NCBI RefSeq assembly: GCF_021405525.1
Contig: NZ_JAGQAG010000001.1
Location: forward strand, 2,728,001-2,792,000
Direction: 5' to 3'
Length of the DNA: 64,000 bases
DNA from: Ruegeria pomeroyi
Lineage (GTDB): Bacteria > Pseudomonadota > Alphaproteobacteria > Rhodobacterales > Rhodobacteraceae
Shown in pieces: positions 1 through 64,000 of this stretch. Under the pieces are notes generated by a model that had not been told where the DNA came from, did no database searches, and saw nothing but the letters and a program-made list of their open reading frames with translations. Each line of letters starts with the position of its first letter. Positions within the stretch are counted from its first letter, which is position 1. The translations under genes and the position numbers were made by a program.

Positions 1-1511
1 TGCTGCGGGTCGCGACGGGCGGAAATGCGTTTGCGACCAGGGCCAACGAGGCCGGAATCGAAGGGGTCGTTGTGGCCGGCCAGATGATCAGGACCCAGGG
101 GGATGGAACAGTCTGGACACGGCTTTCGAAATCCGATCCCGATCGGTTCGTTTCCGCCGTCGATCTGATACGGGGCGACCTGCCACCCGAGCGTCTGCAA
201 GGTCGACTGGTTCTAGTTGGCACCTCGGCCATCGGGCTCGAGGATTTTCGCGCAACGGCCCTTGGCGTTCCGATGGCCGGTGTCGAGCTGCATGTACAGT
301 TGCTGGAGAATATCCTCGGCAATGAGCTGCTAAAGCGTAGCAACACCGCCGATGTGCAGGAATTGTTCTGGGTGGCTTGTCTCTCGCTTCTGGTCATCGC
401 GCTGGCACCGATGATGCAGGCGAGCTGGCTGATCGTCAGTTCACTGTTGCTGGTCTCTGCCTACGCGAGCTATTCCTATCTTTCGTTTGCCTGGACCAGT
501 ACCTTGGTCGATCCGACCTATCCGATGTTCTCGACGATCCTGTCTTTGATGCTGACGTCGAGCACGAACTACCTGCGTGAGGAACGGCGCAAGCGGAGGA
601 TCAGAAACGCGTTCGGACAATATGTGTCCCCCGATCTCGTCGCAAAGTTGGCGGATAGCCCGGAAGGACTGACACTCGGTGGCGAGCGACGGGACTTGTC
701 CGTGCTTTTCAGCGACATTCGTGGTTTCACCACCCTAGCAGAAACCTTTCGCGAAGACCCGCAGGGGCTGACGCGACTGATGAACCGAATGTTGACGGCC
801 ATGTCTGAACCGATCCTGCAATATGGCGGTACCATTGACAAATTCATGGGCGATGCCGTCATGGCGTTCTGGAACGCCCCCCTCGACCACCCCGATCATG
901 CCTCCGATGCCTGCCACGCCGCGCTCAAGATGGTGGCAGCCGTTCACGAGCTGAACCAGCAACGCAAGAAAGACCGTTCGTCTGGAGAGGAGGTCCAACC
1001 GATCGATATCGGAATTGCTGTTAATACAGGAACCTGTTTCGTCGGCAACATGGGCAGCGATACCCGCTTCGACTACACCGCTGTTGGCGACACCGTGAAC
1101 GTTGCCTCCAGACTGGAGGGTCAAACCAAGTCATACGGGGTGCGCATTCTGGTCGGCGAAGCAACAGCCAAGGCCATCGAAGACAGCTTCGCGGTGATCG
1201 AACTGGATCTTGTCCGGGTCAAAGGCAAGACCGAACCCGAACGGATCTATGGTCTGTTCGGAGACAGGGCGCTTGCCGAAAACCTTCAGTTCCGCGCGCT
1301 AAAAAAGGCCGTCGAAGCGATGCTTACCGCCTATCGAGCCGGTGAATGGGGCCTGGTCCTAAGAAGGGTCGGCGATGTCGAGAAGCTGGTTTCGGCATTG
1401 CAACTCGAGATGTGGGGCTATTGCGCCCTGTTCCGAAACCGTCTGAGCCAGCTTCAGGAAACGCCGCCCGACGAGAATTGGACAGGGGTCTACGATGCGC
1501 AAGAGAAGTAA
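1..1511 (+). CDS. CHASE2-domain adenylate/guanylate cyclase (5' truncated)
   Basis: The frame is open from base 3, so the true start lies before the window; the first internal start-like codon is the GTG at 72. The visible part begins in the C-terminal portion of an extracellular CHASE2 sensor (motif LVLVGTSAIG, then GVELH), continues through about three membrane segments (roughly residues 97-167 counted from 72) and ends in a class III nucleotide cyclase domain from about residue 205. The metal-binding Asp motifs FSDIRGF and FMGDAVMAFW are intact, and the Lys just before FMGD suggests ATP as substrate. It should make cAMP in the cytoplasm in response to a periplasmic signal. Its stop lies one base from the stop of the convergent hlyD-like gene, with no terminator between. 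Base composition is less GC-rich than most of the window. Confidence 0.9.
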   Translation, partial: LRVATGGNAFATRANEAGIEGVVVAGQMIRTQGDGTVWTRLSKSDPDRFVSAVDLIRGDLPPERLQGRLVLVGTSAIGLEDFRATALGVPMAGVELHVQLLENILGNELLKRSNTADVQELFWVACLSLLVIALAPMMQASWLIVSSLLLVSAYASYSYLSFAWTSTLVDPTYPMFSTILSLMLTSSTNYLREERRKRRIRNAFGQYVSPDLVAKLADSPEGLTLGGERRDLSVLFSDIRGFTTLAETFREDPQGLTRLMNRMLTAMSEPILQYGGTIDKFMGDAVMAFWNAPLDHPDHASDACHAALKMVAAVHELNQQRKKDRSSGEEVQPIDIGIAVNTGTCFVGNMGSDTRFDYTAVGDTVNVASRLEGQTKSYGVRILVGEATAKAIEDSFAVIELDLVRVKGKTEPERIYGLFGDRALAENLQFRALKKAVEAMLTAYRAGEWGLVLRRVGDVEKLVSALQLEMWGYCALFRNRLSQLQETPPDENWTGVYDAQEK

Positions 1512-1512
1512 C

Positions 1513-2835
1513 CTAGCGTTCGCGCATGGCCTCGTATTGTGCGCGTCTCAAGGGCTTTAGCAGGTAATCCAGCACCGTCTTGCGTCCGGTCAGGATATCG
1601 ATGCTCGCCACCATGCCCGGAGAAATGGGAAGCGGCCTTTCTGCGTCACCCAGATGACTCTGTTCTGTCTGTACGACAACGCGGAAAAACTCGGTCCCGT
1701 CATCTGCGGCAATCGTGTCTGCGCCGATCCTTTCGACATATCCCGGAATATCGCCGTAGATCAGATAGTCATATGCCGTGATCTTGACCGAAACCCGTGC
1801 GCCCGGCCGGACAAAGGCGACATCCGCAGGACGCAGGTTTGCTTCGATCACCAGGCCATCATCGACCGGCACAATTTCCGCCAGCGCCTGTCCCGGCCCG
1901 ACCACTGCACCTAGCGTTGTGATCGGAACGGCATTTACCGTTCCATGCACCGGTGCACGGATGCTCGTTCTGGCCACACGGTCGCGGGCAGCGCGCAAGC
2001 CTTCTTCGACAACCGCGAGCTCGACCTGCAGCTCTGCCAGCCTCTGACGCGCCGTCAGTTCATAGCCGGATTGGGCCACTTCGATCTCGGTTTCGGCTTG
2101 CGCGATGACCGCTTCCAGCCGGAGTTTCGACGCTTCCCCGACAGCCAGGTCCCCTTCCAGTGCGGCCATCTTAGACATCAGCCGCAAGAACTCGATCTTT
2201 GGCACTGCTCCCGTTCTGGTCATCTGTTCGGTCAGTTCCACTTCTTCACCGAGCGGGACAATCATCTTGCGGCGTTTGACTTGCTCCGCCTCAAGCTCGG
2301 CCAGTTCGCTTTTGCGTTGGCGCAGCCTGTCATCGAGAATCTGCAACTCCCGGTTCAATTGCGCTCGCCGGGTTCGGAACAACTCCCCTTCGGCGCGCGT
2401 CGCAAGGGGGTTCGCCTCTCTCAACTCGGCCGGAAAACTGATGTCGTCATGGCGCATGGATTCGCCGACCAAGCGAAGGCGTTCAGCCAGAAGAGCCCCC
2501 CGCCGCTGTTTTAGCTCGCCAAGCTCGGAGGCGAAGCGGGTATCGTCGATCAGCATGATCACGTCCCCTTCGGCGACGGTGTCCCCCTCTCGAACATAGA
2601 TCGCGCGCACGATGCCGCCCTCAAGGCTTTGTACGACCTGTACCTTTCTGGAGGGTATCACCTGGCCTTGCCCCTTGGTGAACTCTTCGATCTCACTCTT
2701 GCTGGCCCAAACGAAAAAGCCGAGGACGGCCGCGGCGACCAACAGCAGAAGCCGCGCGGATGTACGGCCCGAAGCGGCCTTACCGGACCCCCGAGGATTG
2801 TTTGCGAACATGCCTTCGACATTCTGCTCGAACAT
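1513..2835 (-). CDS. HlyD family type I secretion membrane fusion protein
   Basis: 440 residues. A short cytoplasmic N-terminus is followed by one membrane segment (about residues 28-45), a lipoyl-like half motif (SLEGGIVRAIYVREGD), a long alpha-helical coiled coil (about 95-290) and a second lipoyl half with the family motif IRAPVHGTV. This is the periplasmic adaptor that links the ABC transporter to the TolC-type channel in a type I secretion system. It is the last gene of a three-gene minus-strand operon and starts directly at the stop of the ABC gene (zero spacing), which implies translational coupling. The secreted substrate, typically a large RTX or adhesin protein, is not in the window. 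Confidence 0.93.
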   Translation of the reverse strand: MFEQNVEGMFANNPRGSGKAASGRTSARLLLLVAAAVLGFFVWASKSEIEEFTKGQGQVIPSRKVQVVQSLEGGIVRAIYVREGDTVAEGDVIMLIDDTRFASELGELKQRRGALLAERLRLVGESMRHDDISFPAELREANPLATRAEGELFRTRRAQLNRELQILDDRLRQRKSELAELEAEQVKRRKMIVPLGEEVELTEQMTRTGAVPKIEFLRLMSKMAALEGDLAVGEASKLRLEAVIAQAETEIEVAQSGYELTARQRLAELQVELAVVEEGLRAARDRVARTSIRAPVHGTVNAVPITTLGAVVGPGQALAEIVPVDDGLVIEANLRPADVAFVRPGARVSVKITAYDYLIYGDIPGYVERIGADTIAADDGTEFFRVVVQTEQSHLGDAERPLPISPGMVASIDILTGRKTVLDYLLKPLRRAQYEAMRER

Positions 2836-5055
2836 CTATCCTTGCCCCGTTTGCTTGAGCGTGGTCGCCCTAGACAATTGCGCCGAGACATCCTCGCGCG
2901 TTCCGTCCAGCACCTTCTTGCCAGCATCGAGAACGACGTAACGCGAGGCGATATTGGCCAGCGGTTGGCGGTGTGTGCACAAGATCAAACCAGTGCCCGG
3001 CCCAAGTTCGGTATCCAGACGTTGGCACACACGCGCCTCCATCCCCTGGTCCATCGCATTGGTGGGTTCATCAAGAAAGAGAAGCCTCGGGCTGCGCAGC
3101 AGCATGCGGGCCAGTGACAACGCCTGCGCTTGACCGCCCGACAGCCTTGCACCGCGCTGGCCCACCGAATAGTTCAGCCCCTCGGGCACGCTTGATACGA
3201 ACTCGTCCAGCCCCGAGAGATAAAGCGCCCGTTCAATTTCCGATTGCGAGCTGTTCGGCCTACCGATCAACAGATTCTCACGCAAGCTCCCGGTGAAGGC
3301 TTCGACGGATTGCGGCAAGTAACCTATGCCGTCGCGCAGCTCGGCCGGGTCGAATTGCGATAGCCCGTGATTGTCGACCAGAATGGTACCCTTTTCGGGT
3401 GAAATCAGCCCCGACAGCAGCATGCCAAGTGTAGATTTGCCAGACCCGACCCGACCGAGTAGCGCAATGCGCGCGCCTTCGGGAATGTCCAGTTCGACCG
3501 CGTCAATAGCCGGCCTGCGCGCGCCGGGATAGGTGAACGTGACCTCGCGAAAACTGACCGCACCCTTTCTGACCCTCAGATTGGACTGCACGGTATCGTG
3601 ACGTTCGGTAGGCCGTGCCATGATATCGTTGAGCATACTCAGAGACTTGCGCGCGTACTGGGCGCGAAAGATCGTCTGAGCGATAACAGCAAGGGGCGCA
3701 AGCGCCCGGCTGGCAAGAATATTGGCAGCGATCAAGCCACCAACGGTGATTTCGCCAGCGACGATGAGATAAACGCCGAGCACAACGATAAAGACACTGT
3801 TGAGTTGCTGGATCGCAAGTGTCGCGCTTTGGGCAAATCCCGCCCAGATTCGCGCCCGGCCGTTCAGGCGCGACGAGGACGCGACCGCGTTTTCCCACTC
3901 GCGCTGAAGCACGTTTTCCGCATTCAGCGATTTGACCGTGGTCACCGCGGCGAGTGTTTCGGAAAGAACGCTTAACCGGCGCGCGGCCACCTGTATCGCG
4001 GTCTGTGCCGTTTTTGCCATCGGCAGCTGAGACACGCTCGCTATGACCAGGGTCAACAGAATGGCGGCCAGCGGCACATAGGCGAGCGGCCCGACAATTG
4101 CGAAAAGAACGGCAACGAAGACGCCGACAAAAAGGAAGTCGACGAGCGCGACAAAAGAGGCCGATGCAAAGAACTCCCGAACTGTTTCGTATTCTCTGAT
4201 ACGCCCTGCCAGTGTCGCGTATTCCGCCTGACGATCCAGGTGCCGGAGGTTCAAAACCTGCCGGAACAACGCGGACGCAACCTTGAGATCGACGCGTCGG
4301 CCAATGCCTTCCAGTGTTCCGGCTCGCAACAGGCGCAGCAGCAGATCGAGCGATATGGCAATGCCGACACCGATTGCCAGCGTCCAAAGCGTGACGGTAG
4401 AGTTGGTCGGGATCACCCTATCGTAGACATTCATAACAAACAAAGGCAGTGCCAGCGCCATGATATTGATAAGCAAGGTGGCCAGCATGACCTGGCCCCA
4501 CCCTTGCCAGTTCGAAAAGACCGGCCCCCAGAACCAATGCCTTCCGGTTAGGGTCTCGCTATTGGTCTCGGCCGCAAAGGATGCAGATTGCACATCCTCC
4601 AGAGGTGTCACCAGAAGCAGATCAGGCCTGATCCGCTTTTGCACGATCGAAAGCGGCCGCACCTCGGTTTCACCGGTTGCCGGGTCGAAAACCGTCACCG
4701 TTCTTCGTTTCGCATCAATCTCGATGATTGCCAGCATGTCGCCGCGTGGCCCGACCGAAATGCAGGGCAGAACGATCGGGTCCAACCGCTTCAATTTAGC
4801 GCGATGCACCCGGGTTCGGAACCCAATGGCACGCAGGGCGAGTTCAAGGTCGTCGACCTCACCCAGGTTTGCGCCCGCTGGCAATCTCGACATAACGGCG
4901 ATCGGGGTGAAAGATCGCGCATAGTAGTCGGCAAACCACTCGACCAATCGCAGCGGCGGCGACATCTTCCGTGCCTCTTCGCCACCGCCGAGCGATATCC
5001 CCGGCGCTTGCGTTACAGCTATCTTTGTCTCCGTCGCTGGGGTTGACTTGTTCAT
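2836..5055 (-). CDS. Type I secretion ABC transporter with C39-like N-terminal domain (LapB/LssB type)
   Basis: 739 residues. The N-terminal 150 or so residues look like a C39 peptidase-like domain without the usual catalytic Cys motif, so it probably docks substrate rather than cutting a leader peptide. A six-helix transmembrane region follows (about 180-460), then the nucleotide-binding domain with Walker A GRVGSGKST, signature LSGGQAQ and Walker B LLFLDEPT. It powers export of unfolded protein through the HlyD and TolC partners encoded on either side. Its ATG overlaps the end of the tolC-like gene by four bases. The architecture matches transporters for giant biofilm adhesins, but the substrate itself cannot be named from this window. 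Confidence 0.93.
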   Translation of the reverse strand: MNKSTPATETKIAVTQAPGISLGGGEEARKMSPPLRLVEWFADYYARSFTPIAVMSRLPAGANLGEVDDLELALRAIGFRTRVHRAKLKRLDPIVLPCISVGPRGDMLAIIEIDAKRRTVTVFDPATGETEVRPLSIVQKRIRPDLLLVTPLEDVQSASFAAETNSETLTGRHWFWGPVFSNWQGWGQVMLATLLINIMALALPLFVMNVYDRVIPTNSTVTLWTLAIGVGIAISLDLLLRLLRAGTLEGIGRRVDLKVASALFRQVLNLRHLDRQAEYATLAGRIREYETVREFFASASFVALVDFLFVGVFVAVLFAIVGPLAYVPLAAILLTLVIASVSQLPMAKTAQTAIQVAARRLSVLSETLAAVTTVKSLNAENVLQREWENAVASSSRLNGRARIWAGFAQSATLAIQQLNSVFIVVLGVYLIVAGEITVGGLIAANILASRALAPLAVIAQTIFRAQYARKSLSMLNDIMARPTERHDTVQSNLRVRKGAVSFREVTFTYPGARRPAIDAVELDIPEGARIALLGRVGSGKSTLGMLLSGLISPEKGTILVDNHGLSQFDPAELRDGIGYLPQSVEAFTGSLRENLLIGRPNSSQSEIERALYLSGLDEFVSSVPEGLNYSVGQRGARLSGGQAQALSLARMLLRSPRLLFLDEPTNAMDQGMEARVCQRLDTELGPGTGLILCTHRQPLANIASRYVVLDAGKKVLDGTREDVSAQLSRATTLKQTGQG

Positions 5056-6434
5056 CTATTCACGACGGGTAAGGCCTTGTCGATTACGTTGAAAGGCTTT
5101 TGACTTTGAGTTGCCCCCACCTGCAAGGCAAGAACCTCGCCGGTGCTATCGATGCCGAAATACCGCGCCAGCTGGCTTTGGGCGCCTAGCATTCGATATG
5201 CGCTCATGACGACCGCCGCGTTGGAATTGACCTGTTGTACACGGGCATGGAACAACTCGGTTTCGGCGATCAGGACATCCAGCAGACTGCGCGTGGCGAG
5301 TTCGAATTCCACAAGATACTGCGCCACCAGATCACGGTTCAGCGAAACCTGTTTGGACGCCAAGCCCGAGATACGCTGGTTGGAGTGAAAGGAAGTCCAA
5401 GCGGTTTCCGCCATTTGCTGGACTTGCCGGGCGATGGCCATCCGGTCGTAGAGGGCTTCGTTCTGTCTTTCCACCAAGGCTCTGCGCCTTTCGTTCCGAC
5501 CGCCGCTATACAGCTGCCACGTCAGATTGAAGCCTATAAAGGCACGGGTTTCCTCACCACTCGCCCCATCGAGATCGGCCCCGTAGGAAGACCCCGCATT
5601 CAAACTTACTTGTGGCAAGTACTCCGACTCGGACACCCCCCGTTCGAATTTCCTTGCATCTACATGCGCCTGAGCGCCCTTCACCCTGAAATTATTGGCT
5701 ATGCTGGTCCGCACCAACACATCCAGGCTTTGCGGGATAGCCGGGACAGGTGGCACCGCCAGGTTCGACTTCGGCAAACTTCCCACCAGTTCCTGGAAAC
5801 GCCATTCGGCGTTCTGAAGCTCGCGAGAGATTTCGCCGATTGTTATGCGCACGGCTTCGACGCGTGCCTCGGACTGCAACTGATCGCTCAGCGGAAGGCG
5901 CCCACCCGACACCTGGTTCGACACCTTGTCAGATATTTCCAGGTGCCGCGCCAATTGATCTTGCGCCGTTGCTAGCAAGGCTCTGTTTCTGGCAACGTCA
6001 ATATGCGCTTGCACAACGGTCAACGCCATGGTTTCCGATGCGTCAAGATACTCGAACATCGTGCGGTCAAGCCGTGCCGCCCGCACGTAGACGGTATTGG
6101 CGCGTCGATAGCCATCGAAGACCGGAAGCTCTACCACGAAACCAACCTCGCGCGAGTTTTTCGATCTTGCGTTGTCCGCCAAGGACAATCCTCCCGGATC
6201 ATCCACATACTCCGGAACCAGCGAGCCGAAAGCGGTCACCGTCGGCTCGTAGGCCCCCCGCATCTCCAAAAGTTCGTATGCAGCCGACCGCACTGCAGCG
6301 TCTTTCGCTCGTACACTTGGGTTCGAACTGAGTGCCGTTCTTACAGAGGTCCTTATATCCTGGCTCATGACTGGTGGCGCGGTCAGAAAGAGCGAAATCA
6401 AAAAAATAGACGAAACTAACCTAACTCTAAACAT
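5052..6434 (-). CDS. TolC family outer membrane channel protein
   Basis: 460 residues. A clear Sec signal peptide (about residues 1-24, ending near PPVMSQ) precedes two outer-membrane-efflux-protein repeats rich in long helices, as in TolC/LapE. It should form the trimeric outer-membrane exit duct of the type I system whose ABC and HlyD genes follow on the same strand. It is the first gene of the operon. The 185 bases upstream (6435-6619) are conspicuously AT-rich and must hold the operon promoter, although no single -35/-10 pair stands out. The operon lacks a neighbouring RTX toxin or adhesin gene inside the window. Confidence 0.92.
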   Translation of the reverse strand: MFRVRLVSSIFLISLFLTAPPVMSQDIRTSVRTALSSNPSVRAKDAAVRSAAYELLEMRGAYEPTVTAFGSLVPEYVDDPGGLSLADNARSKNSREVGFVVELPVFDGYRRANTVYVRAARLDRTMFEYLDASETMALTVVQAHIDVARNRALLATAQDQLARHLEISDKVSNQVSGGRLPLSDQLQSEARVEAVRITIGEISRELQNAEWRFQELVGSLPKSNLAVPPVPAIPQSLDVLVRTSIANNFRVKGAQAHVDARKFERGVSESEYLPQVSLNAGSSYGADLDGASGEETRAFIGFNLTWQLYSGGRNERRRALVERQNEALYDRMAIARQVQQMAETAWTSFHSNQRISGLASKQVSLNRDLVAQYLVEFELATRSLLDVLIAETELFHARVQQVNSNAAVVMSAYRMLGAQSQLARYFGIDSTGEVLALQVGATQSQKPFNVIDKALPVVNR

Positions 6435-6619
6435 TCAACGCTCCCCTACGGACATTGAAGATTGAACTCTCACCGTAGCAAAATATTCGAATTTTTAGAA
6501 GTTATTTACCGACCGGACCTAAATCAGAACACAATCTGTGAACCAGACGACCAAAACCGCATCTCAGTAACGCGAGTTTGCTTGGCATTGCCGCACCGTG
6601 CGCTGGTAAGGCTGAAGTG

Positions 6620-7942
6620 CTATCGCAATACACCGTTGAACGCGAGGGACAGACGTTCGGCGATCAAATCGGCATCCGATTCCTCCATGATAAAGGGGGG
6701 CGCCAGCAGAACATGGTCGCCATGGCGCCCGTCGCGTGTGCCGGGCATCGGGTAACAGATAAGGCCATGGGCAAAAGCGGCTTTCTTAAGCTTCCCGGCC
6801 ACCCCCTTGGCCGGGTCGAACGGGTTCTTGCCGTCACGATCGGCTACCAACTCGACACCCCAGAACAGGCCCCGTCCACGAATATCCCCCACATGCGGAT
6901 GCTGGTCGAACCGCGCGCGCAACGCCGCTTCCATCACCCCGCCCAGCGACTGCACCCGCGCGGGCAGGTCGTGTTCCAGCATCTCCCGCACAACCGCAAG
7001 CCCGGCGGCGGTGGCGACCGGGTGGCCGATATAGGTATGCCCGTGCTGGAAGAAGCCCGAACCGTTCGCAATGGCCTCGTAAATTGCACCTGAGCACAGC
7101 ATCGCGCCCACCGGCTGATAGCCCGCCCCAAGCCCCTTGGCGATGGTGACGATGTCGGGCCGCACCCCCTCGCCCGTGCAGGCAAAGAGGTGACCGGTGC
7201 GCCCCATACCACACATCACCTCGTCCAGGATCAGAAGCACGCCGTAGTTGTCGCAGATCTCGCGGATGCGGGCGAAATAGCCCTCGACCGCCGGAACCGC
7301 GCCCAATGTGGCCCCCACCACCGGCTCGGCGATAAACGCCATCACCGTTTCCGGGCCAAGCCGCAGGATCTCGGCCTCCAGCTCGTCCGCCGCGCGGCGG
7401 CCATAGTCGGCGAGGCTCTCTCCCTCGGCACGTTCGGCATATTCATAGCAGGGCGCGATATGGCTGACCCCGATCAACAGCGGGTCGAATTGCGCCCGCC
7501 GCCAGGCATTGCCGCCCGCCGCCAGCGCCCCCAGCGTGTTGCCGTGATAGCTCTGCCGCCGGGCGATCAGGTGGCGCCGTTCGGGCTGGCCCACTTCCAG
7601 ATAATACTGCCGCGCCAGCTTGATCGCGGCCTCGACTGCCTCGGACCCGCCCGAGACGAAATAGACCCTCTCGATCCCCTCGGGGGCGTTTGCAATCAAG
7701 AGATCGGCCAGATCCTCGGCCGGGTCCGAGGTGAAGAACCCGGTATGGGCAAAGGCCAGCCGGTCCACCTGATCCTTGATCGCCTGTTTCACGCGGTCGT
7801 TGGAATGGCCAAGGCACGACACCGCCGCCCCGCCTGAGGCGTCGAAATAGCGCTTTCCGGTGCTGTCTATGAGGTAACAACCATCGCCGCCCACGGCGGT
7901 GGGCAGTTGCGCGTGGCAATGACGGGGGAAGACATGGCTCAT
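6620..7942 (-). CDS. Class III (omega-type) PLP aminotransferase
   Basis: 440 residues from the ATG at 7942, which overlaps the TGA of the BKACE gene in an ATGA arrangement; an open frame continues 57 codons upstream, but that stretch overlaps BKACE coding sequence and is not used. Fold-type I features are present: the DEV motif (LLILDEVMCGMGRTG) and the PLP-binding Lys in TIAKGLGAGYQP. The family moves an amino group from an omega-amino or beta-amino acid (or diamine) to an oxo-acid. The coupling with BKACE suggests that it deaminates an amino acid to a beta-keto acid which BKACE then cleaves, or works downstream of that cleavage. The substrate is unknown. Confidence 0.9.
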   Translation of the reverse strand: MSHVFPRHCHAQLPTAVGGDGCYLIDSTGKRYFDASGGAAVSCLGHSNDRVKQAIKDQVDRLAFAHTGFFTSDPAEDLADLLIANAPEGIERVYFVSGGSEAVEAAIKLARQYYLEVGQPERRHLIARRQSYHGNTLGALAAGGNAWRRAQFDPLLIGVSHIAPCYEYAERAEGESLADYGRRAADELEAEILRLGPETVMAFIAEPVVGATLGAVPAVEGYFARIREICDNYGVLLILDEVMCGMGRTGHLFACTGEGVRPDIVTIAKGLGAGYQPVGAMLCSGAIYEAIANGSGFFQHGHTYIGHPVATAAGLAVVREMLEHDLPARVQSLGGVMEAALRARFDQHPHVGDIRGRGLFWGVELVADRDGKNPFDPAKGVAGKLKKAAFAHGLICYPMPGTRDGRHGDHVLLAPPFIMEESDADLIAERLSLAFNGVLR

Positions 7943-8697
7943 GCCGCTTTCCTTTCCAGATGATGCCGCAACGAGGCCACCGCGGCGGCATTGTCGGGCC
8001 AGGGGGTGCCATCGGGCGACAGCAGGTTGTTTTCGAAGCCGACGCGCAGGATCTCGGCGCCCACGCGCGCTCCGGCCAGCAGGCAGGCCTGTTCCTGCGG
8101 ACCAAAGGCACACAGGCCCAGCCGCAAACCATCCAGCGCCGGGGCAAGCGCGGCCAGTTCCTCGGGCCGGCCTGCACGCGGCGGCGTATAGGCGCCCAGC
8201 ACACAGATCACCTCGTCCTGCTCGGGGCGGATGATGCCTGCCGCGCGCCCTTGCGCCAACAGGTCCAGATCGGCGCGATCATAGGCGATATGCTGCAAGC
8301 GGATGCCGTGATCGGCGGCCATCGCATAGAGGCGCGGCGCCAGATCGGCGTCGCGGGCGATCTCGCGCAGCGAGACACTGGCCCAGGCCGGGCGCAGCGC
8401 ATCAAGGCAGGCATATTGCTCGGTCGGGCTGTAGATACCCGCAGCCTCGGTTGTGATCTGCACCTGCATATCGGGCAGCACGCGCGCCAGTTCGTCCAAC
8501 GCCTCTCGGTACCGGCCCTCATCCAGCGAATGGGTCCCGTCGGCGTCGCGCACATGCAGGTGCAGCGCATCGGCACCGGCGGCGCGGCAGGCGCGCGCCT
8601 CGGTCAGCATCTCGTCCAGCGTGATCGGCAGGCGGGCATGATCGGCCTTGCCGCGCCGGGCGCCATTGGGCGCAACCATGATCAGGGGGGCGGTCAT
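7939..8697 (-). CDS. BKACE family beta-keto acid cleavage enzyme (DUF849)
   Basis: 252 residues from the ATG at 8697, preceded by AAAGGAG at a good distance. Family hallmarks are visible: the N-terminal PNGAR-K-DH pattern and the zinc-binding LHLHVRD motif. BKACE enzymes are TIM barrels that condense a beta-keto acid with acetyl-CoA to give acetoacetate and a shortened CoA ester; the founding member is 3-keto-5-aminohexanoate cleavage enzyme of lysine fermentation, and another family branch cleaves dehydrocarnitine. It is shorter than the 270-310 residues usual for the family. It sits first in a two-gene operon behind a GlxA-type regulator and a tandem operator. Substrate assignment needs experiments. 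Confidence 0.88.
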   Translation of the reverse strand: MTAPLIMVAPNGARRGKADHARLPITLDEMLTEARACRAAGADALHLHVRDADGTHSLDEGRYREALDELARVLPDMQVQITTEAAGIYSPTEQYACLDALRPAWASVSLREIARDADLAPRLYAMAADHGIRLQHIAYDRADLDLLAQGRAAGIIRPEQDEVICVLGAYTPPRAGRPEELAALAPALDGLRLGLCAFGPQEQACLLAGARVGAEILRVGFENNLLSPDGTPWPDNAAAVASLRHHLERKAA

Positions 8698-8750
8698 CGG
8701 AACTCCTTTGGCTTTGAGTGTCAGGATAGAGCGGTTTGCCTGCCTCAAGA

Positions 8751-8787
8751 TGACCTGATCCGACACATCAAGTGACCTGATCCGACA
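8751..8787 (-). promoter_or_regulatory. Tandem 15-bp direct repeat, likely operator of the GlxA/AraC regulator
   Basis: The 15-mer TGACCTGATCCGACA occurs at 8751-8765 and again, without mismatch, at 8773-8787, a period of 22 bp or about two helical turns. AraC-family activators bind such same-face direct repeats next to the -35 region. The repeats lie 54-90 bp upstream of the BKACE start, and the distal copy overlaps the last codons and stop of the regulator gene. On the minus strand TATCCT is a possible -10 downstream. This is direct sequence observation; the binding protein is inferred from position. Confidence 0.6.
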
Positions 8788-9739
8788 TGGCGTTCTGCCG
8801 GTCCTCGGAGGGCAACAGGCCAAACAGCCGCCGGTAGCTGCGCGCAAACCCCGCCGGGCTATAGCCGTGATCCAGCGCGATCTCGGTCAGGCTGCGGCGA
8901 CTGTCGCGCACCTCGGTGCGGGCATCCTGAAACCGTAGTTCCAGGTAGAGCGCGCTGGGGGTCTTGCCGAATTCGCGGGCAAAGACGCGCTCCAGCTGAC
9001 GCGCGGACACGCCCTGCGCGCGGGCGATGGCGGCGATCGGCAGGGGCGGCAGCAGGTTGGCACGCATCAGGCGCAGCGCGGCAAAGGCGACCCGGTTGCG
9101 GGTCTCGAACCGCATGTCCAATGCCCGACGCTGACGGGTGCCGCCGCCCCGCACCGCGTCGATCACCAACCGGGCGGCGATCTCGTCGGCTATCTCGCCA
9201 CCCAGGTCGCGGCGCAGAACGCTCAGCATCATGTCGCTCGCCGCCCCGCCACCCGCACAGGTCATCACGTCACCATCGCTTACGAAAAGCGAGGCGGTGA
9301 CCTGAATCCGGGGGTGGCTGTCGCGCAGATAGGCGACGTCCTCCCAATGCGCGGCCACCCGGCGCCCGTCGAGCAGCCCCGCCTGTGCCAACCGCACCAC
9401 GCCCGAGGAGATGCCCCAGACCGGATGCCCCCGCCGCGCCCAGCCGCGCAGCCGCGCGGCCAGCACCGATTCTGCGCTGTGCCCGGCCCGCACGCCCGCC
9501 ACCACCACGATGACCGACCGGGGCGGCACCGCCTCGGCAGCAAGGTCGGGGATCAGACGAAACCCGTTCGACGCCGCCACCGGCCGGCCCGACAGGCTGA
9601 CGGCATTATAGCGATAGCCGGTGCCGGGCCGTACCCTGTCGAGCAGGCGCAACACCTCGACCGCCGACGAGAACGCCTGCATCGTGAACCCCTCGTCGAG
9701 GACAAAGACGAAATGCCGCCCCGCCGTGTACTGACCCAT
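8768..9739 (-). CDS. GlxA family (DJ-1/PfpI + AraC HTH) transcriptional regulator
   Basis: 323 residues. The N-terminal half is a DJ-1/PfpI-like domain (about 8-185) and the C-terminal half a two-helix-turn-helix AraC domain (about 215-312; RQLERVFAREFGKTP, then DHGYSPAGFARSYRRLFG). The elbow position that is Cys in DJ-1 hydrolases reads WGISSGVV, so catalysis is unlikely and the domain is probably a ligand sensor, as in the carnitine and choline regulators CdhR and GbdR. It is encoded just upstream of, and in the same direction as, the BKACE-aminotransferase pair, and the tandem repeat at its 3' end is the likely target. A pathway-specific activator is the simplest reading. Confidence 0.88.
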   Translation of the reverse strand: MGQYTAGRHFVFVLDEGFTMQAFSSAVEVLRLLDRVRPGTGYRYNAVSLSGRPVAASNGFRLIPDLAAEAVPPRSVIVVVAGVRAGHSAESVLAARLRGWARRGHPVWGISSGVVRLAQAGLLDGRRVAAHWEDVAYLRDSHPRIQVTASLFVSDGDVMTCAGGGAASDMMLSVLRRDLGGEIADEIAARLVIDAVRGGGTRQRRALDMRFETRNRVAFAALRLMRANLLPPLPIAAIARAQGVSARQLERVFAREFGKTPSALYLELRFQDARTEVRDSRRSLTEIALDHGYSPAGFARSYRRLFGLLPSEDRQNAMSDQVT

Positions 9740-9942
9740 GCGCTCCGCCGTTCCCCCGTTTCCCTGTCAGCATAGAAACGCGCGCCACCGGGGCAAGTGC
9801 TACACCGTGACACTTACCGGAAGTTGAGGGATTGCTTGAGAAAAATGGACGAAGCCTGCATTGTCGAGGGTATATCATTCCGACTCGGCCCTGGCCGTTC
9901 CGATTATCGAGAGCGCACCGTACCAGACGAAAGAGGTTTTCC

Positions 9943-11094
9943 ATGCAGACCCGCTCCCCTTCACTCCTGATGCGTATGCGCTGGGTGCCCGCCACCCTCA
10001 CCGGCCTTGCGGTCGGACTGACCGCCCTGCCGATGGACGCGCAAGAAGCGCCCAAGGTGTCAGTTGCTGCTGCCTACACCCAGGAGATTACCGAAGAGGC
10101 GGTGTTCATCGGTCGCGGCGAGGCGATCGACAAGGTCGATATCGTGGCCCGTGTCAGCGGGTTCCTGGACGAACAACTGGTCGAGGATGGCAGCACCGTG
10201 GCCGAGGGCGATCTGCTGTTCCGGATCGAGCCCGACCTCTATCAGGCGGTGCTCGAGGCGCGGCGCGCCGATCTGGACAAGGCCGAGGCCAATCTGGAAC
10301 TGGCAGGCGTGGAACTCGCCCGCAAGGAAGAGCTGCTCCGCCGCGAGGCGACTCCGGCCTCGGAAGTGGACATTGCCCGCGCCAACGAACTGGTGGCCGA
10401 AGCGGCGGTGAAATCGGCACAGGCGGCGATCCGTCAGGCCGAGCTTGATCTGAGCTATACCCAGATCGAAGCACCGTTTGCCGGCCGGCTGGGTCGGGTC
10501 GCGACCTCGGTCGGCGATGTGGTGGGTCCGGCCAACCCGCCGCTCGTCACGCTGGTGCGCGAGACACCGATCCATGTCACCTTTGCGCTCAACGAAAAGC
10601 GGATGATCGACGTGCTGCAACAGCTTGGTGAAACAGCCGAGACGCTGGCCGAGAACCAGCGCAGCCCCGACGTTCACGTCACCCTGCCCAACGGCGCACC
10701 GCTGGACGAGGTCGGGCGACTGGTCTTTGTCGATAACCGGGTCGATCCGTTGACCGGCGCAATCGTGATGCGGGCCGAGTTCGCAAATACCCAGAGGCTG
10801 ATCGTGGATGGTGCCTTTGTCCATGTGCGCATCTCGGCGCTGGAGCCGACGTTGCGGGTGCTGATTCCGCAGGCGGCGCTGCAACGCGATCAGCGCGGCG
10901 ATTTCGTGCTGGTGGTCAATGACAAGCAGATGGTCGAACAGCGCTATGTGACGCTGGGCGACACGGAAGGCACTGCGGCCATCGTGCTCGATGGCCTGCG
11001 CGAGGGCGAAAGCGTGATCGTGGAGGGCCTGCAACGGGTGCGCCCCGGCGTTGCCGTCGATGCGGTCGTCGCCGCAGAGCAGCCGGGAGAGTAA
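9943..11094 (+). CDS. RND efflux pump periplasmic adaptor (MexA/AcrA type)
   Basis: 383 residues from the ATG at 9943, which has AAAGAGG seven bases upstream; the open frame extends further 5' but without a better start. A signal peptide (about 1-34) is followed by the lipoyl half VDIVARVSGFLDE, a helical hairpin (about 95-165), the second lipoyl half and a beta-barrel domain. It bridges the inner-membrane RND pump encoded three bases downstream and an outer-membrane channel, and is anchored by fold rather than by an obvious lipobox. No TolC-type gene is in this operon, so the channel must be shared. Confidence 0.92.
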   Translation: MQTRSPSLLMRMRWVPATLTGLAVGLTALPMDAQEAPKVSVAAAYTQEITEEAVFIGRGEAIDKVDIVARVSGFLDEQLVEDGSTVAEGDLLFRIEPDLYQAVLEARRADLDKAEANLELAGVELARKEELLRREATPASEVDIARANELVAEAAVKSAQAAIRQAELDLSYTQIEAPFAGRLGRVATSVGDVVGPANPPLVTLVRETPIHVTFALNEKRMIDVLQQLGETAETLAENQRSPDVHVTLPNGAPLDEVGRLVFVDNRVDPLTGAIVMRAEFANTQRLIVDGAFVHVRISALEPTLRVLIPQAALQRDQRGDFVLVVNDKQMVEQRYVTLGDTEGTAAIVLDGLREGESVIVEGLQRVRPGVAVDAVVAAEQPGE

Positions 11095-11097
11095 CCC

Positions 11098-14000
11098 ATG
11101 TTCTCGGCCCTTTTCATCAGCCGGCCAAAGCTGGCCTTTGTCATTTCGCTGGTCCTGACCATTCTGGGCGGGATCGGCTATCTGGTCCTGCCGGTTGCGC
11201 AGTTCCCCGATATCACGCCGCCGGTGGTCAGCGTTTCGGCCAACTATACCGGCGCCAATGCCGAGACGGTGGAAAACGCCGTCGCCGCCCCGATCGAGGC
11301 GCAGGTGAACGGCGTCGACGACATGCTCTACATGACGTCGACCTCGGCCGATAACGGGTCCTATTCGCTGAGCGTTACCTTCGAGGTAGGCACCGACCCG
11401 GACATCGCCTCGGTCAACGTGCAGAACCGGGTGGCACAGGCGCTGTCCTCGTTGCCGACCGAGGTGACCAATTCCGGCGTGGTGACGCAGAAATCCTCGA
11501 CCAACATGCTGATGGTGGTCACGCTCACCTCGCCCAACGACACCTATGACAGCGTGTTTCTGTCCAACTATGCCTCGATCAACCTCAAGGACGCGCTGGC
11601 GCGGGTACAGGGTGTTGGCAAGGCCGATGTGCTGACCGACCTGCAATATGCCATGCGGATGTGGATGGACCCCGACAAGATGGCGGCCCTGTCGATCACG
11701 CCCGGTGACCTGATCGCGGCGGTGCGCGAGCAGAACCTTGAGGTATCTGCCGGCCAGATCGGTGCGCCCCCCGCGCCCGAGGGACAGACATTCCAGTACA
11801 CGATCAAGTCCAAGGGCCGGCTGAGCACGGTTGACGAGTTCGAGAATATCGTGATCCGCACCGGCGAGGCCGGCGCCGTCGTGCGGGTGCGCGATATCGC
11901 CCGGGTCGAGCTGGGGGCGCAGTTTTACAGCGCGTCGGGCTATTTCCAGGGCAAGCCGGCCACCGTGCTGGGCATCTACCAGGCGCCGGGCGCCAATGCG
12001 CTGGCGGTATCCGAACGGGTCACCGCCGAGCTGGAACGGCTGTCGCGCGGCTTTCCCGAGGATGTGGAATACGAGATTCCCTTCAACACCACCGATTTTG
12101 TGGAACAGTCACTGAATGACGTGGTGACGACCCTGATGCTGACCTTTGTTCTGGTGGTCTCGGTGGTCTTTGTGTTCCTGGGCAACTGGCGGGCCACGCT
12201 GATCCCGGCGGTGGCGATCCCGGTCTCGCTGATCGGCACCTTCGCCTTTCTGCTGGCATTCGGCATGTCGCTGAACACCATCTCGCTGTTTGCGCTGGTG
12301 CTGGCCATCGGCATCGTGGTGGACGACGCCATCGTGGTGGTGGAAAACGTCGAACGCATCATCGCCGAAGAGGGGCTGAGCCCGCCCGAGGCCACCCGCA
12401 AGGCGATGGGTCAGATCACCGGACCGGTGATCGCGACCACGCTGGTGCTGCTGGCGGTGTTCGTGCCGGTCACCTTCATGCCCGGCATCACCGGGCGGCT
12501 CTATTCGCAATTCGCCGTCACCATCTCGGTCGCGGTCGCGATCTCCTCGATCAACGCGCTGACGCTGTCGCCGGCACTGTGCGGTCTGGTGCTGCGGGCG
12601 CGCTCGGGTCCGCCCAAGGGGGCCCTTGCCCTGTTCGAGCGCGGCATCGGCGGGGTGCGCGACGGTTATGTGTCGCTGGTGCGCAAGCTGTTGATCCTGC
12701 CGGTGATCTCGCTGGCCATCGTGGCGGCGATTGGCGCCGGGGCTGGCGGCATCTTCTCCAACACCTCCAAAGGGTTCCTGCCGCTGGAGGATAACGGATA
12801 CCTGTTTGTCGACGTGCAACTGCCCGACGCGGCCACGCTGGGCCGGACCGAGACGGTCACCGCGCGGTTGAACGACAAGTTGCAGCAGCTTGACGGCGTG
12901 GCCAACACGGTTCTGGTGAACGGGTTCTCGATGCTGAACGGGCTGACGCCCAACGGCGCGATGATCATCGTCAACCTGACCAACTGGGAAGAACGGCAAG
13001 AGCCGGATCTGAGCGCCGATGCCATCCTGAAAAAGATCCTGAACATCGCCTGGGGTGAAAGCGCGGCCTCGATCGTGGCCTTCAACCCGCCCCCGATCCA
13101 GGGTCTGGGCATGTCGGCGGGCGTCGAGATGGAGGTGCAGCAGACCGGTGGCGGCTCGGCCCAGGATCTGGCTGCGGCGGTGGGCTCGCTGGTCTATGCC
13201 GCCAACCAGCGGCCCGAGATCGCGCAGAGCTATACCACCTTCCGGGCCAACGTGCCGCAACTGTTCGTCGATCTGGACCGGGAAAAGGCCAAGACGCTGC
13301 AAGTGTCGGTGGCCGAGGTGTTCCAGACCATGCAGGCGCATCTGGGGTCGTATTACATCAACGACTTCAACCTGTTTGGCCGCGTCTACCGGGTGATGAT
13401 CCAGGCCGAGGGTAGCTATCGCGACAAGGTCGAGGATATCGGCAACCTCTATGTGCGCTCGCAACAGGGCCAGATGGTGCCGCTGGGCACGCTGATCGAC
13501 GTGGAAAACGTGCTGGGGCCTGTGCTGCTGAAACGGCACAACCTGTTCCGCTCGGCCACCGTGACGGCGGTGCCCGCACCGGGCCTGTCCACCGGCGACG
13601 CGATTTCGGTGATGACCGAGGAGACCGCGAGTGCCCTGCCCCCCGGCTATGCCTTCGAATGGACCGGCAGTGCCCAGCAACAGCTGAGCTCGGGCGGGCT
13701 GGTCGCGGTGATCCTGGGGCTGGCGGTGCTGTTCGCCTATCTGTTCCTGGTGGGCCAGTATGAAAGCTGGTCGATGCCGGTCTCGATCCTGCTCTCGGTG
13801 ATCGTGGCGCTGTTCGGGGCGGTGGCGGCGGTGGCCGTGGTCGGCTCGGACATCAACCTCTATACCCAGATCGGCATGATCATGCTGGTGGGCATGGCGT
13901 CCAAGAACGGGATCCTGATCGTCGAATTCGCGATGGAGCAGCGCGCCAAGGGGCTGAGCATCCGTGAGGCCGCTGCCGAGGCCGCGCATCAGCGGTTCCG

Positions 14001-14226
14001 CGCAGTCATGATGACGGCACTGTCCTTCCTCTTGGGCGTGGTGCCGCTGCTGACCGCCAATGGCGCCGGCGCCGCAAGCCAGAAAGCCATCGGCGTTGCC
14101 GTGTTCGGCGGCATGCTGGCGGCCACGGTGATCGGCGTGGTGCTGGTGCCGGTGCTCTATGCGGTGATGCAGGGCGCGCGCGAGCGGATCAAGGGCAGCC
14201 CCGACGCCCCGACCCCCGCTGAGTGA
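11098..14226 (+). CDS. RND multidrug efflux inner-membrane pump (AcrB/MexB type, HAE-1)
   Basis: 1042 residues, the normal length for the HAE-1 family, with twelve predicted membrane helices in two halves and two large periplasmic loops. The proton-relay Asp pair appears in helix 4 ([18 protein letters not shown]). It exports hydrophobic or amphiphilic compounds in exchange for protons. It starts three bases after the adaptor gene and is followed 30 bases later by an MFS exporter gene, so the three are probably cotranscribed. No TetR or MarR regulator adjoins the operon. Confidence 0.95.
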
Positions 14227-14256
14227 CCCCGACCGGCTGAGAGAGGAGCGCAGTCC

Positions 14257-15471
14257 ATGTTCGACGTGCTGCGCCACCGCTCCTATCGGCACCTCTTTGC
14301 TGCGCAGGTGGTGGCGCTGACCGGGACCGGTCTGGCCACCGTCGCGCTGGGGCTCTTGGCCTATGATCTGGCCGGACCGCGCGCGGGTATGGTGCTGGGC
14401 ATCGCGCTCACCATCAAGATGCTGGCCTATGTCTTTCTGTCGCCGCTCGCCGCCGCGTTGACCGAAGCCATGGACCGGCGCCGGGTGCTGGTGGCGCTCG
14501 ACCTGGTGCGAGCGGTAGCGGCGGCCTGTCTGCCGCTGGTCACCGAAATCTGGCAGGTTTACGTGCTGATCCTCGTGCTACAGGCGGCCTCGGCCGGGTT
14601 TACCCCGGCCTTTCAGGCCACCATCCCAACCCTGCTGCCTGACGAAGAGGACTATACCAAGGCGCTGTCGCTGAGCCGCCTGACCTATGATCTGGAGAGC
14701 CTGGTCAGCCCCGCCTTGGCGGCGCTGTTGCTGGGGCTGGTCAGTTTCAACGCGCTGTTTCTGGGCACCGCGCTGGGTTTTGTCGGCTCGGCACTGCTGG
14801 TGATATCGGTTGCCCTGCCCCGGCCCGGCGCCAGCCGCACCGGAGGGCTGGCCTCGCGCAGCCTGCGGGGTCTGCGCCTCTACCTCGCCACCCCAAGGCT
14901 GCGCGGGCTGCTGGCACTGAACCTTGCCGTGGCGATGCCCGGTGCGATGGTGCTGGTCAACACGGTGGTTCTGGTCAAGAGCGAGTTGGACGGGTCGGAC
15001 CGGATGGTGGCGCTGGCGCTGGGGGCCTTTGGCGCCGGCTCTATGCTGGCGGCGCTGGCCCTGCCCCGGCTGCTGGACCGTTTCAGCGACCGGCTCGTCA
15101 TGCTTGCCGGAGGCGTCGCGATGGCAGTGACCGGGCTGGGTCTGGCGCTCTGGGTGGCGCTTCTCGGTCTGACATCGGGCCCGCTGCTGCTGGCCTGGTT
15201 CCTCAACGGCATCGGCTTTGCCTCGGCGCTGACACCCTCGGGCCGCCTGTTGCGCCGCTCGGCGGGACCCGAGGACCTGCCCGCGCTGTTTGCGGCGCAG
15301 TTCTCGCTGTCCCATGCCTGCTGGCTGCTGGCCTATCCGCTGGCGGGTTGGCTGGCCACGGTCACGACACCTCAGATCGCCCTGACGGTGCTTGCACTGA
15401 TCGGTGCCGCGGGATGCCTGGCTGCGGCCCGTCTCTGGTCCCCTGCTGTCCCGCCCGAACCGCAGGCATGA
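14257..15471 (+). CDS. MFS transporter (EntS/MFS_3-like)
   Basis: 404 residues with about eleven to twelve hydrophobic segments and an N-terminal RHRSYRHLFAAQVVALTGTG stretch typical of the MFS_3 group that contains the siderophore exporter EntS. The ATG has GAGAGGAG ten bases upstream. It follows the RND pump gene at 30 bp on the same strand, suggesting a shared export function. Substrate is not predictable from sequence; no siderophore biosynthesis genes are nearby. Confidence 0.88.
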   Translation: MFDVLRHRSYRHLFAAQVVALTGTGLATVALGLLAYDLAGPRAGMVLGIALTIKMLAYVFLSPLAAALTEAMDRRRVLVALDLVRAVAAACLPLVTEIWQVYVLILVLQAASAGFTPAFQATIPTLLPDEEDYTKALSLSRLTYDLESLVSPALAALLLGLVSFNALFLGTALGFVGSALLVISVALPRPGASRTGGLASRSLRGLRLYLATPRLRGLLALNLAVAMPGAMVLVNTVVLVKSELDGSDRMVALALGAFGAGSMLAALALPRLLDRFSDRLVMLAGGVAMAVTGLGLALWVALLGLTSGPLLLAWFLNGIGFASALTPSGRLLRRSAGPEDLPALFAAQFSLSHACWLLAYPLAGWLATVTTPQIALTVLALIGAAGCLAAARLWSPAVPPEPQA

Positions 15472-15541
15472 CAGTCAGATTTACGGGGTCCGGAAGAATG
15501 CGCGCCCGGATCACGTCCGAAACCCGATTGGCCCGTCGCCC

Positions 15542-16036
15542 TCAGCGCTGTTTTTCCTCGATAAACCCGCCGACCGCGCGCATGTTCTCGGGCCCGATCT
15601 CGGCGCGGGCATCCGCCATCAGATCCGCCAGCGACTGGCCCCGCAACGAGGCACGCCACGCCTGTTCAGCGACCAACATCCGCCGCTTTATGAAACAATC
15701 CTTGCGATAGGCGCAGGGGTCATTGCTGGTCACCTCGCCCTTGCGCCGAATCTCGCGGCAGACAAAAGCCGGGCCGGGACCATCCACCGCCTCGACCACA
15801 TCAAGCAGCGAGACCTGCTCCGGCGCGCGGGCAAGGCGAAAGCCACCACGCGGTCCCGGCACCGCCTCGGCCACACCGGCGGCTGTCAGCGCGCGCATAT
15901 GCTTGAGCAGATAGCTTTCCGACAGGCCGTGCAGGGTGGCAAGATCACGCCCGGACAGAACCTTGCCCTCTGGAAGCTCTGCCAGAACCGCAGCACAGTG
16001 CAGCGCCGCCTCGACCCCATCCCCCAATCGCCGCAT
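15542..16036 (-). CDS. Rrf2 family transcriptional regulator with three cysteines
   Basis: 164 residues: an N-terminal winged helix (about 5-75) followed by the Rrf2 dimerisation helix. Three Cys in the loop (VCRE, then NDPCAYRKDC) match the number used for [Fe-S] binding in IscR, NsrR and RirA, but the first spacing (15 residues) is longer than in those proteins. It is divergent from the AhpD-like gene at 16142, and a near-perfect 21-bp palindrome lies between them. It is likely a redox or electrophile sensor repressing its neighbour and itself. Confidence 0.87.
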   Translation of the reverse strand: MRRLGDGVEAALHCAAVLAELPEGKVLSGRDLATLHGLSESYLLKHMRALTAAGVAEAVPGPRGGFRLARAPEQVSLLDVVEAVDGPGPAFVCREIRRKGEVTSNDPCAYRKDCFIKRRMLVAEQAWRASLRGQSLADLMADARAEIGPENMRAVGGFIEEKQR

Positions 16037-16083
16037 GCCTTCCCCCCGCGCTGGTTACGCCGATCCCGCTTGCGTCGGCTATT

Positions 16084-16104
16084 CATGGATATAAACTATC
16101 TATG
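16084..16104. promoter_or_regulatory. Candidate Rrf2 operator palindrome
   Basis: CATGGATA-TAAAC-TATCTATG is an inverted repeat with seven of eight arm positions complementary. It lies in the 105-bp gap between the divergent Rrf2 gene and the AhpD-like gene, where an autoregulatory operator would be expected. Length and A/T-rich centre resemble known Rrf2 sites. Assignment to this Rrf2 protein is inference. Confidence 0.5.
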
Positions 16105-16141
16105 ATTCGACTGCAACACCCGCATGAAAGGACACGTAACA

Positions 16142-16570
16142 ATGCGCTTCAACTTCACCAGACAAACACCTCAGGTCTTTGACGCGATGCTGGCGCTCAA
16201 CGACACGATCTCTCAGGCCAATCCCGACAGCCGCCTGGTCCATCTGACCAAGATCAGGGTGTCGCAGATCAATGGCTGCGCCTATTGCGTCAACATGCAT
16301 GTGAAAGAAGCGCAGCAGGACGGACTGCCCGACACCCTGTTGCATCTGATCGCTGTCTGGCCCGAAACAAGTGTCTTTACCGCCCGAGACCGCGCCGCGC
16401 TGGCCTGGGCCGAAACGCTGACCCGGCTTGAAGGCTCCGAGGTTTCGGATGCCGATTATGCCGCCGTGCGCGCAGAACTGTCTGAACAGGAAGTCGCCGC
16501 GCTCACCGCCTCGATCGGGATGATCAACCTGTGGAACCGCATGGGCGTCGGCGCCCGCCTGCCGGTCTGA
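16142..16570 (+). CDS. Carboxymuconolactone decarboxylase / AhpD-like family protein
   Basis: 142 residues from the ATG at 16142, chosen because AAAGGA at 16127-16132 is correctly spaced; an in-frame ATG at 16124 would place that site inside the gene. The family motif SQINGCAYCVNMH holds the redox-active CxxC and its His partner, as in AhpD peroxidases. The likely role is thiol-dependent peroxidase or detoxification chemistry in the cytoplasm. It is divergent from an Rrf2 regulator that probably controls it. Confidence 0.88.
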   Translation: MRFNFTRQTPQVFDAMLALNDTISQANPDSRLVHLTKIRVSQINGCAYCVNMHVKEAQQDGLPDTLLHLIAVWPETSVFTARDRAALAWAETLTRLEGSEVSDADYAAVRAELSEQEVAALTASIGMINLWNRMGVGARLPV

Positions 16571-16639
16571 AACGCGACAGGCGGCGTTCGCACGGGATGC
16601 GGGCGCCGCCATAAGAGGCACAGATACCGGATTTGAGAA

Positions 16640-16726
16640 TGGTGCGGTCGAGAAGACTCGAACTTCCACGGGTGTTACCCCACAGCGACCTCAACGCTGC
16701 GCGTCTACCAATTCCGCCACGACCGC
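16640..16726 (-). tRNA. tRNA-Leu (anticodon GAG), CCA encoded
   Basis: The minus strand folds as a class II tRNA. The acceptor stem is GCGGTCG/CGACCGC with discriminator A and an encoded CCA (16640-16642). The D arm carries the leucine-type AATTGGTAGACGCG sequence. The anticodon stem-loop is CAGCG-TTGAGGT-CGCTG, giving anticodon GAG, which reads CUC and CUU. A long variable arm and a TTCGAGT T-loop follow. Size without CCA is 84 nt. Confidence 0.95.
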
Positions 16727-16750
16727 ACTGCCAGTGACTTGGTAGAGCGG

Positions 16751-16779
16751 CGTATAGACGAGGGTTGTCGGGATGTGAA
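16751..16779 (-). promoter_or_regulatory. Probable promoter of tRNA-Leu
   Basis: On the minus strand TTCACA (16779-16774) and TATACG (16756-16751) are separated by exactly 17 bases and lie 25 bases before the tRNA 5' end. Spacing and position fit a sigma-70 promoter with a short leader. No other gene could use it. Confidence 0.45.
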
Positions 16780-16867
16780 GAGACAAAAACACATGACTTT
16801 GATTTCTTGAACGACGCCCTATCTGCTAGCGGATGGCACGATACGCCCCAGACTCAGGAGCCCGCAG

Positions 16868-17527
16868 ATGACCGGTCAGTCCCCTCGCCCCGAACTTCAG
16901 ATCGACATCGTCTCGGACGTGGTCTGCCCCTGGTGCATCGTCGGGTTTCGGCAGCTGGATCAGGCGCTTGCGACAACCGGTGTACTGGCGCGGCTGCGCT
17001 GGCATCCGTTCGAGTTGAACCCGCAGATGGGACCCGAGGGCCAGAACCTGCGCGAACATATCATGGAGAAATACGGCTCGACGCCAGAGCAGAGCGCCGA
17101 GGCGCGCGCTCGGCTGACCGCGATCGGGGCCGAGTTGGGGTTCACGTTCAACTTCACCGATGAAAGCCGCATCGTGAACACCTTTGCCGCGCATCAACTG
17201 CTGGACTGGGCCGAGGGTCAGGGCCGCCAGCATCCGCTGAAACTGGCTCTGTTCGCGTCCTATTTCACCCGAGGCCGGGATGTGTCGGACCCTGATATCC
17301 TGCTTGACGCGGTAGAGGCGGCTGGGCTGGACAGGGAGGCTGCGCAAACGGCGCTGACCTCGGGCGCGCATCAGGCGCCTGTGCGCGAAAAGCAGAGGTT
17401 CTGGGCGCAGCATGGCATTTCCGGCGTCCCCTCGATGGTGTTCGGCGGCAAATACCTGCTGACCGGCGCCCAGGGCGCCGAAAGCTATGCGCAGGTGATA
17501 GAGCGGTGCCTGGCCGAGGCGGCCTGA
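16868..17527 (+). CDS. DsbA family oxidoreductase (FrnE-like)
   Basis: 219 residues with a thioredoxin fold interrupted by a helical insertion, as in the FrnE/DsbA-like group. The active-site CPWC follows the first strand (DVVCPWCIVGF), and the cis-Pro loop reads GISGVPSMVF. No signal peptide is seen, so it is a cytoplasmic disulfide oxidoreductase or isomerase, possibly in oxidative-stress defence. AGGAG sits eight bases before the ATG. It stands alone between tRNA-Leu and lipB on the same strand. Confidence 0.9.
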   Translation: MTGQSPRPELQIDIVSDVVCPWCIVGFRQLDQALATTGVLARLRWHPFELNPQMGPEGQNLREHIMEKYGSTPEQSAEARARLTAIGAELGFTFNFTDESRIVNTFAAHQLLDWAEGQGRQHPLKLALFASYFTRGRDVSDPDILLDAVEAAGLDREAAQTALTSGAHQAPVREKQRFWAQHGISGVPSMVFGGKYLLTGAQGAESYAQVIERCLAEAA

Positions 17528-17584
17528 CGCCACCCCTTCACCTGCCCCCTTCCCCTGCCCGGGTCCGCGCGATATGACAGCGCC

Positions 17585-18235
17585 ATGGAATGGAAGATCA
17601 CCGACGGGCTGACCGATTACGACGAGGCCGTGGCCTTTATGGAGGCGCGCGCTGCCGCCATCGCGGCGGGCGAGGCCGAAGAATGTATCTGGCTGCTGGA
17701 GCATCCGCCGCTTTACACCGCCGGCACCTCTGCCCGGCCCGCAGATCTGACTGATCCCGACCGCTTTCCCGTCTATGACAGCAAGCGCGGAGGACAGTAT
17801 ACCTATCACGGCCCCGGTCAGCGAGTGGTCTATGTCATGCTCGACGTGGGTAAGCGCGGCCATGACGTGCGCCGCTTTGTCCAGCAACTCGAGGAATGGG
17901 TGATCGCCGCATTGGCCGAGTTCAACATTCGCGGCGAAATCCGCGAGGGCCGGGTCGGCGTCTGGGTCAAGCGCGAGGACAAGCCGCTGACGCTCGGCGG
18001 TCAGCCCGCCGAGGACAAGATCGCCGCCATCGGCATCCGCCTGCGCAAATGGGTCAGCTTTCACGGCATCTCGATCAACGTGGAACCGGATCTGAGCCAT
18101 TTCTCGGGCATCGTGCCCTGCGGCATCACCGAATACGGGGTGACCTCGCTGGTCGATCTGGGCCTGCCGGTGACCATGGGCGATGTGGACGTGGCCCTGC
18201 GTCAGAGCTTCGAACAGGTGTTCGGCGCCGATTGA
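17585..18235 (+). CDS. lipB: Octanoyl-[ACP]:protein N-octanoyltransferase LipB
   Basis: 216 residues. It transfers octanoate from acyl carrier protein to the lipoyl domains of 2-oxoacid dehydrogenases and GcvH, the first step of lipoic acid assembly. Signature motifs are present: [12 protein letters not shown], the general-base Lys in the [12 protein letters not shown] region and the nucleophilic Cys in [14 protein letters not shown]. Length is normal. It follows the FrnE-like gene after 57 bases and is trailed by a decayed hydrolase fragment rather than by lipA. Confidence 0.95.
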
Positions 18236-18241
18236 TCCCGC

Positions 18242-18402
18242 TCAGCGCGCGGGCAGCATCTCGTCGATCACTTTCAGCACCGCATCGGGACGTTCATAGA
18301 TCAGGAACTGCCCCATGCCTTAGAACCGGCGAAAGCTGGCGCCGCGCATGCTGGCGGCGAAACGGCGGCTCAGGCCACCAGCACCGTCACGTGTATTGCC
18401 GC
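18242..18402 (-). pseudogene. Remnant of an alpha/beta hydrolase gene (3' end only)
   Basis: On the minus strand, the last codons before the TGA at 18242-18244 read GMGQFLIYERPDAVLKVIDE and end in LPAR, the typical C-terminal helix of alpha/beta hydrolases. The codon just before GMG is TAA (18320-18322), where homologues usually carry Glu, so one G-to-T change explains the nonsense codon. A further 25 or so codons upstream still look hydrolase-like (GLSRRFAASMRGA). No start or catalytic Ser/Asp region remains in the 500 bases before the next gene. The rest of 18403-18694 holds no gene that I can support. Confidence 0.6.
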
Positions 18403-18694
18403 AATCACCTGCTCGCCGTTTGGTGCTACCTGAAATGGAGGTTGGTCCGGGCTCTCGTTTTGCTCTCCTTCTATCAGACCGCTAACCCCCAATTCTAAGC
18501 TGGCAACCACCAGATTGGGTCAATTCAAAGACAGGAAACTTCTCTGCTGGTCTGAAAATAACCCATTTGGGTCATGTAACGGACAAAGTTCCGTGTCAGG
18601 TTAGGCTTACCGTTCAGTGAGTGAGTGGTGTTTTCAACAAGTTCGGCGCGGTCGCCTGTTCCCATAGCAGTACCTGCGCTATTGTTTCGGTTCT

Positions 18695-18729
18695 GCCGCC
18701 CCGCCCCTTGGCGGGGCGGCAATTTCTTT
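18695..18729 (+). terminator. Strong intrinsic terminator hairpin
   Basis: A perfect 11-bp stem GCCGCCCCGCC / GGCGGGGCGGC with loop CCTT (18695-18720) is followed by AATTTCTTT. The T-rich side is on the plus strand, although the only gene ending beside it is the minus-strand CDF transporter, for which it may act as a weaker bidirectional stop. No plus-strand gene is visible in the 450 bases before it, so an unrecognised small RNA is possible. Confidence 0.7.
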
Positions 18730-18742
18730 GCTAGCTCCGCTC

Positions 18743-19693
18743 TCAATCACCGCCGATGCGCTGCGGATGGGCACAGGCATGCACCACGCACTCCATCTCA
18801 AGCGTGACATGTGTGATGCCCAGACGTGTCTCCAGAACGGACTTCACCCGTGCCTTGATTGCATCGGCCTGCCCCCAGGCGCCGGGTTCGATCACCAAAT
18901 GCGCGCTGAGCGCGGCGGTATTCTCCTGAAGACTCCACAGATGCAGGTGATGCAGCGATCGAACGCCCTCGACAGCTTCGATTTCTTGCGCCACCGACTC
19001 GGGATCGTGTCCCGGCGGCGTACCCAGCATCAACACCCCGATCGCGGCGCCGATCTCGGCCCGAACATGCCACAGGATGTAGGCCGCGATCATCAGCGTC
19101 ACCAACGGGTCGACCCAGGTCCAGCCAAACCAGATCACCGCGCTGCCCGCCACGATCACCGCGACCGAGCCCAGCGCATCGGCCAGATTGTGCAGAAAGG
19201 CCGCGCGGATATTCATCGAGGTCTTGGCCATCGACCAGGTCAGCGCCGCAGTCACCAGATCGATGACCAGCGCCAGCGCGGCGATCCAGACCACCAGCCA
19301 GCCGTCGATGGGCTGCGGGTCGAGAAAGCGCATGATCCCCTCGTAAACGAGATAGAGCGCCAGCACGATCAGGGTGGTATAGTTGATCAGTGCCGCGATC
19401 ACCTCGGCGCGACCATAGCCATAGCTCATCCGTGCATCTGCGGGGCGCCGGGCGATGCGGCGGGCGCCAAAGGCGATGATCAGCGCCACCGCGTCCGAGA
19501 AATTGTGCAGCGCATCGGCGATCAGCGCCAGCGAGCCCGACAGGATCCCCCCCACCACCTGCGCAAGGGTGAGCAACATGTTGACCGCGATGGCCCAAGC
19601 AATGCGCGCATCGCCGGCGGATGGGTCGATGTGATGGTGGTGGAGCCCGTGGGCATGAGTATGGGCCGATGCGGCCTCATGGTCATGTGGCAT
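18743..19693 (-). CDS. Cation diffusion facilitator (CzcD/ZitB-type) metal exporter
   Basis: 316 residues. A His-rich N-terminus (HAHGLHHHH) is followed by six membrane helices and a cytoplasmic ferredoxin-like C-terminal domain (about 215-310). The metal-transport site HxxxD pattern is seen twice (DALHNFSDA and HNLADALGS). It exports Zn(II) or a similar divalent ion in exchange for protons at the inner membrane. It is transcribed alone, and no MerR or ArsR regulator adjoins. Confidence 0.93.
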   Translation of the reverse strand: MPHDHEAASAHTHAHGLHHHHIDPSAGDARIAWAIAVNMLLTLAQVVGGILSGSLALIADALHNFSDAVALIIAFGARRIARRPADARMSYGYGRAEVIAALINYTTLIVLALYLVYEGIMRFLDPQPIDGWLVVWIAALALVIDLVTAALTWSMAKTSMNIRAAFLHNLADALGSVAVIVAGSAVIWFGWTWVDPLVTLMIAAYILWHVRAEIGAAIGVLMLGTPPGHDPESVAQEIEAVEGVRSLHHLHLWSLQENTAALSAHLVIEPGAWGQADAIKARVKSVLETRLGITHVTLEMECVVHACAHPQRIGGD

Positions 19694-19772
19694 GAGAAAG
19701 CGTTCCTGATTCCGGTTCGCTTTACCACCTAATTGCTACAGCGGCTGTAGGTTCAAGAGGCGATCCGTCTTT

Positions 19773-20189
19773 TCAGCCCAAGGCGGCGCGAATCTTCTCG
19801 GCCTGTTCGGCAATTGCCGCCATGTCGCCCATCTGGCCCGGCGGGCGCAGGCGCACCCCTTCATGACGCGGCAGCACGTGGAAATGCAGGTGGAACACCT
19901 CTTGCCCGCCCGCCGCTTCGTTGAACTGCTGGATGGTCACACCCTCGGCGCCAAAGGCCGCCATCACCGCATGGCCCAGCTTTTGCACCGTCGCCATCAC
20001 CGCAGACAGTTGCGTGGGGCTGGCATCCAGCAGGTTGCGGCAGGGTGTCTTGGGGATCACCAGCAGATGCCCGTCGGCACGCGGCATGATATCCATGAAG
20101 GCAAGCGTGTCGTCATCTTCATAGACCCGGGTCGAGGGGATCTCGCCCCTGAGGATCTTGGCAAAGATATTGTCGGGATCATAGGCCAT
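19773..20189 (-). CDS. HIT (histidine triad) family nucleotide hydrolase
   Basis: 138 residues from the ATG at 20189, chosen because AGGA lies nine bases upstream; a second ATG two codons earlier (20195) would be too close. The triad motif HLHFHVLPR is complete. Family members (HINT) hydrolyse adenosine phosphoramidates and related nucleotidyl compounds in the cytoplasm. It is monocistronic; the specific substrate cannot be inferred. Confidence 0.9.
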   Translation of the reverse strand: MAYDPDNIFAKILRGEIPSTRVYEDDDTLAFMDIMPRADGHLLVIPKTPCRNLLDASPTQLSAVMATVQKLGHAVMAAFGAEGVTIQQFNEAAGGQEVFHLHFHVLPRHEGVRLRPPGQMGDMAAIAEQAEKIRAALG

Positions 20190-20309
20190 GGTCATCCGTC
20201 CTGTTCTGTACGTCGCACGAGTTGTGAGCGAGCCGCAGGGCGGGGTCAAGGCGCGGTACGGTCTTCTGTCCGGGGATGCGGGGCCACGGCGACGTGGCCC
20301 CGCGCCGTG

Positions 20310-21059
20310 TCACTCGATCCGGCCCGGCAGGCTCAGATCGCCCGAGGCGATGTCGAACACATCGGTCACGCATAGCAGCGGCGCATGAATGTTTGCGTTC
20401 ACCCGCAGCGCGGCGGTCACCCCGTCATAGGCCGCGCCCGCAACCGCATCGGCATCGGCAAAGGGCACGGTCAGCGTGATCTCGGGCCCGTCGAAGCGCG
20501 GTGTATATCCGGGACTGTCGATATAGATCGGCAGGCCGGGCCAGGTCAGCGGCATTGCCGGTGTCGCGCCCTCGGGAATGTCGCGCACCCCAAGCGCTCC
20601 GGCCCCGCAAGCCTCGGTCGGGGTCAGCACCACCCAGTGGCTGTGCCAAAGCGTTCCGTCATTGGCCGGGTCGCCGTCGCCATCCTCGTCAAACAGCGGC
20701 GTGTCGTCGAAATCCGGGTGGCTGGTGGCGGCCAGCGCCAGAATGCCGGTGCCGCCCTCGAACCCGGCCGTCGCGGGGTCCAGCGAGGTGGGCCAGACAT
20801 AGGACAGCACCGGTGCCCCGCCCAGCGCCCCGACGGGCTCGGGCCGCTCGGCACCGGCGATGCCGCTGGTGGTCATGTGAAAGGTCACCAGACGGCCCTC
20901 GCGATGGGCATGGGCCGCAAGGATGTCAAAGGCGGCCACCCGCGATGCATCGGCGGCGGACAGCACCGCCCCCTTCTGCTCGACGGCATGAGTGCCCCCG
21001 GCCAGGCCGGCACCCGCGCCGAATGGCAAGACAACGGAAAGAAGCAAGGGTCTGAGCAT
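20310..21059 (-). CDS. Secreted protein of unknown function, MarR-associated
   Basis: 249 residues with a signal peptide (about 1-21). The mature part has no motif I can name; it contains an Asp-rich stretch (FDEDGDGDPANDG, reminiscent of a calcium loop), a WHSHWVVLTP segment and two Cys. It is divergent from a MarR-type regulator at 21149. Two identical-arm palindromes occupy the gap, and one sits 25 bases before its start, so it is very likely the regulator's target. A role in sensing or binding an extracellular compound or metal is only a guess. Confidence 0.75.
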   Translation of the reverse strand: MLRPLLLSVVLPFGAGAGLAGGTHAVEQKGAVLSAADASRVAAFDILAAHAHREGRLVTFHMTTSGIAGAERPEPVGALGGAPVLSYVWPTSLDPATAGFEGGTGILALAATSHPDFDDTPLFDEDGDGDPANDGTLWHSHWVVLTPTEACGAGALGVRDIPEGATPAMPLTWPGLPIYIDSPGYTPRFDGPEITLTVPFADADAVAGAAYDGVTAALRVNANIHAPLLCVTDVFDIASGDLSLPGRIE

Positions 21060-21083
21060 GTCGGTCTCCTGAATGATATTTAG

Positions 21084-21138
21084 TAGCGATTCGCTATCAT
21101 ATTGCCCGCATCATTGCAATACTCATAGCGAGTCGCTA
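21084..21138. promoter_or_regulatory. Pair of palindromic operators TAGCGA-N-TCGCTA
   Basis: TAGCGA-T-TCGCTA (21084-21096) and TAGCGA-G-TCGCTA (21126-21138) share perfect 6-bp arms around a single central base. Their centres are 42 bp apart, four helical turns, so both lie on one DNA face. They fill the 89-bp gap between the secreted-protein gene and the MarR gene, and the second ends 10 bases before the MarR start. They are the obvious binding sites of that MarR protein for repression of both genes. Confidence 0.75.
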
Positions 21139-21148
21139 CAAACACCTC

Positions 21149-21691
21149 ATGACCGAGACCGAGCAGATCCGCGCGCTTGTCACCCGTCTCGCCCGTCTTG
21201 ATGCGGCCGAGACCTGGGAGGACGACCTCAACCCCGTGCAACTGGCGGCGCTGGACTATCTGTCGCGCGCCAACCGTTTCTCGCGCGCGCCCTCACATGT
21301 GGCCGCCTATCTGGGCACCACCCGGGGTACCATGTCGCAAACGCTCAAGGTCTTGCTGCGCAAGGGATATCTGGAGGAAACCCGATCCGAGGCCGACAAG
21401 CGTTCGATCAGCTACACCCCTACCCTAAAGGGGCAAGAAGCAGCGGGCCGGAGCACTGCGCTGAGCCATGCTATCGACGGGTTGGGCAAGGATGGCAAAT
21501 CGGCGCTTTGGCAACAGTTGAGCGCCGTCTTGTCGGCCATGCTGGTGGCCAATCAGGGGCAGTCCTTTGGGGTTTGCCAGAACTGCACCCATTACAGGGC
21601 CACCGGGACCGGCGGCCTCTGCAATCTTCTGAAGGCACCGCTTCTGCCTGACGAAGCGCAGCAAATCTGCCACGAGCAGGTGCCTGTCTGA
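21149..21691 (+). CDS. MarR family regulator with C-terminal four-Cys extension
   Basis: 180 residues. The winged helix is clear (about 20-105; HVAAYLGTTRGTMSQTLKVL, then RSEADKRSISYTPT). Unlike ordinary MarR proteins of about 145 residues, it continues with a tail holding four Cys in the order CQNC, LC and IC near residues 150-175, suitable for Zn or an Fe-S cluster. It is divergent from a secreted-protein gene and flanked by paired palindromes. This points to a redox- or metal-responsive repressor. The bound cofactor is inference. Confidence 0.88.
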   Translation: MTETEQIRALVTRLARLDAAETWEDDLNPVQLAALDYLSRANRFSRAPSHVAAYLGTTRGTMSQTLKVLLRKGYLEETRSEADKRSISYTPTLKGQEAAGRSTALSHAIDGLGKDGKSALWQQLSAVLSAMLVANQGQSFGVCQNCTHYRATGTGGLCNLLKAPLLPDEAQQICHEQVPV

Positions 21692-21744
21692 ACCACATCC
21701 CCGGTTTTTGCCGCGCCGGTTCAAGAGGGGTGCGGCCATTTATC

Positions 21745-21758
21745 TTGATCCAGATCAA
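21745..21758. promoter_or_regulatory. FnrL/FNR box upstream of ctaD
   Basis: TTGAT-CCAG-ATCAA is a perfect match to the FNR-family consensus TTGAT-N4-ATCAA. It is centred 110 bp before the ctaD start, in the gap after the MarR gene. In Rhodobacteraceae, FnrL adjusts expression of terminal oxidases to oxygen, so control of the aa3 oxidase is the natural reading. Whether it activates or represses depends on the unmapped start of transcription. Confidence 0.75.
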
Positions 21759-21861
21759 ACTCCGCCATTGATGCGCCCTGCCTCACATTCTAAAACCGCA
21801 AGGAATCCGCGCGGCCCGGAGCGTTTCGGCTGTGCGTAGAAATCTGCAAGGAGGCACCTAA

Positions 21862-23520
21862 ATGGCAGACGCAGCCATTCATGGTCACGGGCATGAGGAC
21901 AATCGCGGCTTCTTTACCCGCTGGTTCATGTCGACCAACCACAAGGATATCGGGATCCTGTACCTGATCTTTTCGGCGCTGGCCGGCCTGATCTCGGTGC
22001 TGATGACCGTCTACATGCGGCTCGAACTGATGGAGCCGGGCGTTCAGTACATGTGTCTGGAAGGCTTCATGGCCGATCCCTGCACGCCGAACGGCCATCT
22101 GTGGAACGTGATGATCACCTATCACGGCGTCCTGATGATGTTCTTTGTCGTCATTCCGGCCCTCTTCGGCGGTTTCGGCAACTTCTTCATGCCGCTTCAG
22201 ATCGGTGCGCCGGACATGGCGTTCCCGCGCATGAACAACCTCAGCTTCTGGCTTTATGTCGCCGGTACCTCTCTGGGTGTGGCCTCGATGCTGACGCCGG
22301 GCGGCAACGACCAGCTGGGTTCGGGCGTGGGCTGGGTTCTGTACCCGCCGCTCTCGACCAGCGAAGGCGGCATGTCGATGGATCTGGCGATTTTCGCCGT
22401 GCACCTGTCGGGCGCCTCCTCGATCCTGGGTGCGATCAACATGATCACCACCTTCCTGAACATGCGCGCCCCGGGCATGACCCTGTTCAAGGTGCCGCTG
22501 TTCTCGTGGTCGATCTTCGTGACCTCGTGGCTGATCCTGCTGTCGCTGCCGGTTCTGGCCGGCGCCATCACCATGCTGCTGATGGACCGCAACTTCGGCT
22601 TCACCTTCTTTGATCCGGCAGGCGGCGGCGACCCGATCCTGTACCAGCACATCCTGTGGTTCTTTGGCCACCCGGAAGTGTACATCGTGATCCTGCCCGG
22701 CTTTGGCATCATCAGCCATGTGATCGCCACCTTCGCGCGCAAGCCCGTCTTCGGCTATCTGCCGATGGTCTGGGCGATCATCGCGATCGGTGTTCTGGGC
22801 TTTGTCGTCTGGGCGCACCACATGTACACCGTCGGCATGAGCCTCAACCAGCAGGCCTATTTCATGCTGGCCACCATGGTCATCGCGGTGCCCACCGGTG
22901 TGAAGGTGTTCAGCTGGATCGCCACCATGTGGGGCGGCTCGATCGAGTTCAAGACGCCTATGCTGTTCGCCTTCGGCTTCCTGTTCCTGTTCACCGTCGG
23001 CGGTGTGACCGGCGTGGTGCTCAGCCAGGCCTCGGTCGACCGGGCCTATCATGACACCTATTACGTGGTTGCCCACTTCCACTATGTGATGAGCCTGGGG
23101 GCCGTGTTCGCCATCTTTGCCGGCATGTATTTCTACTTTGCCAAGATGACGGGCCGCCAGTATTCCGAGTTCTGGGGCAAGATCCACTTCTGGATGTTCT
23201 TCATCGGCGCCAACCTGACCTTCTTCCCCCAGCACTTCCTGGGCCGTCAGGGCATGCCGCGTCGCTACATCGACTACCCGGAAGCCTTTGCCTATTGGAA
23301 CAAGATCTCGTCCTATGGCGCGTTCATCTCGTTCGCCTCGTTCCTGCTGTTCTTCGGCATCGTGTTCTATGCGCTGTTCCGCGGCGCCCGCGAAAGCCGC
23401 AACAACTACTGGAACGAATATGCCGATACGCTGGAGTGGACCCTGCCCACCCCGCCGCCGGAACACACGTTCGAGACCCTGCCCAAGCAGGAAGACTGGG
23501 ACAAGGGCCACGCGCACTAA
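21862..23520 (+). CDS. ctaD: Cytochrome c oxidase subunit I (aa3 type)
   Basis: 552 residues with twelve membrane helices. It holds heme a and the heme a3-CuB centre that reduces oxygen to water while pumping protons. The CuB/crosslink motif [14 protein letters not shown] and the later [12 protein letters not shown] heme ligands are intact. The ATG has an excellent AAGGAGG six bases upstream. Subunits II and III are not adjacent, as is usual for ctaD in this family. An FnrL box lies upstream and a strong terminator follows. Confidence 0.98.
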
Positions 23521-23542
23521 GCGCCAGAGCCAGAAAAACCAG

Positions 23543-23580
23543 AAAGGCCCCCGACGCATCCGCGCGGGGGCCTTTTCCTT
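23543..23580 (+). terminator. Intrinsic terminator of ctaD
   Basis: AAAGGCCCCC and GGGGGCCTTTT form a 10-bp stem around a GC-rich 13-base loop and are followed by TTTTCCTTTT. It begins 22 bases after the ctaD stop. Confidence 0.85.
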
Positions 23581-23730
23581 TTCTCTTGCTCTACCATCGC
23601 CCTTACCGGCAGGCGTTGCAAAATCTCAACGCCGGGCGCGGCACTAACGCTTGTCCAAAACCGCAAGCTGTACATGCGGCAGGATTTGTGGAGACTTTGT
23701 CGAAAAATAGAACAAGTTTTGAGGCAGAGC

Positions 23731-24645
23731 ATGAAAGCGACCTGGAGCGTCTTCTCCATGGTCAAGGAACCCGTTCACATCCTGCGCCGATTTGTGGATC
23801 ACAATCTGGGCGCGGGTGCCAGTTATGTGCATCTCTTCTTTGACGATCCCGACGATCCCGCCTTTGATACCTTCGCCAACCAGCCCGGAGTAATTACCCA
23901 GCGCTGCGGCCCCGACTATTGGGAGGGCTTGAACCGCCGGCGCCCGCCCTACGTCGAGCGGCGGCAGTTGCTGAATGGCCGCGTCGCGTACGAGCGTTGC
24001 CTGACCGATTGGCAGGCCCATTTCGATGCCGACGAGTTGATGGTGACGCGGGGGGGGCCGCTTGGCACGCTACTGGCTGCGGTCCCGCCCTGCCACCAGA
24101 CTGCACATCTGGGCACGCTGGAACCGATGACCCCGCCCGAGGAACATGACGGGCCGATGCCCTTCCGCCGCTCGGTCCGTCATCTGAAATTCCGCGCCCG
24201 GCTGCATGTCTATGGCGAAGACCTCCAGGTTTTTCGCAACGGGTTGTTCGGACATTACCAGGGCAAGTCGATCCTGCGCGCGGGGCTGGAGGGCTGGGGC
24301 CATGGCATCCACTTTCCCCGCCCCCCGTCGCCCGAGATCGAAAACGCGATCTTCGAGATGGACAACGCCTGGATCGCGCATATGCATTGCGAGAACCGCG
24401 AGCTTTGGGTGAACCGGACCCTGAACAAGATGCGCGACACCTCTTACAACCTGCGCACCGGCAATTACGACATCCTGCCCTATGTGGCACCTGAGGCGGC
24501 GGCGCTGGAGAATCCCAGCGAACAGGACCTTCTGGAACTGCTATCGGGCTTCTACGACCGGGTCAGCGTGCTGTCCGAGGACTTGCGTGCGCGTATGGAG
24601 GCATTGGACCTGCTGCAATACCATCAGGTCGAACTCCTCGATTGA
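23731..24645 (+). CDS. Glycosyltransferase family 2-like protein (Glyco_tranf_2_4)
   Basis: 304 residues from the ATG at 23731, preceded by GAGG; the frame is open 19 codons further 5'. The N-terminus (WSVFSMVKEPVHILRRFVDH) and the DADE motif (HFDADELM) are typical of the family that transfers sugars onto surface or capsular glycans. No membrane segment is seen, so it is cytoplasmic. It sits alone between ctaD and a DUF2244 gene. Acceptor and donor are unknown. Confidence 0.8.
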   Translation: MKATWSVFSMVKEPVHILRRFVDHNLGAGASYVHLFFDDPDDPAFDTFANQPGVITQRCGPDYWEGLNRRRPPYVERRQLLNGRVAYERCLTDWQAHFDADELMVTRGGPLGTLLAAVPPCHQTAHLGTLEPMTPPEEHDGPMPFRRSVRHLKFRARLHVYGEDLQVFRNGLFGHYQGKSILRAGLEGWGHGIHFPRPPSPEIENAIFEMDNAWIAHMHCENRELWVNRTLNKMRDTSYNLRTGNYDILPYVAPEAAALENPSEQDLLELLSGFYDRVSVLSEDLRARMEALDLLQYHQVELLD

Positions 24646-24704
24646 ACCGTTGCTGCGGCAACGCGGGCTATGGACGGCGGCCGCGGTCGTGATACCTAAG
24701 CGCC

Positions 24705-25181
24705 ATGCCCTATGACTGGAAACGCACCGATACCCTGCAAGAGCTGCATCTGTGGCCGCACAACTCGTTGCCGCCGCGTGGGGCGGCCGCCTTGGTGCTG
24801 TCGATCTTTGCGCTTGGGGTGCTGCCGCTGATCGCGGTTCTGGGGTCGCCACTCTTGTGGGGGTTGTTGCCGTTTCTATTGCTGGCGGTCGCCGGGCTGT
24901 GGCTGGCTATCGAGATGAACTATCGCCAGCGCCGCATCCTCGAAATACTGACGCTCGACCCCGAACGCGCGCATCTGGTGCGCCACAACCCGCGCGGGGC
25001 GGCGCAGGAATGGGATTGCAACCGCTATTGGGCGCGCGCCACCATGCATGCTCATGGCGGACCGGTGCCCCATTACGTGACCCTCCAGGGTGGCGGGCGC
25101 GAGGTCGAGATCGGGGCGTTTCTGTCCGAGGATGAACGCATCGCGCTTTACGACGATCTGCGGGACATGCTGGCGCGGTGA
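24705..25181 (+). CDS. DUF2244 integral membrane protein
   Basis: 158 residues with an N-terminal polar strand (ELHLWPHNSLPPRG), two membrane helices (about 28-48 and 52-70) and a cytoplasmic beta-rich domain, the DUF2244 layout. In many Rhodobacterales the family is encoded near cytochrome oxidase genes, as here (ctaD is 1.2 kb upstream), which hints at a role linked to the oxidase or to nearby membrane processes. Function is undescribed. The -35 of the following attenuator promoter begins one base after its stop. Confidence 0.82.
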   Translation: MPYDWKRTDTLQELHLWPHNSLPPRGAAALVLSIFALGVLPLIAVLGSPLLWGLLPFLLLAVAGLWLAIEMNYRQRRILEILTLDPERAHLVRHNPRGAAQEWDCNRYWARATMHAHGGPVPHYVTLQGGGREVEIGAFLSEDERIALYDDLRDMLAR

Positions 25182-25210
25182 TTGACAGGAGCGGCATGGC
25201 GGGCTAGGCA
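25182..25210 (+). promoter_or_regulatory. Promoter of the aromatic leader and prephenate dehydrogenase gene
   Basis: A consensus -35 TTGACA (25182-25187) is followed after exactly 17 bases by TAGGCA (25205-25210). Transcription should start about seven bases later, at or next to 25217, which is the A of the leader-peptide ATG. The leader mRNA would therefore be leaderless, as known for the trpL leader of Sinorhizobium meliloti. Confidence 0.65.
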
Positions 25211-25216
25211 AACGAC

Positions 25217-25270
25217 ATGCAACAGACACGCGCCTTTGTCAGCACCGTCTATTATCCGCCGTTCACATAA
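25217..25270 (+). CDS. Phe/Tyr-rich leader peptide (17 aa) of the attenuator
   Basis: The short frame encodes MQQTRAFVSTVYYPPFT. Two adjacent Tyr codons (25250-25255) and two Phe codons (25235-25237 and 25262-25264) serve as control codons. The Tyr pair ends exactly where the first strand of the downstream hairpin series begins (25256), the position at which a stalled ribosome would mask that strand. There is no convincing ribosome site; the promoter predicts leaderless translation. It precedes a prephenate dehydrogenase gene, the committed step to tyrosine. Confidence 0.7.
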   Translation: MQQTRAFVSTVYYPPFT

Positions 25271-25329
25271 CGGCGGCAGCATTTCCTGTTCAACCGCCGC
25301 GATCCGGCGGTCCGAACAGCTTCTCACTT
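25256..25329 (+). promoter_or_regulatory. Transcription attenuator (mutually exclusive hairpins) before tyrA
   Basis: Strand 1 CCGCCGTT (25256-25263) pairs perfectly with strand 2 AACGGCGG (25269-25276). Strand 2 can instead pair through CGGCGG (25271-25276) with strand 3 CCGCCG (25294-25299). Strand 3 also pairs with strand 4 CGGCGG (25305-25310), a hairpin extended by CTGTTC (25286-25291) with GAACAG (25314-25319), then CTTCTCACTT. This is the classical pause, antiterminator and terminator set. The terminal T-run is weak, so the exact stop mechanism is uncertain. Confidence 0.65.
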
Positions 25330-25369
25330 GACCACATGACCCGGCATCGCGGCCCCTTCGGAGCCTGTC

Positions 25370-26122
25370 ATGTCCTGTCACCTTACCTTTACCTCGGTCG
25401 GCCTCTTGGGTTTTGGCGCCTTTGGCCGCTTGATCGCGACGCATCTGACGCCACATCTGCCCTGCCTGATCCATGACCCCGCCATGCCCGATGGCATCAA
25501 CCTCCCCGTCGGCGCACGGGCTGTCCCGCTGATAGAGGCGGCGGGCTGCAACCTGGTGATCCTTGCGATGCCCGTCGCGGGCATGGCCGAGGCCTGCCGC
25601 GCCATCGCCCCACTTCTGCGCCCCGGTGCGGTGGTGGCCGATGTGGGCTCGGTCAAGATGACCCCGGCGGAGATCATGCAGGCGAACCTGCCCAGCCATG
25701 TGGCGTTGATCGGCACGCATCCCCTGTTTGGTCCGCAAAGCGCGCGACACGGGATTGCCGGGCACAAGATCGCGCTTTGCCCCTTGCGGGGCCGCGCCCA
25801 TCTGCCGGTGGCCGCGTTCCTGCGGGCGCGGCTGGGGCTGCGGGTGATCATCACCACTCCCGAAGCGCATGACCGCGAGGCCGCCACGGTACAGGGGCTG
25901 ACCCACCTGATCGCGCAGGCGCTGAACCGGATGGGCCCCTTGCCCGACCGCATGACCACCGCCAGCTTCGAGCTGCTGAAACAGGCGGTCGAGATGGTAC
26001 GTCACGACCCGCCCGGCGTTCTGGCCGCCATCGAAAGTGCCAATCCCTTTGCCGCGGGCGTGCGCGAAGAATTTCTGGATCTCGTGACGGGGCTAGACCA
26101 CGCCTATGCGGCGCCAAAATAG
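25370..26122 (+). CDS. tyrA: Prephenate/arogenate dehydrogenase
   Basis: 250 residues. An N-terminal Rossmann fold (GLLGFGAFGR) is followed by the family's DVGSVK and GTHPLFGPQSA motifs, the latter carrying the catalytic His. It oxidatively decarboxylates prephenate (or arogenate) toward tyrosine with NAD(P). It is short for the family (usually 280-310) and lacks any ACT domain, so allosteric feedback may be absent and control left to the attenuator upstream. It is monocistronic, with a terminator five bases after the stop. Confidence 0.88.
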   Translation: MSCHLTFTSVGLLGFGAFGRLIATHLTPHLPCLIHDPAMPDGINLPVGARAVPLIEAAGCNLVILAMPVAGMAEACRAIAPLLRPGAVVADVGSVKMTPAEIMQANLPSHVALIGTHPLFGPQSARHGIAGHKIALCPLRGRAHLPVAAFLRARLGLRVIITTPEAHDREAATVQGLTHLIAQALNRMGPLPDRMTTASFELLKQAVEMVRHDPPGVLAAIESANPFAAGVREEFLDLVTGLDHAYAAPK

Positions 26123-26126
26123 AAAT

Positions 26127-26148
26127 GGCCCGCATGGGCGGGCCTTTC
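26127..26148 (+). terminator. Intrinsic terminator of tyrA (bidirectional with yqeY-like gene)
   Basis: GGCCCGC-ATGG-GCGGGCC (26127-26144) forms a perfect 7-bp stem followed by TTTC. On the minus strand it is followed by ATTTCTATTTT, so it can serve both convergent genes. Confidence 0.75.
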
Positions 26149-26170
26149 AGTCAGTCTATACAAGATCGGA

Positions 26171-26650
26171 TCAGCAATTGCCGGTGGCGCAGAGCTGATC
26201 CTTGACCATCGGGCCGACCTTGCCGAAATCCATCTGGCCGGTATAGCGCGCCTTCAATTCGCCCATCACCTTGCCCATGTCACGGATCGACCCGGCACCG
26301 GTGGCCGTGATCGCCGCGCGCACGGCGTTCTCGACCTCGTCCTCGTCCAGCTGCTTGGGCAGGAACTCCTCGATCACCGCGATTTCCTGACGCTCACGCT
26401 CGGCCAGGTCCAGCCGCCCGCCCTCTTCATAGGCGCGCGCGCTTTCCTGGCGCTGCTTGGTCATCTTGCCCAGAATGGCCAGAACCTCGGCATCGCCGCA
26501 ACAGGCGGCCTCTTCATCGCCACTGCCACGCACCGCGATGTCGCGATCCTTGATCGCCGCATTGATCAGCCGCAGGGTCGACAACCGATCGGCCGCCTTG
26601 TCCTTCATCGCCTGTTTCAGCGCGGTATTCACACGTGCCCGCATATCCAT
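26171..26650 (-). CDS. GatB/YqeY domain-containing protein
   Basis: 159 residues from the ATG at 26650; a second in-frame ATG two codons later is possible. The sequence is the YqeY family (helical bundle related to the tail of GatB), with RVNTALKQAMKDKA at the start and the EFLPKQL motif. Family members bind tRNA or act in aminoacyl-tRNA quality control, but the precise function is not settled. The C-terminus ends in an unusual Cys (ATGNC). It is divergent from carA across a 188-bp AT-rich gap. Confidence 0.88.
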   Translation of the reverse strand: MDMRARVNTALKQAMKDKAADRLSTLRLINAAIKDRDIAVRGSGDEEAACCGDAEVLAILGKMTKQRQESARAYEEGGRLDLAERERQEIAVIEEFLPKQLDEDEVENAVRAAITATGAGSIRDMGKVMGELKARYTGQMDFGKVGPMVKDQLCATGNC

Positions 26651-26838
26651 CAGAACTGCCCATCCCCTGACATTGTTCAAGTTCCCGAACATAGCGAAAG
26701 AAAAAGCACGACACAACCGGGGCGCTACATTGATAAGTTATTGAAAAACAACAAAAGCCCAAAAATTGATCAGGGTTGACCCAGGGCCACAAGACCCTTA
26801 GGTATGCGCCGATTTACCCAGAGATAGAGAGTCGCGCC

Positions 26839-28005
26839 ATGGCCCAGAACCCCCTGTCCAAGCCCACCGCATGCCTGGTTCTGGCCGATGGAACAGTGTT
26901 TTACGGCACCGGCTTCGGCGCTACCGGCCAGACCGTGGCCGAGCTGTGTTTCAACACGGCGATGACCGGCTATCAGGAAATCATGACCGATCCCTCTTAT
27001 GCGGGCCAGATCGTGACCTTCACCTTTCCCCATATCGGCAATGTGGGTGTCACCCCCGAGGATGACGAAACCGCCGACCCGGTGGCCGCAGGCATGGTGG
27101 TGAAATGGGACCCGACGCAACCGTCCAACTGGCGTGCCGCCGAAGAGCTCAAGGGCTGGCTAGCCCGGCGCGGCCGGATCGCCATCGGCGGTGTCGATAC
27201 CCGTCGCCTGACCCGCGCCATTCGCCAGCAGGGCGCACCGCATGTGGCCTTGGCCCATGACCCCGATGGCAAGTTCGACCTTGCCGCGCTGGTCGCCGCC
27301 GCGCGCGGCTTTGCCGGGCTCGAAGGCATGGACCTGGCCAAGGACGTGACCTGCGCGCAATCCTATCGCTGGGACGAGATGCGCTGGGCCTGGCCCGAGG
27401 GTTATGTCCGGCAGGAGGCGCCCAAGCACAAGGTGGTTGCCATTGACTATGGTGCCAAGCGCAACATCCTGCGCTGCCTCGCCTCGGCAGGCTGTGACGT
27501 GACCGTGCTGCCCGCCACCGCCACCGCGGCCGAGGTGCTGGCGCATGCGCCCGACGGCGTGTTCCTGTCGAACGGACCCGGCGACCCGGCGGCGACCGGT
27601 GAATATGCGGTGCCGATGATCCGCGAAATCCTCGACACCACCGCCTTGCCCGTCTTTGGCATCTGCCTGGGCCACCAGATGCTGGCGCTGGCGCTTGGCG
27701 GCCGCACCGTCAAGATGAACCACGGCCATCACGGCGCCAACCACCCGGTCAAGGACCTGGAAACCGGCAAGGTCGAGATCACCTCGATGAACCACGGCTT
27801 TGCCGTCGATGCGCAGAGCCTGCCCGAGGGCGTGGTGGAAACCCATCGCTCGCTGTTCGATGGTTCCAACTGCGGCATCCGCATGACCGAGCGGCCCGTC
27901 TTCTCGGTGCAGTATCACCCCGAGGCCAGCCCCGGCCCGCAGGACAGTTTCTATCTGTTCGAACGCTTTGCCGAAGCGATGGACGCGCAAAAGGCCGATG
28001 CCTGA
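26839..28005 (+). CDS. carA: Carbamoyl-phosphate synthase small subunit
   Basis: 388 residues from the ATG at 26839. CarA is the glutaminase that hydrolyses glutamine and delivers ammonia to CarB for carbamoyl phosphate, used in arginine and pyrimidine synthesis. The class I amidotransferase triad is visible: Cys in FGICLGHQML and His/Glu in QYHPEASPGP; the N-terminal domain starts LVLADGTVFYG. The promoter must lie in the AT-rich stretch 26700-26800. carB is not adjacent, as is common in this family. Confidence 0.97.
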   Translation: MAQNPLSKPTACLVLADGTVFYGTGFGATGQTVAELCFNTAMTGYQEIMTDPSYAGQIVTFTFPHIGNVGVTPEDDETADPVAAGMVVKWDPTQPSNWRAAEELKGWLARRGRIAIGGVDTRRLTRAIRQQGAPHVALAHDPDGKFDLAALVAAARGFAGLEGMDLAKDVTCAQSYRWDEMRWAWPEGYVRQEAPKHKVVAIDYGAKRNILRCLASAGCDVTVLPATATAAEVLAHAPDGVFLSNGPGDPAATGEYAVPMIREILDTTALPVFGICLGHQMLALALGGRTVKMNHGHHGANHPVKDLETGKVEITSMNHGFAVDAQSLPEGVVETHRSLFDGSNCGIRMTERPVFSVQYHPEASPGPQDSFYLFERFAEAMDAQKADA

Positions 28006-28041
28006 CAAAAAACCTGCAATCTCAGCCGGTTTTATCTGCCA

Positions 28042-28057
28042 TTAACGCTCTATTAAC
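28042..28057. promoter_or_regulatory. CtrA-like box TTAA-N7-TTAA
   Basis: TTAA (28042-28045), seven bases, TTAA (28053-28056), then C matches the alphaproteobacterial CtrA consensus TTAA-N7-TTAAC. It lies 50 bases before the start of the MshEN-glycosyltransferase gene. CtrA in Rhodobacteraceae governs motility, surface structures and c-di-GMP genes. A chance match cannot be excluded. Confidence 0.5.
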
Positions 28058-28106
28058 CTGAACTGAGCAACCCTGACTGCCGGAACGGTTGTCGGGGCTG
28101 CATATC

Positions 28107-30041
28107 ATGAGCGACCTACATCTCAGGCTAAGCTCTGCCAGCCTGGCCCATCCGGCGCCGGAACCGCAACTGCCTCTGGGCCGCTATCTGGTGCGCAGCG
28201 GGGTGATCACTCAGGCACAGCTGGTACAGGCTCTGCAGATGCAGCTGCGGCTCGATGCGCCGATCGGCGAGATCCTGATCGCCGAGGGCTGGGCCGAACC
28301 CAACGACATCCTGCGCGCGCTGGCGCTTCAGAACGGGGTGCAATGGGCCGATCTGGCCGCCGACCCGCCGCGGGCCGAGCTATGCGGATTGATGCCCTTC
28401 GATTTCTGGCTGCGGCACGGGGCCATCCCGTGGATGCGTCTGGGGCCGATGGTAATCATCGCCACCGCCCGCCCCGACCAGTTCGACCAGTTGCGCGAAG
28501 AGATGACGCAGACTGGCATCCTGCTGATGCCGGCGCTTGCCAGCCGCGACCAAATCGACAGCGCCCTGGCCCGCCATTTTGCTCCGACGCTGGCTGAGCA
28601 GGCCGAGACCCGGGTTGCGCCGCTCTACAGCTGCCGGACCTGGAACTGGCGCAGCCGGATACCGGGCAGCCTTGCCTTGCTGGCGCTACTCGCCCTGCTG
28701 CTGGTGGCGCCGGTGCAGGGCATGGCCCTGCTGTTTCTGACCGCCGTATGCACGCTATCCTTGTTTGCCGGCCTCAAGGCGGTGGCCCTGCTGGCGCATC
28801 TGATGAACCAGTCCCATCTGACCGCGCCGCATGCCCCCGGGCTGGCGGCAGAGATACAGGGAATGAGTTTACCCAAGATCTCGATGCTGGTGCCGCTCTA
28901 CAAGGAGCGCGAGATCGCGACCGCTCTGCTGACCCGGCTCAGTCGCCTGACCTATCCCAAGGTGCTGCTGGATGTCATTCTGGTGCTGGAGGAAAAGGAC
29001 CAGGTCACCCGCCAGACCCTGGCCCAATGCACCCTGCCGGCCTGGATACGGGTGATCGAGGTGCCCGGCCACAAAGGCCTGACAACCAAGCCGCGCGCAA
29101 TGAACTATGCGCTCGACTTCTGCCGGGGCGACATCATCGGCGTCTGGGACGCCGAAGACGCCCCGGTAGCCGATCAGCTCGAATATGTGGCGACCCGGTT
29201 CGCTCAGGCGCCAGAGGACGTGGTTTGCTTGCAAGGCATTCTCGACTACTACAACCCGCGCAGCAGTTGGCGGGCACGGTGTTTCACCATCGAATACGCC
29301 AGCTGGTTCCGCATCGTGCTGCCGGGTATCGCCCGGTTGGGCCTGGTGGTGCCGCTGGGTGGCACGACCCTGTTCTTTCGCCGACGCGTGCTGGAGGAAC
29401 TGGGCGGGTGGGACGCGCATAACGTGACCGAGGATGCCGATCTGGGCGTGCGCCTCTGCCGGGCCGGGTACCGGACCGAGCTGATCGACACGGTGACCTA
29501 TGAAGAGGCGAATTACCGCTCCTGGCCCTGGGTCAAGCAGCGCTCGCGCTGGCTGAAGGGCTTCATGGTGACATATCTGGTGCATATGCGGGCACCGCTG
29601 CGGTTGTGGGCCGAACTGGGCACGCGGCGCTTTCTGGGCGTACAGGCCTTCTTTCTGGGGACATTGGGCCAGTTCCTGCTGGCGCCCGTGCTGTGGACTT
29701 TCTGGCTGATCCTGTTCGGCCTGCCCCACCCGCTGGACGAGGTTCTGTCGGCCCCGGTTCTGATCCTGTGCAGCGCCATCTTCGGGGCAACCGAACTGCT
29801 GGGACTGGCGATCGGATTGGTCGCGGTCTCTGCATCCGAGCGCCGGTTCCTGACCCCCTGGGTGCTGACCATGCCGCTCTACTTCCCGCTTGGCGTGCTG
29901 GCCGCCTACAAGGCGCTCTATGAACTGGTGGTCAATCCCTATTTCTGGGACAAGACCGAACACGGTCAGGCCAGCGAGGAAAAACCGGCCCCACTACCCG
30001 GCACGACCGATGAACAGGCGCGGCAACAGGGTTTTCATTAA
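28107..30041 (+). CDS. MshEN-domain family 2 glycosyltransferase (putative c-di-GMP-responsive polysaccharide synthase)
   Basis: 644 residues from the ATG at 28107. Residues about 20-90 read as a MshEN/GspE-N domain (PLGRYLVRSGVITQAQLVQA, then the repeat PIGEILIAEGW), a fold that in MshE and relatives binds c-di-GMP. Two membrane helices (about 195-240) precede a processive GT2 domain with WDAEDAP, TEDADLG and the Q-x-x-R-W motif KQRSRW, followed by four or so C-terminal helices, as in cellulose and glucan synthases. It probably makes and extrudes an exopolysaccharide under c-di-GMP control. It stands alone behind a CtrA-like site and ends inside a tandem hairpin. Confidence 0.85.
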   Translation: MSDLHLRLSSASLAHPAPEPQLPLGRYLVRSGVITQAQLVQALQMQLRLDAPIGEILIAEGWAEPNDILRALALQNGVQWADLAADPPRAELCGLMPFDFWLRHGAIPWMRLGPMVIIATARPDQFDQLREEMTQTGILLMPALASRDQIDSALARHFAPTLAEQAETRVAPLYSCRTWNWRSRIPGSLALLALLALLLVAPVQGMALLFLTAVCTLSLFAGLKAVALLAHLMNQSHLTAPHAPGLAAEIQGMSLPKISMLVPLYKEREIATALLTRLSRLTYPKVLLDVILVLEEKDQVTRQTLAQCTLPAWIRVIEVPGHKGLTTKPRAMNYALDFCRGDIIGVWDAEDAPVADQLEYVATRFAQAPEDVVCLQGILDYYNPRSSWRARCFTIEYASWFRIVLPGIARLGLVVPLGGTTLFFRRRVLEELGGWDAHNVTEDADLGVRLCRAGYRTELIDTVTYEEANYRSWPWVKQRSRWLKGFMVTYLVHMRAPLRLWAELGTRRFLGVQAFFLGTLGQFLLAPVLWTFWLILFGLPHPLDEVLSAPVLILCSAIFGATELLGLAIGLVAVSASERRFLTPWVLTMPLYFPLGVLAAYKALYELVVNPYFWDKTEHGQASEEKPAPLPGTTDEQARQQGFH

Positions 30042-30073
30042 AACCCTGTTCACAGGATTTCTGCGAAATCCTG
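30025..30073. repeat. Tandem-hairpin 3'-end element, copy 1
   Basis: Two perfect hairpins lie in a row: an 11-bp stem AACAGGGTTTT-CATT-AAAACCCTGTT (30025-30050, overlapping the stop of the glycosyltransferase gene) and a 9-bp stem CAGGATTTC-TGC-GAAATCCTG (30053-30073). They separate two convergent genes and probably act as a bidirectional terminator. Loop and arm style match the elements at 57641 and 62542. Confidence 0.7.
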
Positions 30074-30087
30074 CCGTGGCCTCGTTC

Positions 30088-30738
30088 TCAGCGCCGTTCG
30101 CGGCTGTCGGCGTCCAGCTTCAACCGGGTCATGAATGCGATCGAGATGTGATCCTTGAGCGCCTTTTCGGCCGCTTCCTCGTTCCGGCCCGCGATGGCCT
30201 CGACAATCCCCTTGTGCTCGCTCTGGGCAATCTCTCCGCGCCCTTCGGCGGCCAGCGAAGTGGTCGCCATCAACGCCATGGTCCGGTGCACCAGGTCAAG
30301 CTGCTGCACCAGGTAACGGTTATGCGAGGCCAGGTGGATCTGTTCGTGAAACCGCCGGTTGGCCCGGCTCAACGCCTTGGGGTTGCCCACCAGCTTGTCA
30401 TCGGCCACCACCATCTCGCGCAATACCGCGATCTCTTCGGCTGTGGCATGGCGCGCGGCCAGCCGCGCCGCCAGCCCCTCCAACTCGCGCCGCACCTGAT
30501 ACAGCTCGGCCATCTGGTTGTGATCCAGAGAGGCCACGATCATCGAGCGCCCGTCGCGTTCCAGCAGCGACTGCGTCTCGAGCCGTTGCAGCGCCTCGCG
30601 GATCGGGGTGCGCGACACCCCGAACCGTTCGGCCAACTCGCTTTCCACCAGGCGATCGCCAGGCTTGTAGATGCCGCTGTCGATGGCTTCGAGGATCAGG
30701 TGATAGGCGTCTTTCTGCGCCGGGCGGCCCTGGGTCAT
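30088..30738 (-). CDS. GntR family regulator (FadR/FCD subfamily)
   Basis: 216 residues from the ATG at 30738, which has GGGAGAAGAG upstream. An N-terminal winged helix (LAERFGVSRTPIREALQRLE) is followed by an all-helical FCD effector domain with metal-ligand-type His residues (NRRFHEQIHLASHN and QSEHKGIVEAI). FCD regulators usually sense small carboxylic acids. It is divergent from the HAD hydrolase gene with about 100 bp between, and no catabolic operon adjoins, so its target is not obvious. Confidence 0.9.
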   Translation of the reverse strand: MTQGRPAQKDAYHLILEAIDSGIYKPGDRLVESELAERFGVSRTPIREALQRLETQSLLERDGRSMIVASLDHNQMAELYQVRRELEGLAARLAARHATAEEIAVLREMVVADDKLVGNPKALSRANRRFHEQIHLASHNRYLVQQLDLVHRTMALMATTSLAAEGRGEIAQSEHKGIVEAIAGRNEEAAEKALKDHISIAFMTRLKLDADSRERR

Positions 30739-30838
30739 TGCTGTTCTCTTCTCCCTGTTCGGACTTGTGTATCCGCCGGGACCCGCCCGGATCAACCCTG
30801 CCATTGCGCACACGCCCGATCTGCCCTAGATCCGGGCC

Positions 30839-31483
30839 ATGGTGCGCGATGCCTTCTCTCATGTGACGATCTGGGTGTTCGATCTGGACAACACCCTTTA
30901 TCCGCCCGCGATGCGGCTCTTCGACCAGATCGAAGTGCGGATGACCGCCTATGTGATGGAGGCGCTTGGCGTCACCCGGGCCGAGGCCGACCGCCTGCGC
31001 GCGCACTACTGGCGGCAATACGGCACCACGCTCGCCGGCCTGATGCGCGAACACGGGCTCGACCCCGATCCCTATCTGGTGGCGGTGCATGAGGTGGACA
31101 TGAGCCACATGACCCCCGACGCCGCGCTGGCCAGCCATATCCGCGCCCTGCCCGGGCGCCGCATCGTCTATACCAACGGCTCGGCGCCTTATGCCGAGAG
31201 AGTGCTGGCCGCGCGCGGGCTGAGCGGGTTATTCGATGCCATCTATGGTGTGGAACACGCGGGCTACAGGCCCAAGCCCGAGCGCGCCGCGTTTGAAGAG
31301 GTGTTCACCCGCGACGGGGTGATCCCCGAACGCGCCGCCATGTTCGAGGACGACCCCCGCAACCTGACCGCCCCGCACGAGATGGGGATGCGCACGGTGC
31401 ATGTGGCCCCCGATCCGCACCCGGCGGAGCATATCCACCACCATACCGACGATCTGACCGCGTTTCTGTCCCGGCTGACCTGA
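30839..31483 (+). CDS. HAD hydrolase, pyrimidine 5'-nucleotidase type
   Basis: 214 residues. HAD motif I is FDLDNTLYPP, motif II lies in IVYTNGS, and the Lys and acidic pair appear in YRPKPERA and FEDDPRN. The DxDNTLYP start and alpha-helical cap are typical of the SDT1-like pyrimidine 5'-nucleotidases, which dephosphorylate UMP/CMP and related phosphates. The ATG directly follows the presumed promoter region shared with the GntR gene. It is convergent with the MBL-fold gene, six bases apart. Confidence 0.88.
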   Translation: MVRDAFSHVTIWVFDLDNTLYPPAMRLFDQIEVRMTAYVMEALGVTRAEADRLRAHYWRQYGTTLAGLMREHGLDPDPYLVAVHEVDMSHMTPDAALASHIRALPGRRIVYTNGSAPYAERVLAARGLSGLFDAIYGVEHAGYRPKPERAAFEEVFTRDGVIPERAAMFEDDPRNLTAPHEMGMRTVHVAPDPHPAEHIHHHTDDLTAFLSRLT

Positions 31484-31489
31484 GGGCGC

Positions 31490-33058
31490 TCAGTGCCCGT
31501 CGCCCAGCACGGGCAGGAAGCCGCCGCTGTCGGGATCGCGCCGCATTTCGTAATAGAACCAGCGCCGGTGCGCGGGCGCCTTTTCCTTGCGAAAGGCGAT
31601 CACCGCGTCGCGCCCGTCGGTGCGCAGGTTGATGGCGCCATAGACGCCCACGTTGCGGCGGAACACCTCGTCCAGCAGCTTGCGCTTGGCCGCGCGCATC
31701 TCGGCCAGCGCCGCCGCATCCGCCCCTGCGCCCTTGGCCAGCTCCGCCTCGATCCGGCCGTTCAGCCGGTCGAGCGCCGGGCGCAGGTCGTCCCGCTCGC
31801 GCTCTCGGGTGGAGCGCAGGAGTTCGGTGGACAGGATCAACGGCCGCGCCCCGGCGCCCGTCTTGCCCAACAGGCCCAACAGGTCGGGGCGCGGATGAAC
31901 GTGCCCCTCTTCATCGCCCGAGGACACCACATAGGCGGCCGGATGGGCGGCCTGCAAAAACTCCTCGGTCACGTCCGAGGACCCGTGATGGCAGGTTTTC
32001 ATCAGATCTACGCCAAACCGCTCGGCAGCAGCAGCGATGATTTCGGATCGGGCGATGGCCTCAAGCTCGGCCTCGGTCGCTGCCAGCGGCGTCGAGACCG
32101 GCACCCCACCATAGTGCTGCATCAGAAAGCACTCGGCCGAGGTGCTGAGATCGCCTCCGAACAACACCCGGAACCCGTTGAAATCCAGCCGCAAAAGGAC
32201 CGAATGCCCGTTCTTGGTCTTGCCGTCATCCATTGAACGCGAGGTGGGTTTGTCACCAAAGGCGCGCAGGCGCGGCTGGCCCGCGGCATCTGGCTCGACG
32301 ACCGGACCCAGCACCTCGATGGTTATCAGCCCGCCGTCATCGGGGGCAAAGCCCGGCAGCCAGGCACGCCCATCCTCGTGCACCGCTTGGGCGGTGGTGA
32401 GCGCGGTGACGGGGCCGATCCGGTCCGCCTCCAGCGCGGTCTGCATCAGCTTGGGATAGAGCTTGCGCCCGCGCCGGGCCGGATCGGACAACAACGCCCG
32501 CATCTGTGCGTCGGTCTCAACGATATCGGTCAGGTAACCGCCCTGTTGCGGCCCCAGCAGATCGTCGCCCACCCGTTCGACCAGCCCGCTGTGATAGACA
32601 TGCTCGATCCGCAGGCGGCGGTTTTCAAAGATTGGCTGGAAACCGCGATAATGATCGGCATCCGGATGGGTGACGATGGCGGCATGGATCTGGCCCGAAT
32701 TGTCGAAATCGCGGAACCGCCAGTTCAGAAACCCGTTGGTGTTACGCCCGATCCCGGCGTCGATCACCATCACGCGCGGCGGATGATGGTGGCCCGGCTC
32801 GGTCAGGATACAGGCATCGCCCTGCCCGATGTCGAGAAAGATCAGCTCCAGCACCCGCTCGTCCTGCAACTCGGCGCGTTTCATCAGATAGGGTTTCTTG
32901 CCATAGCGGACATGGGTCCAGGTGGCATCGACCGGATCGCGGACATCCACCCAGTCGCCCCACAGCACCTGTTTCACCTTGCGGCGGCTGGTTTTGCCGT
33001 TCTTTTCAACGTCACGGTAAAGGTAGCTGACCGGACCGCGCGCATATTTCAGCGTCAT
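31490..33058 (-). CDS. MBL-fold hydrolase, ComEC/Rec2-like stand-alone form
   Basis: 522 residues. A small beta-rich N-terminal segment (about 25-65, SH3-like in character) precedes a metallo-beta-lactamase domain with THPDADHYRG (HxDxDH) near residue 130 and a second metal region KTCHHGSSDVTE near 355, as in the ComEC nuclease-like domain. A charged helical tail (about 400-480) and a final beta segment follow. No membrane helices are present, so it is not a DNA-uptake channel. Such proteins occur in mobile and defence-rich regions, but no partner gene is next to it. Possible role: nuclease or phosphodiesterase; unproven. Confidence 0.78.
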   Translation of the reverse strand: MTLKYARGPVSYLYRDVEKNGKTSRRKVKQVLWGDWVDVRDPVDATWTHVRYGKKPYLMKRAELQDERVLELIFLDIGQGDACILTEPGHHHPPRVMVIDAGIGRNTNGFLNWRFRDFDNSGQIHAAIVTHPDADHYRGFQPIFENRRLRIEHVYHSGLVERVGDDLLGPQQGGYLTDIVETDAQMRALLSDPARRGRKLYPKLMQTALEADRIGPVTALTTAQAVHEDGRAWLPGFAPDDGGLITIEVLGPVVEPDAAGQPRLRAFGDKPTSRSMDDGKTKNGHSVLLRLDFNGFRVLFGGDLSTSAECFLMQHYGGVPVSTPLAATEAELEAIARSEIIAAAAERFGVDLMKTCHHGSSDVTEEFLQAAHPAAYVVSSGDEEGHVHPRPDLLGLLGKTGAGARPLILSTELLRSTRERERDDLRPALDRLNGRIEAELAKGAGADAAALAEMRAAKRKLLDEVFRRNVGVYGAINLRTDGRDAVIAFRKEKAPAHRRWFYYEMRRDPDSGGFLPVLGDGH

Positions 33059-33257
33059 GGGAAATCTCCGCCCTCAATACAATTCCCGGATGATAGCACA
33101 AAAGCAGAGTCGCCGCGCATCTCTGCTCCGCTCGGCGCGATCAGCGGCACCGCGCCGCAGGGGATGCGGCATCGCGCTGCACTGCGGCAAAAGGTGACCT
33201 TTGGACTCAGGTTCCAAAACCTATCTGCCCCCTGACAGATAGTTGAAAGGACCTGAC

Positions 33258-33506
33258 ATGAGCGCCATCGACCTGCCCCGCAACCTGCCCTTGGGCCAGC
33301 GCCTGCTGTTTTCCGTGCCTCTGCTGGGCCGCATCGCCAAGGAAGTGGCCTATGGCGACAGCGACAACATCTATTACGCCATTGCCGCCGCGCTCAGCCT
33401 GTGGGGCATCGCCATCCTGTTGTTCGGCATTCCGGGCCTCTACATTCCGGCACTGGCGCTGGTCCCGGTGATCTGGGCGGTGCTGATCCTGATCACCCGC
33501 GGCTAA
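33258..33506 (+). CDS. Small two-helix membrane protein
   Basis: 82 residues from the ATG at 33258, which has GAAAGGA upstream. An amphipathic N-terminus (LPRNLPLGQRLLFSVPLLGR) precedes two hydrophobic helices (about 38-58 and 60-79) ending in RG. I recognise no family. It lies 76 bases ahead of the UbiH-type gene on the same strand and may be cotranscribed with it. Confidence 0.6.
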   Translation: MSAIDLPRNLPLGQRLLFSVPLLGRIAKEVAYGDSDNIYYAIAAALSLWGIAILLFGIPGLYIPALALVPVIWAVLILITRG

Positions 33507-33582
33507 GTGCGCCGGACAGGATGTCGCTTGGCACCCCGGCGCGTTCCGGCATAGGGTGCCGCGGAAAAGACGGAGCCTGCCC

Positions 33583-34779
33583 ATGCATGAGAGCTGCGAC
33601 ATCCTGATTTCCGGTGGCGGCATCGCCGGGTTGACCGCGGCGGCGGCCTTTGGCAGCGCCGGGTTCCGGGTGATCTGCGTCGACCCGGCCCCGCCGGTGA
33701 CCGAACGTGACGTGGACGGATCGGACCTGCGCACCACCGCATTCCTGCAACCGGCGCAAGTGCTTCTGGAAAATTGCGGCCTCTGGGCCCGGCTGGCCGA
33801 TCATGCCGCCCCCTTGCAGATCATGCGCATCGTCGATGCGGGCGGCGCGGTGCCCGAACCGCGCGTGGTGCGCGATTTCAATGCCGCCGATCTGAGCGAC
33901 AAGCCCTTTGGCTGGAACCTGCCCAACTGGCTGCTCCGGCGCGAGATGGTGGCGCGGCTGGCCGAACTGCCCAATGTGGGTTTCCGCCCCGGCACCGCCA
34001 CCACCAGCCTGTTCACCCGCACAGCCGAGGCCCGCGTGGGGCTGAGCGACGGCAGCCGCGTGACCTGCAAGCTGGTGCTGGCCGCCGACGGGCGAAACTC
34101 ACCCATGCGCGCGGCGGCGGGGATCGGGGTCAAGACCACCCGCTATGGGCAAAAGGCGCTGGCCTTTGCCGTCACGCACCCGATCGCGCATCAGAATGTC
34201 TCGACCGAGATCCACAGATCCGGCGGGCCGTTCACGCTGGTGCCCCTGCCCGACTGGGAGGGGCAACCCTCGTCGGCGGTGGTCTGGATGGAGCGGGGGC
34301 CGCGCGCAGTAGAGCTCCTCGAAATGCAACCCGAGGCATTTGAGGCGGCCATGACCGAACGCTCCTGCGGCCTCTTCGGGCCGTTGAAACTGGCCTCGCG
34401 ACGTACGATCTGGCCGATCATCAGCCAATCGGCAGAGCGGCTGACCGGCGAGCGGGTCGCGCTGATGGCCGAGGCCGCGCATGTGGTGCCGCCCATCGGC
34501 GCGCAGGGGCTGAACATGTCGCTGGGCGACTTGCGGGCGTTGCTGGAACTGGCGCAGGCCCGGCCCGAGGACTTGGGCGATGCGCAGATGCTGGCCGCCT
34601 ATCACAAGGCGCGTCATGCCGAGATCGAGCTGCGCGTGAAGGGGATAGACCTGCTCAATCGCGCCTCGATGGTCGAGGCGCGCCCCTTGCGGGACGCGCG
34701 CGCGATGGGGTTGAACGCGCTTTATTCACTGGCACCGGTACGCCGGACCCTGATGCAGATGGGTCTGGGCGTGCGGTAA
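33583..34779 (+). CDS. UbiH/UbiF family FAD-dependent aromatic hydroxylase
   Basis: 398 residues from the ATG at 33583 with GGAG upstream. The dinucleotide fold ILISGGGIAGL, the DG motif (LVLAADGRNSPMR) and the second FAD motif (GERVALMAEAAHVVPPIGAQG) mark the UbiH/COQ6 class of monooxygenases that hydroxylate the ubiquinone ring. The GD of the canonical GDAAH motif is replaced (MAEAAH), a variation seen in some Rhodobacteraceae members. Which ring carbon it modifies cannot be told from sequence. A palindromic 3'-end repeat follows the stop. Confidence 0.88.
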   Translation: MHESCDILISGGGIAGLTAAAAFGSAGFRVICVDPAPPVTERDVDGSDLRTTAFLQPAQVLLENCGLWARLADHAAPLQIMRIVDAGGAVPEPRVVRDFNAADLSDKPFGWNLPNWLLRREMVARLAELPNVGFRPGTATTSLFTRTAEARVGLSDGSRVTCKLVLAADGRNSPMRAAAGIGVKTTRYGQKALAFAVTHPIAHQNVSTEIHRSGGPFTLVPLPDWEGQPSSAVVWMERGPRAVELLEMQPEAFEAAMTERSCGLFGPLKLASRRTIWPIISQSAERLTGERVALMAEAAHVVPPIGAQGLNMSLGDLRALLELAQARPEDLGDAQMLAAYHKARHAEIELRVKGIDLLNRASMVEARPLRDARAMGLNALYSLAPVRRTLMQMGLGVR

Positions 34780-34782
34780 GCC

Positions 34783-34831
34783 CCGGGGCGCTGCCCCGGA
34801 CCCCGGAGTATTTCCGACCAGAAAGAAACCA
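34783..34831 (+). repeat. Dispersed palindromic 3'-end element, copy 1
   Basis: CCGGGGC-GCT-GCCCCGG (34783-34799) is followed by ACCCC, then GGAGTATTT and CCAGAAAGAAA. The same layout recurs at 36061. It lies directly after the UbiH-type stop and before the convergent class V aminotransferase, so it probably ends transcription. Confidence 0.65.
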
Positions 34832-34834
34832 GGC

Positions 34835-35962
34835 TCAGAGCACCTGGTCGAGCACGCGTTTCAACCGGTCAATCGTACCATCGACATCATAGAGTTTGTC
34901 GAGGCCGAAGAGGCCCAGTCGGAAAGTCCGAAAATCGGCCGGTTCATCGCATTGCAGCGGCACGCCAGCAGCGATCTGCATGCCCAGGACGGCGAATTTC
35001 TTGCCGTTCTGGATCTCGGGATCGCTGGTATAGCTCACCACCACGCCGGGTGCGCCGAACCCTTCGGCGGCGACAGAGACGATGCCCTTGCCCTTGAGCA
35101 GCGCGCGCACCCCGTTGCCCAGCGCCCATTGCGCCTCGCGCAGTTTGTCGAAGCCGTAGTCGCGGGTCTCGGCCATGGTGTCGCGGAAGGCGCGCAGCGC
35201 GTCGGTGGGCATGGTGGCGTGATAGGCATGGCCGCCGCCCTCATAGGCCTTCATGATGTCGCGCCATTTCTTCAGGTCGATGGCGAAACTGTCCGACTGC
35301 GTCTCTGCCAGACGCGCCTCTCCGCGTTCGGACAGCATCACCAGACCAGCGCAGGGCGAAGCGCTCCAGCCCTTTTGCGGCGCCGAGATCAGCACGTCTA
35401 CGCCGGTCGCCTGCATATCGACCCAGACGCAGCCGCTGGCGATACAGTCGAGTACCATCAGCGCGCCCACCTCATGCGCGGCAGAGGCCATGGCAGTGAT
35501 ATAATCATCGGGCAGGATCACCCCGGCGGCGGTTTCCACATGCGGGGCAAAGACCACATCGGGTTTCTGCTCGCGGATGGCCGCCACCACATCTTCGATG
35601 GGCGCCGGGGCGAAGGGCGCGGTGCTTTCATTGCCGCTGCGGCGGGCCTTCATCACCGTTGTCTCGGCAGTCAGACCGCCGGTCTCGATGATCTGGCTCC
35701 AGCGATACGAGAACCAGCCGTTGCGCACCACCAGAACGCGCGCGCCCTGGGCGAATTGGCGCGCGACCGCCTCCATCGCATAGGTGCCACCACCGGGAAC
35801 GACCGCCACGGCATCGGCATTGTAGACCGCGCGCAGCATGTCGGAAATGTCCCGCATCACCTGTTGAAAGACCGTGGACATATGGTTGAGCGAACGGTCG
35901 GTAAAAACGACCGAGAATTCCTCGAGCCCATCGGGATCGACAGTATCCAGTAGTGCGGCCAT
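34835..35962 (-). CDS. Class V aminotransferase (alanine-glyoxylate aminotransferase-like)
   Basis: 375 residues. The PLP Lys is in SAPQKGWSASP, with the preceding VLDCIASG carrying the cofactor Asp, as in the alanine/serine-glyoxylate and aminoethylphosphonate aminotransferases. The N-terminus is atypical: it starts MAALLDTVDPDGLEEFSVVF instead of the usual PGP motif. Substrates are unresolved; serine, alanine or a sulfonate amine with glyoxylate or pyruvate are candidates. It is monocistronic. Confidence 0.85.
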   Translation of the reverse strand: MAALLDTVDPDGLEEFSVVFTDRSLNHMSTVFQQVMRDISDMLRAVYNADAVAVVPGGGTYAMEAVARQFAQGARVLVVRNGWFSYRWSQIIETGGLTAETTVMKARRSGNESTAPFAPAPIEDVVAAIREQKPDVVFAPHVETAAGVILPDDYITAMASAAHEVGALMVLDCIASGCVWVDMQATGVDVLISAPQKGWSASPCAGLVMLSERGEARLAETQSDSFAIDLKKWRDIMKAYEGGGHAYHATMPTDALRAFRDTMAETRDYGFDKLREAQWALGNGVRALLKGKGIVSVAAEGFGAPGVVVSYTSDPEIQNGKKFAVLGMQIAAGVPLQCDEPADFRTFRLGLFGLDKLYDVDGTIDRLKRVLDQVL

Positions 35963-36060
35963 CGCGGGCTCCTCTCCTTGTTCCGGGCTCTTTCATGGCC
36001 GCTCTGCGCCGCCGGGTAAAGAGGGGAGCGCGGCCGGGCGTCTTGGCCACGCGGATGGAA

Positions 36061-36109
36061 CCGGGGCTTTGCCCCGGACCCCAAGGTATTTTTGAACAGA
36101 AGAAAGCGG
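36061..36109 (+). repeat. Dispersed palindromic 3'-end element, copy 2, in a gene-free stretch
   Basis: CCGGGGC-TTT-GCCCCGG (36061-36077) is followed by ACCCC, GGTATTTTTGAACAG and AAGAAAGC, the same order as at 34783. It lies in the 522-base gene-free stretch 35963-36484. That stretch otherwise shows no supported coding region; its right end contains two GTTAACCT copies (36319 and 36333) and the AT-rich promoter zone of the HutC-type gene. Confidence 0.65.
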
Positions 36110-36484
36110 AAGATGCGCTGACTGTGCCCGGGGCCGCCATGCTCGGATGCTTGCCGGCGCGCACGGCGCCGTGACCTCTCAAGCGAATCGCTGCGGGCAG
36201 GGAATGGCGCGCAGGACGGACGCATTGAGGGCGCTCGAACGACCGGGTAGCGCGGCTGCAAAGAGATCTACTCGCGCTCGTGAAGCTGGGGCGTGCCCAC
36301 GCGGGGCATCTCCGCCTCGTTAACCTCAACACGTTAACCTTAATACTGACGATGTTCTTTCCCTGTATCGAATATGCGTGATGTTGACGCAGATATGACG
36401 CTACTTAGGGTCAACTCCCCTTTACTCTTTCCGAAAAATGCGGGCACAAACACGCACGGAATATAGGCAAAGGACCATTCACCC

Positions 36485-37186
36485 TTGAAACAGCAGAAGC
36501 GAACCAGCTTTCATGCCGTCCGCGACGAGGTGAAACGCCGGATCGAAAGCCGGATTTGGCCGCAAGGGACATTGCTTCCAACCGAGTCGGAACTTGCAGA
36601 AGAGTTCGGCTGTGCACGTGCCACGGTCAACAGGGCCTTGCGCGAATTGGCCGAGCAGGGATTTGTCGAGCGCAAACGCAAGAGCGGCACCCGGGTCAAG
36701 ATGGCGCCGGTCCGGCAGGCCCGTTTCGAAATCTCGCTGGCCCGCCGCGTGGTCGAAGAACAGAATGCCGATTACCGCTATGCGCTGGTCGAGCGGGCGG
36801 TGATCACCGCGCCCGCCTGGCTGGCTTCGCAACTGGGGCTGCACCCCGGCACGCGGGTGCTGCACCTGCTGTGCATGCATTATGCCAACAACCAGCCCTT
36901 TCAGCTTGAAGAGCGCTGGGTCAGCCTGTCCGCCGTCCCGGCGATGGAAGAGGCCGATCTGAGCCGGATCGGCCCGACCGAGTGGTTGCTGACCGCGATC
37001 CCTTTTACCGATGCCGAAATCGCCTTTGGCGCCATCGGCGCCGACGGGCGGCTGGCCGAGTTCCTGTCGACCTCCGTCGGCATGCCGGTGATGCAGATGG
37101 AGCGCACCACCTGGCTCAAGGGCGAGCCCGTGACCTTTGCCCGACTGACCTATCATCCGGGCTATCGCGTCCGGACCGCCTATTAA
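36485..37186 (+). CDS. GntR family regulator, HutC/UTRA subfamily
   Basis: 233 residues from a TTG at 36485, accepted because AAAGGA (36469-36474) is ten bases upstream and no ATG lies nearby. The winged helix (EFGCARATVNRALRELAEQG) is followed by a UTRA ligand domain (about 80-230). HutC proteins repress histidine utilisation and sense urocanate, but no hut genes are present here, so the ligand is unknown. Its stop overlaps that of the convergent Lrp gene by three bases. Confidence 0.88.
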   Translation: MKQQKRTSFHAVRDEVKRRIESRIWPQGTLLPTESELAEEFGCARATVNRALRELAEQGFVERKRKSGTRVKMAPVRQARFEISLARRVVEEQNADYRYALVERAVITAPAWLASQLGLHPGTRVLHLLCMHYANNQPFQLEERWVSLSAVPAMEEADLSRIGPTEWLLTAIPFTDAEIAFGAIGADGRLAEFLSTSVGMPVMQMERTTWLKGEPVTFARLTYHPGYRVRTAY

Positions 37187-37641
37187 CCGATTGGGCCGGG
37201 CAAGCGTTCTTCGCTGAGCAGCACATTGGCCTCGACCTCGCCCGCACCGGGCAGAGTCATGATCCGGCGGCGCAGGACGCGTTCGAAATCGGCCAGATCG
37301 CGCGCCACCACGCGCAGGCGATAGTCGTAGAGGCCCAGCACATGTTCGACCGTCTGCACCTCGGGGATGGCGCTGACGGCGCGTTCGAAATCCTCGAGGC
37401 TGACGCGCCCCTTGCGCGCCAGCTTGACCCCCAGAAACACGGTGACGCCAAATCCCAGCGCCTCGGCGTTCAGGCGCAGGCGGCGGCCCTTGATCACGCC
37501 CGCCTCCTCCAGCCTGCGGATGCGCCGCCAGGTGGCAGGTTGCGACAGGCCAAAACGCCGACCCAGCGCGCCCGCGCTTTGGGTCGCATCCTGGGCCAGG
37601 GCGCGCAACAGCTTGCGGTCGATCTCGTCCAGCTCGGTCAT
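37183..37641 (-). CDS. Lrp/AsnC family regulator (second of an overlapping pair)
   Basis: 152 residues: an N-terminal HTH (FGLSQPATWRRIRRLEEAG) and a RAM ligand domain (about 65-145). Start overlaps the stop of the upstream Lrp gene by four bases, so the two are translationally coupled. Paired Lrp proteins may form heteromers; the pair is divergent from ilvC. Heme-pathway AhbA/AhbB decarboxylases are also paired Lrp-like proteins, but no heme genes are here, so regulators are favoured. Confidence 0.88.
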   Translation of the reverse strand: MTELDEIDRKLLRALAQDATQSAGALGRRFGLSQPATWRRIRRLEEAGVIKGRRLRLNAEALGFGVTVFLGVKLARKGRVSLEDFERAVSAIPEVQTVEHVLGLYDYRLRVVARDLADFERVLRRRIMTLPGAGEVEANVLLSEERLPGPIG

Positions 37642-38093
37642 ACCGGCAGCACCTCGTCCCGCTTGAGCCGCGCGATATGCATCAGCGCCTCGATATCGGC
37701 AATATGCGGCAGGGTCAGGATGCGGTCGCGATAAAGCTGCTGGTAATGGGCCATGTCGCGGGCGATCACCGACAGGCGCACATCGACCCGGCCCAGAAAG
37801 GTCTGGATCTCGATCACCTCGGGCACCTTGCGCGCGGCCCCGATGAAATCGTCAAATGCGCGCGGCTGGGTCTTGTCGAGCGTGACGCGCAAACTGACCT
37901 CGACCGCAAAGCCCAGCGCCGCCCAGTCGATCACCGCCTCCTGCCCCTGGATGATACCGGCGGCCTGCATCTTTTCGATCCGCCGCCAGCAGACGCCCGA
38001 CGTGATCCGGCAGCGCTCGGCCAGTTCGGTGGCGCTGAGGCTGGGGTCGGCCTGATAGTGGCGCAGAATGCGGCGGTCGATATCATCGAGCAT
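37638..38093 (-). CDS. Lrp/AsnC family regulator (first of an overlapping pair)
   Basis: 151 residues, with HTH (ELAERCRITSGVCWRRIEKM) and RAM domain. It shares the overall plan of its partner but is clearly diverged, not a recent duplicate. It is divergent from ilvC across a 131-bp gap with AT-rich periodic TTTC/GAA tracts that could bind Lrp-type octamers. Control of branched-chain amino-acid synthesis in response to an amino acid is a reasonable inference. Confidence 0.88.
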   Translation of the reverse strand: MLDDIDRRILRHYQADPSLSATELAERCRITSGVCWRRIEKMQAAGIIQGQEAVIDWAALGFAVEVSLRVTLDKTQPRAFDDFIGAARKVPEVIEIQTFLGRVDVRLSVIARDMAHYQQLYRDRILTLPHIADIEALMHIARLKRDEVLPV

Positions 38094-38095
38094 GA

Positions 38096-39247
<1,152 letters not shown>

Positions 39248-39269
39248 TCCGCAGGTTCAGGAACACGAA

Positions 39270-39296
39270 GGGCGCGCCGATTGCGCGCCCTCTTTC
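39270..39296 (+). terminator. Intrinsic terminator of ilvC
   Basis: GGGCGCGC-CGATT-GCGCGCCC (39270-39290) is a perfect 8-bp stem followed by TCTTTC. It also lies at the end of the convergent NYN gene. Confidence 0.85.
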
Positions 39297-40086
39297 ATTG
39301 CAGCGGCGAAGCGGGGTGAACATGAACCCGCGTTTCCTGCCCTTCTCCTGTCAAACGAAAGAGGTTTTGACGCTTGGACAAGTAGCCGCGCCAGGTTTTG
39401 TCCGGGTGATTGCTGATTCGAACATCATGGCTCGCACGCATCAAACCGTTGAGCTGCACAAGCGGTACACCCTGAGAAGCGCTGTCATGCTTTGACACCA
39501 CATTGCGCACAAGATCGTGCAACTTGGCCGGCTGGGGGTTGGGGCAGGCCCGCATTTCCTCGCTCGAAGTCTGTGTCGACCTGGGTCTGAGGATGTGGAA
39601 CTCCGAGCATATCGCACGAAATCCGGGCGGGCTCTTGTCTTCGCCACTGCCAATGACACGCACGCCACGTTCGATCAACCGGGTTGCAAGATGGCTGAAA
39701 TCACCATCCGAACTGACGATCATAACCGTGTCCACCTGCCTGCAGCAGGCAAGCTCGATCGCGTCAATCGCAAGCAGGATATCGGCGGAATTCTTGCCGG
39801 ATCCGCTATGGATCACCCGGAACCCGGGCGTTTTCTCCCAGTTCGGCAATCTGCTTGCATCCCCATACACTCGCCGAAACCGGGCTGGGGCAACGTTCTG
39901 CGCGATCTTCCCGATCTGAGATGCGTACTCGGCACTGATATTTTCACCATCGATCAAGAGCGCGAAACCGGGCCTGTCCATTCTGTCGTTAATCTCATAT
40001 TGCAACTTCGACTCTAGTTGCACGAAATGGCGGCAGAACTTTGACTGAGTTGAGAAAGTTTCGCCCCGCTCCGAAACGTTCGTCAT
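39295..40086 (-). CDS. NYN-domain (LabA/DUF88-like) nuclease with C-terminal LOTUS/OST-HTH domain
   Basis: 263 residues from the ATG at 40086, preceded by GAGG; a start at 39981 (MDRPGFALLIDGEN) would remove 35 residues and is also possible. The NYN domain shows the acidic PIN-like signature: LLIDGENIS, NSADILLAIDAIEL and VSSDGDFSHLATRLIERG. A LOTUS-like winged helix occupies about residues 165-245. NYN-LOTUS proteins are thought to act on RNA. Codon usage is more AT-rich than its neighbours, suggesting acquisition. It is divergent from a DMT transporter gene. Confidence 0.85.
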   Translation of the reverse strand: MTNVSERGETFSTQSKFCRHFVQLESKLQYEINDRMDRPGFALLIDGENISAEYASQIGKIAQNVAPARFRRVYGDASRLPNWEKTPGFRVIHSGSGKNSADILLAIDAIELACCRQVDTVMIVSSDGDFSHLATRLIERGVRVIGSGEDKSPPGFRAICSEFHILRPRSTQTSSEEMRACPNPQPAKLHDLVRNVVSKHDSASQGVPLVQLNGLMRASHDVRISNHPDKTWRGYLSKRQNLFRLTGEGQETRVHVHPASPLQ

Positions 40087-40140
40087 TGACCTCGGAAAGA
40101 AGCAGAGGCCTTCTGTCGACACCTCATCAACGGGAAGACA

Positions 40141-41061
40141 ATGACCCAATCCCCTGACATAACGGCGAAAAGCTGGGCCATGGTGGCGACGCTGGGCTTT
40201 GTCTGGGGCGGGACATTCCTGGTCAACGAACTGGCGCTTGAGGGGATCACGCCGTTCTGGCTCGCCGCCGGGCGGGTCTGTTTCGGGGCGGTGCTCAGCA
40301 CGCTGGTCTGGCGCCTCATGGGCGGCCGTCTGTTTTCGGCGCCGCTGAGCCGGTCAGAGCGCCTCTCGCTGGTGACCATCGCACTGCTCAGTTCAGCGGT
40401 GCCCTTCTCGCTGATCGCATGGGGTCAGCAATATGTGACGGCGGGGTTTACCGGCGTCTCGATGGCCTCGATCGCGCTGATGGTGCTGCCGCTGGCGCAT
40501 TTCCTTGTGCCGGGCGAGCGAATGACCTGGCGCCGCGCGCTGGGGTTTGTCATCGGCTTTGCCGGGGTTGCGCTGCTGATGGGGGCGCAGGCGTTCGAGA
40601 GCAGCGGCGCGACGCTGGAACTGCCCGGGCGGCTGGCCTGTCTGGCGGCGACCGCCTGTTACGCGGTGGCCTCGATCCTGATGCGGCGGCTGCCGGCGGT
40701 CGATCCGGTCGGCCTGTCGACCGTACTCTTGCTGATCGGGGTGGTCGCGGTGCTGCCGATGGCCTGGATCGCCGAAGGCCCGCCGCCCTCCACCGATCTG
40801 CGCACGCTGGGCCTGATCGTGTTCCTGGGCATGGTGCCCACGGCCGCGGCCAATCTGCTGCGCGTCACCCTGATCCGCAGCGCCGGGCCGGTGTTCATGA
40901 GCCTGACCAACTATCAGGTGCCGGTCTGGTCGGTGCTGCTGGGCGCGGCCCTGTTGGGAGAGCCGCTGCCGCCGGTCCTGCTGTGGTCGCTGCTGCTGAT
41001 CCTGACCGGGGTCGGGCTCAGCCAGTATGGCGCGCTCAGGCGCCTGTTCGCCCGTCAGTAA
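40141..41061 (+). CDS. DMT superfamily transporter (EamA)
   Basis: 306 residues with ten hydrophobic helices in two EamA repeats (about 10-140 and 150-295). The RhaT/YdcZ-type motif near helix 4 (GFVIGFAGVALLMG) is visible. Such proteins export or import amino acids and other small metabolites; the substrate cannot be assigned. Its stop overlaps the stop of the convergent PEBP-like gene by seven bases. Confidence 0.88.
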   Translation: MTQSPDITAKSWAMVATLGFVWGGTFLVNELALEGITPFWLAAGRVCFGAVLSTLVWRLMGGRLFSAPLSRSERLSLVTIALLSSAVPFSLIAWGQQYVTAGFTGVSMASIALMVLPLAHFLVPGERMTWRRALGFVIGFAGVALLMGAQAFESSGATLELPGRLACLAATACYAVASILMRRLPAVDPVGLSTVLLLIGVVAVLPMAWIAEGPPPSTDLRTLGLIVFLGMVPTAAANLLRVTLIRSAGPVFMSLTNYQVPVWSVLLGAALLGEPLPPVLLWSLLLILTGVGLSQYGALRRLFARQ

Positions 41062-41546
41062 CGGCCAATCTTGAGTTTCACCCGGTCCAGCACCTTGCCA
41101 TCGGCGCCCACCGCCTGCACCACCGCCTCATAGGTGTTGCCACGCCCGCCCGAGCAGGGCGGCAGATAACCCTTGGAGGCGTATTCGCCGGTGCTGCGCG
41201 CCGGGGCCACAACCCGTACCCCGCCCGGCAGTTTCGCGGTCATGCCCGGCACCGCGGGCAGCTTGGCGCTGGCGCCCTTGACCGGATAGCCGATGGTGCC
41301 ATGCCCGCCCTTGCTGGAGAGCGGCTTGTAGCTTTTGTCGTTGTACTGAACCACCAGCATCACCGTGCCTTCAGGGATGCCCGCCACCTGCATCGGCGGC
41401 GTCGCACCCTTGCCGCCCTGCAACTGGCAATGCTGGCCCTTGGGGATCTTCTTGCCGTCCCAGGGTGGCAGCAGATCAACCGTCATCCCGGCCTGGGCCA
41501 TTCCGGCCGAAAGCAGAAATGCAAAAGTGGTCAAAGAACGAAACAT
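41055..41546 (-). CDS. Secreted PEBP-like (YbhB/YbcL-related) protein
   Basis: 163 residues from the ATG at 41546, chosen for AGGGAGA upstream and the resulting signal peptide (about 1-20, SAGMAQA). The segment PPMQVAGIPEGTVMLVVQYND resembles the ligand-binding core of phosphatidylethanolamine-binding proteins, although the DPD motif is altered. Two Cys (HCQL and PPCSG) may form a disulfide. A periplasmic binding role is likely; the ligand is unknown. It lies just downstream of the glmM end. Confidence 0.72.
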   Translation of the reverse strand: MFRSLTTFAFLLSAGMAQAGMTVDLLPPWDGKKIPKGQHCQLQGGKGATPPMQVAGIPEGTVMLVVQYNDKSYKPLSSKGGHGTIGYPVKGASAKLPAVPGMTAKLPGGVRVVAPARSTGEYASKGYLPPCSGGRGNTYEAVVQAVGADGKVLDRVKLKIGRY

Positions 41547-41598
41547 CCAGAATTCTCCCTGTTCAACGGGGGCAGGATGCGCAGCGCCGCGCCTGTTT

Positions 41599-42945
41599 TC
41601 AAGCCTGGATCGCGCCGGCCACCGCCTCGACCACGCTGTCGACGGTCCGCTCCAGCAGCGCCTCGTCCTCACACTCGGCCATCACCCGGATCAGCGGTTC
41701 GGTGCCAGACTTGCGGATCAGCAACCGGCCAGAACCGTTCAGCGCCGCCTCGGCCTCGGCAATCGCGACCTGAACCGGCGCAGTGTCAAGCGGCGCCTGG
41801 CCGGCGGCAAAACGCACATTCTTGAGCAGTTGGGGAACCGGTGTGAACTGGCGGGCAAGCGCGCTGGCGGGTTGGCCAGACCGCACCATCTCGGCCAGGA
41901 AATGCAGCCCCGCCATCAGCCCGTCGCCGGTGGTGGCATAATCGCTCATCACGATATGGCCCGATTGTTCGCCCCCTAGGTTGAACCCGCCCTCGCGCAT
42001 CCGCTCGACCACGTAGCGGTCGCCGACGGCGGTGCGTTCCAGCCTGATCCCTTGCCCGTTCAGGAACCGCTCCAGCCCCAGGTTCGACATCACCGTTGCC
42101 ACCAGCGCCCCACCGGCAAGCTGGCCTTCGGCGGCCCAGCGTGCCGCCAACAACGCCATCAGCTGGTCCCCATCTGCGGGGGTGCCGGTCTCGTCGATCA
42201 TGATCACCCGGTCGGCGTCACCGTCCAGCGCGATCCCCACATGGGCGCCATGCGCCACCACCTGTTCGGCTGCCGTCTGCGGATGGGTCGAGCCACAGCC
42301 CCGATTGATGTTCAGCCCATCGGGCGCGATACCCACCGGGATCACATCGGCGCCCAGTTCCCACAAGATCTCGGGCGCGGCGCGGTGGGCCGCACCATTG
42401 GCGCAATCCACAACCACCTTGAGCCCGTCAAGCCGCAGCCCGCGCGTGAGCGAGGATTTGACCCGTTCACCATAGCGGAACCGTGCATCGTCCACCCGGC
42501 GCACACGACCGATATTGTGCGCCTGTGCCAGCCGCACACCGGTAGCGACCATCTCCTCGATTTCCATCTCGGCCTGATCGGACAGTTTGAACCCGTCGGG
42601 ACCAAAAAACTTGATCCCGTTATCCTCGGCCGGGTTGTGGCTGGCGGAAATCATCACCCCCAGATCGGCCCGCATCGAGCGGGTCATCAGCCCCACCGCG
42701 GGTGTCGGCACCGGGCCAAGAAGCAGTACGTTCATGCCGGTCGAGGTCAGCCCCGCGGTCAGCGCGCTTTCCAGCATATAGCCCGACAGGCGGGTATCCT
42801 TGCCGATCACCACACGGTGCACACCGCTGGCGTCACGGCGGAAATAGCGGCCCACGGCGGCGCCGATCCTCAGCGCCATCTCGGCGGTCATCGGGTGGGT
42901 ATTGGCGGTGCCCCGCACCCCATCGGTACCGAATAGCTTGCGCAT
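41599..42945 (-). CDS. glmM: Phosphoglucosamine mutase
   Basis: 448 residues. GlmM interconverts glucosamine-6-phosphate and glucosamine-1-phosphate on the way to UDP-GlcNAc for peptidoglycan and lipopolysaccharide. The N-terminal [12 protein letters not shown], the active-site Ser in [16 protein letters not shown], the metal loop DGDADR and the C-terminal [12 protein letters not shown] phosphate loop are intact. It is the last gene of folB-folP-glmM, 39 bases after folP. Confidence 0.97.
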
Positions 42946-42984
42946 CCCCGCCTCGCTTTTCTTGAAATCCCTGGCGGAACAGCT

Positions 42985-43983
42985 TTAGCGGACGGCGGCC
43001 CAGAGGCGCAAGGCCTGCGCGGTTTCGGCCACGTCATGCACGCGCAATATCTGGACGCCCTGCGCAAGCCCCGACAAACCAACGGAAATCGAGCCTGGCC
43101 CGCGCGCCTCGGCGCGCGGTTCTTTGCCGATGGCCCCAATAAACCGCTTGCGCGAGACACCTAGCAAGATCGGACAACCGATGCCGTGGAACAGTGACAG
43201 GTTTCGTAGCAGTGTCAGATTGTGTTCCTGCGTCTTACCGAACCCGATCCCGGGGTCGATCATGATCTGCCCCCGGTCCAGCCCGGCGGATACCAGCCGC
43301 GCCACCTGCGCGGCCAGAAAGTCATACACATCCAGCAGCACATCATCGTATTGCGGGTCCTGCTGCATGGTCGCCGGATCACCCTGTGCATGCATGATAC
43401 AGACCGGAGTCCGCGTCTCGGCGCAGAGGGGTGCCAGCGCGGCGTCAAAGGTAAAGCCCGACACATCGTTCACCAGGCTTGCACCGGCGACCAGCGCCGC
43501 CTCGGCTACGCTGGCCTTGCGGGTGTCGATGGAAATGGCAGTGCCGGTTTCAGCCCGGATCACTTCGATAACGGGTGCGGTTCGACTGATTTCATCCTCC
43601 GCAGGCACCTCAGCCGCACCGGGCCGCGTGGACTCTCCGCCCACGTCGATCAGGCTCACACCCTGCGCGACCATTTCAATTGCGGCACGACGGGCGGCCT
43701 CGACCTCGAAATGGCGCCCCCCATCCGAGAAGCTGTCAGGCGTAACGTTGAGAATACCCATCAGATGCGGGCGGTTCATGTCGAGCCCGGCCAAGGCCGG
43801 ACGTGGCAGCGTAAGCCGTTCAAGATACGACATCGGGATCTCGCCGACCGGGATCACCGCGCCCGGCTGCCCTCGACGCAAGTGCTCGGCATGGGTGAAC
43901 CAAAGCGCGCTGCCCGCCAGCGGCTCTGCGTCATTGGGCCGTACTGCGCCCTGCTGCACCAGCGGACGAAAATAGTCGCTCAC
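42985..43983 (-). CDS. folP: Dihydropteroate synthase
   Basis: 332 residues from a GTG at 43983 that overlaps the TGA of folB (GTGA). An open frame continues further upstream but only antisense-free within folB. FolP joins p-aminobenzoate to the pterin diphosphate. Family motifs are MGILNVTPDSFSDGG, DVGGESTRPGA, NDVSGF, and the C-terminal GVSRKRFIG. About 60 N-terminal residues precede the usual start of the barrel, which is why it is longer than the usual 270-290; a later start (ATG near 43832, MSYLERL) is possible. Confidence 0.95.
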   Translation of the reverse strand: MSDYFRPLVQQGAVRPNDAEPLAGSALWFTHAEHLRRGQPGAVIPVGEIPMSYLERLTLPRPALAGLDMNRPHLMGILNVTPDSFSDGGRHFEVEAARRAAIEMVAQGVSLIDVGGESTRPGAAEVPAEDEISRTAPVIEVIRAETGTAISIDTRKASVAEAALVAGASLVNDVSGFTFDAALAPLCAETRTPVCIMHAQGDPATMQQDPQYDDVLLDVYDFLAAQVARLVSAGLDRGQIMIDPGIGFGKTQEHNLTLLRNLSLFHGIGCPILLGVSRKRFIGAIGKEPRAEARGPGSISVGLSGLAQGVQILRVHDVAETAQALRLWAAVR

Positions 43984-44900
43984 AGGTCGGACTGCTCCAC
44001 CGGAACCGCGCGCAGCGGCACATCGGCCCCAACAGGCAGCGACGCGCCAATCACCAACATCTCGCCTGCCTCGAAGGTGGCCGCGAACCAGGCGGCCAAC
44101 GCAACCGCCTCGGACGGTTTGGCCGAAGGGCCATCCACCGCGTCGAGTACGATCTTTGAGGGTGCCCAGACACATATCTGACCGTTCTTCATCGCCCAGT
44201 CCAGTTCGGTCCGGGTCGAGACCACCTTGCAACGCAGATCGCGCGCGGCCAGCTGCCAGGCGTTCTGCTCGATCGCCAACAGGTCGATGCGACGCTGGGT
44301 CATCGCATGACCGGTCTGTGGGACCGCAAGGTCCGACGCCCCGACACAGATGATCAGAGGACGGTCGCGGTGTTCCAGCTGGTCGATCCAGCCTTTGAGG
44401 TTATCCGACGCAATCGCCGCGTTGGACAGGTAGACAAGGCGCGGATGGGGGCGCAGATCCTCGGTCTGGTCCACATGCAGCTTGTCGCGACCGCGCACGA
44501 TCTCGACCCCCAACGCACCGGGGCCGCGATCCAGCTTCTCGATGCGGACAAAGGCGCGCACTGCCTGCGGCTCGTGCAGGATGAGCTCGGCCACGCGTTC
44601 GGCCAGCGTTTCAAGCAGGTTCAGCCGCTCTTCAGCCAGCGCGCGAGCAATTGCCTCGGTCACGCGATCATAGGACAGGATACGGTCGACGTCGTCGTCG
44701 ATGGGGCCGGTCAGCGGCATCACCTCGACCACCACGTTGAAACAGATGCGCTGGGTGGTGCCGCGTTCGGCCTGGAATGCGCCGATCTCGACCTCGACCA
44801 CATGGTCGCGCAACGAGATACGGTCCAGCGGACCGCGCGATGCCGTCGCTTCGGAACGCTCCGAGGGATGGGCAAAGGCGAGGCGGATTTCGGAACTCAT
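43980..44900 (-). CDS. folB: Dihydroneopterin aldolase fused to a second domain
   Basis: 306 residues, about 2.5 times the normal FolB. Residues about 25-140 are FolB: the tunnelling-fold start DRISLRDHVVEVEIGAFQAE, the LNLLETLAERVAELIL helix and the VRIEKLDRG strand. Residues about 150-306 form another alpha/beta domain (RPLIICVGASDLA, then VWAPSKIVLDAV and SEAVALAAWFAATFEAGEML) that resembles the amino-acid-kinase-like MfnE group in outline, though without a clear phosphate loop. FolB splits dihydroneopterin to hydroxymethyl-dihydropterin. It starts the folB-folP-glmM operon. The second domain's role is unknown. Confidence 0.9.
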   Translation of the reverse strand: MSSEIRLAFAHPSERSEATASRGPLDRISLRDHVVEVEIGAFQAERGTTQRICFNVVVEVMPLTGPIDDDVDRILSYDRVTEAIARALAEERLNLLETLAERVAELILHEPQAVRAFVRIEKLDRGPGALGVEIVRGRDKLHVDQTEDLRPHPRLVYLSNAAIASDNLKGWIDQLEHRDRPLIICVGASDLAVPQTGHAMTQRRIDLLAIEQNAWQLAARDLRCKVVSTRTELDWAMKNGQICVWAPSKIVLDAVDGPSAKPSEAVALAAWFAATFEAGEMLVIGASLPVGADVPLRAVPVEQSDL

Positions 44901-44999
44901 CTGGCGGGCCTTTCCGGGGTCGTGTCAGTCTGCCCTCAATAGGCGCAGATCCAGCCTATAGCAGGACGACATGCGCCGCACCAGTTATCGAATGCGTCA

Positions 45000-46376
45000 T
45001 CAGGTGACGCGAAACCAGCTTGTCATGCCCGAAGACGCATGACCCAGCATGTGGCAATGCAACAGCCAATCGCCCGGATTGTCGGCGATCAGCGCAATCT
45101 GGCGGGTTTCACCACGCGCCACCAGCACCGTATCGCGCCAGGGGCCAAGCTCTCCGTTCGGGGCAATCACCCGGAAATGGTGTCCGTGCAGGTGCATGCC
45201 ATGGTCAAAGGCGGTTTCGTTGACGAATGCGATCCGGTGCAGGCTGCCGCGCGCCGCGTCCAGGAACGGGGTTGCGGGTCGGTCAGCCTGACCGTTCAGG
45301 GCCCAGAACCGGCCCAGCTGCGCCAGTTCGCGCCCGCTCAACTCGGTCTCGCCCAGCCGCGCGCTGTCGAGCCAGCGCATCGCGCCGCCCTCCAGCCGCA
45401 TCTGGTGCAGTGGGCTGTCGGCCAACCCCTCGATCACCGGCAGCGGGTTGGGCGGCAACGGCACAGGCGCCTCGCGGGTGGCACGCGCGCCCTGCCCCGC
45501 GACGTCGAACCGGCACAGGCCATAACCACCGTCCCGCTCGATACTGAGAAGGCTGGCGGCGGTGCCGCTTTCGGCGGTGATGTCCACGATCAGGTCGGCC
45601 CGCTGCGCCGGTGCCAGGGGAAAGGCACCACTGACCGGCAGCGGTTCCTCCAGCGGCATCCCGTCCAGCGCCACGATCCAGCCCTGCATGCCGTCGAGTC
45701 CCAGCTCGAATACCCGCGCATTGGCCGCGTTGATCAGCCGCAACCGCAGCCGCGCGCCCTGCCTTGCAGGATAGGCCGGGTCGAAACCGCCATTCACCGT
45801 CAGCAGGTTGCCCAGCCGACCGGCATGGCTGAGGTCATGGCCATTGTCGAAATCGCCCGCCAGCGCGCCGGTTTCGGGATCGAGCCGCCAGTCGTCCAGT
45901 ACCAGCACCCATTCGCCGTCGATATCGGGCGCGCTGGGTTCATCGACGATCAGGGGTCCATAAAGACCGCGCGCGACCTGCTCCATCGACCGGTTATGCG
46001 AATGGTACCAATAGGTGCCCGCGTCAGGCAGGGTGAAGTCATAATCGAAACTGCCACCCTGTGGCACCGCCTGTTGCGTCAGGCCGGGCACGCCGTCCAT
46101 CGCATTGTCGATGCGGATGCCGTGCCAATGCACGGCGGTCGGTTGCGGAAGCTCGTTCATCAGGCGGCGGCTGAGACGCGCGCCCTGTGCAACCCGGATT
46201 TCCGGCCCCGGCGCGCCGCCCTCATAACCCCAGATCGCGGTGTCGGGATAGCCCTCTGGCGCGATCTGCCGGCGTGCCTCGCGCGCGGTCAAAGTGACCG
46301 GCCCGGCTGCGGCCAGACGCGGCAGCAGCGCGCTGGCAGCCGCGGCTTTCAGAACATGTCGGCGAGTCAACAGCAT
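45000..46376 (-). CDS. Tat-exported multicopper oxidase
   Basis: 458 residues. A twin-arginine signal (TRRHVLKAAAASALLP) directs export of the folded, copper-loaded protein. The four copper-binding motifs are complete: HWHG, YHSHN, HGMHLHGHHF and HCHMLGHASSGM, the last with the type 1 Cys and a Met axial ligand. It resembles the three-domain CueO/laccase group and should oxidise Cu(I) or phenolics in the periplasm. It stands alone; no copper efflux genes flank it. Confidence 0.94.
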   Translation of the reverse strand: MLLTRRHVLKAAAASALLPRLAAAGPVTLTAREARRQIAPEGYPDTAIWGYEGGAPGPEIRVAQGARLSRRLMNELPQPTAVHWHGIRIDNAMDGVPGLTQQAVPQGGSFDYDFTLPDAGTYWYHSHNRSMEQVARGLYGPLIVDEPSAPDIDGEWVLVLDDWRLDPETGALAGDFDNGHDLSHAGRLGNLLTVNGGFDPAYPARQGARLRLRLINAANARVFELGLDGMQGWIVALDGMPLEEPLPVSGAFPLAPAQRADLIVDITAESGTAASLLSIERDGGYGLCRFDVAGQGARATREAPVPLPPNPLPVIEGLADSPLHQMRLEGGAMRWLDSARLGETELSGRELAQLGRFWALNGQADRPATPFLDAARGSLHRIAFVNETAFDHGMHLHGHHFRVIAPNGELGPWRDTVLVARGETRQIALIADNPGDWLLHCHMLGHASSGMTSWFRVT

Positions 46377-46453
46377 TGCGGGCCTCCTTCATCGCCCGCA
46401 ATATAGTCTTGCGCCAAGCCCCTGCCAGCAGGGTTCCAGCGCGGGTGCGTCAC

Positions 46454-47098
46454 TCAGTTGCTCGCTGTGCGCTGACCATGCCGGTAGAACAGGTGCACCC
46501 CGATCTTGGCCGTCTGGGTGAACCGGCGGGCCCAGCTGGGGCGCACGGCGGTGGTGTGGTAATAGGTGGCCCCATCCGTCAGGCTTTCGGCGGCCCCGTC
46601 CATGGCCAGGCGCGCAACCTTGGCGACCCGCTCATAGGCCTGTTTCTCGGCGATGACTTCCTTGCGCCCGTCGCAGGTATAGGTGAACTGGCACTGATAC
46701 TTGCGCCCGGTTCCCTGACGAATGACACCGCAGGGCGTGTTCGGAAAGCGCTCGCTCTCGACCCTGTTCAGGATCACTTCGGCTACGGCAAACTGACCCT
46801 TCACGGTCTCGCCGCGCGCCTCGAAATACAGCGCCTCGGCCAGGCATTGCCATTGCTCTCCACCTTGGGCCCGGGGCTGTCCGTCGATCCAGGAACGCGA
46901 GAACGTCACCTCGGTCACCGGTGCGTCTTGTTCCGACTTCGGCATAAGAGCGCTGAGATAGTCGCGAAAGGTCCTAACCTCGCGATTGGCATCGCGCTGC
47001 GTTTCGGCTTTGAGGCCCTCGGGCCCCCGATCGGCAACAGCAAAATTGGGCAGCGTGACAGCAGCAGAAAGCAGCACTGTCAGAACAAATCGTTTCAT
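46454..47098 (-). CDS. Cell wall hydrolase, SleB-type
   Basis: 214 residues with a signal peptide (about 1-22). The catalytic core is the SleB/CwlJ fold: ALYFEARGE (with the catalytic Glu), FAVAEVILNRV and CQFTYTCDG. It should cut peptidoglycan as a lytic transglycosylase or amidase in the periplasm. It lies 160 bp downstream of the PPDK-like gene on the same strand, with a 14-bp palindrome in its upstream region. Confidence 0.9.
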   Translation of the reverse strand: MKRFVLTVLLSAAVTLPNFAVADRGPEGLKAETQRDANREVRTFRDYLSALMPKSEQDAPVTEVTFSRSWIDGQPRAQGGEQWQCLAEALYFEARGETVKGQFAVAEVILNRVESERFPNTPCGVIRQGTGRKYQCQFTYTCDGRKEVIAEKQAYERVAKVARLAMDGAAESLTDGATYYHTTAVRPSWARRFTQTAKIGVHLFYRHGQRTASN

Positions 47099-47186
47099 CT
47101 TCTTCCCCCAGATCAGGCATCACGCACCGGTACCTCCCCAGTCGGCGCAGACAGCCCATACTCCAGACGGGCGGAAAGATCTAGTT

Positions 47187-47201
47187 TTTGCAAATTTGCA
47201 A
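47187..47201. promoter_or_regulatory. Perfect 14-bp palindrome upstream of the SleB-type gene
   Basis: TTGCAAA-TTTGCAA (47188-47201) is fully symmetric and, with the preceding T, contains TTTGCAAA followed by a second TTTGCAA. TTTGCAAA is the half site reported for ScfR/RamB-type short-chain acyl-CoA regulators such as PccR of Rhodobacter sphaeroides. It lies 90 bases before the hydrolase start. The bound protein is inference. Confidence 0.5.
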
Positions 47202-47257
47202 GGGTTTTCTGGGGCTCACGTCCAGAAATGCAAGGCATACTACCCCACTCGAATCCA

Positions 47258-49822
47258 CTATATCTTGGCGCTCAACTCAGCCGAAACACCAAGTTTATCC
47301 GAAATCGCCAGCTGCGCGGCAGCCAGTCGCGCCACCGGAACCCTGAAGGGCGAACAGGACACATAGTCGAACCCCGCGGCCCGGCAAAAGGCGATTGATT
47401 CGGGGTTTCCGCCATGTTCTCCACAGACCGAAACGGTCACGCCGGGCTGACCACGGCGGCCCCGTTCGACCCCCAGTTTCAGCAATTCGCCCACCCCTTC
47501 CCGATCCAGAACGTGGAAGGGGTCCTCGGGAAACACGCCCTGGCGGACATAGGCCGACATGAACCGACCGGCATCGTCGCGCGACAGGCCATAGGTCATC
47601 TGGGTCAGGTCATTGGTGCCGAAACTAAGAAACGAGGCGCAGGCGGCGATCTCATCGGCGCGCAAACACGCGCGCGGGGTTTCCACCATGACGCCCAGGC
47701 GATAGTCGAACTCCTGCCCGCGCTCGGAGGCGACGGCGGCGGCAACCGCGTCGATGCGGGCCTTGACCAGCTCCACCTCGCGCTTGGCAGAGACAAGCGG
47801 GATCATCACCTCGGGCACGACAGGTTCGCCCTTGCGGCTGGCCTCGAGCGTCGCCTCGAAGATGGCGCGCGCCTGCATGTCATAGATCTCGGGCACGGTG
47901 ACCCCCAGCCGCACACCGCGCAGGCCCAGCATGGGGTTGTATTCGCTCATCGCCTCGACCCGGCGGGTCACGTCGCTGACCGGCAGGTCCAGCGCCTCGG
48001 CCAGTTCGCGCTGGCCGCTGCGGGTGGTGGGCAGGAATTCATGCAGTGGCGGGTCGAACAGGCGGATGCAGACCGGCTTGCCCTCCATGATGCGAAACAG
48101 CTGCACGAAATCCTGCCGCTGCATCGGCAGCAGCCGTTCCAGCACTGCCTTGCGCCCCGAGGGGGTCGCGGCAAAGATCATCTCGCGCATCACCGTCAAC
48201 CGGCCCGGTTCAAAGAACATGTGCTCGGTCCGGCACAGCCCGATGCCCTGCGCATCGAAATTGCGCGCGGCCTGGGCATCGGCGGGGGTGTCGGCATTGG
48301 CGCGGATGCCGATATCGCGTTCGGCATCGGCCCAGGCCATCAGGGTCTGGAAACTGTCATCCAGCGCCGCCTCCATCATCTCGGGTTCGCCCGCCAGCAC
48401 CTGGCCGGAACTGCCATCGATGGTCAGGATGTCACCGGTGCGGAACACCCGCCCGTCGGGCGCCTTGATCATGCGCGCCTTGGTCTGGAACTCCATGTCC
48501 GAGGCGCCCACGATACAGGGCAGGCCGAGGCCCCTCCCGATCACCGCCGCATGGCTCGTCATGCCACCCCGTTCGGTCAGCACCGCCACGGCCGCATGCA
48601 TGCCACGTACATCCTCGGGCGAGGTCTCGCGGCGCACCAGCACGCAAGGCTCGCCCCGCGCCGCACTCGCCTGCGCCTCGGCCGCGGTGAAAACGATCTT
48701 CCCGGTGGCCGCGCCCGGGCTGGCGGCAATACCGGTAGTCAGCACGTCGCGCTTTGCCTGCGGGTGCACCTGACGGTGCAACAACTCGTTCACCGAATGC
48801 GGGTCGATGCGCATCACCGCCTCTTGCTGCGGGATGATGCCATCCTCGGCCAGCCGTACCGCGATGCGCAGCGCCGCGCGGGCGCTGCGGGGCACGCGTA
48901 CCCCGTCCAGGATATGCACACGCCCGGATTCGATCACGAATTCGACCTGCATCTCCTCGCGCAGCTTTTCGCGCATCAGCGCCGCGTGCTGCTTGAGCGC
49001 GGCAAAGGCCTCGGGCGCCACATCCTCGAGCGAGACGCCGCGCGGGTCCTTTTCGAGATAGAGCGCCTCGGCCCCTGCCCCCAGCGCGTCGCGGCCCTGG
49101 CTCTGGCTCAGGTAGCGGCCGGTGATCTGTGGCAGGCCGGTGGCCGGTTCCACCAGTTGCAACACGCCCGAGCCGCATTCACCCTGGCCGAGGCCGGGGA
49201 TCATTTCCTGCACCACAAGGCCAAGCCCCGCATCGGCGGGCGCGCCCTTGGCCTGACGCAACAGCCGGGCCGAGGTGCCCTCCCACGCGCGCGCCATCGA
49301 GCGCAGCACGGCGGCCAGTTGCTCGCCCGGATCCTGGGGAAAGTTCTCGTCGGTCTCGTCTTCATAGGCGCGCAACGACTGGCGCAGCCCCTCGCGTCCG
49401 TCGGCCTCGATCTCGTCGAACACGTCCGGGTCCAGACGGGCCACGTGAATGGCGAAGGTCTGCACGAAGCGCAGGTAGAGCGCCGCCGCCGCCTCTGCCC
49501 CCATCCTGTCGCTCAGTTCAACGAAACGGGCATCGTTCATGCCGATATTCAGCACCGCACCGGGCCCACCCCAATCAGGGTCCTCGGAGCTGGGCCGCAC
49601 ACAGAGCAAAGCGGTCGGTTCGAACTGACCGACAATGGCCGCGATATCGGGCAGCTGGCCTTGCGCGATGTCATGCACCGCCGAAAAGGACAGCGCCACC
49701 GTCCGCGGCACCGGCAGGTCGAGGCGTACCAGACGTTGCAGGCATTTGGCGCGGCCGCCATGGGTGCCTGTTGCCACCGGTGCGGTGGCGGTGATCAGCG
49801 TGGTGTTCGGATTATTCTGCAC
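47258..49822 (-). CDS. Pyruvate,phosphate dikinase-like PEP-utilising enzyme with altered ATP-grasp
   Basis: 854 residues from a GTG at 49822 with GAGGGG upstream. The phospho-His domain is intact (GGMTSHAAVIGRGLGLPC, about residue 440), as is the C-terminal PEP-binding barrel (GTNDLTQMTYGLSRDD and the catalytic Cys in VCGEHGG). The N-terminal nucleotide domain is diverged: GGKGANL is replaced by GGRAKCL, the usual MPGMMDT is WGGPGAV, and the LQTR motif that carries an ATP-binding Gln reads LDGVR. True PPDK makes PEP from pyruvate, ATP and phosphate. Activity here may differ or have been lost. Confidence 0.85.
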   Translation of the reverse strand: MQNNPNTTLITATAPVATGTHGGRAKCLQRLVRLDLPVPRTVALSFSAVHDIAQGQLPDIAAIVGQFEPTALLCVRPSSEDPDWGGPGAVLNIGMNDARFVELSDRMGAEAAAALYLRFVQTFAIHVARLDPDVFDEIEADGREGLRQSLRAYEDETDENFPQDPGEQLAAVLRSMARAWEGTSARLLRQAKGAPADAGLGLVVQEMIPGLGQGECGSGVLQLVEPATGLPQITGRYLSQSQGRDALGAGAEALYLEKDPRGVSLEDVAPEAFAALKQHAALMREKLREEMQVEFVIESGRVHILDGVRVPRSARAALRIAVRLAEDGIIPQQEAVMRIDPHSVNELLHRQVHPQAKRDVLTTGIAASPGAATGKIVFTAAEAQASAARGEPCVLVRRETSPEDVRGMHAAVAVLTERGGMTSHAAVIGRGLGLPCIVGASDMEFQTKARMIKAPDGRVFRTGDILTIDGSSGQVLAGEPEMMEAALDDSFQTLMAWADAERDIGIRANADTPADAQAARNFDAQGIGLCRTEHMFFEPGRLTVMREMIFAATPSGRKAVLERLLPMQRQDFVQLFRIMEGKPVCIRLFDPPLHEFLPTTRSGQRELAEALDLPVSDVTRRVEAMSEYNPMLGLRGVRLGVTVPEIYDMQARAIFEATLEASRKGEPVVPEVMIPLVSAKREVELVKARIDAVAAAVASERGQEFDYRLGVMVETPRACLRADEIAACASFLSFGTNDLTQMTYGLSRDDAGRFMSAYVRQGVFPEDPFHVLDREGVGELLKLGVERGRRGQPGVTVSVCGEHGGNPESIAFCRAAGFDYVSCSPFRVPVARLAAAQLAISDKLGVSAELSAKI

Positions 49823-49911
49823 TGCGGCACCCCTCGTTTGCGTGCAGAATAAGGGCGTTTGAAGGCGGCGCAAGCGCCATGTGCGCGCAGCCGGTGCCAG
49901 CGGCTACGGGG

Positions 49912-49945
49912 CATATGAGTATTTAGAACCAGAAAGAAGCAGCAG
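49912..49945 (+). repeat. Degenerate third copy of the dispersed 3'-end element
   Basis: The string GAGTATTTAGAACCAGAAAG followed by AAGC (about 49917-49940) matches the tail of the elements at 34783 and 36061. The CCGGGGC hairpin part is missing (only ACGGGGC remains). It sits in the 195-bp gap between glyS and the PPDK-like gene. Confidence 0.5.
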
Positions 49946-50017
49946 CACCGGATCCCGGCAGACCGAGCGCCTGACGAGGCCCGATGCGCGCCACAAGGGG
50001 ATGGCGCGTCGGGTGCC

Positions 50018-52225
50018 TCAGCCGTCGATCCGCGTCAGATCGGCGACACTGGAACAGACCTTGCGGATATGGCTGAGCAGGTTCAGGCGGTTGCGGCGCA
50101 CCACCTGATTGTCGGAATTGATCTGCACCTCTTCGAAGAAGGCATCGACCGGCGCACGCAGGGCGGCCATGGCCGTCATCGCTGCGGCGAAATCCTCGAT
50201 CTTGAGCGCGGCGTCGATGGATGCCTCAGCCTGATCCAGCGCGGCAAACAGCGCCTTTTCGCTGTCGGCCTCGGCAAATTTGATATCGGCTCCAAAGGAG
50301 TATTCGACCCCGTCCTTTTCCTCGGCCTGGGTCAGGATGTTGTTGGCGCGCTTGAAGCCCTGCACCAGGTTCTCGCCATCCTCGGTGGCGATCACCGTGT
50401 TGAGCGCGCGGGCGCGTTTGACCAGCAGGTTGAGGTCGTCGTTGCCCTCCATCGCGATACAGGCGTCGATCACGTCGTGGCGGATGCCCTCGTCGCGCAG
50501 AAAGACCTTGAGCCGGTCATGGATGAAGGAAAGCAGGTCGGCGGAGAGATCGGGAACGTCCCCGGCCAGTGCCTCGAGCGCGTCCGCATCACCCAGCTTT
50601 TCCCTGATGGTCTCGAACGCGGCGCCGAACACGCCGTGATCGGCGATCTCTTCGATCAGGTCGCGCAATTCGGCCTCGCCATTGCTGGCGTGATACTTGT
50701 GGCGCAGCAACTGGGCGTCGATAGGTCGGTCCAGCGGTAGGCGCAGGTCGTTGGCCAGCACCAGCCGAATCACCCCCAGCGCAGCGCGTCGCAGAGCAAA
50801 AGGGTCTTTCGAGCCGGTAGGCTTCTCGTCAATGGCCCAAAAGCCGGTCAGCGTGTCGAGCTTGTCGGCCAGCGCCACGATGACCGAAAGCGGCGCGGTA
50901 GGTACGTCATCGGAGGGGCCGAGCGGCGAATAATGATCCTGCGCCACGGCTGCTATGGCCGCATCCTGACCCGAAGCTGCAACATAATAACGCCCCATAA
51001 GTCCCTGAAGTTCAGGGAATTCGAACACCATCTCCGAGCTCAGATCAGCCTTGGCCAGTGTCGCGGCCTGTTTGGCCTGCCCGGTATCGGCTCCGACCAT
51101 CGGTGCCAGATCACCCGCCAGCGCTGCGATGCGGCGGATACGGTCGCCCTGCGAACCGAGCTTGTTGTGGAAGGTCACGTTTTCAAGGGCCTCGGTCCAT
51201 GCCCCCATGCCCGTGTGCGCCACGCGCAAATCGTTGTCCCAGAAGAACTTGGCATCGGCCAGCCGAGCTGACAGCACCTTTTGGTTGCCCGCAAGTATGG
51301 TGGCGCCATTGTCCGCGGTCTCGCGGTTGGCGACGGTGACAAACCGTTCGATCCGGCCCGTCTTAGGGTTCCGGACCGAGAAGAATTTCTGATGCTCGCG
51401 CATCGAGGTTTGCAGCACCTCGGGCGGCAGGTCCAGAAATTCGGCCCCGATCTGGCCCATAAGCACGACGGGCCACTCGACCAGGCCGGCGACCTCAGCC
51501 AAAAGCCCCTTGTCCTCGACCAGTTCCAACCCGGCGGCAAAGGCCATGTTCTGGGCATCGTTCCAGATGTGCTCTGCCCGCTCGGTGGGGTCCAACACCA
51601 CGTGCGCGCGCTTGAGCTTCGCCTGGTAATCCTCGAAGGAAGTGACGGAAAACCGGGCCGGCGCCATGAAACGATGCCCAGTTGTGCGATCACCTGCCGT
51701 GATTCCGTCGACGTCGAGCGGTACCACCTGCGTATCGGCCTCGGTGGTCAGAATGCACAGGATCGATTGCAGGGGTCGCACCCAGCGCAAGGACCCAGCC
51801 CCCCATCGCATCGACTTGGGCCAAGGGAAATTGCGGATAGTGTCTTCCAAAACCTCGGCAACGATCGCTGCCGCCGGGCGGCCGGGTTTTTCGATGGTTG
51901 CAAAATAGACCGCACCTTTGGGCGTTTCGCGTTCTTCAAGCTGGTCGCGGTTGATCCCGGCACCGTGCAGGAACCCGTCTATTGCTTGTTCCGGCGCGCC
52001 TACCTTTGGACCCTTGCGCTCTTCGCGGAGCGCCGGACTTTCGGCCAGCAACCCCTCGATGGCCAACGTCAGACGGCGCGGCGTGGTCAACGCGGCGGCA
52101 TGGGCATAGGTTAGTCCGGCCTCGACCAGACCGTCGGTGATCCGCTTTTTCAGGTCCTCACCGGCACGCGCTTGCATACGGGCGGGGATCTCTTCGGAAA
52201 ACAGTTCGATCAGCAGGTCGGGCAT
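50018..52225 (-). CDS. glyS: Glycyl-tRNA synthetase beta subunit
   Basis: 735 residues. The N-terminus PDLLIELFSEEIPARMQ and the HD-like and anticodon-binding regions are typical of the bacterial beta subunit. With GlyQ it forms the alpha2-beta2 enzyme that charges tRNA-Gly. It is the last gene of the minus-strand cluster glyQ-fkbM-DUF6446-gltS-glyS, nine bases after gltS. Confidence 0.97.
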   Translation of the reverse strand: MPDLLIELFSEEIPARMQARAGEDLKKRITDGLVEAGLTYAHAAALTTPRRLTLAIEGLLAESPALREERKGPKVGAPEQAIDGFLHGAGINRDQLEERETPKGAVYFATIEKPGRPAAAIVAEVLEDTIRNFPWPKSMRWGAGSLRWVRPLQSILCILTTEADTQVVPLDVDGITAGDRTTGHRFMAPARFSVTSFEDYQAKLKRAHVVLDPTERAEHIWNDAQNMAFAAGLELVEDKGLLAEVAGLVEWPVVLMGQIGAEFLDLPPEVLQTSMREHQKFFSVRNPKTGRIERFVTVANRETADNGATILAGNQKVLSARLADAKFFWDNDLRVAHTGMGAWTEALENVTFHNKLGSQGDRIRRIAALAGDLAPMVGADTGQAKQAATLAKADLSSEMVFEFPELQGLMGRYYVAASGQDAAIAAVAQDHYSPLGPSDDVPTAPLSVIVALADKLDTLTGFWAIDEKPTGSKDPFALRRAALGVIRLVLANDLRLPLDRPIDAQLLRHKYHASNGEAELRDLIEEIADHGVFGAAFETIREKLGDADALEALAGDVPDLSADLLSFIHDRLKVFLRDEGIRHDVIDACIAMEGNDDLNLLVKRARALNTVIATEDGENLVQGFKRANNILTQAEEKDGVEYSFGADIKFAEADSEKALFAALDQAEASIDAALKIEDFAAAMTAMAALRAPVDAFFEEVQINSDNQVVRRNRLNLLSHIRKVCSSVADLTRIDG

Positions 52226-52234
52226 GGTCGGTCC

Positions 52235-53446
52235 TTAGAAATTGACGATCATCTGGATGACGACCGCATTGGCAATGTCCACAAAGAAGGCGGATACAAG
52301 GGGGAGCACGATAAAGGCAAGAGGCGACGGGCCATAGCGCTTGGTCACGGCCGTCATATTTGCAATCGCGGTGGGGGTTGCGCCCAGCGCAAAGCCACCG
52401 AACCCCGCCGCCAGCACCGCCGCGCGGTAACCGCCGCCCATGACCCGGAACAATACCAGCAGGATGAACCCCAGCGCAAACAGCGTCTGAGCGGCGATGA
52501 TCACCGCAAGCGCCAGGCCGGTCTCGGCGATGGTCCAGAGTTGCAGGCTCATCAGCGACATCGCCAGGAAGGCGCCCAGCGCGAATTCCGAGATCAGCGC
52601 CAGCGTGGGCGTGCGCGACACGCGCGGGGCACGCGGAAACAGGGCCGAGCGCAGGTTGCCCACCACGATGGCGGTCAGCAGGCAGGGCACGAAGAGCGGC
52701 AGTTTCAACCCCATCTGGTCGATGGTTTCGTGCAGTGCAAAGCCCAGCAGGATCGCCACGTTCAGCGTCAGAAGCACCCTCATCAGCGACTTGTGGTCGA
52801 TCCGGGGGGGCTCCTCGTCCATCTCGTTGGGCAGACCAACGGTCAGTTCCTCGTCCGGGCGGTTCGGGGTCAGGTTGCGGCTGTCGACCAGATAGGTGGC
52901 GATCGGGCCACCAATCAGCGCCGCGATCACCAGACCCAGCGTCGCCACCGCGACCCCCAGTTCTGTGGCGGCTGTCAGGCCGGTGACCCGTGCTACCTCG
53001 GGCGCCCAGGCGATGGCGGTGCCGTGTCCCCCGATCAGCGACGCCGAGCCGAACAGCACTCCCGCCTGCGGCGGAAAGCCGAACACCACCGCGCCCAGCA
53101 CCCCGATCACGTTCTGCGCCAGAATGGTCAGCAGGGTCAGCACCAAGAGGATCGCCAGCGGCTTGCCGCCCGCGATCAGATCGCCAAGCCGCGCGTTCAA
53201 CCCGATACCGGTAAAGAACAGAACCAGCAGGAAATCGCGCCCGGTCAGATCAAAGGCCAGTTCGATCCCGAACAGGGAATACAGCGCCAGCGCCACCAGC
53301 GAAGCCAGCAAGCCGCCCGTCACCGGTTCGGGGATGCTGAACCGCTCCAGAAACGGCAGCCGGTCATTGATACGTACACCGATCAGATAGACCGCCAGCC
53401 CCAAGGTCACGGTCATGAAGGCGGATATGTGCAGTGTCTCTGTCAC
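52235..53446 (-). CDS. gltS: Sodium/glutamate symporter GltS
   Basis: 403 residues with about eleven membrane helices in two inverted repeats and the pore-loop motifs GGHGTAIAWAP and AAGFGGFALGATPTAIANM. GltS takes up glutamate with sodium. It is wedged between DUF6446 and glyS inside a tRNA-synthetase cluster, an unusual place for a transporter. Ribosome-site spacing and short gaps suggest cotranscription with glyS. Confidence 0.94.
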   Translation of the reverse strand: MTETLHISAFMTVTLGLAVYLIGVRINDRLPFLERFSIPEPVTGGLLASLVALALYSLFGIELAFDLTGRDFLLVLFFTGIGLNARLGDLIAGGKPLAILLVLTLLTILAQNVIGVLGAVVFGFPPQAGVLFGSASLIGGHGTAIAWAPEVARVTGLTAATELGVAVATLGLVIAALIGGPIATYLVDSRNLTPNRPDEELTVGLPNEMDEEPPRIDHKSLMRVLLTLNVAILLGFALHETIDQMGLKLPLFVPCLLTAIVVGNLRSALFPRAPRVSRTPTLALISEFALGAFLAMSLMSLQLWTIAETGLALAVIIAAQTLFALGFILLVLFRVMGGGYRAAVLAAGFGGFALGATPTAIANMTAVTKRYGPSPLAFIVLPLVSAFFVDIANAVVIQMIVNF

Positions 53447-53464
53447 CGGTTTCCGCCTGTCGCT

Positions 53465-53989
53465 TCAGTTTTCGGGGCGCGGTGGACATTCCTCGCCCAC
53501 CACGGTGCCGTCATAGGCTTTTTGTCCGCAATTGTTGAGCGTATGCCAGACATAGCCACGCCCGTCCTCGGCCACGGTGACGATCCTGTCCACCCCATAG
53601 TGGATGTTCTTGGCCGCCAGATAGGCGCGCGCTGTCCCGGCTTTCAGCGCCGCGGCAATCGCCGTCGCGTCGTAGCAATCGAACCAGGCGGGTGCGGTCA
53701 AGGGTTCGGGCGCGTCGGCGGGTTCATAGCCTGCGCTCAGCGCATCGAGGGTCAGATCGGTGGTGAAACAGGCGCGGTAGCGAATGGGCGAGCTGTCGGC
53801 GTCGATGGCCTGAAACCCGTCATAGGCTATGGGTTGCGGTGCGCCACCGCCCAACGGCATCAACGCCACGTCCTGCCCCGGTCTGGCCGTGACCTCGTAG
53901 TAGAAGCCATAGACCTGAAGGTAGTACATCGCCGCGCCGGCGGCCGCACCGCAGAGCAGCAGCACAATGACCAAGACCTTGCCTGTCAT
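53465..53989 (-). CDS. DUF6446 family protein
   Basis: 174 residues with one N-terminal membrane anchor (about 4-24) and a periplasmic domain holding four Cys (ACFTTD, FDCYD, NNCGQ, EECPP) that could form two disulfides. The family is typically encoded between glyQ and glyS in Rhodobacterales, as here, without a described function. It is separated from gltS by 18 bases. Confidence 0.8.
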   Translation of the reverse strand: MTGKVLVIVLLLCGAAAGAAMYYLQVYGFYYEVTARPGQDVALMPLGGGAPQPIAYDGFQAIDADSSPIRYRACFTTDLTLDALSAGYEPADAPEPLTAPAWFDCYDATAIAAALKAGTARAYLAAKNIHYGVDRIVTVAEDGRGYVWHTLNNCGQKAYDGTVVGEECPPRPEN

Positions 53990-54021
53990 GGGTATCTCCG
54001 ATTGACCGCCTGGACCCGGCT

Positions 54022-54708
54022 TCAGATCCAGTCGAGATTGACCTTGCTGGTGGCGTATTTCTCCCCAATCCGCTCTTTCAGCGCCCGAAAGCGCGGGCGC
54101 AGGTCGGGAAACTTGCGTTCATGGGTTTCGACAAGGGTGACGCGGACCGGCGCGAACAGGTCGCGCTCTTCCATCGCTTCGAGTATGTCCAGTTCGGCCC
54201 CTTCGATATCCATCTTAAGCATGGCGATATCGCCGTGTGCGGCGACCAGCCCGGACAGGAAGGCGGGAAAGTCGATCATCTCGACCTCGATCACATTCTC
54301 AGCCTGGGTGCTGATGCCCCGCCCCCCGGGCAGTGTGGTGCTCATCACCGTATTCTTCTTGGGATCCTCGCCAAAGCTTTCGGCGCGCATCAGGCCGATA
54401 CTGCCCGCCGTCACCCCGGCGGCCTGATTGTGCAGATGCACATTCGCGGCATCGCCAAACCGACCTTCGAGCAGGGAAAAAGCATAGGGGTCAGGCTCGA
54501 AACAATGCACGGTTGCGCCGGTCGCGGACAGCACCTCGGTGACATCACCGACATTCGCGCCGCAGTCGATCGCCACGTCACCGGGCCGCAGCATGGCCGC
54601 GGCCCCGGCCATGAAACCTTCGCTTTGCGCCGTGCGGACATGGCGTTTCAACCGGCGCCGCGCCTTGCGCAGCTTCTCCTCATAGGCGTCGCGTGTTGCC
54701 TGATCCAT
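54022..54708 (-). CDS. FkbM family SAM-dependent methyltransferase
   Basis: 228 residues from the ATG at 54708; an ATG at 54747 would overlap the end of glyQ. The SAM-binding motif VAIDCGANVGDVTEVL, the acidic FEPDP after strand 2 and MLKMDIEGAELDILEAM mark the FkbM fold. Members O-methylate polysaccharides or secondary metabolites. A basic N-terminal helix (EKLRKARRRLKRHVR) may contact RNA or membrane. It lies 25 bases after glyQ. Confidence 0.9.
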   Translation of the reverse strand: MDQATRDAYEEKLRKARRRLKRHVRTAQSEGFMAGAAAMLRPGDVAIDCGANVGDVTEVLSATGATVHCFEPDPYAFSLLEGRFGDAANVHLHNQAAGVTAGSIGLMRAESFGEDPKKNTVMSTTLPGGRGISTQAENVIEVEMIDFPAFLSGLVAAHGDIAMLKMDIEGAELDILEAMEERDLFAPVRVTLVETHERKFPDLRPRFRALKERIGEKYATSKVNLDWI

Positions 54709-54733
54709 GGCGGTTGCCCCTGCCCTGTTGTCC

Positions 54734-55669
54734 TCAGGCCGTAGCATAGCCCCCGGCAGCGGTCTGCACAAACGCATCCGCGCATTGCTTGGCCAGCGCC
54801 CTCACCCGTCCGATATAGGCCTGCCGTTCGGTCACCGAGATCACGCCCCGCGCATCCAGCAGGTTGAAGATATGGCTGGCCTTGATGCACTGGTCGTAAG
54901 CCGGATGCGCCATCACGATGCGCTTGCCAGTCTTGGGGTCGTCATGGCTTTGCGCCAGGATCGCGGCGCATTCCGCCTCGGCCTCTTCGAAATGCCGCAG
55001 CAGCACCTCGGTATTGGCCACATCGAAATTCCAGCGCGCGTATTCTTCTTCGGTCTGCTTGAACACGTCGCCATAAGTCAGCGGAATCGGAGATTGCGGG
55101 TCGTTGAAGGGCATGTCCATCACATGGTCGATACCCAGCACATACATCGCCAGACGCTCCAGACCATAGGTCAGCTCGCCCGAGACGGGCTGGCAGTCAT
55201 GCCCGCCCACCTGCTGGAAATAGGTGAACTGGCTCACCTCCATACCGTCGCACCAGACTTCCCAACCCAAGCCCCATGCACCCAGCGTCGGGCTTTCCCA
55301 GTCATCCTCGACAAAACGGATATCATGGAGCGCCATGTCGATGCCGATCGCCTCCAGCGAACCGAGATACAGCTCTTGCAGATCGGGCGGGCTGGGTTTG
55401 ATCAGCACCTGGTACTGATAGTAATGCTGAAGCCGGTTCGGATTCTCGCCATAACGCCCGTCGGTCGGGCGGCGCGAGGGCTGCACATAGGCCGCGGCCC
55501 AGGGCGCACTGCCCAGCGCGCGCAGGGTGGTGGCAGGGTGGAACGTGCCCGCGCCCACCTCCATGTCATAGGGTTGCAGGATGGCACACCCCTTTGACGC
55601 CCAATAGGTCTGCAGCCGCAGGATAATCTCCTGGAACGAACGCGGAGTGATGGGGGTCGGATGGGTCAT
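54734..55669 (-). CDS. glyQ: Glycyl-tRNA synthetase alpha subunit
   Basis: 311 residues. The class II motif region [15 protein letters not shown], the [20 protein letters not shown] motif-2 loop (about residues 55-75) and the C-terminal helical domain are canonical. GlyQ carries the aminoacylation site and partners with GlyS, encoded 2.5 kb downstream in the same cluster. The stretch 55670-55880 upstream holds no other feature I can support. Confidence 0.97.
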
Positions 55670-55880
55670 GGCGGCCTCGGGCGCTGGATGGCGATAGGAT
55701 CGAGCCTTTCCTATGCAACCGCCCCCCCAGCGTCAACGGCGCATCTGCCCTGCCTCGGCACAGGCTGCTGCGCTGATATCGCCACACCCCACAGCACCGC
55801 GCGCCTGCCCCATGGCAATTGCCGCGATTTCCTGCATAACCTGCGCGGACGATACGTATTTGAAGGTACGAGACCCAACA

Positions 55881-57632
55881 ATGATAAGACCGCTGATCGC
55901 CGTCCTTTCGATTTTTTATCTGATTTCATCTGCCGCACTGGCCCAGCAATCCACAGACGAGGTGGCTTGGGTCCAGATCGAGGCGCACCCCAATCTTCGC
56001 ACCGCGCAGGACCGCGCTCAGACCTATGCCGCCAATCTGTCCGACGTGGCCGGGTTCTCGCTGGGTGGGGGCTGGTACGGTATCGTGCTGGGCCCTTATC
56101 TGCGCGATGATGCCGAGCAGGTTTTGCGGGTCTATCGCACCGAGCGGCGCATTCCCGGAGACAGCTTCATCACCTTTTCGGGCGCGCTGGCGCAACAGTT
56201 CTGGCCAGTGGGTTCGGATTTGCTGAACCGGGGTGCGGTGGTGGCACCAGTCGAACAAACCGCGCCCGAGCCGGTGGCCGAAGCAACGCCGCAGGCGCAG
56301 CCGGAACCGGCGGACGAAACCCCGGCCGAGGCACGCCGCAGCGAGCAGGCATTGACCCGAGAGGAGCGTCAGGGGCTGCAGACCGCCCTACAGGCCGCTG
56401 GCTTTTACAATGCCGCGATTGACGGCGCCTTTGGCGCTGGCACCCGCCGGTCGATGGCCGACTGGCAGGGCTTCAACGGGTTCGAGGTCACCGGCGTGCT
56501 GACCACCCGCCAGCGCAAGGTGCTGATGGATCAGTACAACGCGCCGCTGATCTCGACCGGCATGGCGCGTCACCGCGACACCGCTACCGGGATCGAAATG
56601 GACCTGCCGCTGGGCGTGGTCCGGTTCAGCCGCTACGAGGCGCCCTTTGCCCATTTCGATGCCTCTGACACGCTGGGCGCACGGGTGCTGCTGATCAGTC
56701 AGCCCGGCGACAAGGCGACGCTCTATGGCCTCTATGACATCATGCAGACGCTGGAGATCGTGCCGCTGGACGGTCCGCGCGAACGGCGCAGCGACAGCTT
56801 CACACTCGAAGGGCACGGCAATGGCATCGTATCCTATACCGAGGCTGGGCTGAGTGGCGGCGAGATCAAGGGTTTTACCCTGATCTGGCCTACCGGCGAC
56901 GAGGATCGCCGCACCAGGGTTCTGGATGCGATGCGGGCAAGCTTTAGCCGCACCGACGGGGTGCTGGATCCGGCGGCGGGTGGCGACGCGGTACAAAACG
57001 TCGATCTGGTCTCGGGGCTGGAAATCCGCAAGCCGCGCCTGTCACGCTCGGGCTTCTATATCGATGGCAAGGGCACCGTGATGACCGTGGCCGAGGCGGT
57101 GCAGGGCTGCACCCGCGTAACGCTGGATGGAAGCTATGACGCGCGAGTGATCGACACCGATGCCGGTCTGGGCGTAGCGGTGCTGCGGCCAGATCAGGCG
57201 CTGGCACCCATGGTGGTGGCCGGATTGGGCCGCGAGATGCCGCGCCTGGGCGCCGAGATCACGGTGGCGGGCTATGCCTACGAAGGTATCCTGGGCGCCC
57301 CGACGCTGACCTTTGGAACGCTCGATGACGTCAAGGGCCTGCGCGGTGAAACCGAACTGGCGCGGATGGGTCTGCTGGTTCAAACGGGCGATGCAGGCGG
57401 GCCAGTGATCGACGACCAGGGCGCGGTGGTGGGCATGCTGCTGCCGCAACCGGCAACCGGCCAGCAATTGCCGCGCGGAGTAAGCTTTGCCGCCAAGGCG
57501 CAGGCCCTGCGCGACGTGCTCGCCGCTTCGGGAATGACCCCACGTGAGGCGGCGCCGACAGGCCGGATCACTCCGGACGAACTGAACCGACGCGCCAGCG
57601 GCATGACGGTTCTTGTCAGTTGCTGGGATTGA
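55881..57632 (+). CDS. SPOR/peptidoglycan-binding trypsin-like protein with no catalytic triad
   Basis: 583 residues from the ATG at 55881, which gives a signal peptide (about 1-22); the open frame extends 56 codons upstream without a better start. A SPOR-like repeat (about 25-115) and a Pro/Glu/Ala linker precede a PG_binding_1 domain (about 155-215). The C-terminal half (about 375-560) has the trypsin/HtrA fold, but the expected catalytic residues are absent: the His motif TNAHV reads TVAEAV, the Asp position in DLAVL reads GLGVAVL, and GDSGG reads GDAGG. It is therefore likely a pseudoprotease anchored to the cell wall. Confidence 0.85.
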   Translation: MIRPLIAVLSIFYLISSAALAQQSTDEVAWVQIEAHPNLRTAQDRAQTYAANLSDVAGFSLGGGWYGIVLGPYLRDDAEQVLRVYRTERRIPGDSFITFSGALAQQFWPVGSDLLNRGAVVAPVEQTAPEPVAEATPQAQPEPADETPAEARRSEQALTREERQGLQTALQAAGFYNAAIDGAFGAGTRRSMADWQGFNGFEVTGVLTTRQRKVLMDQYNAPLISTGMARHRDTATGIEMDLPLGVVRFSRYEAPFAHFDASDTLGARVLLISQPGDKATLYGLYDIMQTLEIVPLDGPRERRSDSFTLEGHGNGIVSYTEAGLSGGEIKGFTLIWPTGDEDRRTRVLDAMRASFSRTDGVLDPAAGGDAVQNVDLVSGLEIRKPRLSRSGFYIDGKGTVMTVAEAVQGCTRVTLDGSYDARVIDTDAGLGVAVLRPDQALAPMVVAGLGREMPRLGAEITVAGYAYEGILGAPTLTFGTLDDVKGLRGETELARMGLLVQTGDAGGPVIDDQGAVVGMLLPQPATGQQLPRGVSFAAKAQALRDVLAASGMTPREAAPTGRITPDELNRRASGMTVLVSCWD

Positions 57633-57640
57633 GACCCGGC

Positions 57641-57722
57641 GTTCCGGCAAAGCCGGAATTTTGCAAAAATTCCGGCCTGGAAAACATCCGTTTTCCAGGC
57701 CGTTTTTCGTGACGAAAAACGG
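57641..57722. repeat. Tandem-hairpin 3'-end element, copy 2
   Basis: Four hairpins overlap or abut: TTCCGGC-AAA-GCCGGAA; GCCGGAATTTT with AAAATTCCGGC around GCA; a 12-bp stem GGCCTGGAAAAC-ATCC-GTTTTCCAGGCC; and CCGTTTTTCG-TGA-CGAAAAACGG. It fills the space between the convergent pseudoprotease and trkH genes and should terminate both. Confidence 0.8.
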
Positions 57723-57732
57723 TTAACCCCTG

Positions 57733-59181
57733 TCAGGCGCGCCAGAACTGCACGGTGAAGAGAACATAGACCGACATGACCTCGAGCCGCCCGATCAGCA
57801 TGCCCACGCTCAGCATCCACTTCGCGGCATCGTTCAGCCCGGCGAAATTGCCCGCCGGCCCGATCTCGTCTCCCAAGCCGGGTCCCACATTGGCAATCGC
57901 CGTCGCGGCTCCCGACAGCGCGGTGATGAAATCGAGCCCGGTCAGCGCCAGCCCCCAGGCCAGAACGCCCATGGTCACGATGAAAAAGACAAAGAAACTC
58001 ATCACCGAGCCCAGCACATCAGACCCGATCGGACGGCCCTGGAAGCGGGGCAGGAACACCCCGTGGGGGGTCCGGATCCGTTGCAACTGAACCTTGATCG
58101 AGGCGAAAAGCAGCTGATAGCGGAAGATCTTCACCGAACAGGCGGTCGATCCGGCGCAGCCGCCGATCAGCCCGATGACAAAGAACATGGTGACCAGGAA
58201 CCCGCCCCAGCCCATGTAATCGACGCTGGCATAGCCGGTGCCCGAGATGATCGACGTGATGTTGAACAGCGCCTCGCGAAAGGCCTGTTCAACATGATGT
58301 GGAAACACCGTTGTCAAAACCACGGTGGTCATTCCGACCAGGATCGCGATCACGATAAGGAACACATGCACCTGGCTGTCGCGAAACAGCGGCGCCGAAT
58401 GCCCGTTCACCATCTGCACATAGCGCACGAACGGCAGTGCCGCGAGGATCATGAAGACCGAGGCGGCATATTCCGGCAGGCCCTGGAAAGTCCCGAACGA
58501 GGCGTCGTAATTCGAAAATCCACCGGTCGAGACCGTGGTCAGCGAATGTACCAGCGCGTCGAAGAAACTCATCCCCAGCGCGCCATAGACCAGAGCACAG
58601 GCAAAGGTCAGCGCCACGTAGATCACGGTGATCTGGCCCGCGATCTCCTGCGCGCGGGGCAGGATCTTGCCCATCGTGTCGAACCCTTCCGAGCGGAAGA
58701 TCTGCATGCCGCCCACTCGCAATTCCGGCAGGAACACCATCGCAACAACGATGATGCCGATCCCACCCAACCATTGCAGAATACCTCGCCACAAAAGCAG
58801 CCCACGCGGCAAACCGTCCAGCCCGGCAATCACGGTGGAGCCGGTGGTGGTCAAGCCCGACATCGCCTCGAAAAACGCATCTACAAAGCGCAGCTCGGTG
58901 GCGCCAAAGATGAATGGCAAAGCGCCGAACAGGGGCAAAGCCACCCAAACCAGCGTGGTCAGCAAGAAGGTCTGCTGGATAGTCAGCCCCTCACGCACCC
59001 CATTGGCGCAGCTGATCGCCAATACGGCCCCCGTCATCACGGTGATGACACCGCTTTGCAGGAAAACCGGCCACGCCCCCCGCCCCTCGATCAGGTCGGT
59101 GGCAAGCGGAAACGCCATGGTGGCGCCAAGAATGGCAACCAGCAGGCCGATCACATATCCAACAGGGCGCATATCCAACAT
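57733..59181 (-). CDS. trkH: TrkH family potassium uptake channel subunit
   Basis: 482 residues with about ten helices and the four pore loops of the family, each with its selectivity Gly: GLTTTGSTV, TVSTGGFSN, ISGTGYAS and ANVGPGLG. TrkH conducts K+ across the inner membrane, gated by a TrkA-type regulator that is not encoded here. It starts about 50 bp after the small gene at 59232 on the same strand and ends in a tandem hairpin. Confidence 0.93.
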   Translation of the reverse strand: MLDMRPVGYVIGLLVAILGATMAFPLATDLIEGRGAWPVFLQSGVITVMTGAVLAISCANGVREGLTIQQTFLLTTLVWVALPLFGALPFIFGATELRFVDAFFEAMSGLTTTGSTVIAGLDGLPRGLLLWRGILQWLGGIGIIVVAMVFLPELRVGGMQIFRSEGFDTMGKILPRAQEIAGQITVIYVALTFACALVYGALGMSFFDALVHSLTTVSTGGFSNYDASFGTFQGLPEYAASVFMILAALPFVRYVQMVNGHSAPLFRDSQVHVFLIVIAILVGMTTVVLTTVFPHHVEQAFREALFNITSIISGTGYASVDYMGWGGFLVTMFFVIGLIGGCAGSTACSVKIFRYQLLFASIKVQLQRIRTPHGVFLPRFQGRPIGSDVLGSVMSFFVFFIVTMGVLAWGLALTGLDFITALSGAATAIANVGPGLGDEIGPAGNFAGLNDAAKWMLSVGMLIGRLEVMSVYVLFTVQFWRA

Positions 59182-59231
59182 GAGGCGCAGGGTTGGCGCC
59201 CCGCGCCGCTGGAGTCAAGCGGCCGCGCGCA

Positions 59232-59660
59232 TCACTTGCCCGAGGGGTGGGCTTTGGCCGGCAACGGGGCCGGGGCCGAGGGCTTGCGCCGCCGACGCGG
59301 GGCCGGATGCGTCGCCGCAACAGTCGCCTTGACGCTTGCGGGCGCGGACTTTTGCTCCTGTGCACTGGTGGCCAGTGCGGGCGCTATAGCACCCTGCCTT
59401 GCGGTATCCGCAGCGAAATGTGTTTCAGCGGCTGGTTTGGTCGGTTTGGGTGCCGTGGTCTTCGCGCTTGCGAAAACCGTCCTTTGCGGTGCCGGCGCGG
59501 CCGCAGCCGCCTGCAACGCCTGAACCTGTGCAAGCGGTGCATTCAGCGCCGCGCGCGACAGGATCTGCATAGCGCGCAGCTGGTTGCTTATTGCATAGCC
59601 AGCCAGCCGATACGCGGCGGCCTGGGCATGCAGCGAAGAGGTCATCAGTAGCATCGCCAT
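59232..59660 (-). CDS. Small Ala/Pro-rich protein of unknown function
   Basis: 142 residues. The first 60 are a predicted alpha-helical region (RLAGYAISNQLRAMQILSRA); the rest is low-complexity Ala/Pro/Thr with a strongly basic end (PRRRRKPSA). I recognise no family. Its 173-bp upstream region contains two GCAAAAAT-type repeats near 59780-59805. It may be cotranscribed with trkH, 50 bases away, but a spurious frame in GC-rich DNA cannot be excluded. Confidence 0.45.
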   Translation of the reverse strand: MAMLLMTSSLHAQAAAYRLAGYAISNQLRAMQILSRAALNAPLAQVQALQAAAAAPAPQRTVFASAKTTAPKPTKPAAETHFAADTARQGAIAPALATSAQEQKSAPASVKATVAATHPAPRRRRKPSAPAPLPAKAHPSGK

Positions 59661-59833
59661 CTCACTCCATCAGACAGATCGGGCGAATGCAGCATCCGGT
59701 CGGGAACACGGGTAGGCCCGATACGCGAATCTGCATCAAGGCCAGTCTACGGCACACGAGCTGTGCTTGCGCAGCAAAAATGCCGCAACGCGGCAAAAAT
59801 CCGCCAAACCACTGCCCTTTGTAGAAAGTGTGG

Positions 59834-60937
<1,104 letters not shown>

Positions 60938-61113
60938 CGCACACATCCTCGGTCTTGTCCGTCCCACAATATGGACCGGTCCGTCACTTCAATCCACCTG
61001 ATTACGCGGGATATTGCCAAGCGGTTCAAAAAAACCGATGGAAAACGACGCCTGTGCGCCATTATGGCAGCCTGGGCGGATACCGGAAGTGGCGGCACCC
61101 CCAGCGATCCGTC

Positions 61114-62304
61114 CTAGCCGGCGGCAGAGTCGAGAGCAGCCCGAAGGTCAGCCAGCAGATCGCCCGCATCCTCCAGCCCGACCGAGAACCGGATCAGCCC
61201 CGGCGTGATGCCCAGCGCCGCGCGCTGCTCCTCGCTCAGCCGCTGATGCGTCGTGGTCGCCGGATGCGTGGCGATGGATTTCGCATCACCCAGGTTGTTC
61301 GAGATCACCGGGATCGTCAGCGCGTTCAGGAAGCGGAACGCCGCCGCCTTGCCGCCCTTGAGATCGAGCGACAGAACGGTGCCGCCCTTGCCGCCCAGCT
61401 GCGTCTGCACCAGCGCGTTCTGCGCATGGCTCTTCAGCCCGGGATAAAGCGTGCGCGCCAGCGCCGGATGCCCCTCCAGCGCCTCGGCCAGCTTCTGCGC
61501 GGTTTCGGCCTGCGCATTGACGCGCAGCGCCATGGTCTCGATCCCCTTGAGCATGATCCAGGCGTTGAACGGGCTCAGCGCGCCGCCGGTATGTTTCAGA
61601 TAGGGTTCCACCGTGCCCCGGATGAACTCGCGGCTGCCGATGATCACTCCGCCCAGCACGCGGCCCTGACCGTCGATATGCTTGGTCGCCGAATAGACCA
61701 CCACATCGGCGCCCTGTTCGATGGCCCGCGAAAAGACCGGCGTGGAGAAGACGTTGTCCACCACCACCTTGGCGCCCACCGCATGGGCGATTTCGGACAC
61801 CGCGGCAATGTCGATCACTTCCAGCGTCGGGTTCGACATGCTCTCGAAGAACACCGCCTTGGTGCCGGGCCGTACCGCCGCGCGCCATTGCTCCAGATCG
61901 GTGCCGTCGACGAATGTCACCTCGACCCCGTAGCGGGTCAGGATGTTCTCAAGGATATAAAGGCACGAGCCAAACAGCGCCTTGGCCGACACCACATGGT
62001 CGCCTGCCTTCAGCATCGACACCAGCGCGCCATTGACCGCCGCCATGCCGGAGGCGGTGGCAAAGGCATCCTCGCCCCCTTCGAGCGCCGCGATGCGCTC
62101 TTCGAACATCGCCACCGTCGGGTTGCCATAGCGGGCATAAATGAACTCGTCTGGGCCGCAGTCGATGAACCGCGCCTCGGCCTGTTCGGCGGTCTCGTAA
62201 ACAAAGCCCTGCGTCAGAAAGATCGCCTCGCTCACCTCGCCCCATTGGCTGCGGCGGGTGCCGCCATGGACCGCCTGCGTGCGCTTGCTCCAATCCGTGC
62301 TCAT
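61114..62304 (-). CDS. metZ: O-succinylhomoserine sulfhydrylase (MetZ)
   Basis: 396 residues from the ATG at 62304 with AAAGGAA upstream, which matches the usual N-terminus (STDWSKRTQAVHGGTR). An in-frame ATG at 62382, placed just after the ribosome site of the SAM-II riboswitch, would add 26 residues. The PLP Lys is in YSATKHIDGQGR. MetZ makes homocysteine directly from O-succinylhomoserine and sulfide in methionine synthesis. Expression is evidently repressed by S-adenosylmethionine through the riboswitch. Confidence 0.95.
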   Translation of the reverse strand: MSTDWSKRTQAVHGGTRRSQWGEVSEAIFLTQGFVYETAEQAEARFIDCGPDEFIYARYGNPTVAMFEERIAALEGGEDAFATASGMAAVNGALVSMLKAGDHVVSAKALFGSCLYILENILTRYGVEVTFVDGTDLEQWRAAVRPGTKAVFFESMSNPTLEVIDIAAVSEIAHAVGAKVVVDNVFSTPVFSRAIEQGADVVVYSATKHIDGQGRVLGGVIIGSREFIRGTVEPYLKHTGGALSPFNAWIMLKGIETMALRVNAQAETAQKLAEALEGHPALARTLYPGLKSHAQNALVQTQLGGKGGTVLSLDLKGGKAAAFRFLNALTIPVISNNLGDAKSIATHPATTTHQRLSEEQRAALGITPGLIRFSVGLEDAGDLLADLRAALDSAAG

Positions 62305-62340
62305 ATCCGTTCCTTTCGGCCCCGGAACCAGAAGGGCAAA

Positions 62341-62380
62341 GAAAAACCCCAATCGCGGGTCAAGCGAAAGGGGGTCTTTC
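62341..62380 (-). promoter_or_regulatory. Possible terminator/expression-platform hairpin after the SAM-II riboswitch
   Basis: On the minus strand GAAAGACCCC (62380-62371) can pair with GGGGTTTTTC (62350-62341) over ten positions with one G-U, followed by TTTG. It overlaps the ATG at 62382 and may act as a weak terminator or as an added block to translation. Confidence 0.4.
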
Positions 62381-62385
62381 ATCCT

Positions 62386-62446
62386 GACCTTTTAGCGGTG
62401 ATGTTTAGCGTGGCCCGCAATCCGGTAACAAATCGCCACGTGGTTC
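62386..62446 (-). ncRNA. SAM-II riboswitch controlling metZ
   Basis: The minus strand reads CGTGGCGATTTGTTACCGG, ATTGCGGGCCACGCTAAA, then CATCACCGCTAAAAGG. These match the SAM-II consensus: stem P1 CGTGGC/GCCACG, the GATTTG and ATTGC joining strands, the CTAAA pseudoknot strand and the final GCTAAAAGG that contains the Shine-Dalgarno sequence. SAM binding should hide that site. It stands 82 bp before the conventional metZ start. Confidence 0.85.
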
Positions 62447-62541
62447 CTGACAAGGGGCTTTAGACCCGTGAAGCAGTTGCGTCAAGCCCGCGCGCATCGG
62501 ATCGCGAAGCAGTCATCGATCTCGCGCCTCGAAACGGCGGG

Positions 62542-62613
62542 CGGAATTCTGCAAGAATTCCGAGACGGAAAACGGGCCGTTTTCCGAGCCGGTTTTCTTA
62601 CGAAAACCGGCTC
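62542..62613. repeat. Tandem-hairpin 3'-end element, copy 3
   Basis: Three hairpins in a row: CGGAATTCT-GCA-AGAATTCCG (62542-62562), CGGAAAAC with GTTTTCCG (62566-62586), and a 12-bp stem GAGCCGGTTTTC with GAAAACCGGCTC (62586-62613). Arms and loops closely parallel the copy at 57641. It follows the stop of the PG-binding lipoprotein gene on the minus strand. Confidence 0.75.
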
Positions 62614-62616
62614 CGC

Positions 62617-63144
62617 CTAGGCACGCTCGACCGCCACCAATCCCAGTTCGCGCGCTGCCGCGCGCGAGAGGATACCGCTGTCCAACCCCTGCGGTTTCTG
62701 ATAGCGGCGCACCGCGGCGCGGGTCCGGGCATCCATCTCACCACTTGGTGCGCCACGATAGAGGCCGCGCACCGCCAGCGCCCTTTGCACCGAGGCTATG
62801 AATTCCGGTGTCATTTCCTCGGCGCAAAGTGTTTCGAACCAGGTTTCCTTGCGCTCTCGCACGATCTCTTGCCGGGTCTCGGTCTTGTACACCGCGGGCC
62901 GCAGCACGCTGCCATCGCTCTGTACTTCCGCCGGTTGCAACATCACCTGATGGGTCACCGTTTCGATGATCGCGGGTGTCACCTGTTTGCCCCAGCAGGT
63001 GCCGGGCGCAGCCCCCGGTGGCGCTTCGGCTGTAAAGCGCGACACTTCCGGCTCGCGGAGCGCATCCACGTCCGGCAGGCCGGCGTTGCATGCGCTCAGG
63101 CCAAGAAAGGCCAGCGCACAGAAAAGGGCGGTTCGTGACGTCAT
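62617..63144 (-). CDS. Peptidoglycan-binding lipoprotein
   Basis: 175 residues from the ATG at 63144. A lipobox (FLGLSACNAG) ends the signal peptide near residue 18, so the protein is likely lipid-anchored. A central segment without a recognised fold (about 45-115) is followed by a PG_binding_1-type domain (ALAVRGLYRGAPSGEMDART, about 125-170). It may tether the envelope to the cell wall. It is transcribed alone with a tandem hairpin at its end. Confidence 0.8.
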   Translation of the reverse strand: MTSRTALFCALAFLGLSACNAGLPDVDALREPEVSRFTAEAPPGAAPGTCWGKQVTPAIIETVTHQVMLQPAEVQSDGSVLRPAVYKTETRQEIVRERKETWFETLCAEEMTPEFIASVQRALAVRGLYRGAPSGEMDARTRAAVRRYQKPQGLDSGILSRAAARELGLVAVERA

Positions 63145-63220
63145 GCTCGGGCCTCTGGGGCTTTTGCCGCACCTTACCCCATCTCGCCCCCCGCGCAAAG
63201 CCTCGAGGACCGGGGGTTGA

Positions 63221-63651
<431 letters not shown>

Positions 63652-63652
<1 letters not shown>

Positions 63653-64000
63653 TGCCGGGGGTGCTGCCAGCGCTTGCGGAGACCATTTTTTCCGCTGGCG
63701 TCGCACGCACCCCGGACAAGGCGCCGCGTCGACCGTTGCGCCTCTTGCACTCTGTGTCCCGCGGCGCGGCTCTGATGGCGTGCCTGTGGTTGGCCCCAGC
63801 CAGCGCCTGGACCTGCGAGGCGCGCTATCCCGAACGGGGTCTGCCGGGGCGCGGGGCCGAGACGGCCTTTGACAACCGTACCGCTTCGGGCCGGCACGAG
63901 GACTGGGCGGCGCGCGACGCGCAGCTTCGGTTGCATGCCGCCTATGCGGTTGAAACCGACGAATACGGCCATGGCGTATTGGGCAGGCTCAGGGATGCCA
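63652..64000 (+). CDS. Secreted protein of unknown function (3' truncated)
   Basis: An ATG at 63652 overlaps the ferredoxin TGA (TGATG) and opens a frame that runs to the window end without a stop (116 codons). A long basic N-terminal region (KAPRRPLRLLHSVSRG) precedes a hydrophobic segment (LMACLWLAPASAW) that looks like a signal peptide; an ATG at 63775 may be the real start. The mature part begins TCEARYPERGLPGRG. I recognise no family in the visible part. Confidence 0.6.

Follow-up and report, generated by a model that had tools for sequence, protein, structure and literature searches.

A second, short prephenate dehydrogenase gene of alphaproteobacteria and its putative tyrosine-sensing, leaderless translational attenuator

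We propose that a second, short prephenate dehydrogenase gene (tyrA type) of Ruegeria pomeroyi is controlled by a leaderless, tyrosine-sensing translational attenuator; from the sequence of the gene and its relatives, we put the probability of this reading at roughly 0.6. The gene lies in the window, by which we mean the whole 64,000-nucleotide stretch of DNA that was analysed. Its RNA would start at the AUG of a frame of 14-17 codons with conserved Tyr codons, and hairpins 1:2, 3:4 and 5:6 would follow.

Table 1 Coordinates of the proposed leader elements, the short tyrA gene and two unrelated features of the window.
Feature	Positions	Strand	Details
Sigma-70-type promoter	25182-25210	+	TTGACA 25182-25187, 17-base spacer, TAGGCA 25205-25210; read from sequence
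Predicted leaderless leader peptide frame, MQQTRAFVSTVYYPPFT	25217-25270	+	17 codons plus TAA, stop included
Putative sensing Tyr-Tyr codons, TAT TAT	25250-25255	+
Strand 0 (leader start)	25217-25230	+	Pairs with strand 2b; could close leader AUG
Strand 1	25256-25263	+	8 bp with strand 2
Strand 2	25269-25276	+	Begins within leader stop codon
Strand 2b region	25279-25291	+	Partner of strand 0
Hairpin 3:4	25286-25319	+	Inner 25293-25299 with 25305-25311; outer 25286-25291 with 25314-25319
Hairpin 5:6	25334-25373	+	Arms 25334-25340 (ACATGAC) and 25367-25373 (GTCATGT); covers tyrA start codon
Segment 5 stretch, ATCGCGGC	25346-25353	+	Complementary to GCCGCGAT 25296-25303 (strand 3 plus loop)
Short prephenate dehydrogenase (tyrA type), 250 aa	25370-26122	+	Pfam PF02153, 3.8e-16
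SAM_alpha riboswitch	62372-62449	-	Rfam RF00521, 54.7 bits
tRNA-Leu	16640-16726	-	Anticodon gag

The leader, its gene and their distribution

The ATG at 25217 is located six bases past TAGGCA, as read directly from the sequence, and by the promoter spacing the RNA very likely begins at this position, the A of the leader AUG. The sequence-only reading of the region had described the promoter, the 17-codon frame and the hairpins and had called the leader leaderless; direct inspection bore out the former at their coordinates, and the promoter spacing speaks for the latter. A TTGAC was located 35-39 bases ahead of the leader AUG in 52/52 leaders, a count made up of 34/34 leaders found without a promoter filter, two found via an RNA model and 16 found via a filter requiring TTGA or YY.

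Tyrosine is very probably the sensed residue of this Tyr-coding leader ahead of tyrA. All 52 tabulated leaders have Tyr at the putative sensing site and 46 of them have Tyr-Tyr, the first Tyr codon being TAT in 48 leaders and TAC in 4. In the search for the first 34 frames, a Tyr or a Phe codon was demanded within the final nine codons; either residue was accepted, and Tyr itself was not a requirement. A simple reading of the 65 model-aligned leaders found Tyr within the last eight codons in 64; in the exception, L095, the frame runs on, and L096 begins at CTT in the model alignment. A single Tyr codon is present at the site (YP, YH, YR or YS) in L034, L035, L037 and L038 of Methylobacterium and in L067, L075 and L087 of family f70, and from these leaders one Tyr codon may be enough for sensing. 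The region had been taken for a Phe/Tyr leader, of which only the Tyr half stood; sensing of Phe was rejected because Phe is not conserved and is missing entirely from 23/52 leaders.

The gene downstream had been described as a short tyrA without an ACT domain, and Pfam agrees in giving prephenate dehydrogenase only: no ACT domain was found in the 250-aa product, which, at an E limit of 0.001, matched PF02153 alone in Pfam. The product fell under the cut-off for all 17 NCBIfam models that it matched, and its closest relative with a solved structure is prephenate dehydrogenase 1 (5t9f, 5e-18), which we take to be the soybean enzyme. Because an ordinary tyrA-like match is present elsewhere in the same genome (7.8e-13), the short tyrA seems to provide this activity a second time.

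Among the short-tyrA orthologue loci examined, the leader was present at 64/81 and missing at 17/81; the leader-bearing groups are Rhodobacterales, Hyphomicrobiales and sphingomonads, on chromosomes and plasmids. An RNA model, R1, was built on 34 of the 64 leaders and recognizes the remaining 30 with E values of 1.3e-7 or lower. The 17 leader-lacking loci gave no R1 match below E 0.04, and the longer, ordinary gene had the leader beside it at 0/16 loci (best R1 E 0.22). In the genome that holds the window, R1 matches once. Judged by these comparisons, the leader layout is one that belongs to short tyrA.

The idea of a leader had been made beforehand to hinge on conservation in relatives, and the frame and stems are kept: the leader is present in 5/5 genomes of the genus and at 18 of the 19 loci of the family, where the short gene was found in 19/295 genomes (E below 1e-50) and L007 is the exception. 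In the named genomes, counted as 18 distinct loci with L047 a duplicate of L010, 13 loci have the leader and those without it are three Brevundimonas and two partial Rhizobium loci. Family f70 has the gene in 34/199 genomes (E up to 1e-25) and the leader in 21/30 loci examined. The nine f70 loci without a leader (L071, L077, L079, L082, L083, L085, L086, L091 and L092) all belong to genus g596, which suggests that one clade lost the leader or had the gene captured by an operon.

The gene was also found in 20 plasmid records, and 9 of the 11 examined have the leader, from Labrenzia, Roseibium (two), Paracoccus (four), Haematobacter and Methylobacterium bullatum; no leader was found in Thioclava, where the gene overlaps the preceding gene, or in a Bradyrhizobium fragment. 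A plasmid search using the leader DNA alone gave no match. On a plasmid of Paracoccus sp. SMMA_5 (L100), the leader-tyrA unit is two genes away from hmgA, the gene of homogentisate dioxygenase in tyrosine breakdown. At L008 the tyrA match holds one internal TAA and the leader is intact; this tyrA copy may be broken.

R1 also matches leaders that have T-rich tracts after 3:4 and precede tyrosine--tRNA ligase genes, namely L063 (...AVYFARLP) and L109 (...AFYYATFR), whose genes match TIGR00234 at 2e-88 and 9.4e-89, respectively; both are Tyr-type leaders whose hairpin resembles a terminator, and in the family of L063 an R1 match was found in 1/14 genomes. In family f66, R1 matched in 22/61 genomes, and 14 of the 15 loci read precede a GNAT-like acetyltransferase gene. 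These GNAT-type leaders (L064, L108 and L110-L121) end in ...WYFTxxx, with Trp-Tyr-Phe in 14/14, and have a T-rich tract. When the GNAT domain was checked at three loci, L064 and L110 matched and the partial L114 did not. By eye, the GNAT-type leaders contain a complement of the Shine-Dalgarno sequence (e.g., CCTCCGG/CCGGAGG), and complementary segments around the Shine-Dalgarno sequence were seen by eye at both tyrS- and GNAT-type loci. The tyrS and GNAT leaders look like siblings of the tyrA leader design, and the Trp-Tyr-Phe run points to GNAT-type leaders that sense each of the three aromatic amino acids.

Pairing of the strands and their co-evolution

The RNA from 25217 to 25385 folds at -56.4 kcal/mol (z -3.29), which 0/200 dinucleotide shuffles equalled. 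The mutually exclusive hairpins that had been pointed out in the sequence are present: besides stem 1:2, hairpin 3:4 has an inner arm of 6-7 bp (7 bp in the fold) and an outer part of 6 bp, and strands 2 and 3 are complementary over 6 bp (CGGCGG/CCGCCG). The fold also pairs the 5'-terminal AUGC with GCAU at 25279-25282, a part of 0:2b, which is weak in the window itself (-5.2 kcal/mol). This 5'-end pairing and the hairpin 5:6 over the tyrA start are elements beyond the original description; the tyrA Shine-Dalgarno sequence GGAG (25360-25363) sits inside 5:6.

Compensatory changes were looked for in relatives and were found in stems 1:2 and 3:4. On an alignment of 65 leaders fitted to the model, which leans towards its own structure, 10/15 pairs changed on both sides, with changes of this kind in 75 cells compared with 20.0 for shuffles, and the covariation score was 0.284 against 0.149 for shuffled alignments, 0/500 of which scored as high. 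A slide of one base cut the share of paired cells from 86.8% to 31-32%. After sliding by three bases 56-65% were still paired, because the arms repeat CCG/CGG, and the score went down to 0.07-0.11. With a plain alignment, RNAalifold found only 4 pairs, all in stem 1:2; since the plain alignment shifts the stems, we adopted the model-fitted alignment together with strand-swap tests.

In the strand-swap test, the pairing energy of strands from the same leader is compared with that of strands swapped among 30 dissimilar leaders, which are treated as independent in the z values although they are not fully so. The z values (reversed-strand controls in parentheses) were 5.3 (0.65) for 0:2b, 6.3 (1.7) for 1:2, 7.5 (0.3) for 5:6 and 10.3 (2.0) for 3:4, the last being inflated by a hairpin finder that chose the arms for their pairing. 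For 3-loop-4:5, z was 6.35 (-0.25) with segments widened after a scan; the first choices, 3:5 and 4:5, had given p 0.014 and 0.028, and the wider ones gave z 4.8 to 6.4. Strands 2 and 3 keep their complementarity in sequence but showed no covariation (z 0.9, control 1.25, in the 30 leaders; 2/6 held-out leaders), and the 2:3 pairing postulated earlier is thus retained in sequence without compensatory changes.

When 1814 pairs of segments were scanned openly, 3:4 came out on top (z 9.4), followed by 5:6 (5.6), 0:2b (4.7) and 1:2 (4.1), in a distribution with an sd of 1.39, 49 values above 3, 7 below -3 and a lowest value of -4.1. A patch that links the 3:4 loop region with segment 5 reached z 3.8, which is not significant by itself because of this wide scatter. 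A few other spots near 3.5-3.8, e.g., the leader start with bases after strand 4, are unexplained.

In six held-out plasmid leaders, agreement was seen for 3:4 in 6/6, for 5:6 in 6/6 and for 0:2b, 1:2 and 3-loop-4:5 in 5/6 each, where the 3:4 arms of L097, L101 and L107 were named by eye after the automatic finder had chosen another hairpin; this naming raised 5:6 from 4/6 to 6/6 and 3-loop-4:5 from 4/6 to 5/6. What the finder took in L097 and L107 was the pairing of strand 4 with segment 5. The loop plus strand 4 can form nine consecutive pairs with segment 5 in L107 and eleven in L100; in many members, the window included, the partner of segment 5 is strand 3 plus the loop, not strand 4. Kissing of the 3:4 and 5:6 loops was also considered and is unsupported (p 0.57 in 30 leaders; 0.065 in all 52).

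GC-rich DNA folds easily, and the hairpins and the frame might therefore have arisen by chance. Against a fold z of -3.29 and conservation with covariation across 65 leaders, we find this hardly credible. It is also conceivable that the main targets of the leader RNA, or of its peptide, lie in trans, like those of rnTrpL/peTrpL of Sinorhizobium, whose leaderless trp leader works in trans according to PMC10117765. The co-evolving partner is here the tyrA start itself, and the genome of the window has only the one match to the leader model, so we consider action mainly in trans very unlikely.

Output and switching

Hairpin 5:6 probably hides the tyrA ribosome-binding site, and often the start codon too, so that the output would be translational control. 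In minimum-energy folds, the Shine-Dalgarno/start region had at least four bases paired to segment 5 in 52/58 and the start codon itself was paired upstream in 35/58; the 5:6 domain alone was modestly above shuffle stability (mean z -1.40; below -1 in 19/30). At least five U among the eight bases that follow strand 4 were counted in 2/52 leaders (L062 and L035), and the window has no U-tract of note after 3:4. The few U-tracts, together with the pairing of the Shine-Dalgarno/start region in most folds, are the reason why we favour translation as the output.

In a trp-type transcription attenuator, 3:4 would be an intrinsic terminator and 2:3 the antiterminator. Some members fit such a design: a tract of six T (TTTTTT) after strand 4 is clear by eye in L062, as is the T-rich tract GGCGGCATTCTTGTTT in the held-out Haematobacter L102, and T-rich tracts follow 3:4 in the related tyrS (L063, L109) and GNAT leaders. 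A terminator would, however, leave the co-evolving hairpin over the start codon unexplained, and in 50/52 leaders these eight bases contain four U at most. We rejected 3:4 as a terminator for nearly all members, for which the attenuation by termination suggested earlier is unsupported, and regard the trp-type explanation as improbable.

Rho-dependent attenuation, in which an untranslated tyrA or an exposed spacer would let Rho stop transcription in the leader or early tyrA, would need no U-tract, and RNA free of ribosomes would be available to it if the start codon is hidden. Pyrimidine-rich tracts behind 3:4 were seen by eye in some members but are missing, again by eye, in others. We think that this explanation is quite improbable; Rho action could add to translational control.

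For the translational attenuator, the following course may be pictured. When Tyr-tRNA is ample, the ribosome would reach the leader stop, 3:4 and 5:6 would form and tyrA would stay untranslated; after this run-through, strand 0 would pair with 2b and shut the leader. The co-evolution of the two strands suggests that 0:2b closes the leader AUG after the first ribosome. When Tyr-tRNA is scarce, the ribosome would pause on the Tyr codons and cover strand 1, strand 2 would pair with strand 3, and the freed end of strand 3, the loop and strand 4 would grab segment 5 ahead of the synthesis of strand 6, leaving the tyrA start open.

This route via 2:3 and 3-4:5 is tentative, and we are inclined to doubt it; the 2:3 pairing, which would couple the stall to the switch, is the one that showed no covariation. 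In full-length folds of 36 leaders, the expected pairs of 5:6 were 6.9 with the ribosome on the Tyr codons vs 9.3 with the ribosome at the stop, and those of 3-4:5 were 2.2 vs 0.8, but 3:4 with 5:6 was still favoured on average in the stalled folds. In folds cut before strand 6, 3-4:5 was preferred in both states (9.5 at the stop vs 6.8 stalled); at equilibrium segment 5 is thus captured whether or not the ribosome stalls, which lowered our confidence in the route. The Shine-Dalgarno sequence stayed closed at equilibrium when either strand 3 or strand 4 was released, its mean accessibility going from 0.27 to 0.29 (up in 10/30, down in 7/30) and, in a second calculation, from 0.36 to 0.34-0.39; a simple equilibrium release of the Shine-Dalgarno sequence by strand 4 is unsupported by these calculations. 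Since the equilibrium folds give two rival states with no clear choice upon stalling, the choice would have to be kinetic.

A still wider and more speculative picture, which as a whole we think unlikely, is a six-strand translational switch that is decided once. The leaderless ribosome would sense Tyr during transcription, 3:4/5:6 or 2:3/3-4:5 would be chosen kinetically before the tyrA start is made, and the 0:2b self-lock would stop a repeat. The same aromatic leader design would be fitted to tyrA, tyrS and the GNAT acetyltransferase gene and would act, across alphaproteobacteria, through translation, a terminator or both.

If the proposed attenuator is real, it would offer a plausible means of regulating an enzyme in which no ACT (feedback) domain was found, and it would be a compact example of amino acid sensing that acts on translation and needs no intrinsic terminator. 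The Tyr leader and its one tyrA, which stay together in several alphaproteobacterial orders and also occur on plasmids, would then form a regulatory unit in which the switch moves with the gene it controls.

Comparison with known systems

In the erm and cat translational attenuators, a ribosome stalled on the leader frees a hidden Shine-Dalgarno sequence and antibiotics are sensed. The leader stall proposed here would likewise free a hidden Shine-Dalgarno sequence, whereas what is sensed would be an amino acid. T-boxes read tRNA and do so without a leader peptide; in contrast, a leader peptide is predicted here, and Rfam, T-box included, gave no match in 25150-25450 (E up to 1) or in six related loci. 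Attenuators of proteobacterial amino acid genes were reportedly described by Vitreschak et al. in 2004, and the leader peptide plus alternative hairpins are common to attenuators of that type and the tyrA leader.

The relevant part of a 2005 survey (PMC1262725) assigns histidine, threonine and phenylalanine to attenuators and tyrosine genes to T-boxes, which sets the present leader apart from those attenuators. Actinobacterial T-boxes, as outlined in that part of the survey, hide the ileS Shine-Dalgarno sequence, and shortage of the amino acid opens the start, as is proposed here for tyrA. Tyrosine is not mentioned in the main texts of the profiling papers on Sinorhizobium (PMC10117765) and Caulobacter (PMC4117421). 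In the open-access literature, with subscription papers and preprints outside the scope, we found no Tyr leader before tyrA.

Like Sinorhizobium trpL, as presented in part of PMC10117765, the leader is alphaproteobacterial, its RNA would begin at the leader AUG and it has codons for the end product. That trp system is described as a transcription attenuator; here, in contrast, nearly all members are without a U-tract, and a hairpin appears to hide the start codon. The closest idea is that of the mycobacterial polycysteine leaderless short frames (Canestrari et al. 2020, as reviewed in PMC9031893), which are leaderless, contain consecutive codons for the amino acid in short supply and make downstream translation follow the speed of the ribosome. 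Theirs is Cys in mycobacteria and ours is Tyr; the comparison covers the short frames.
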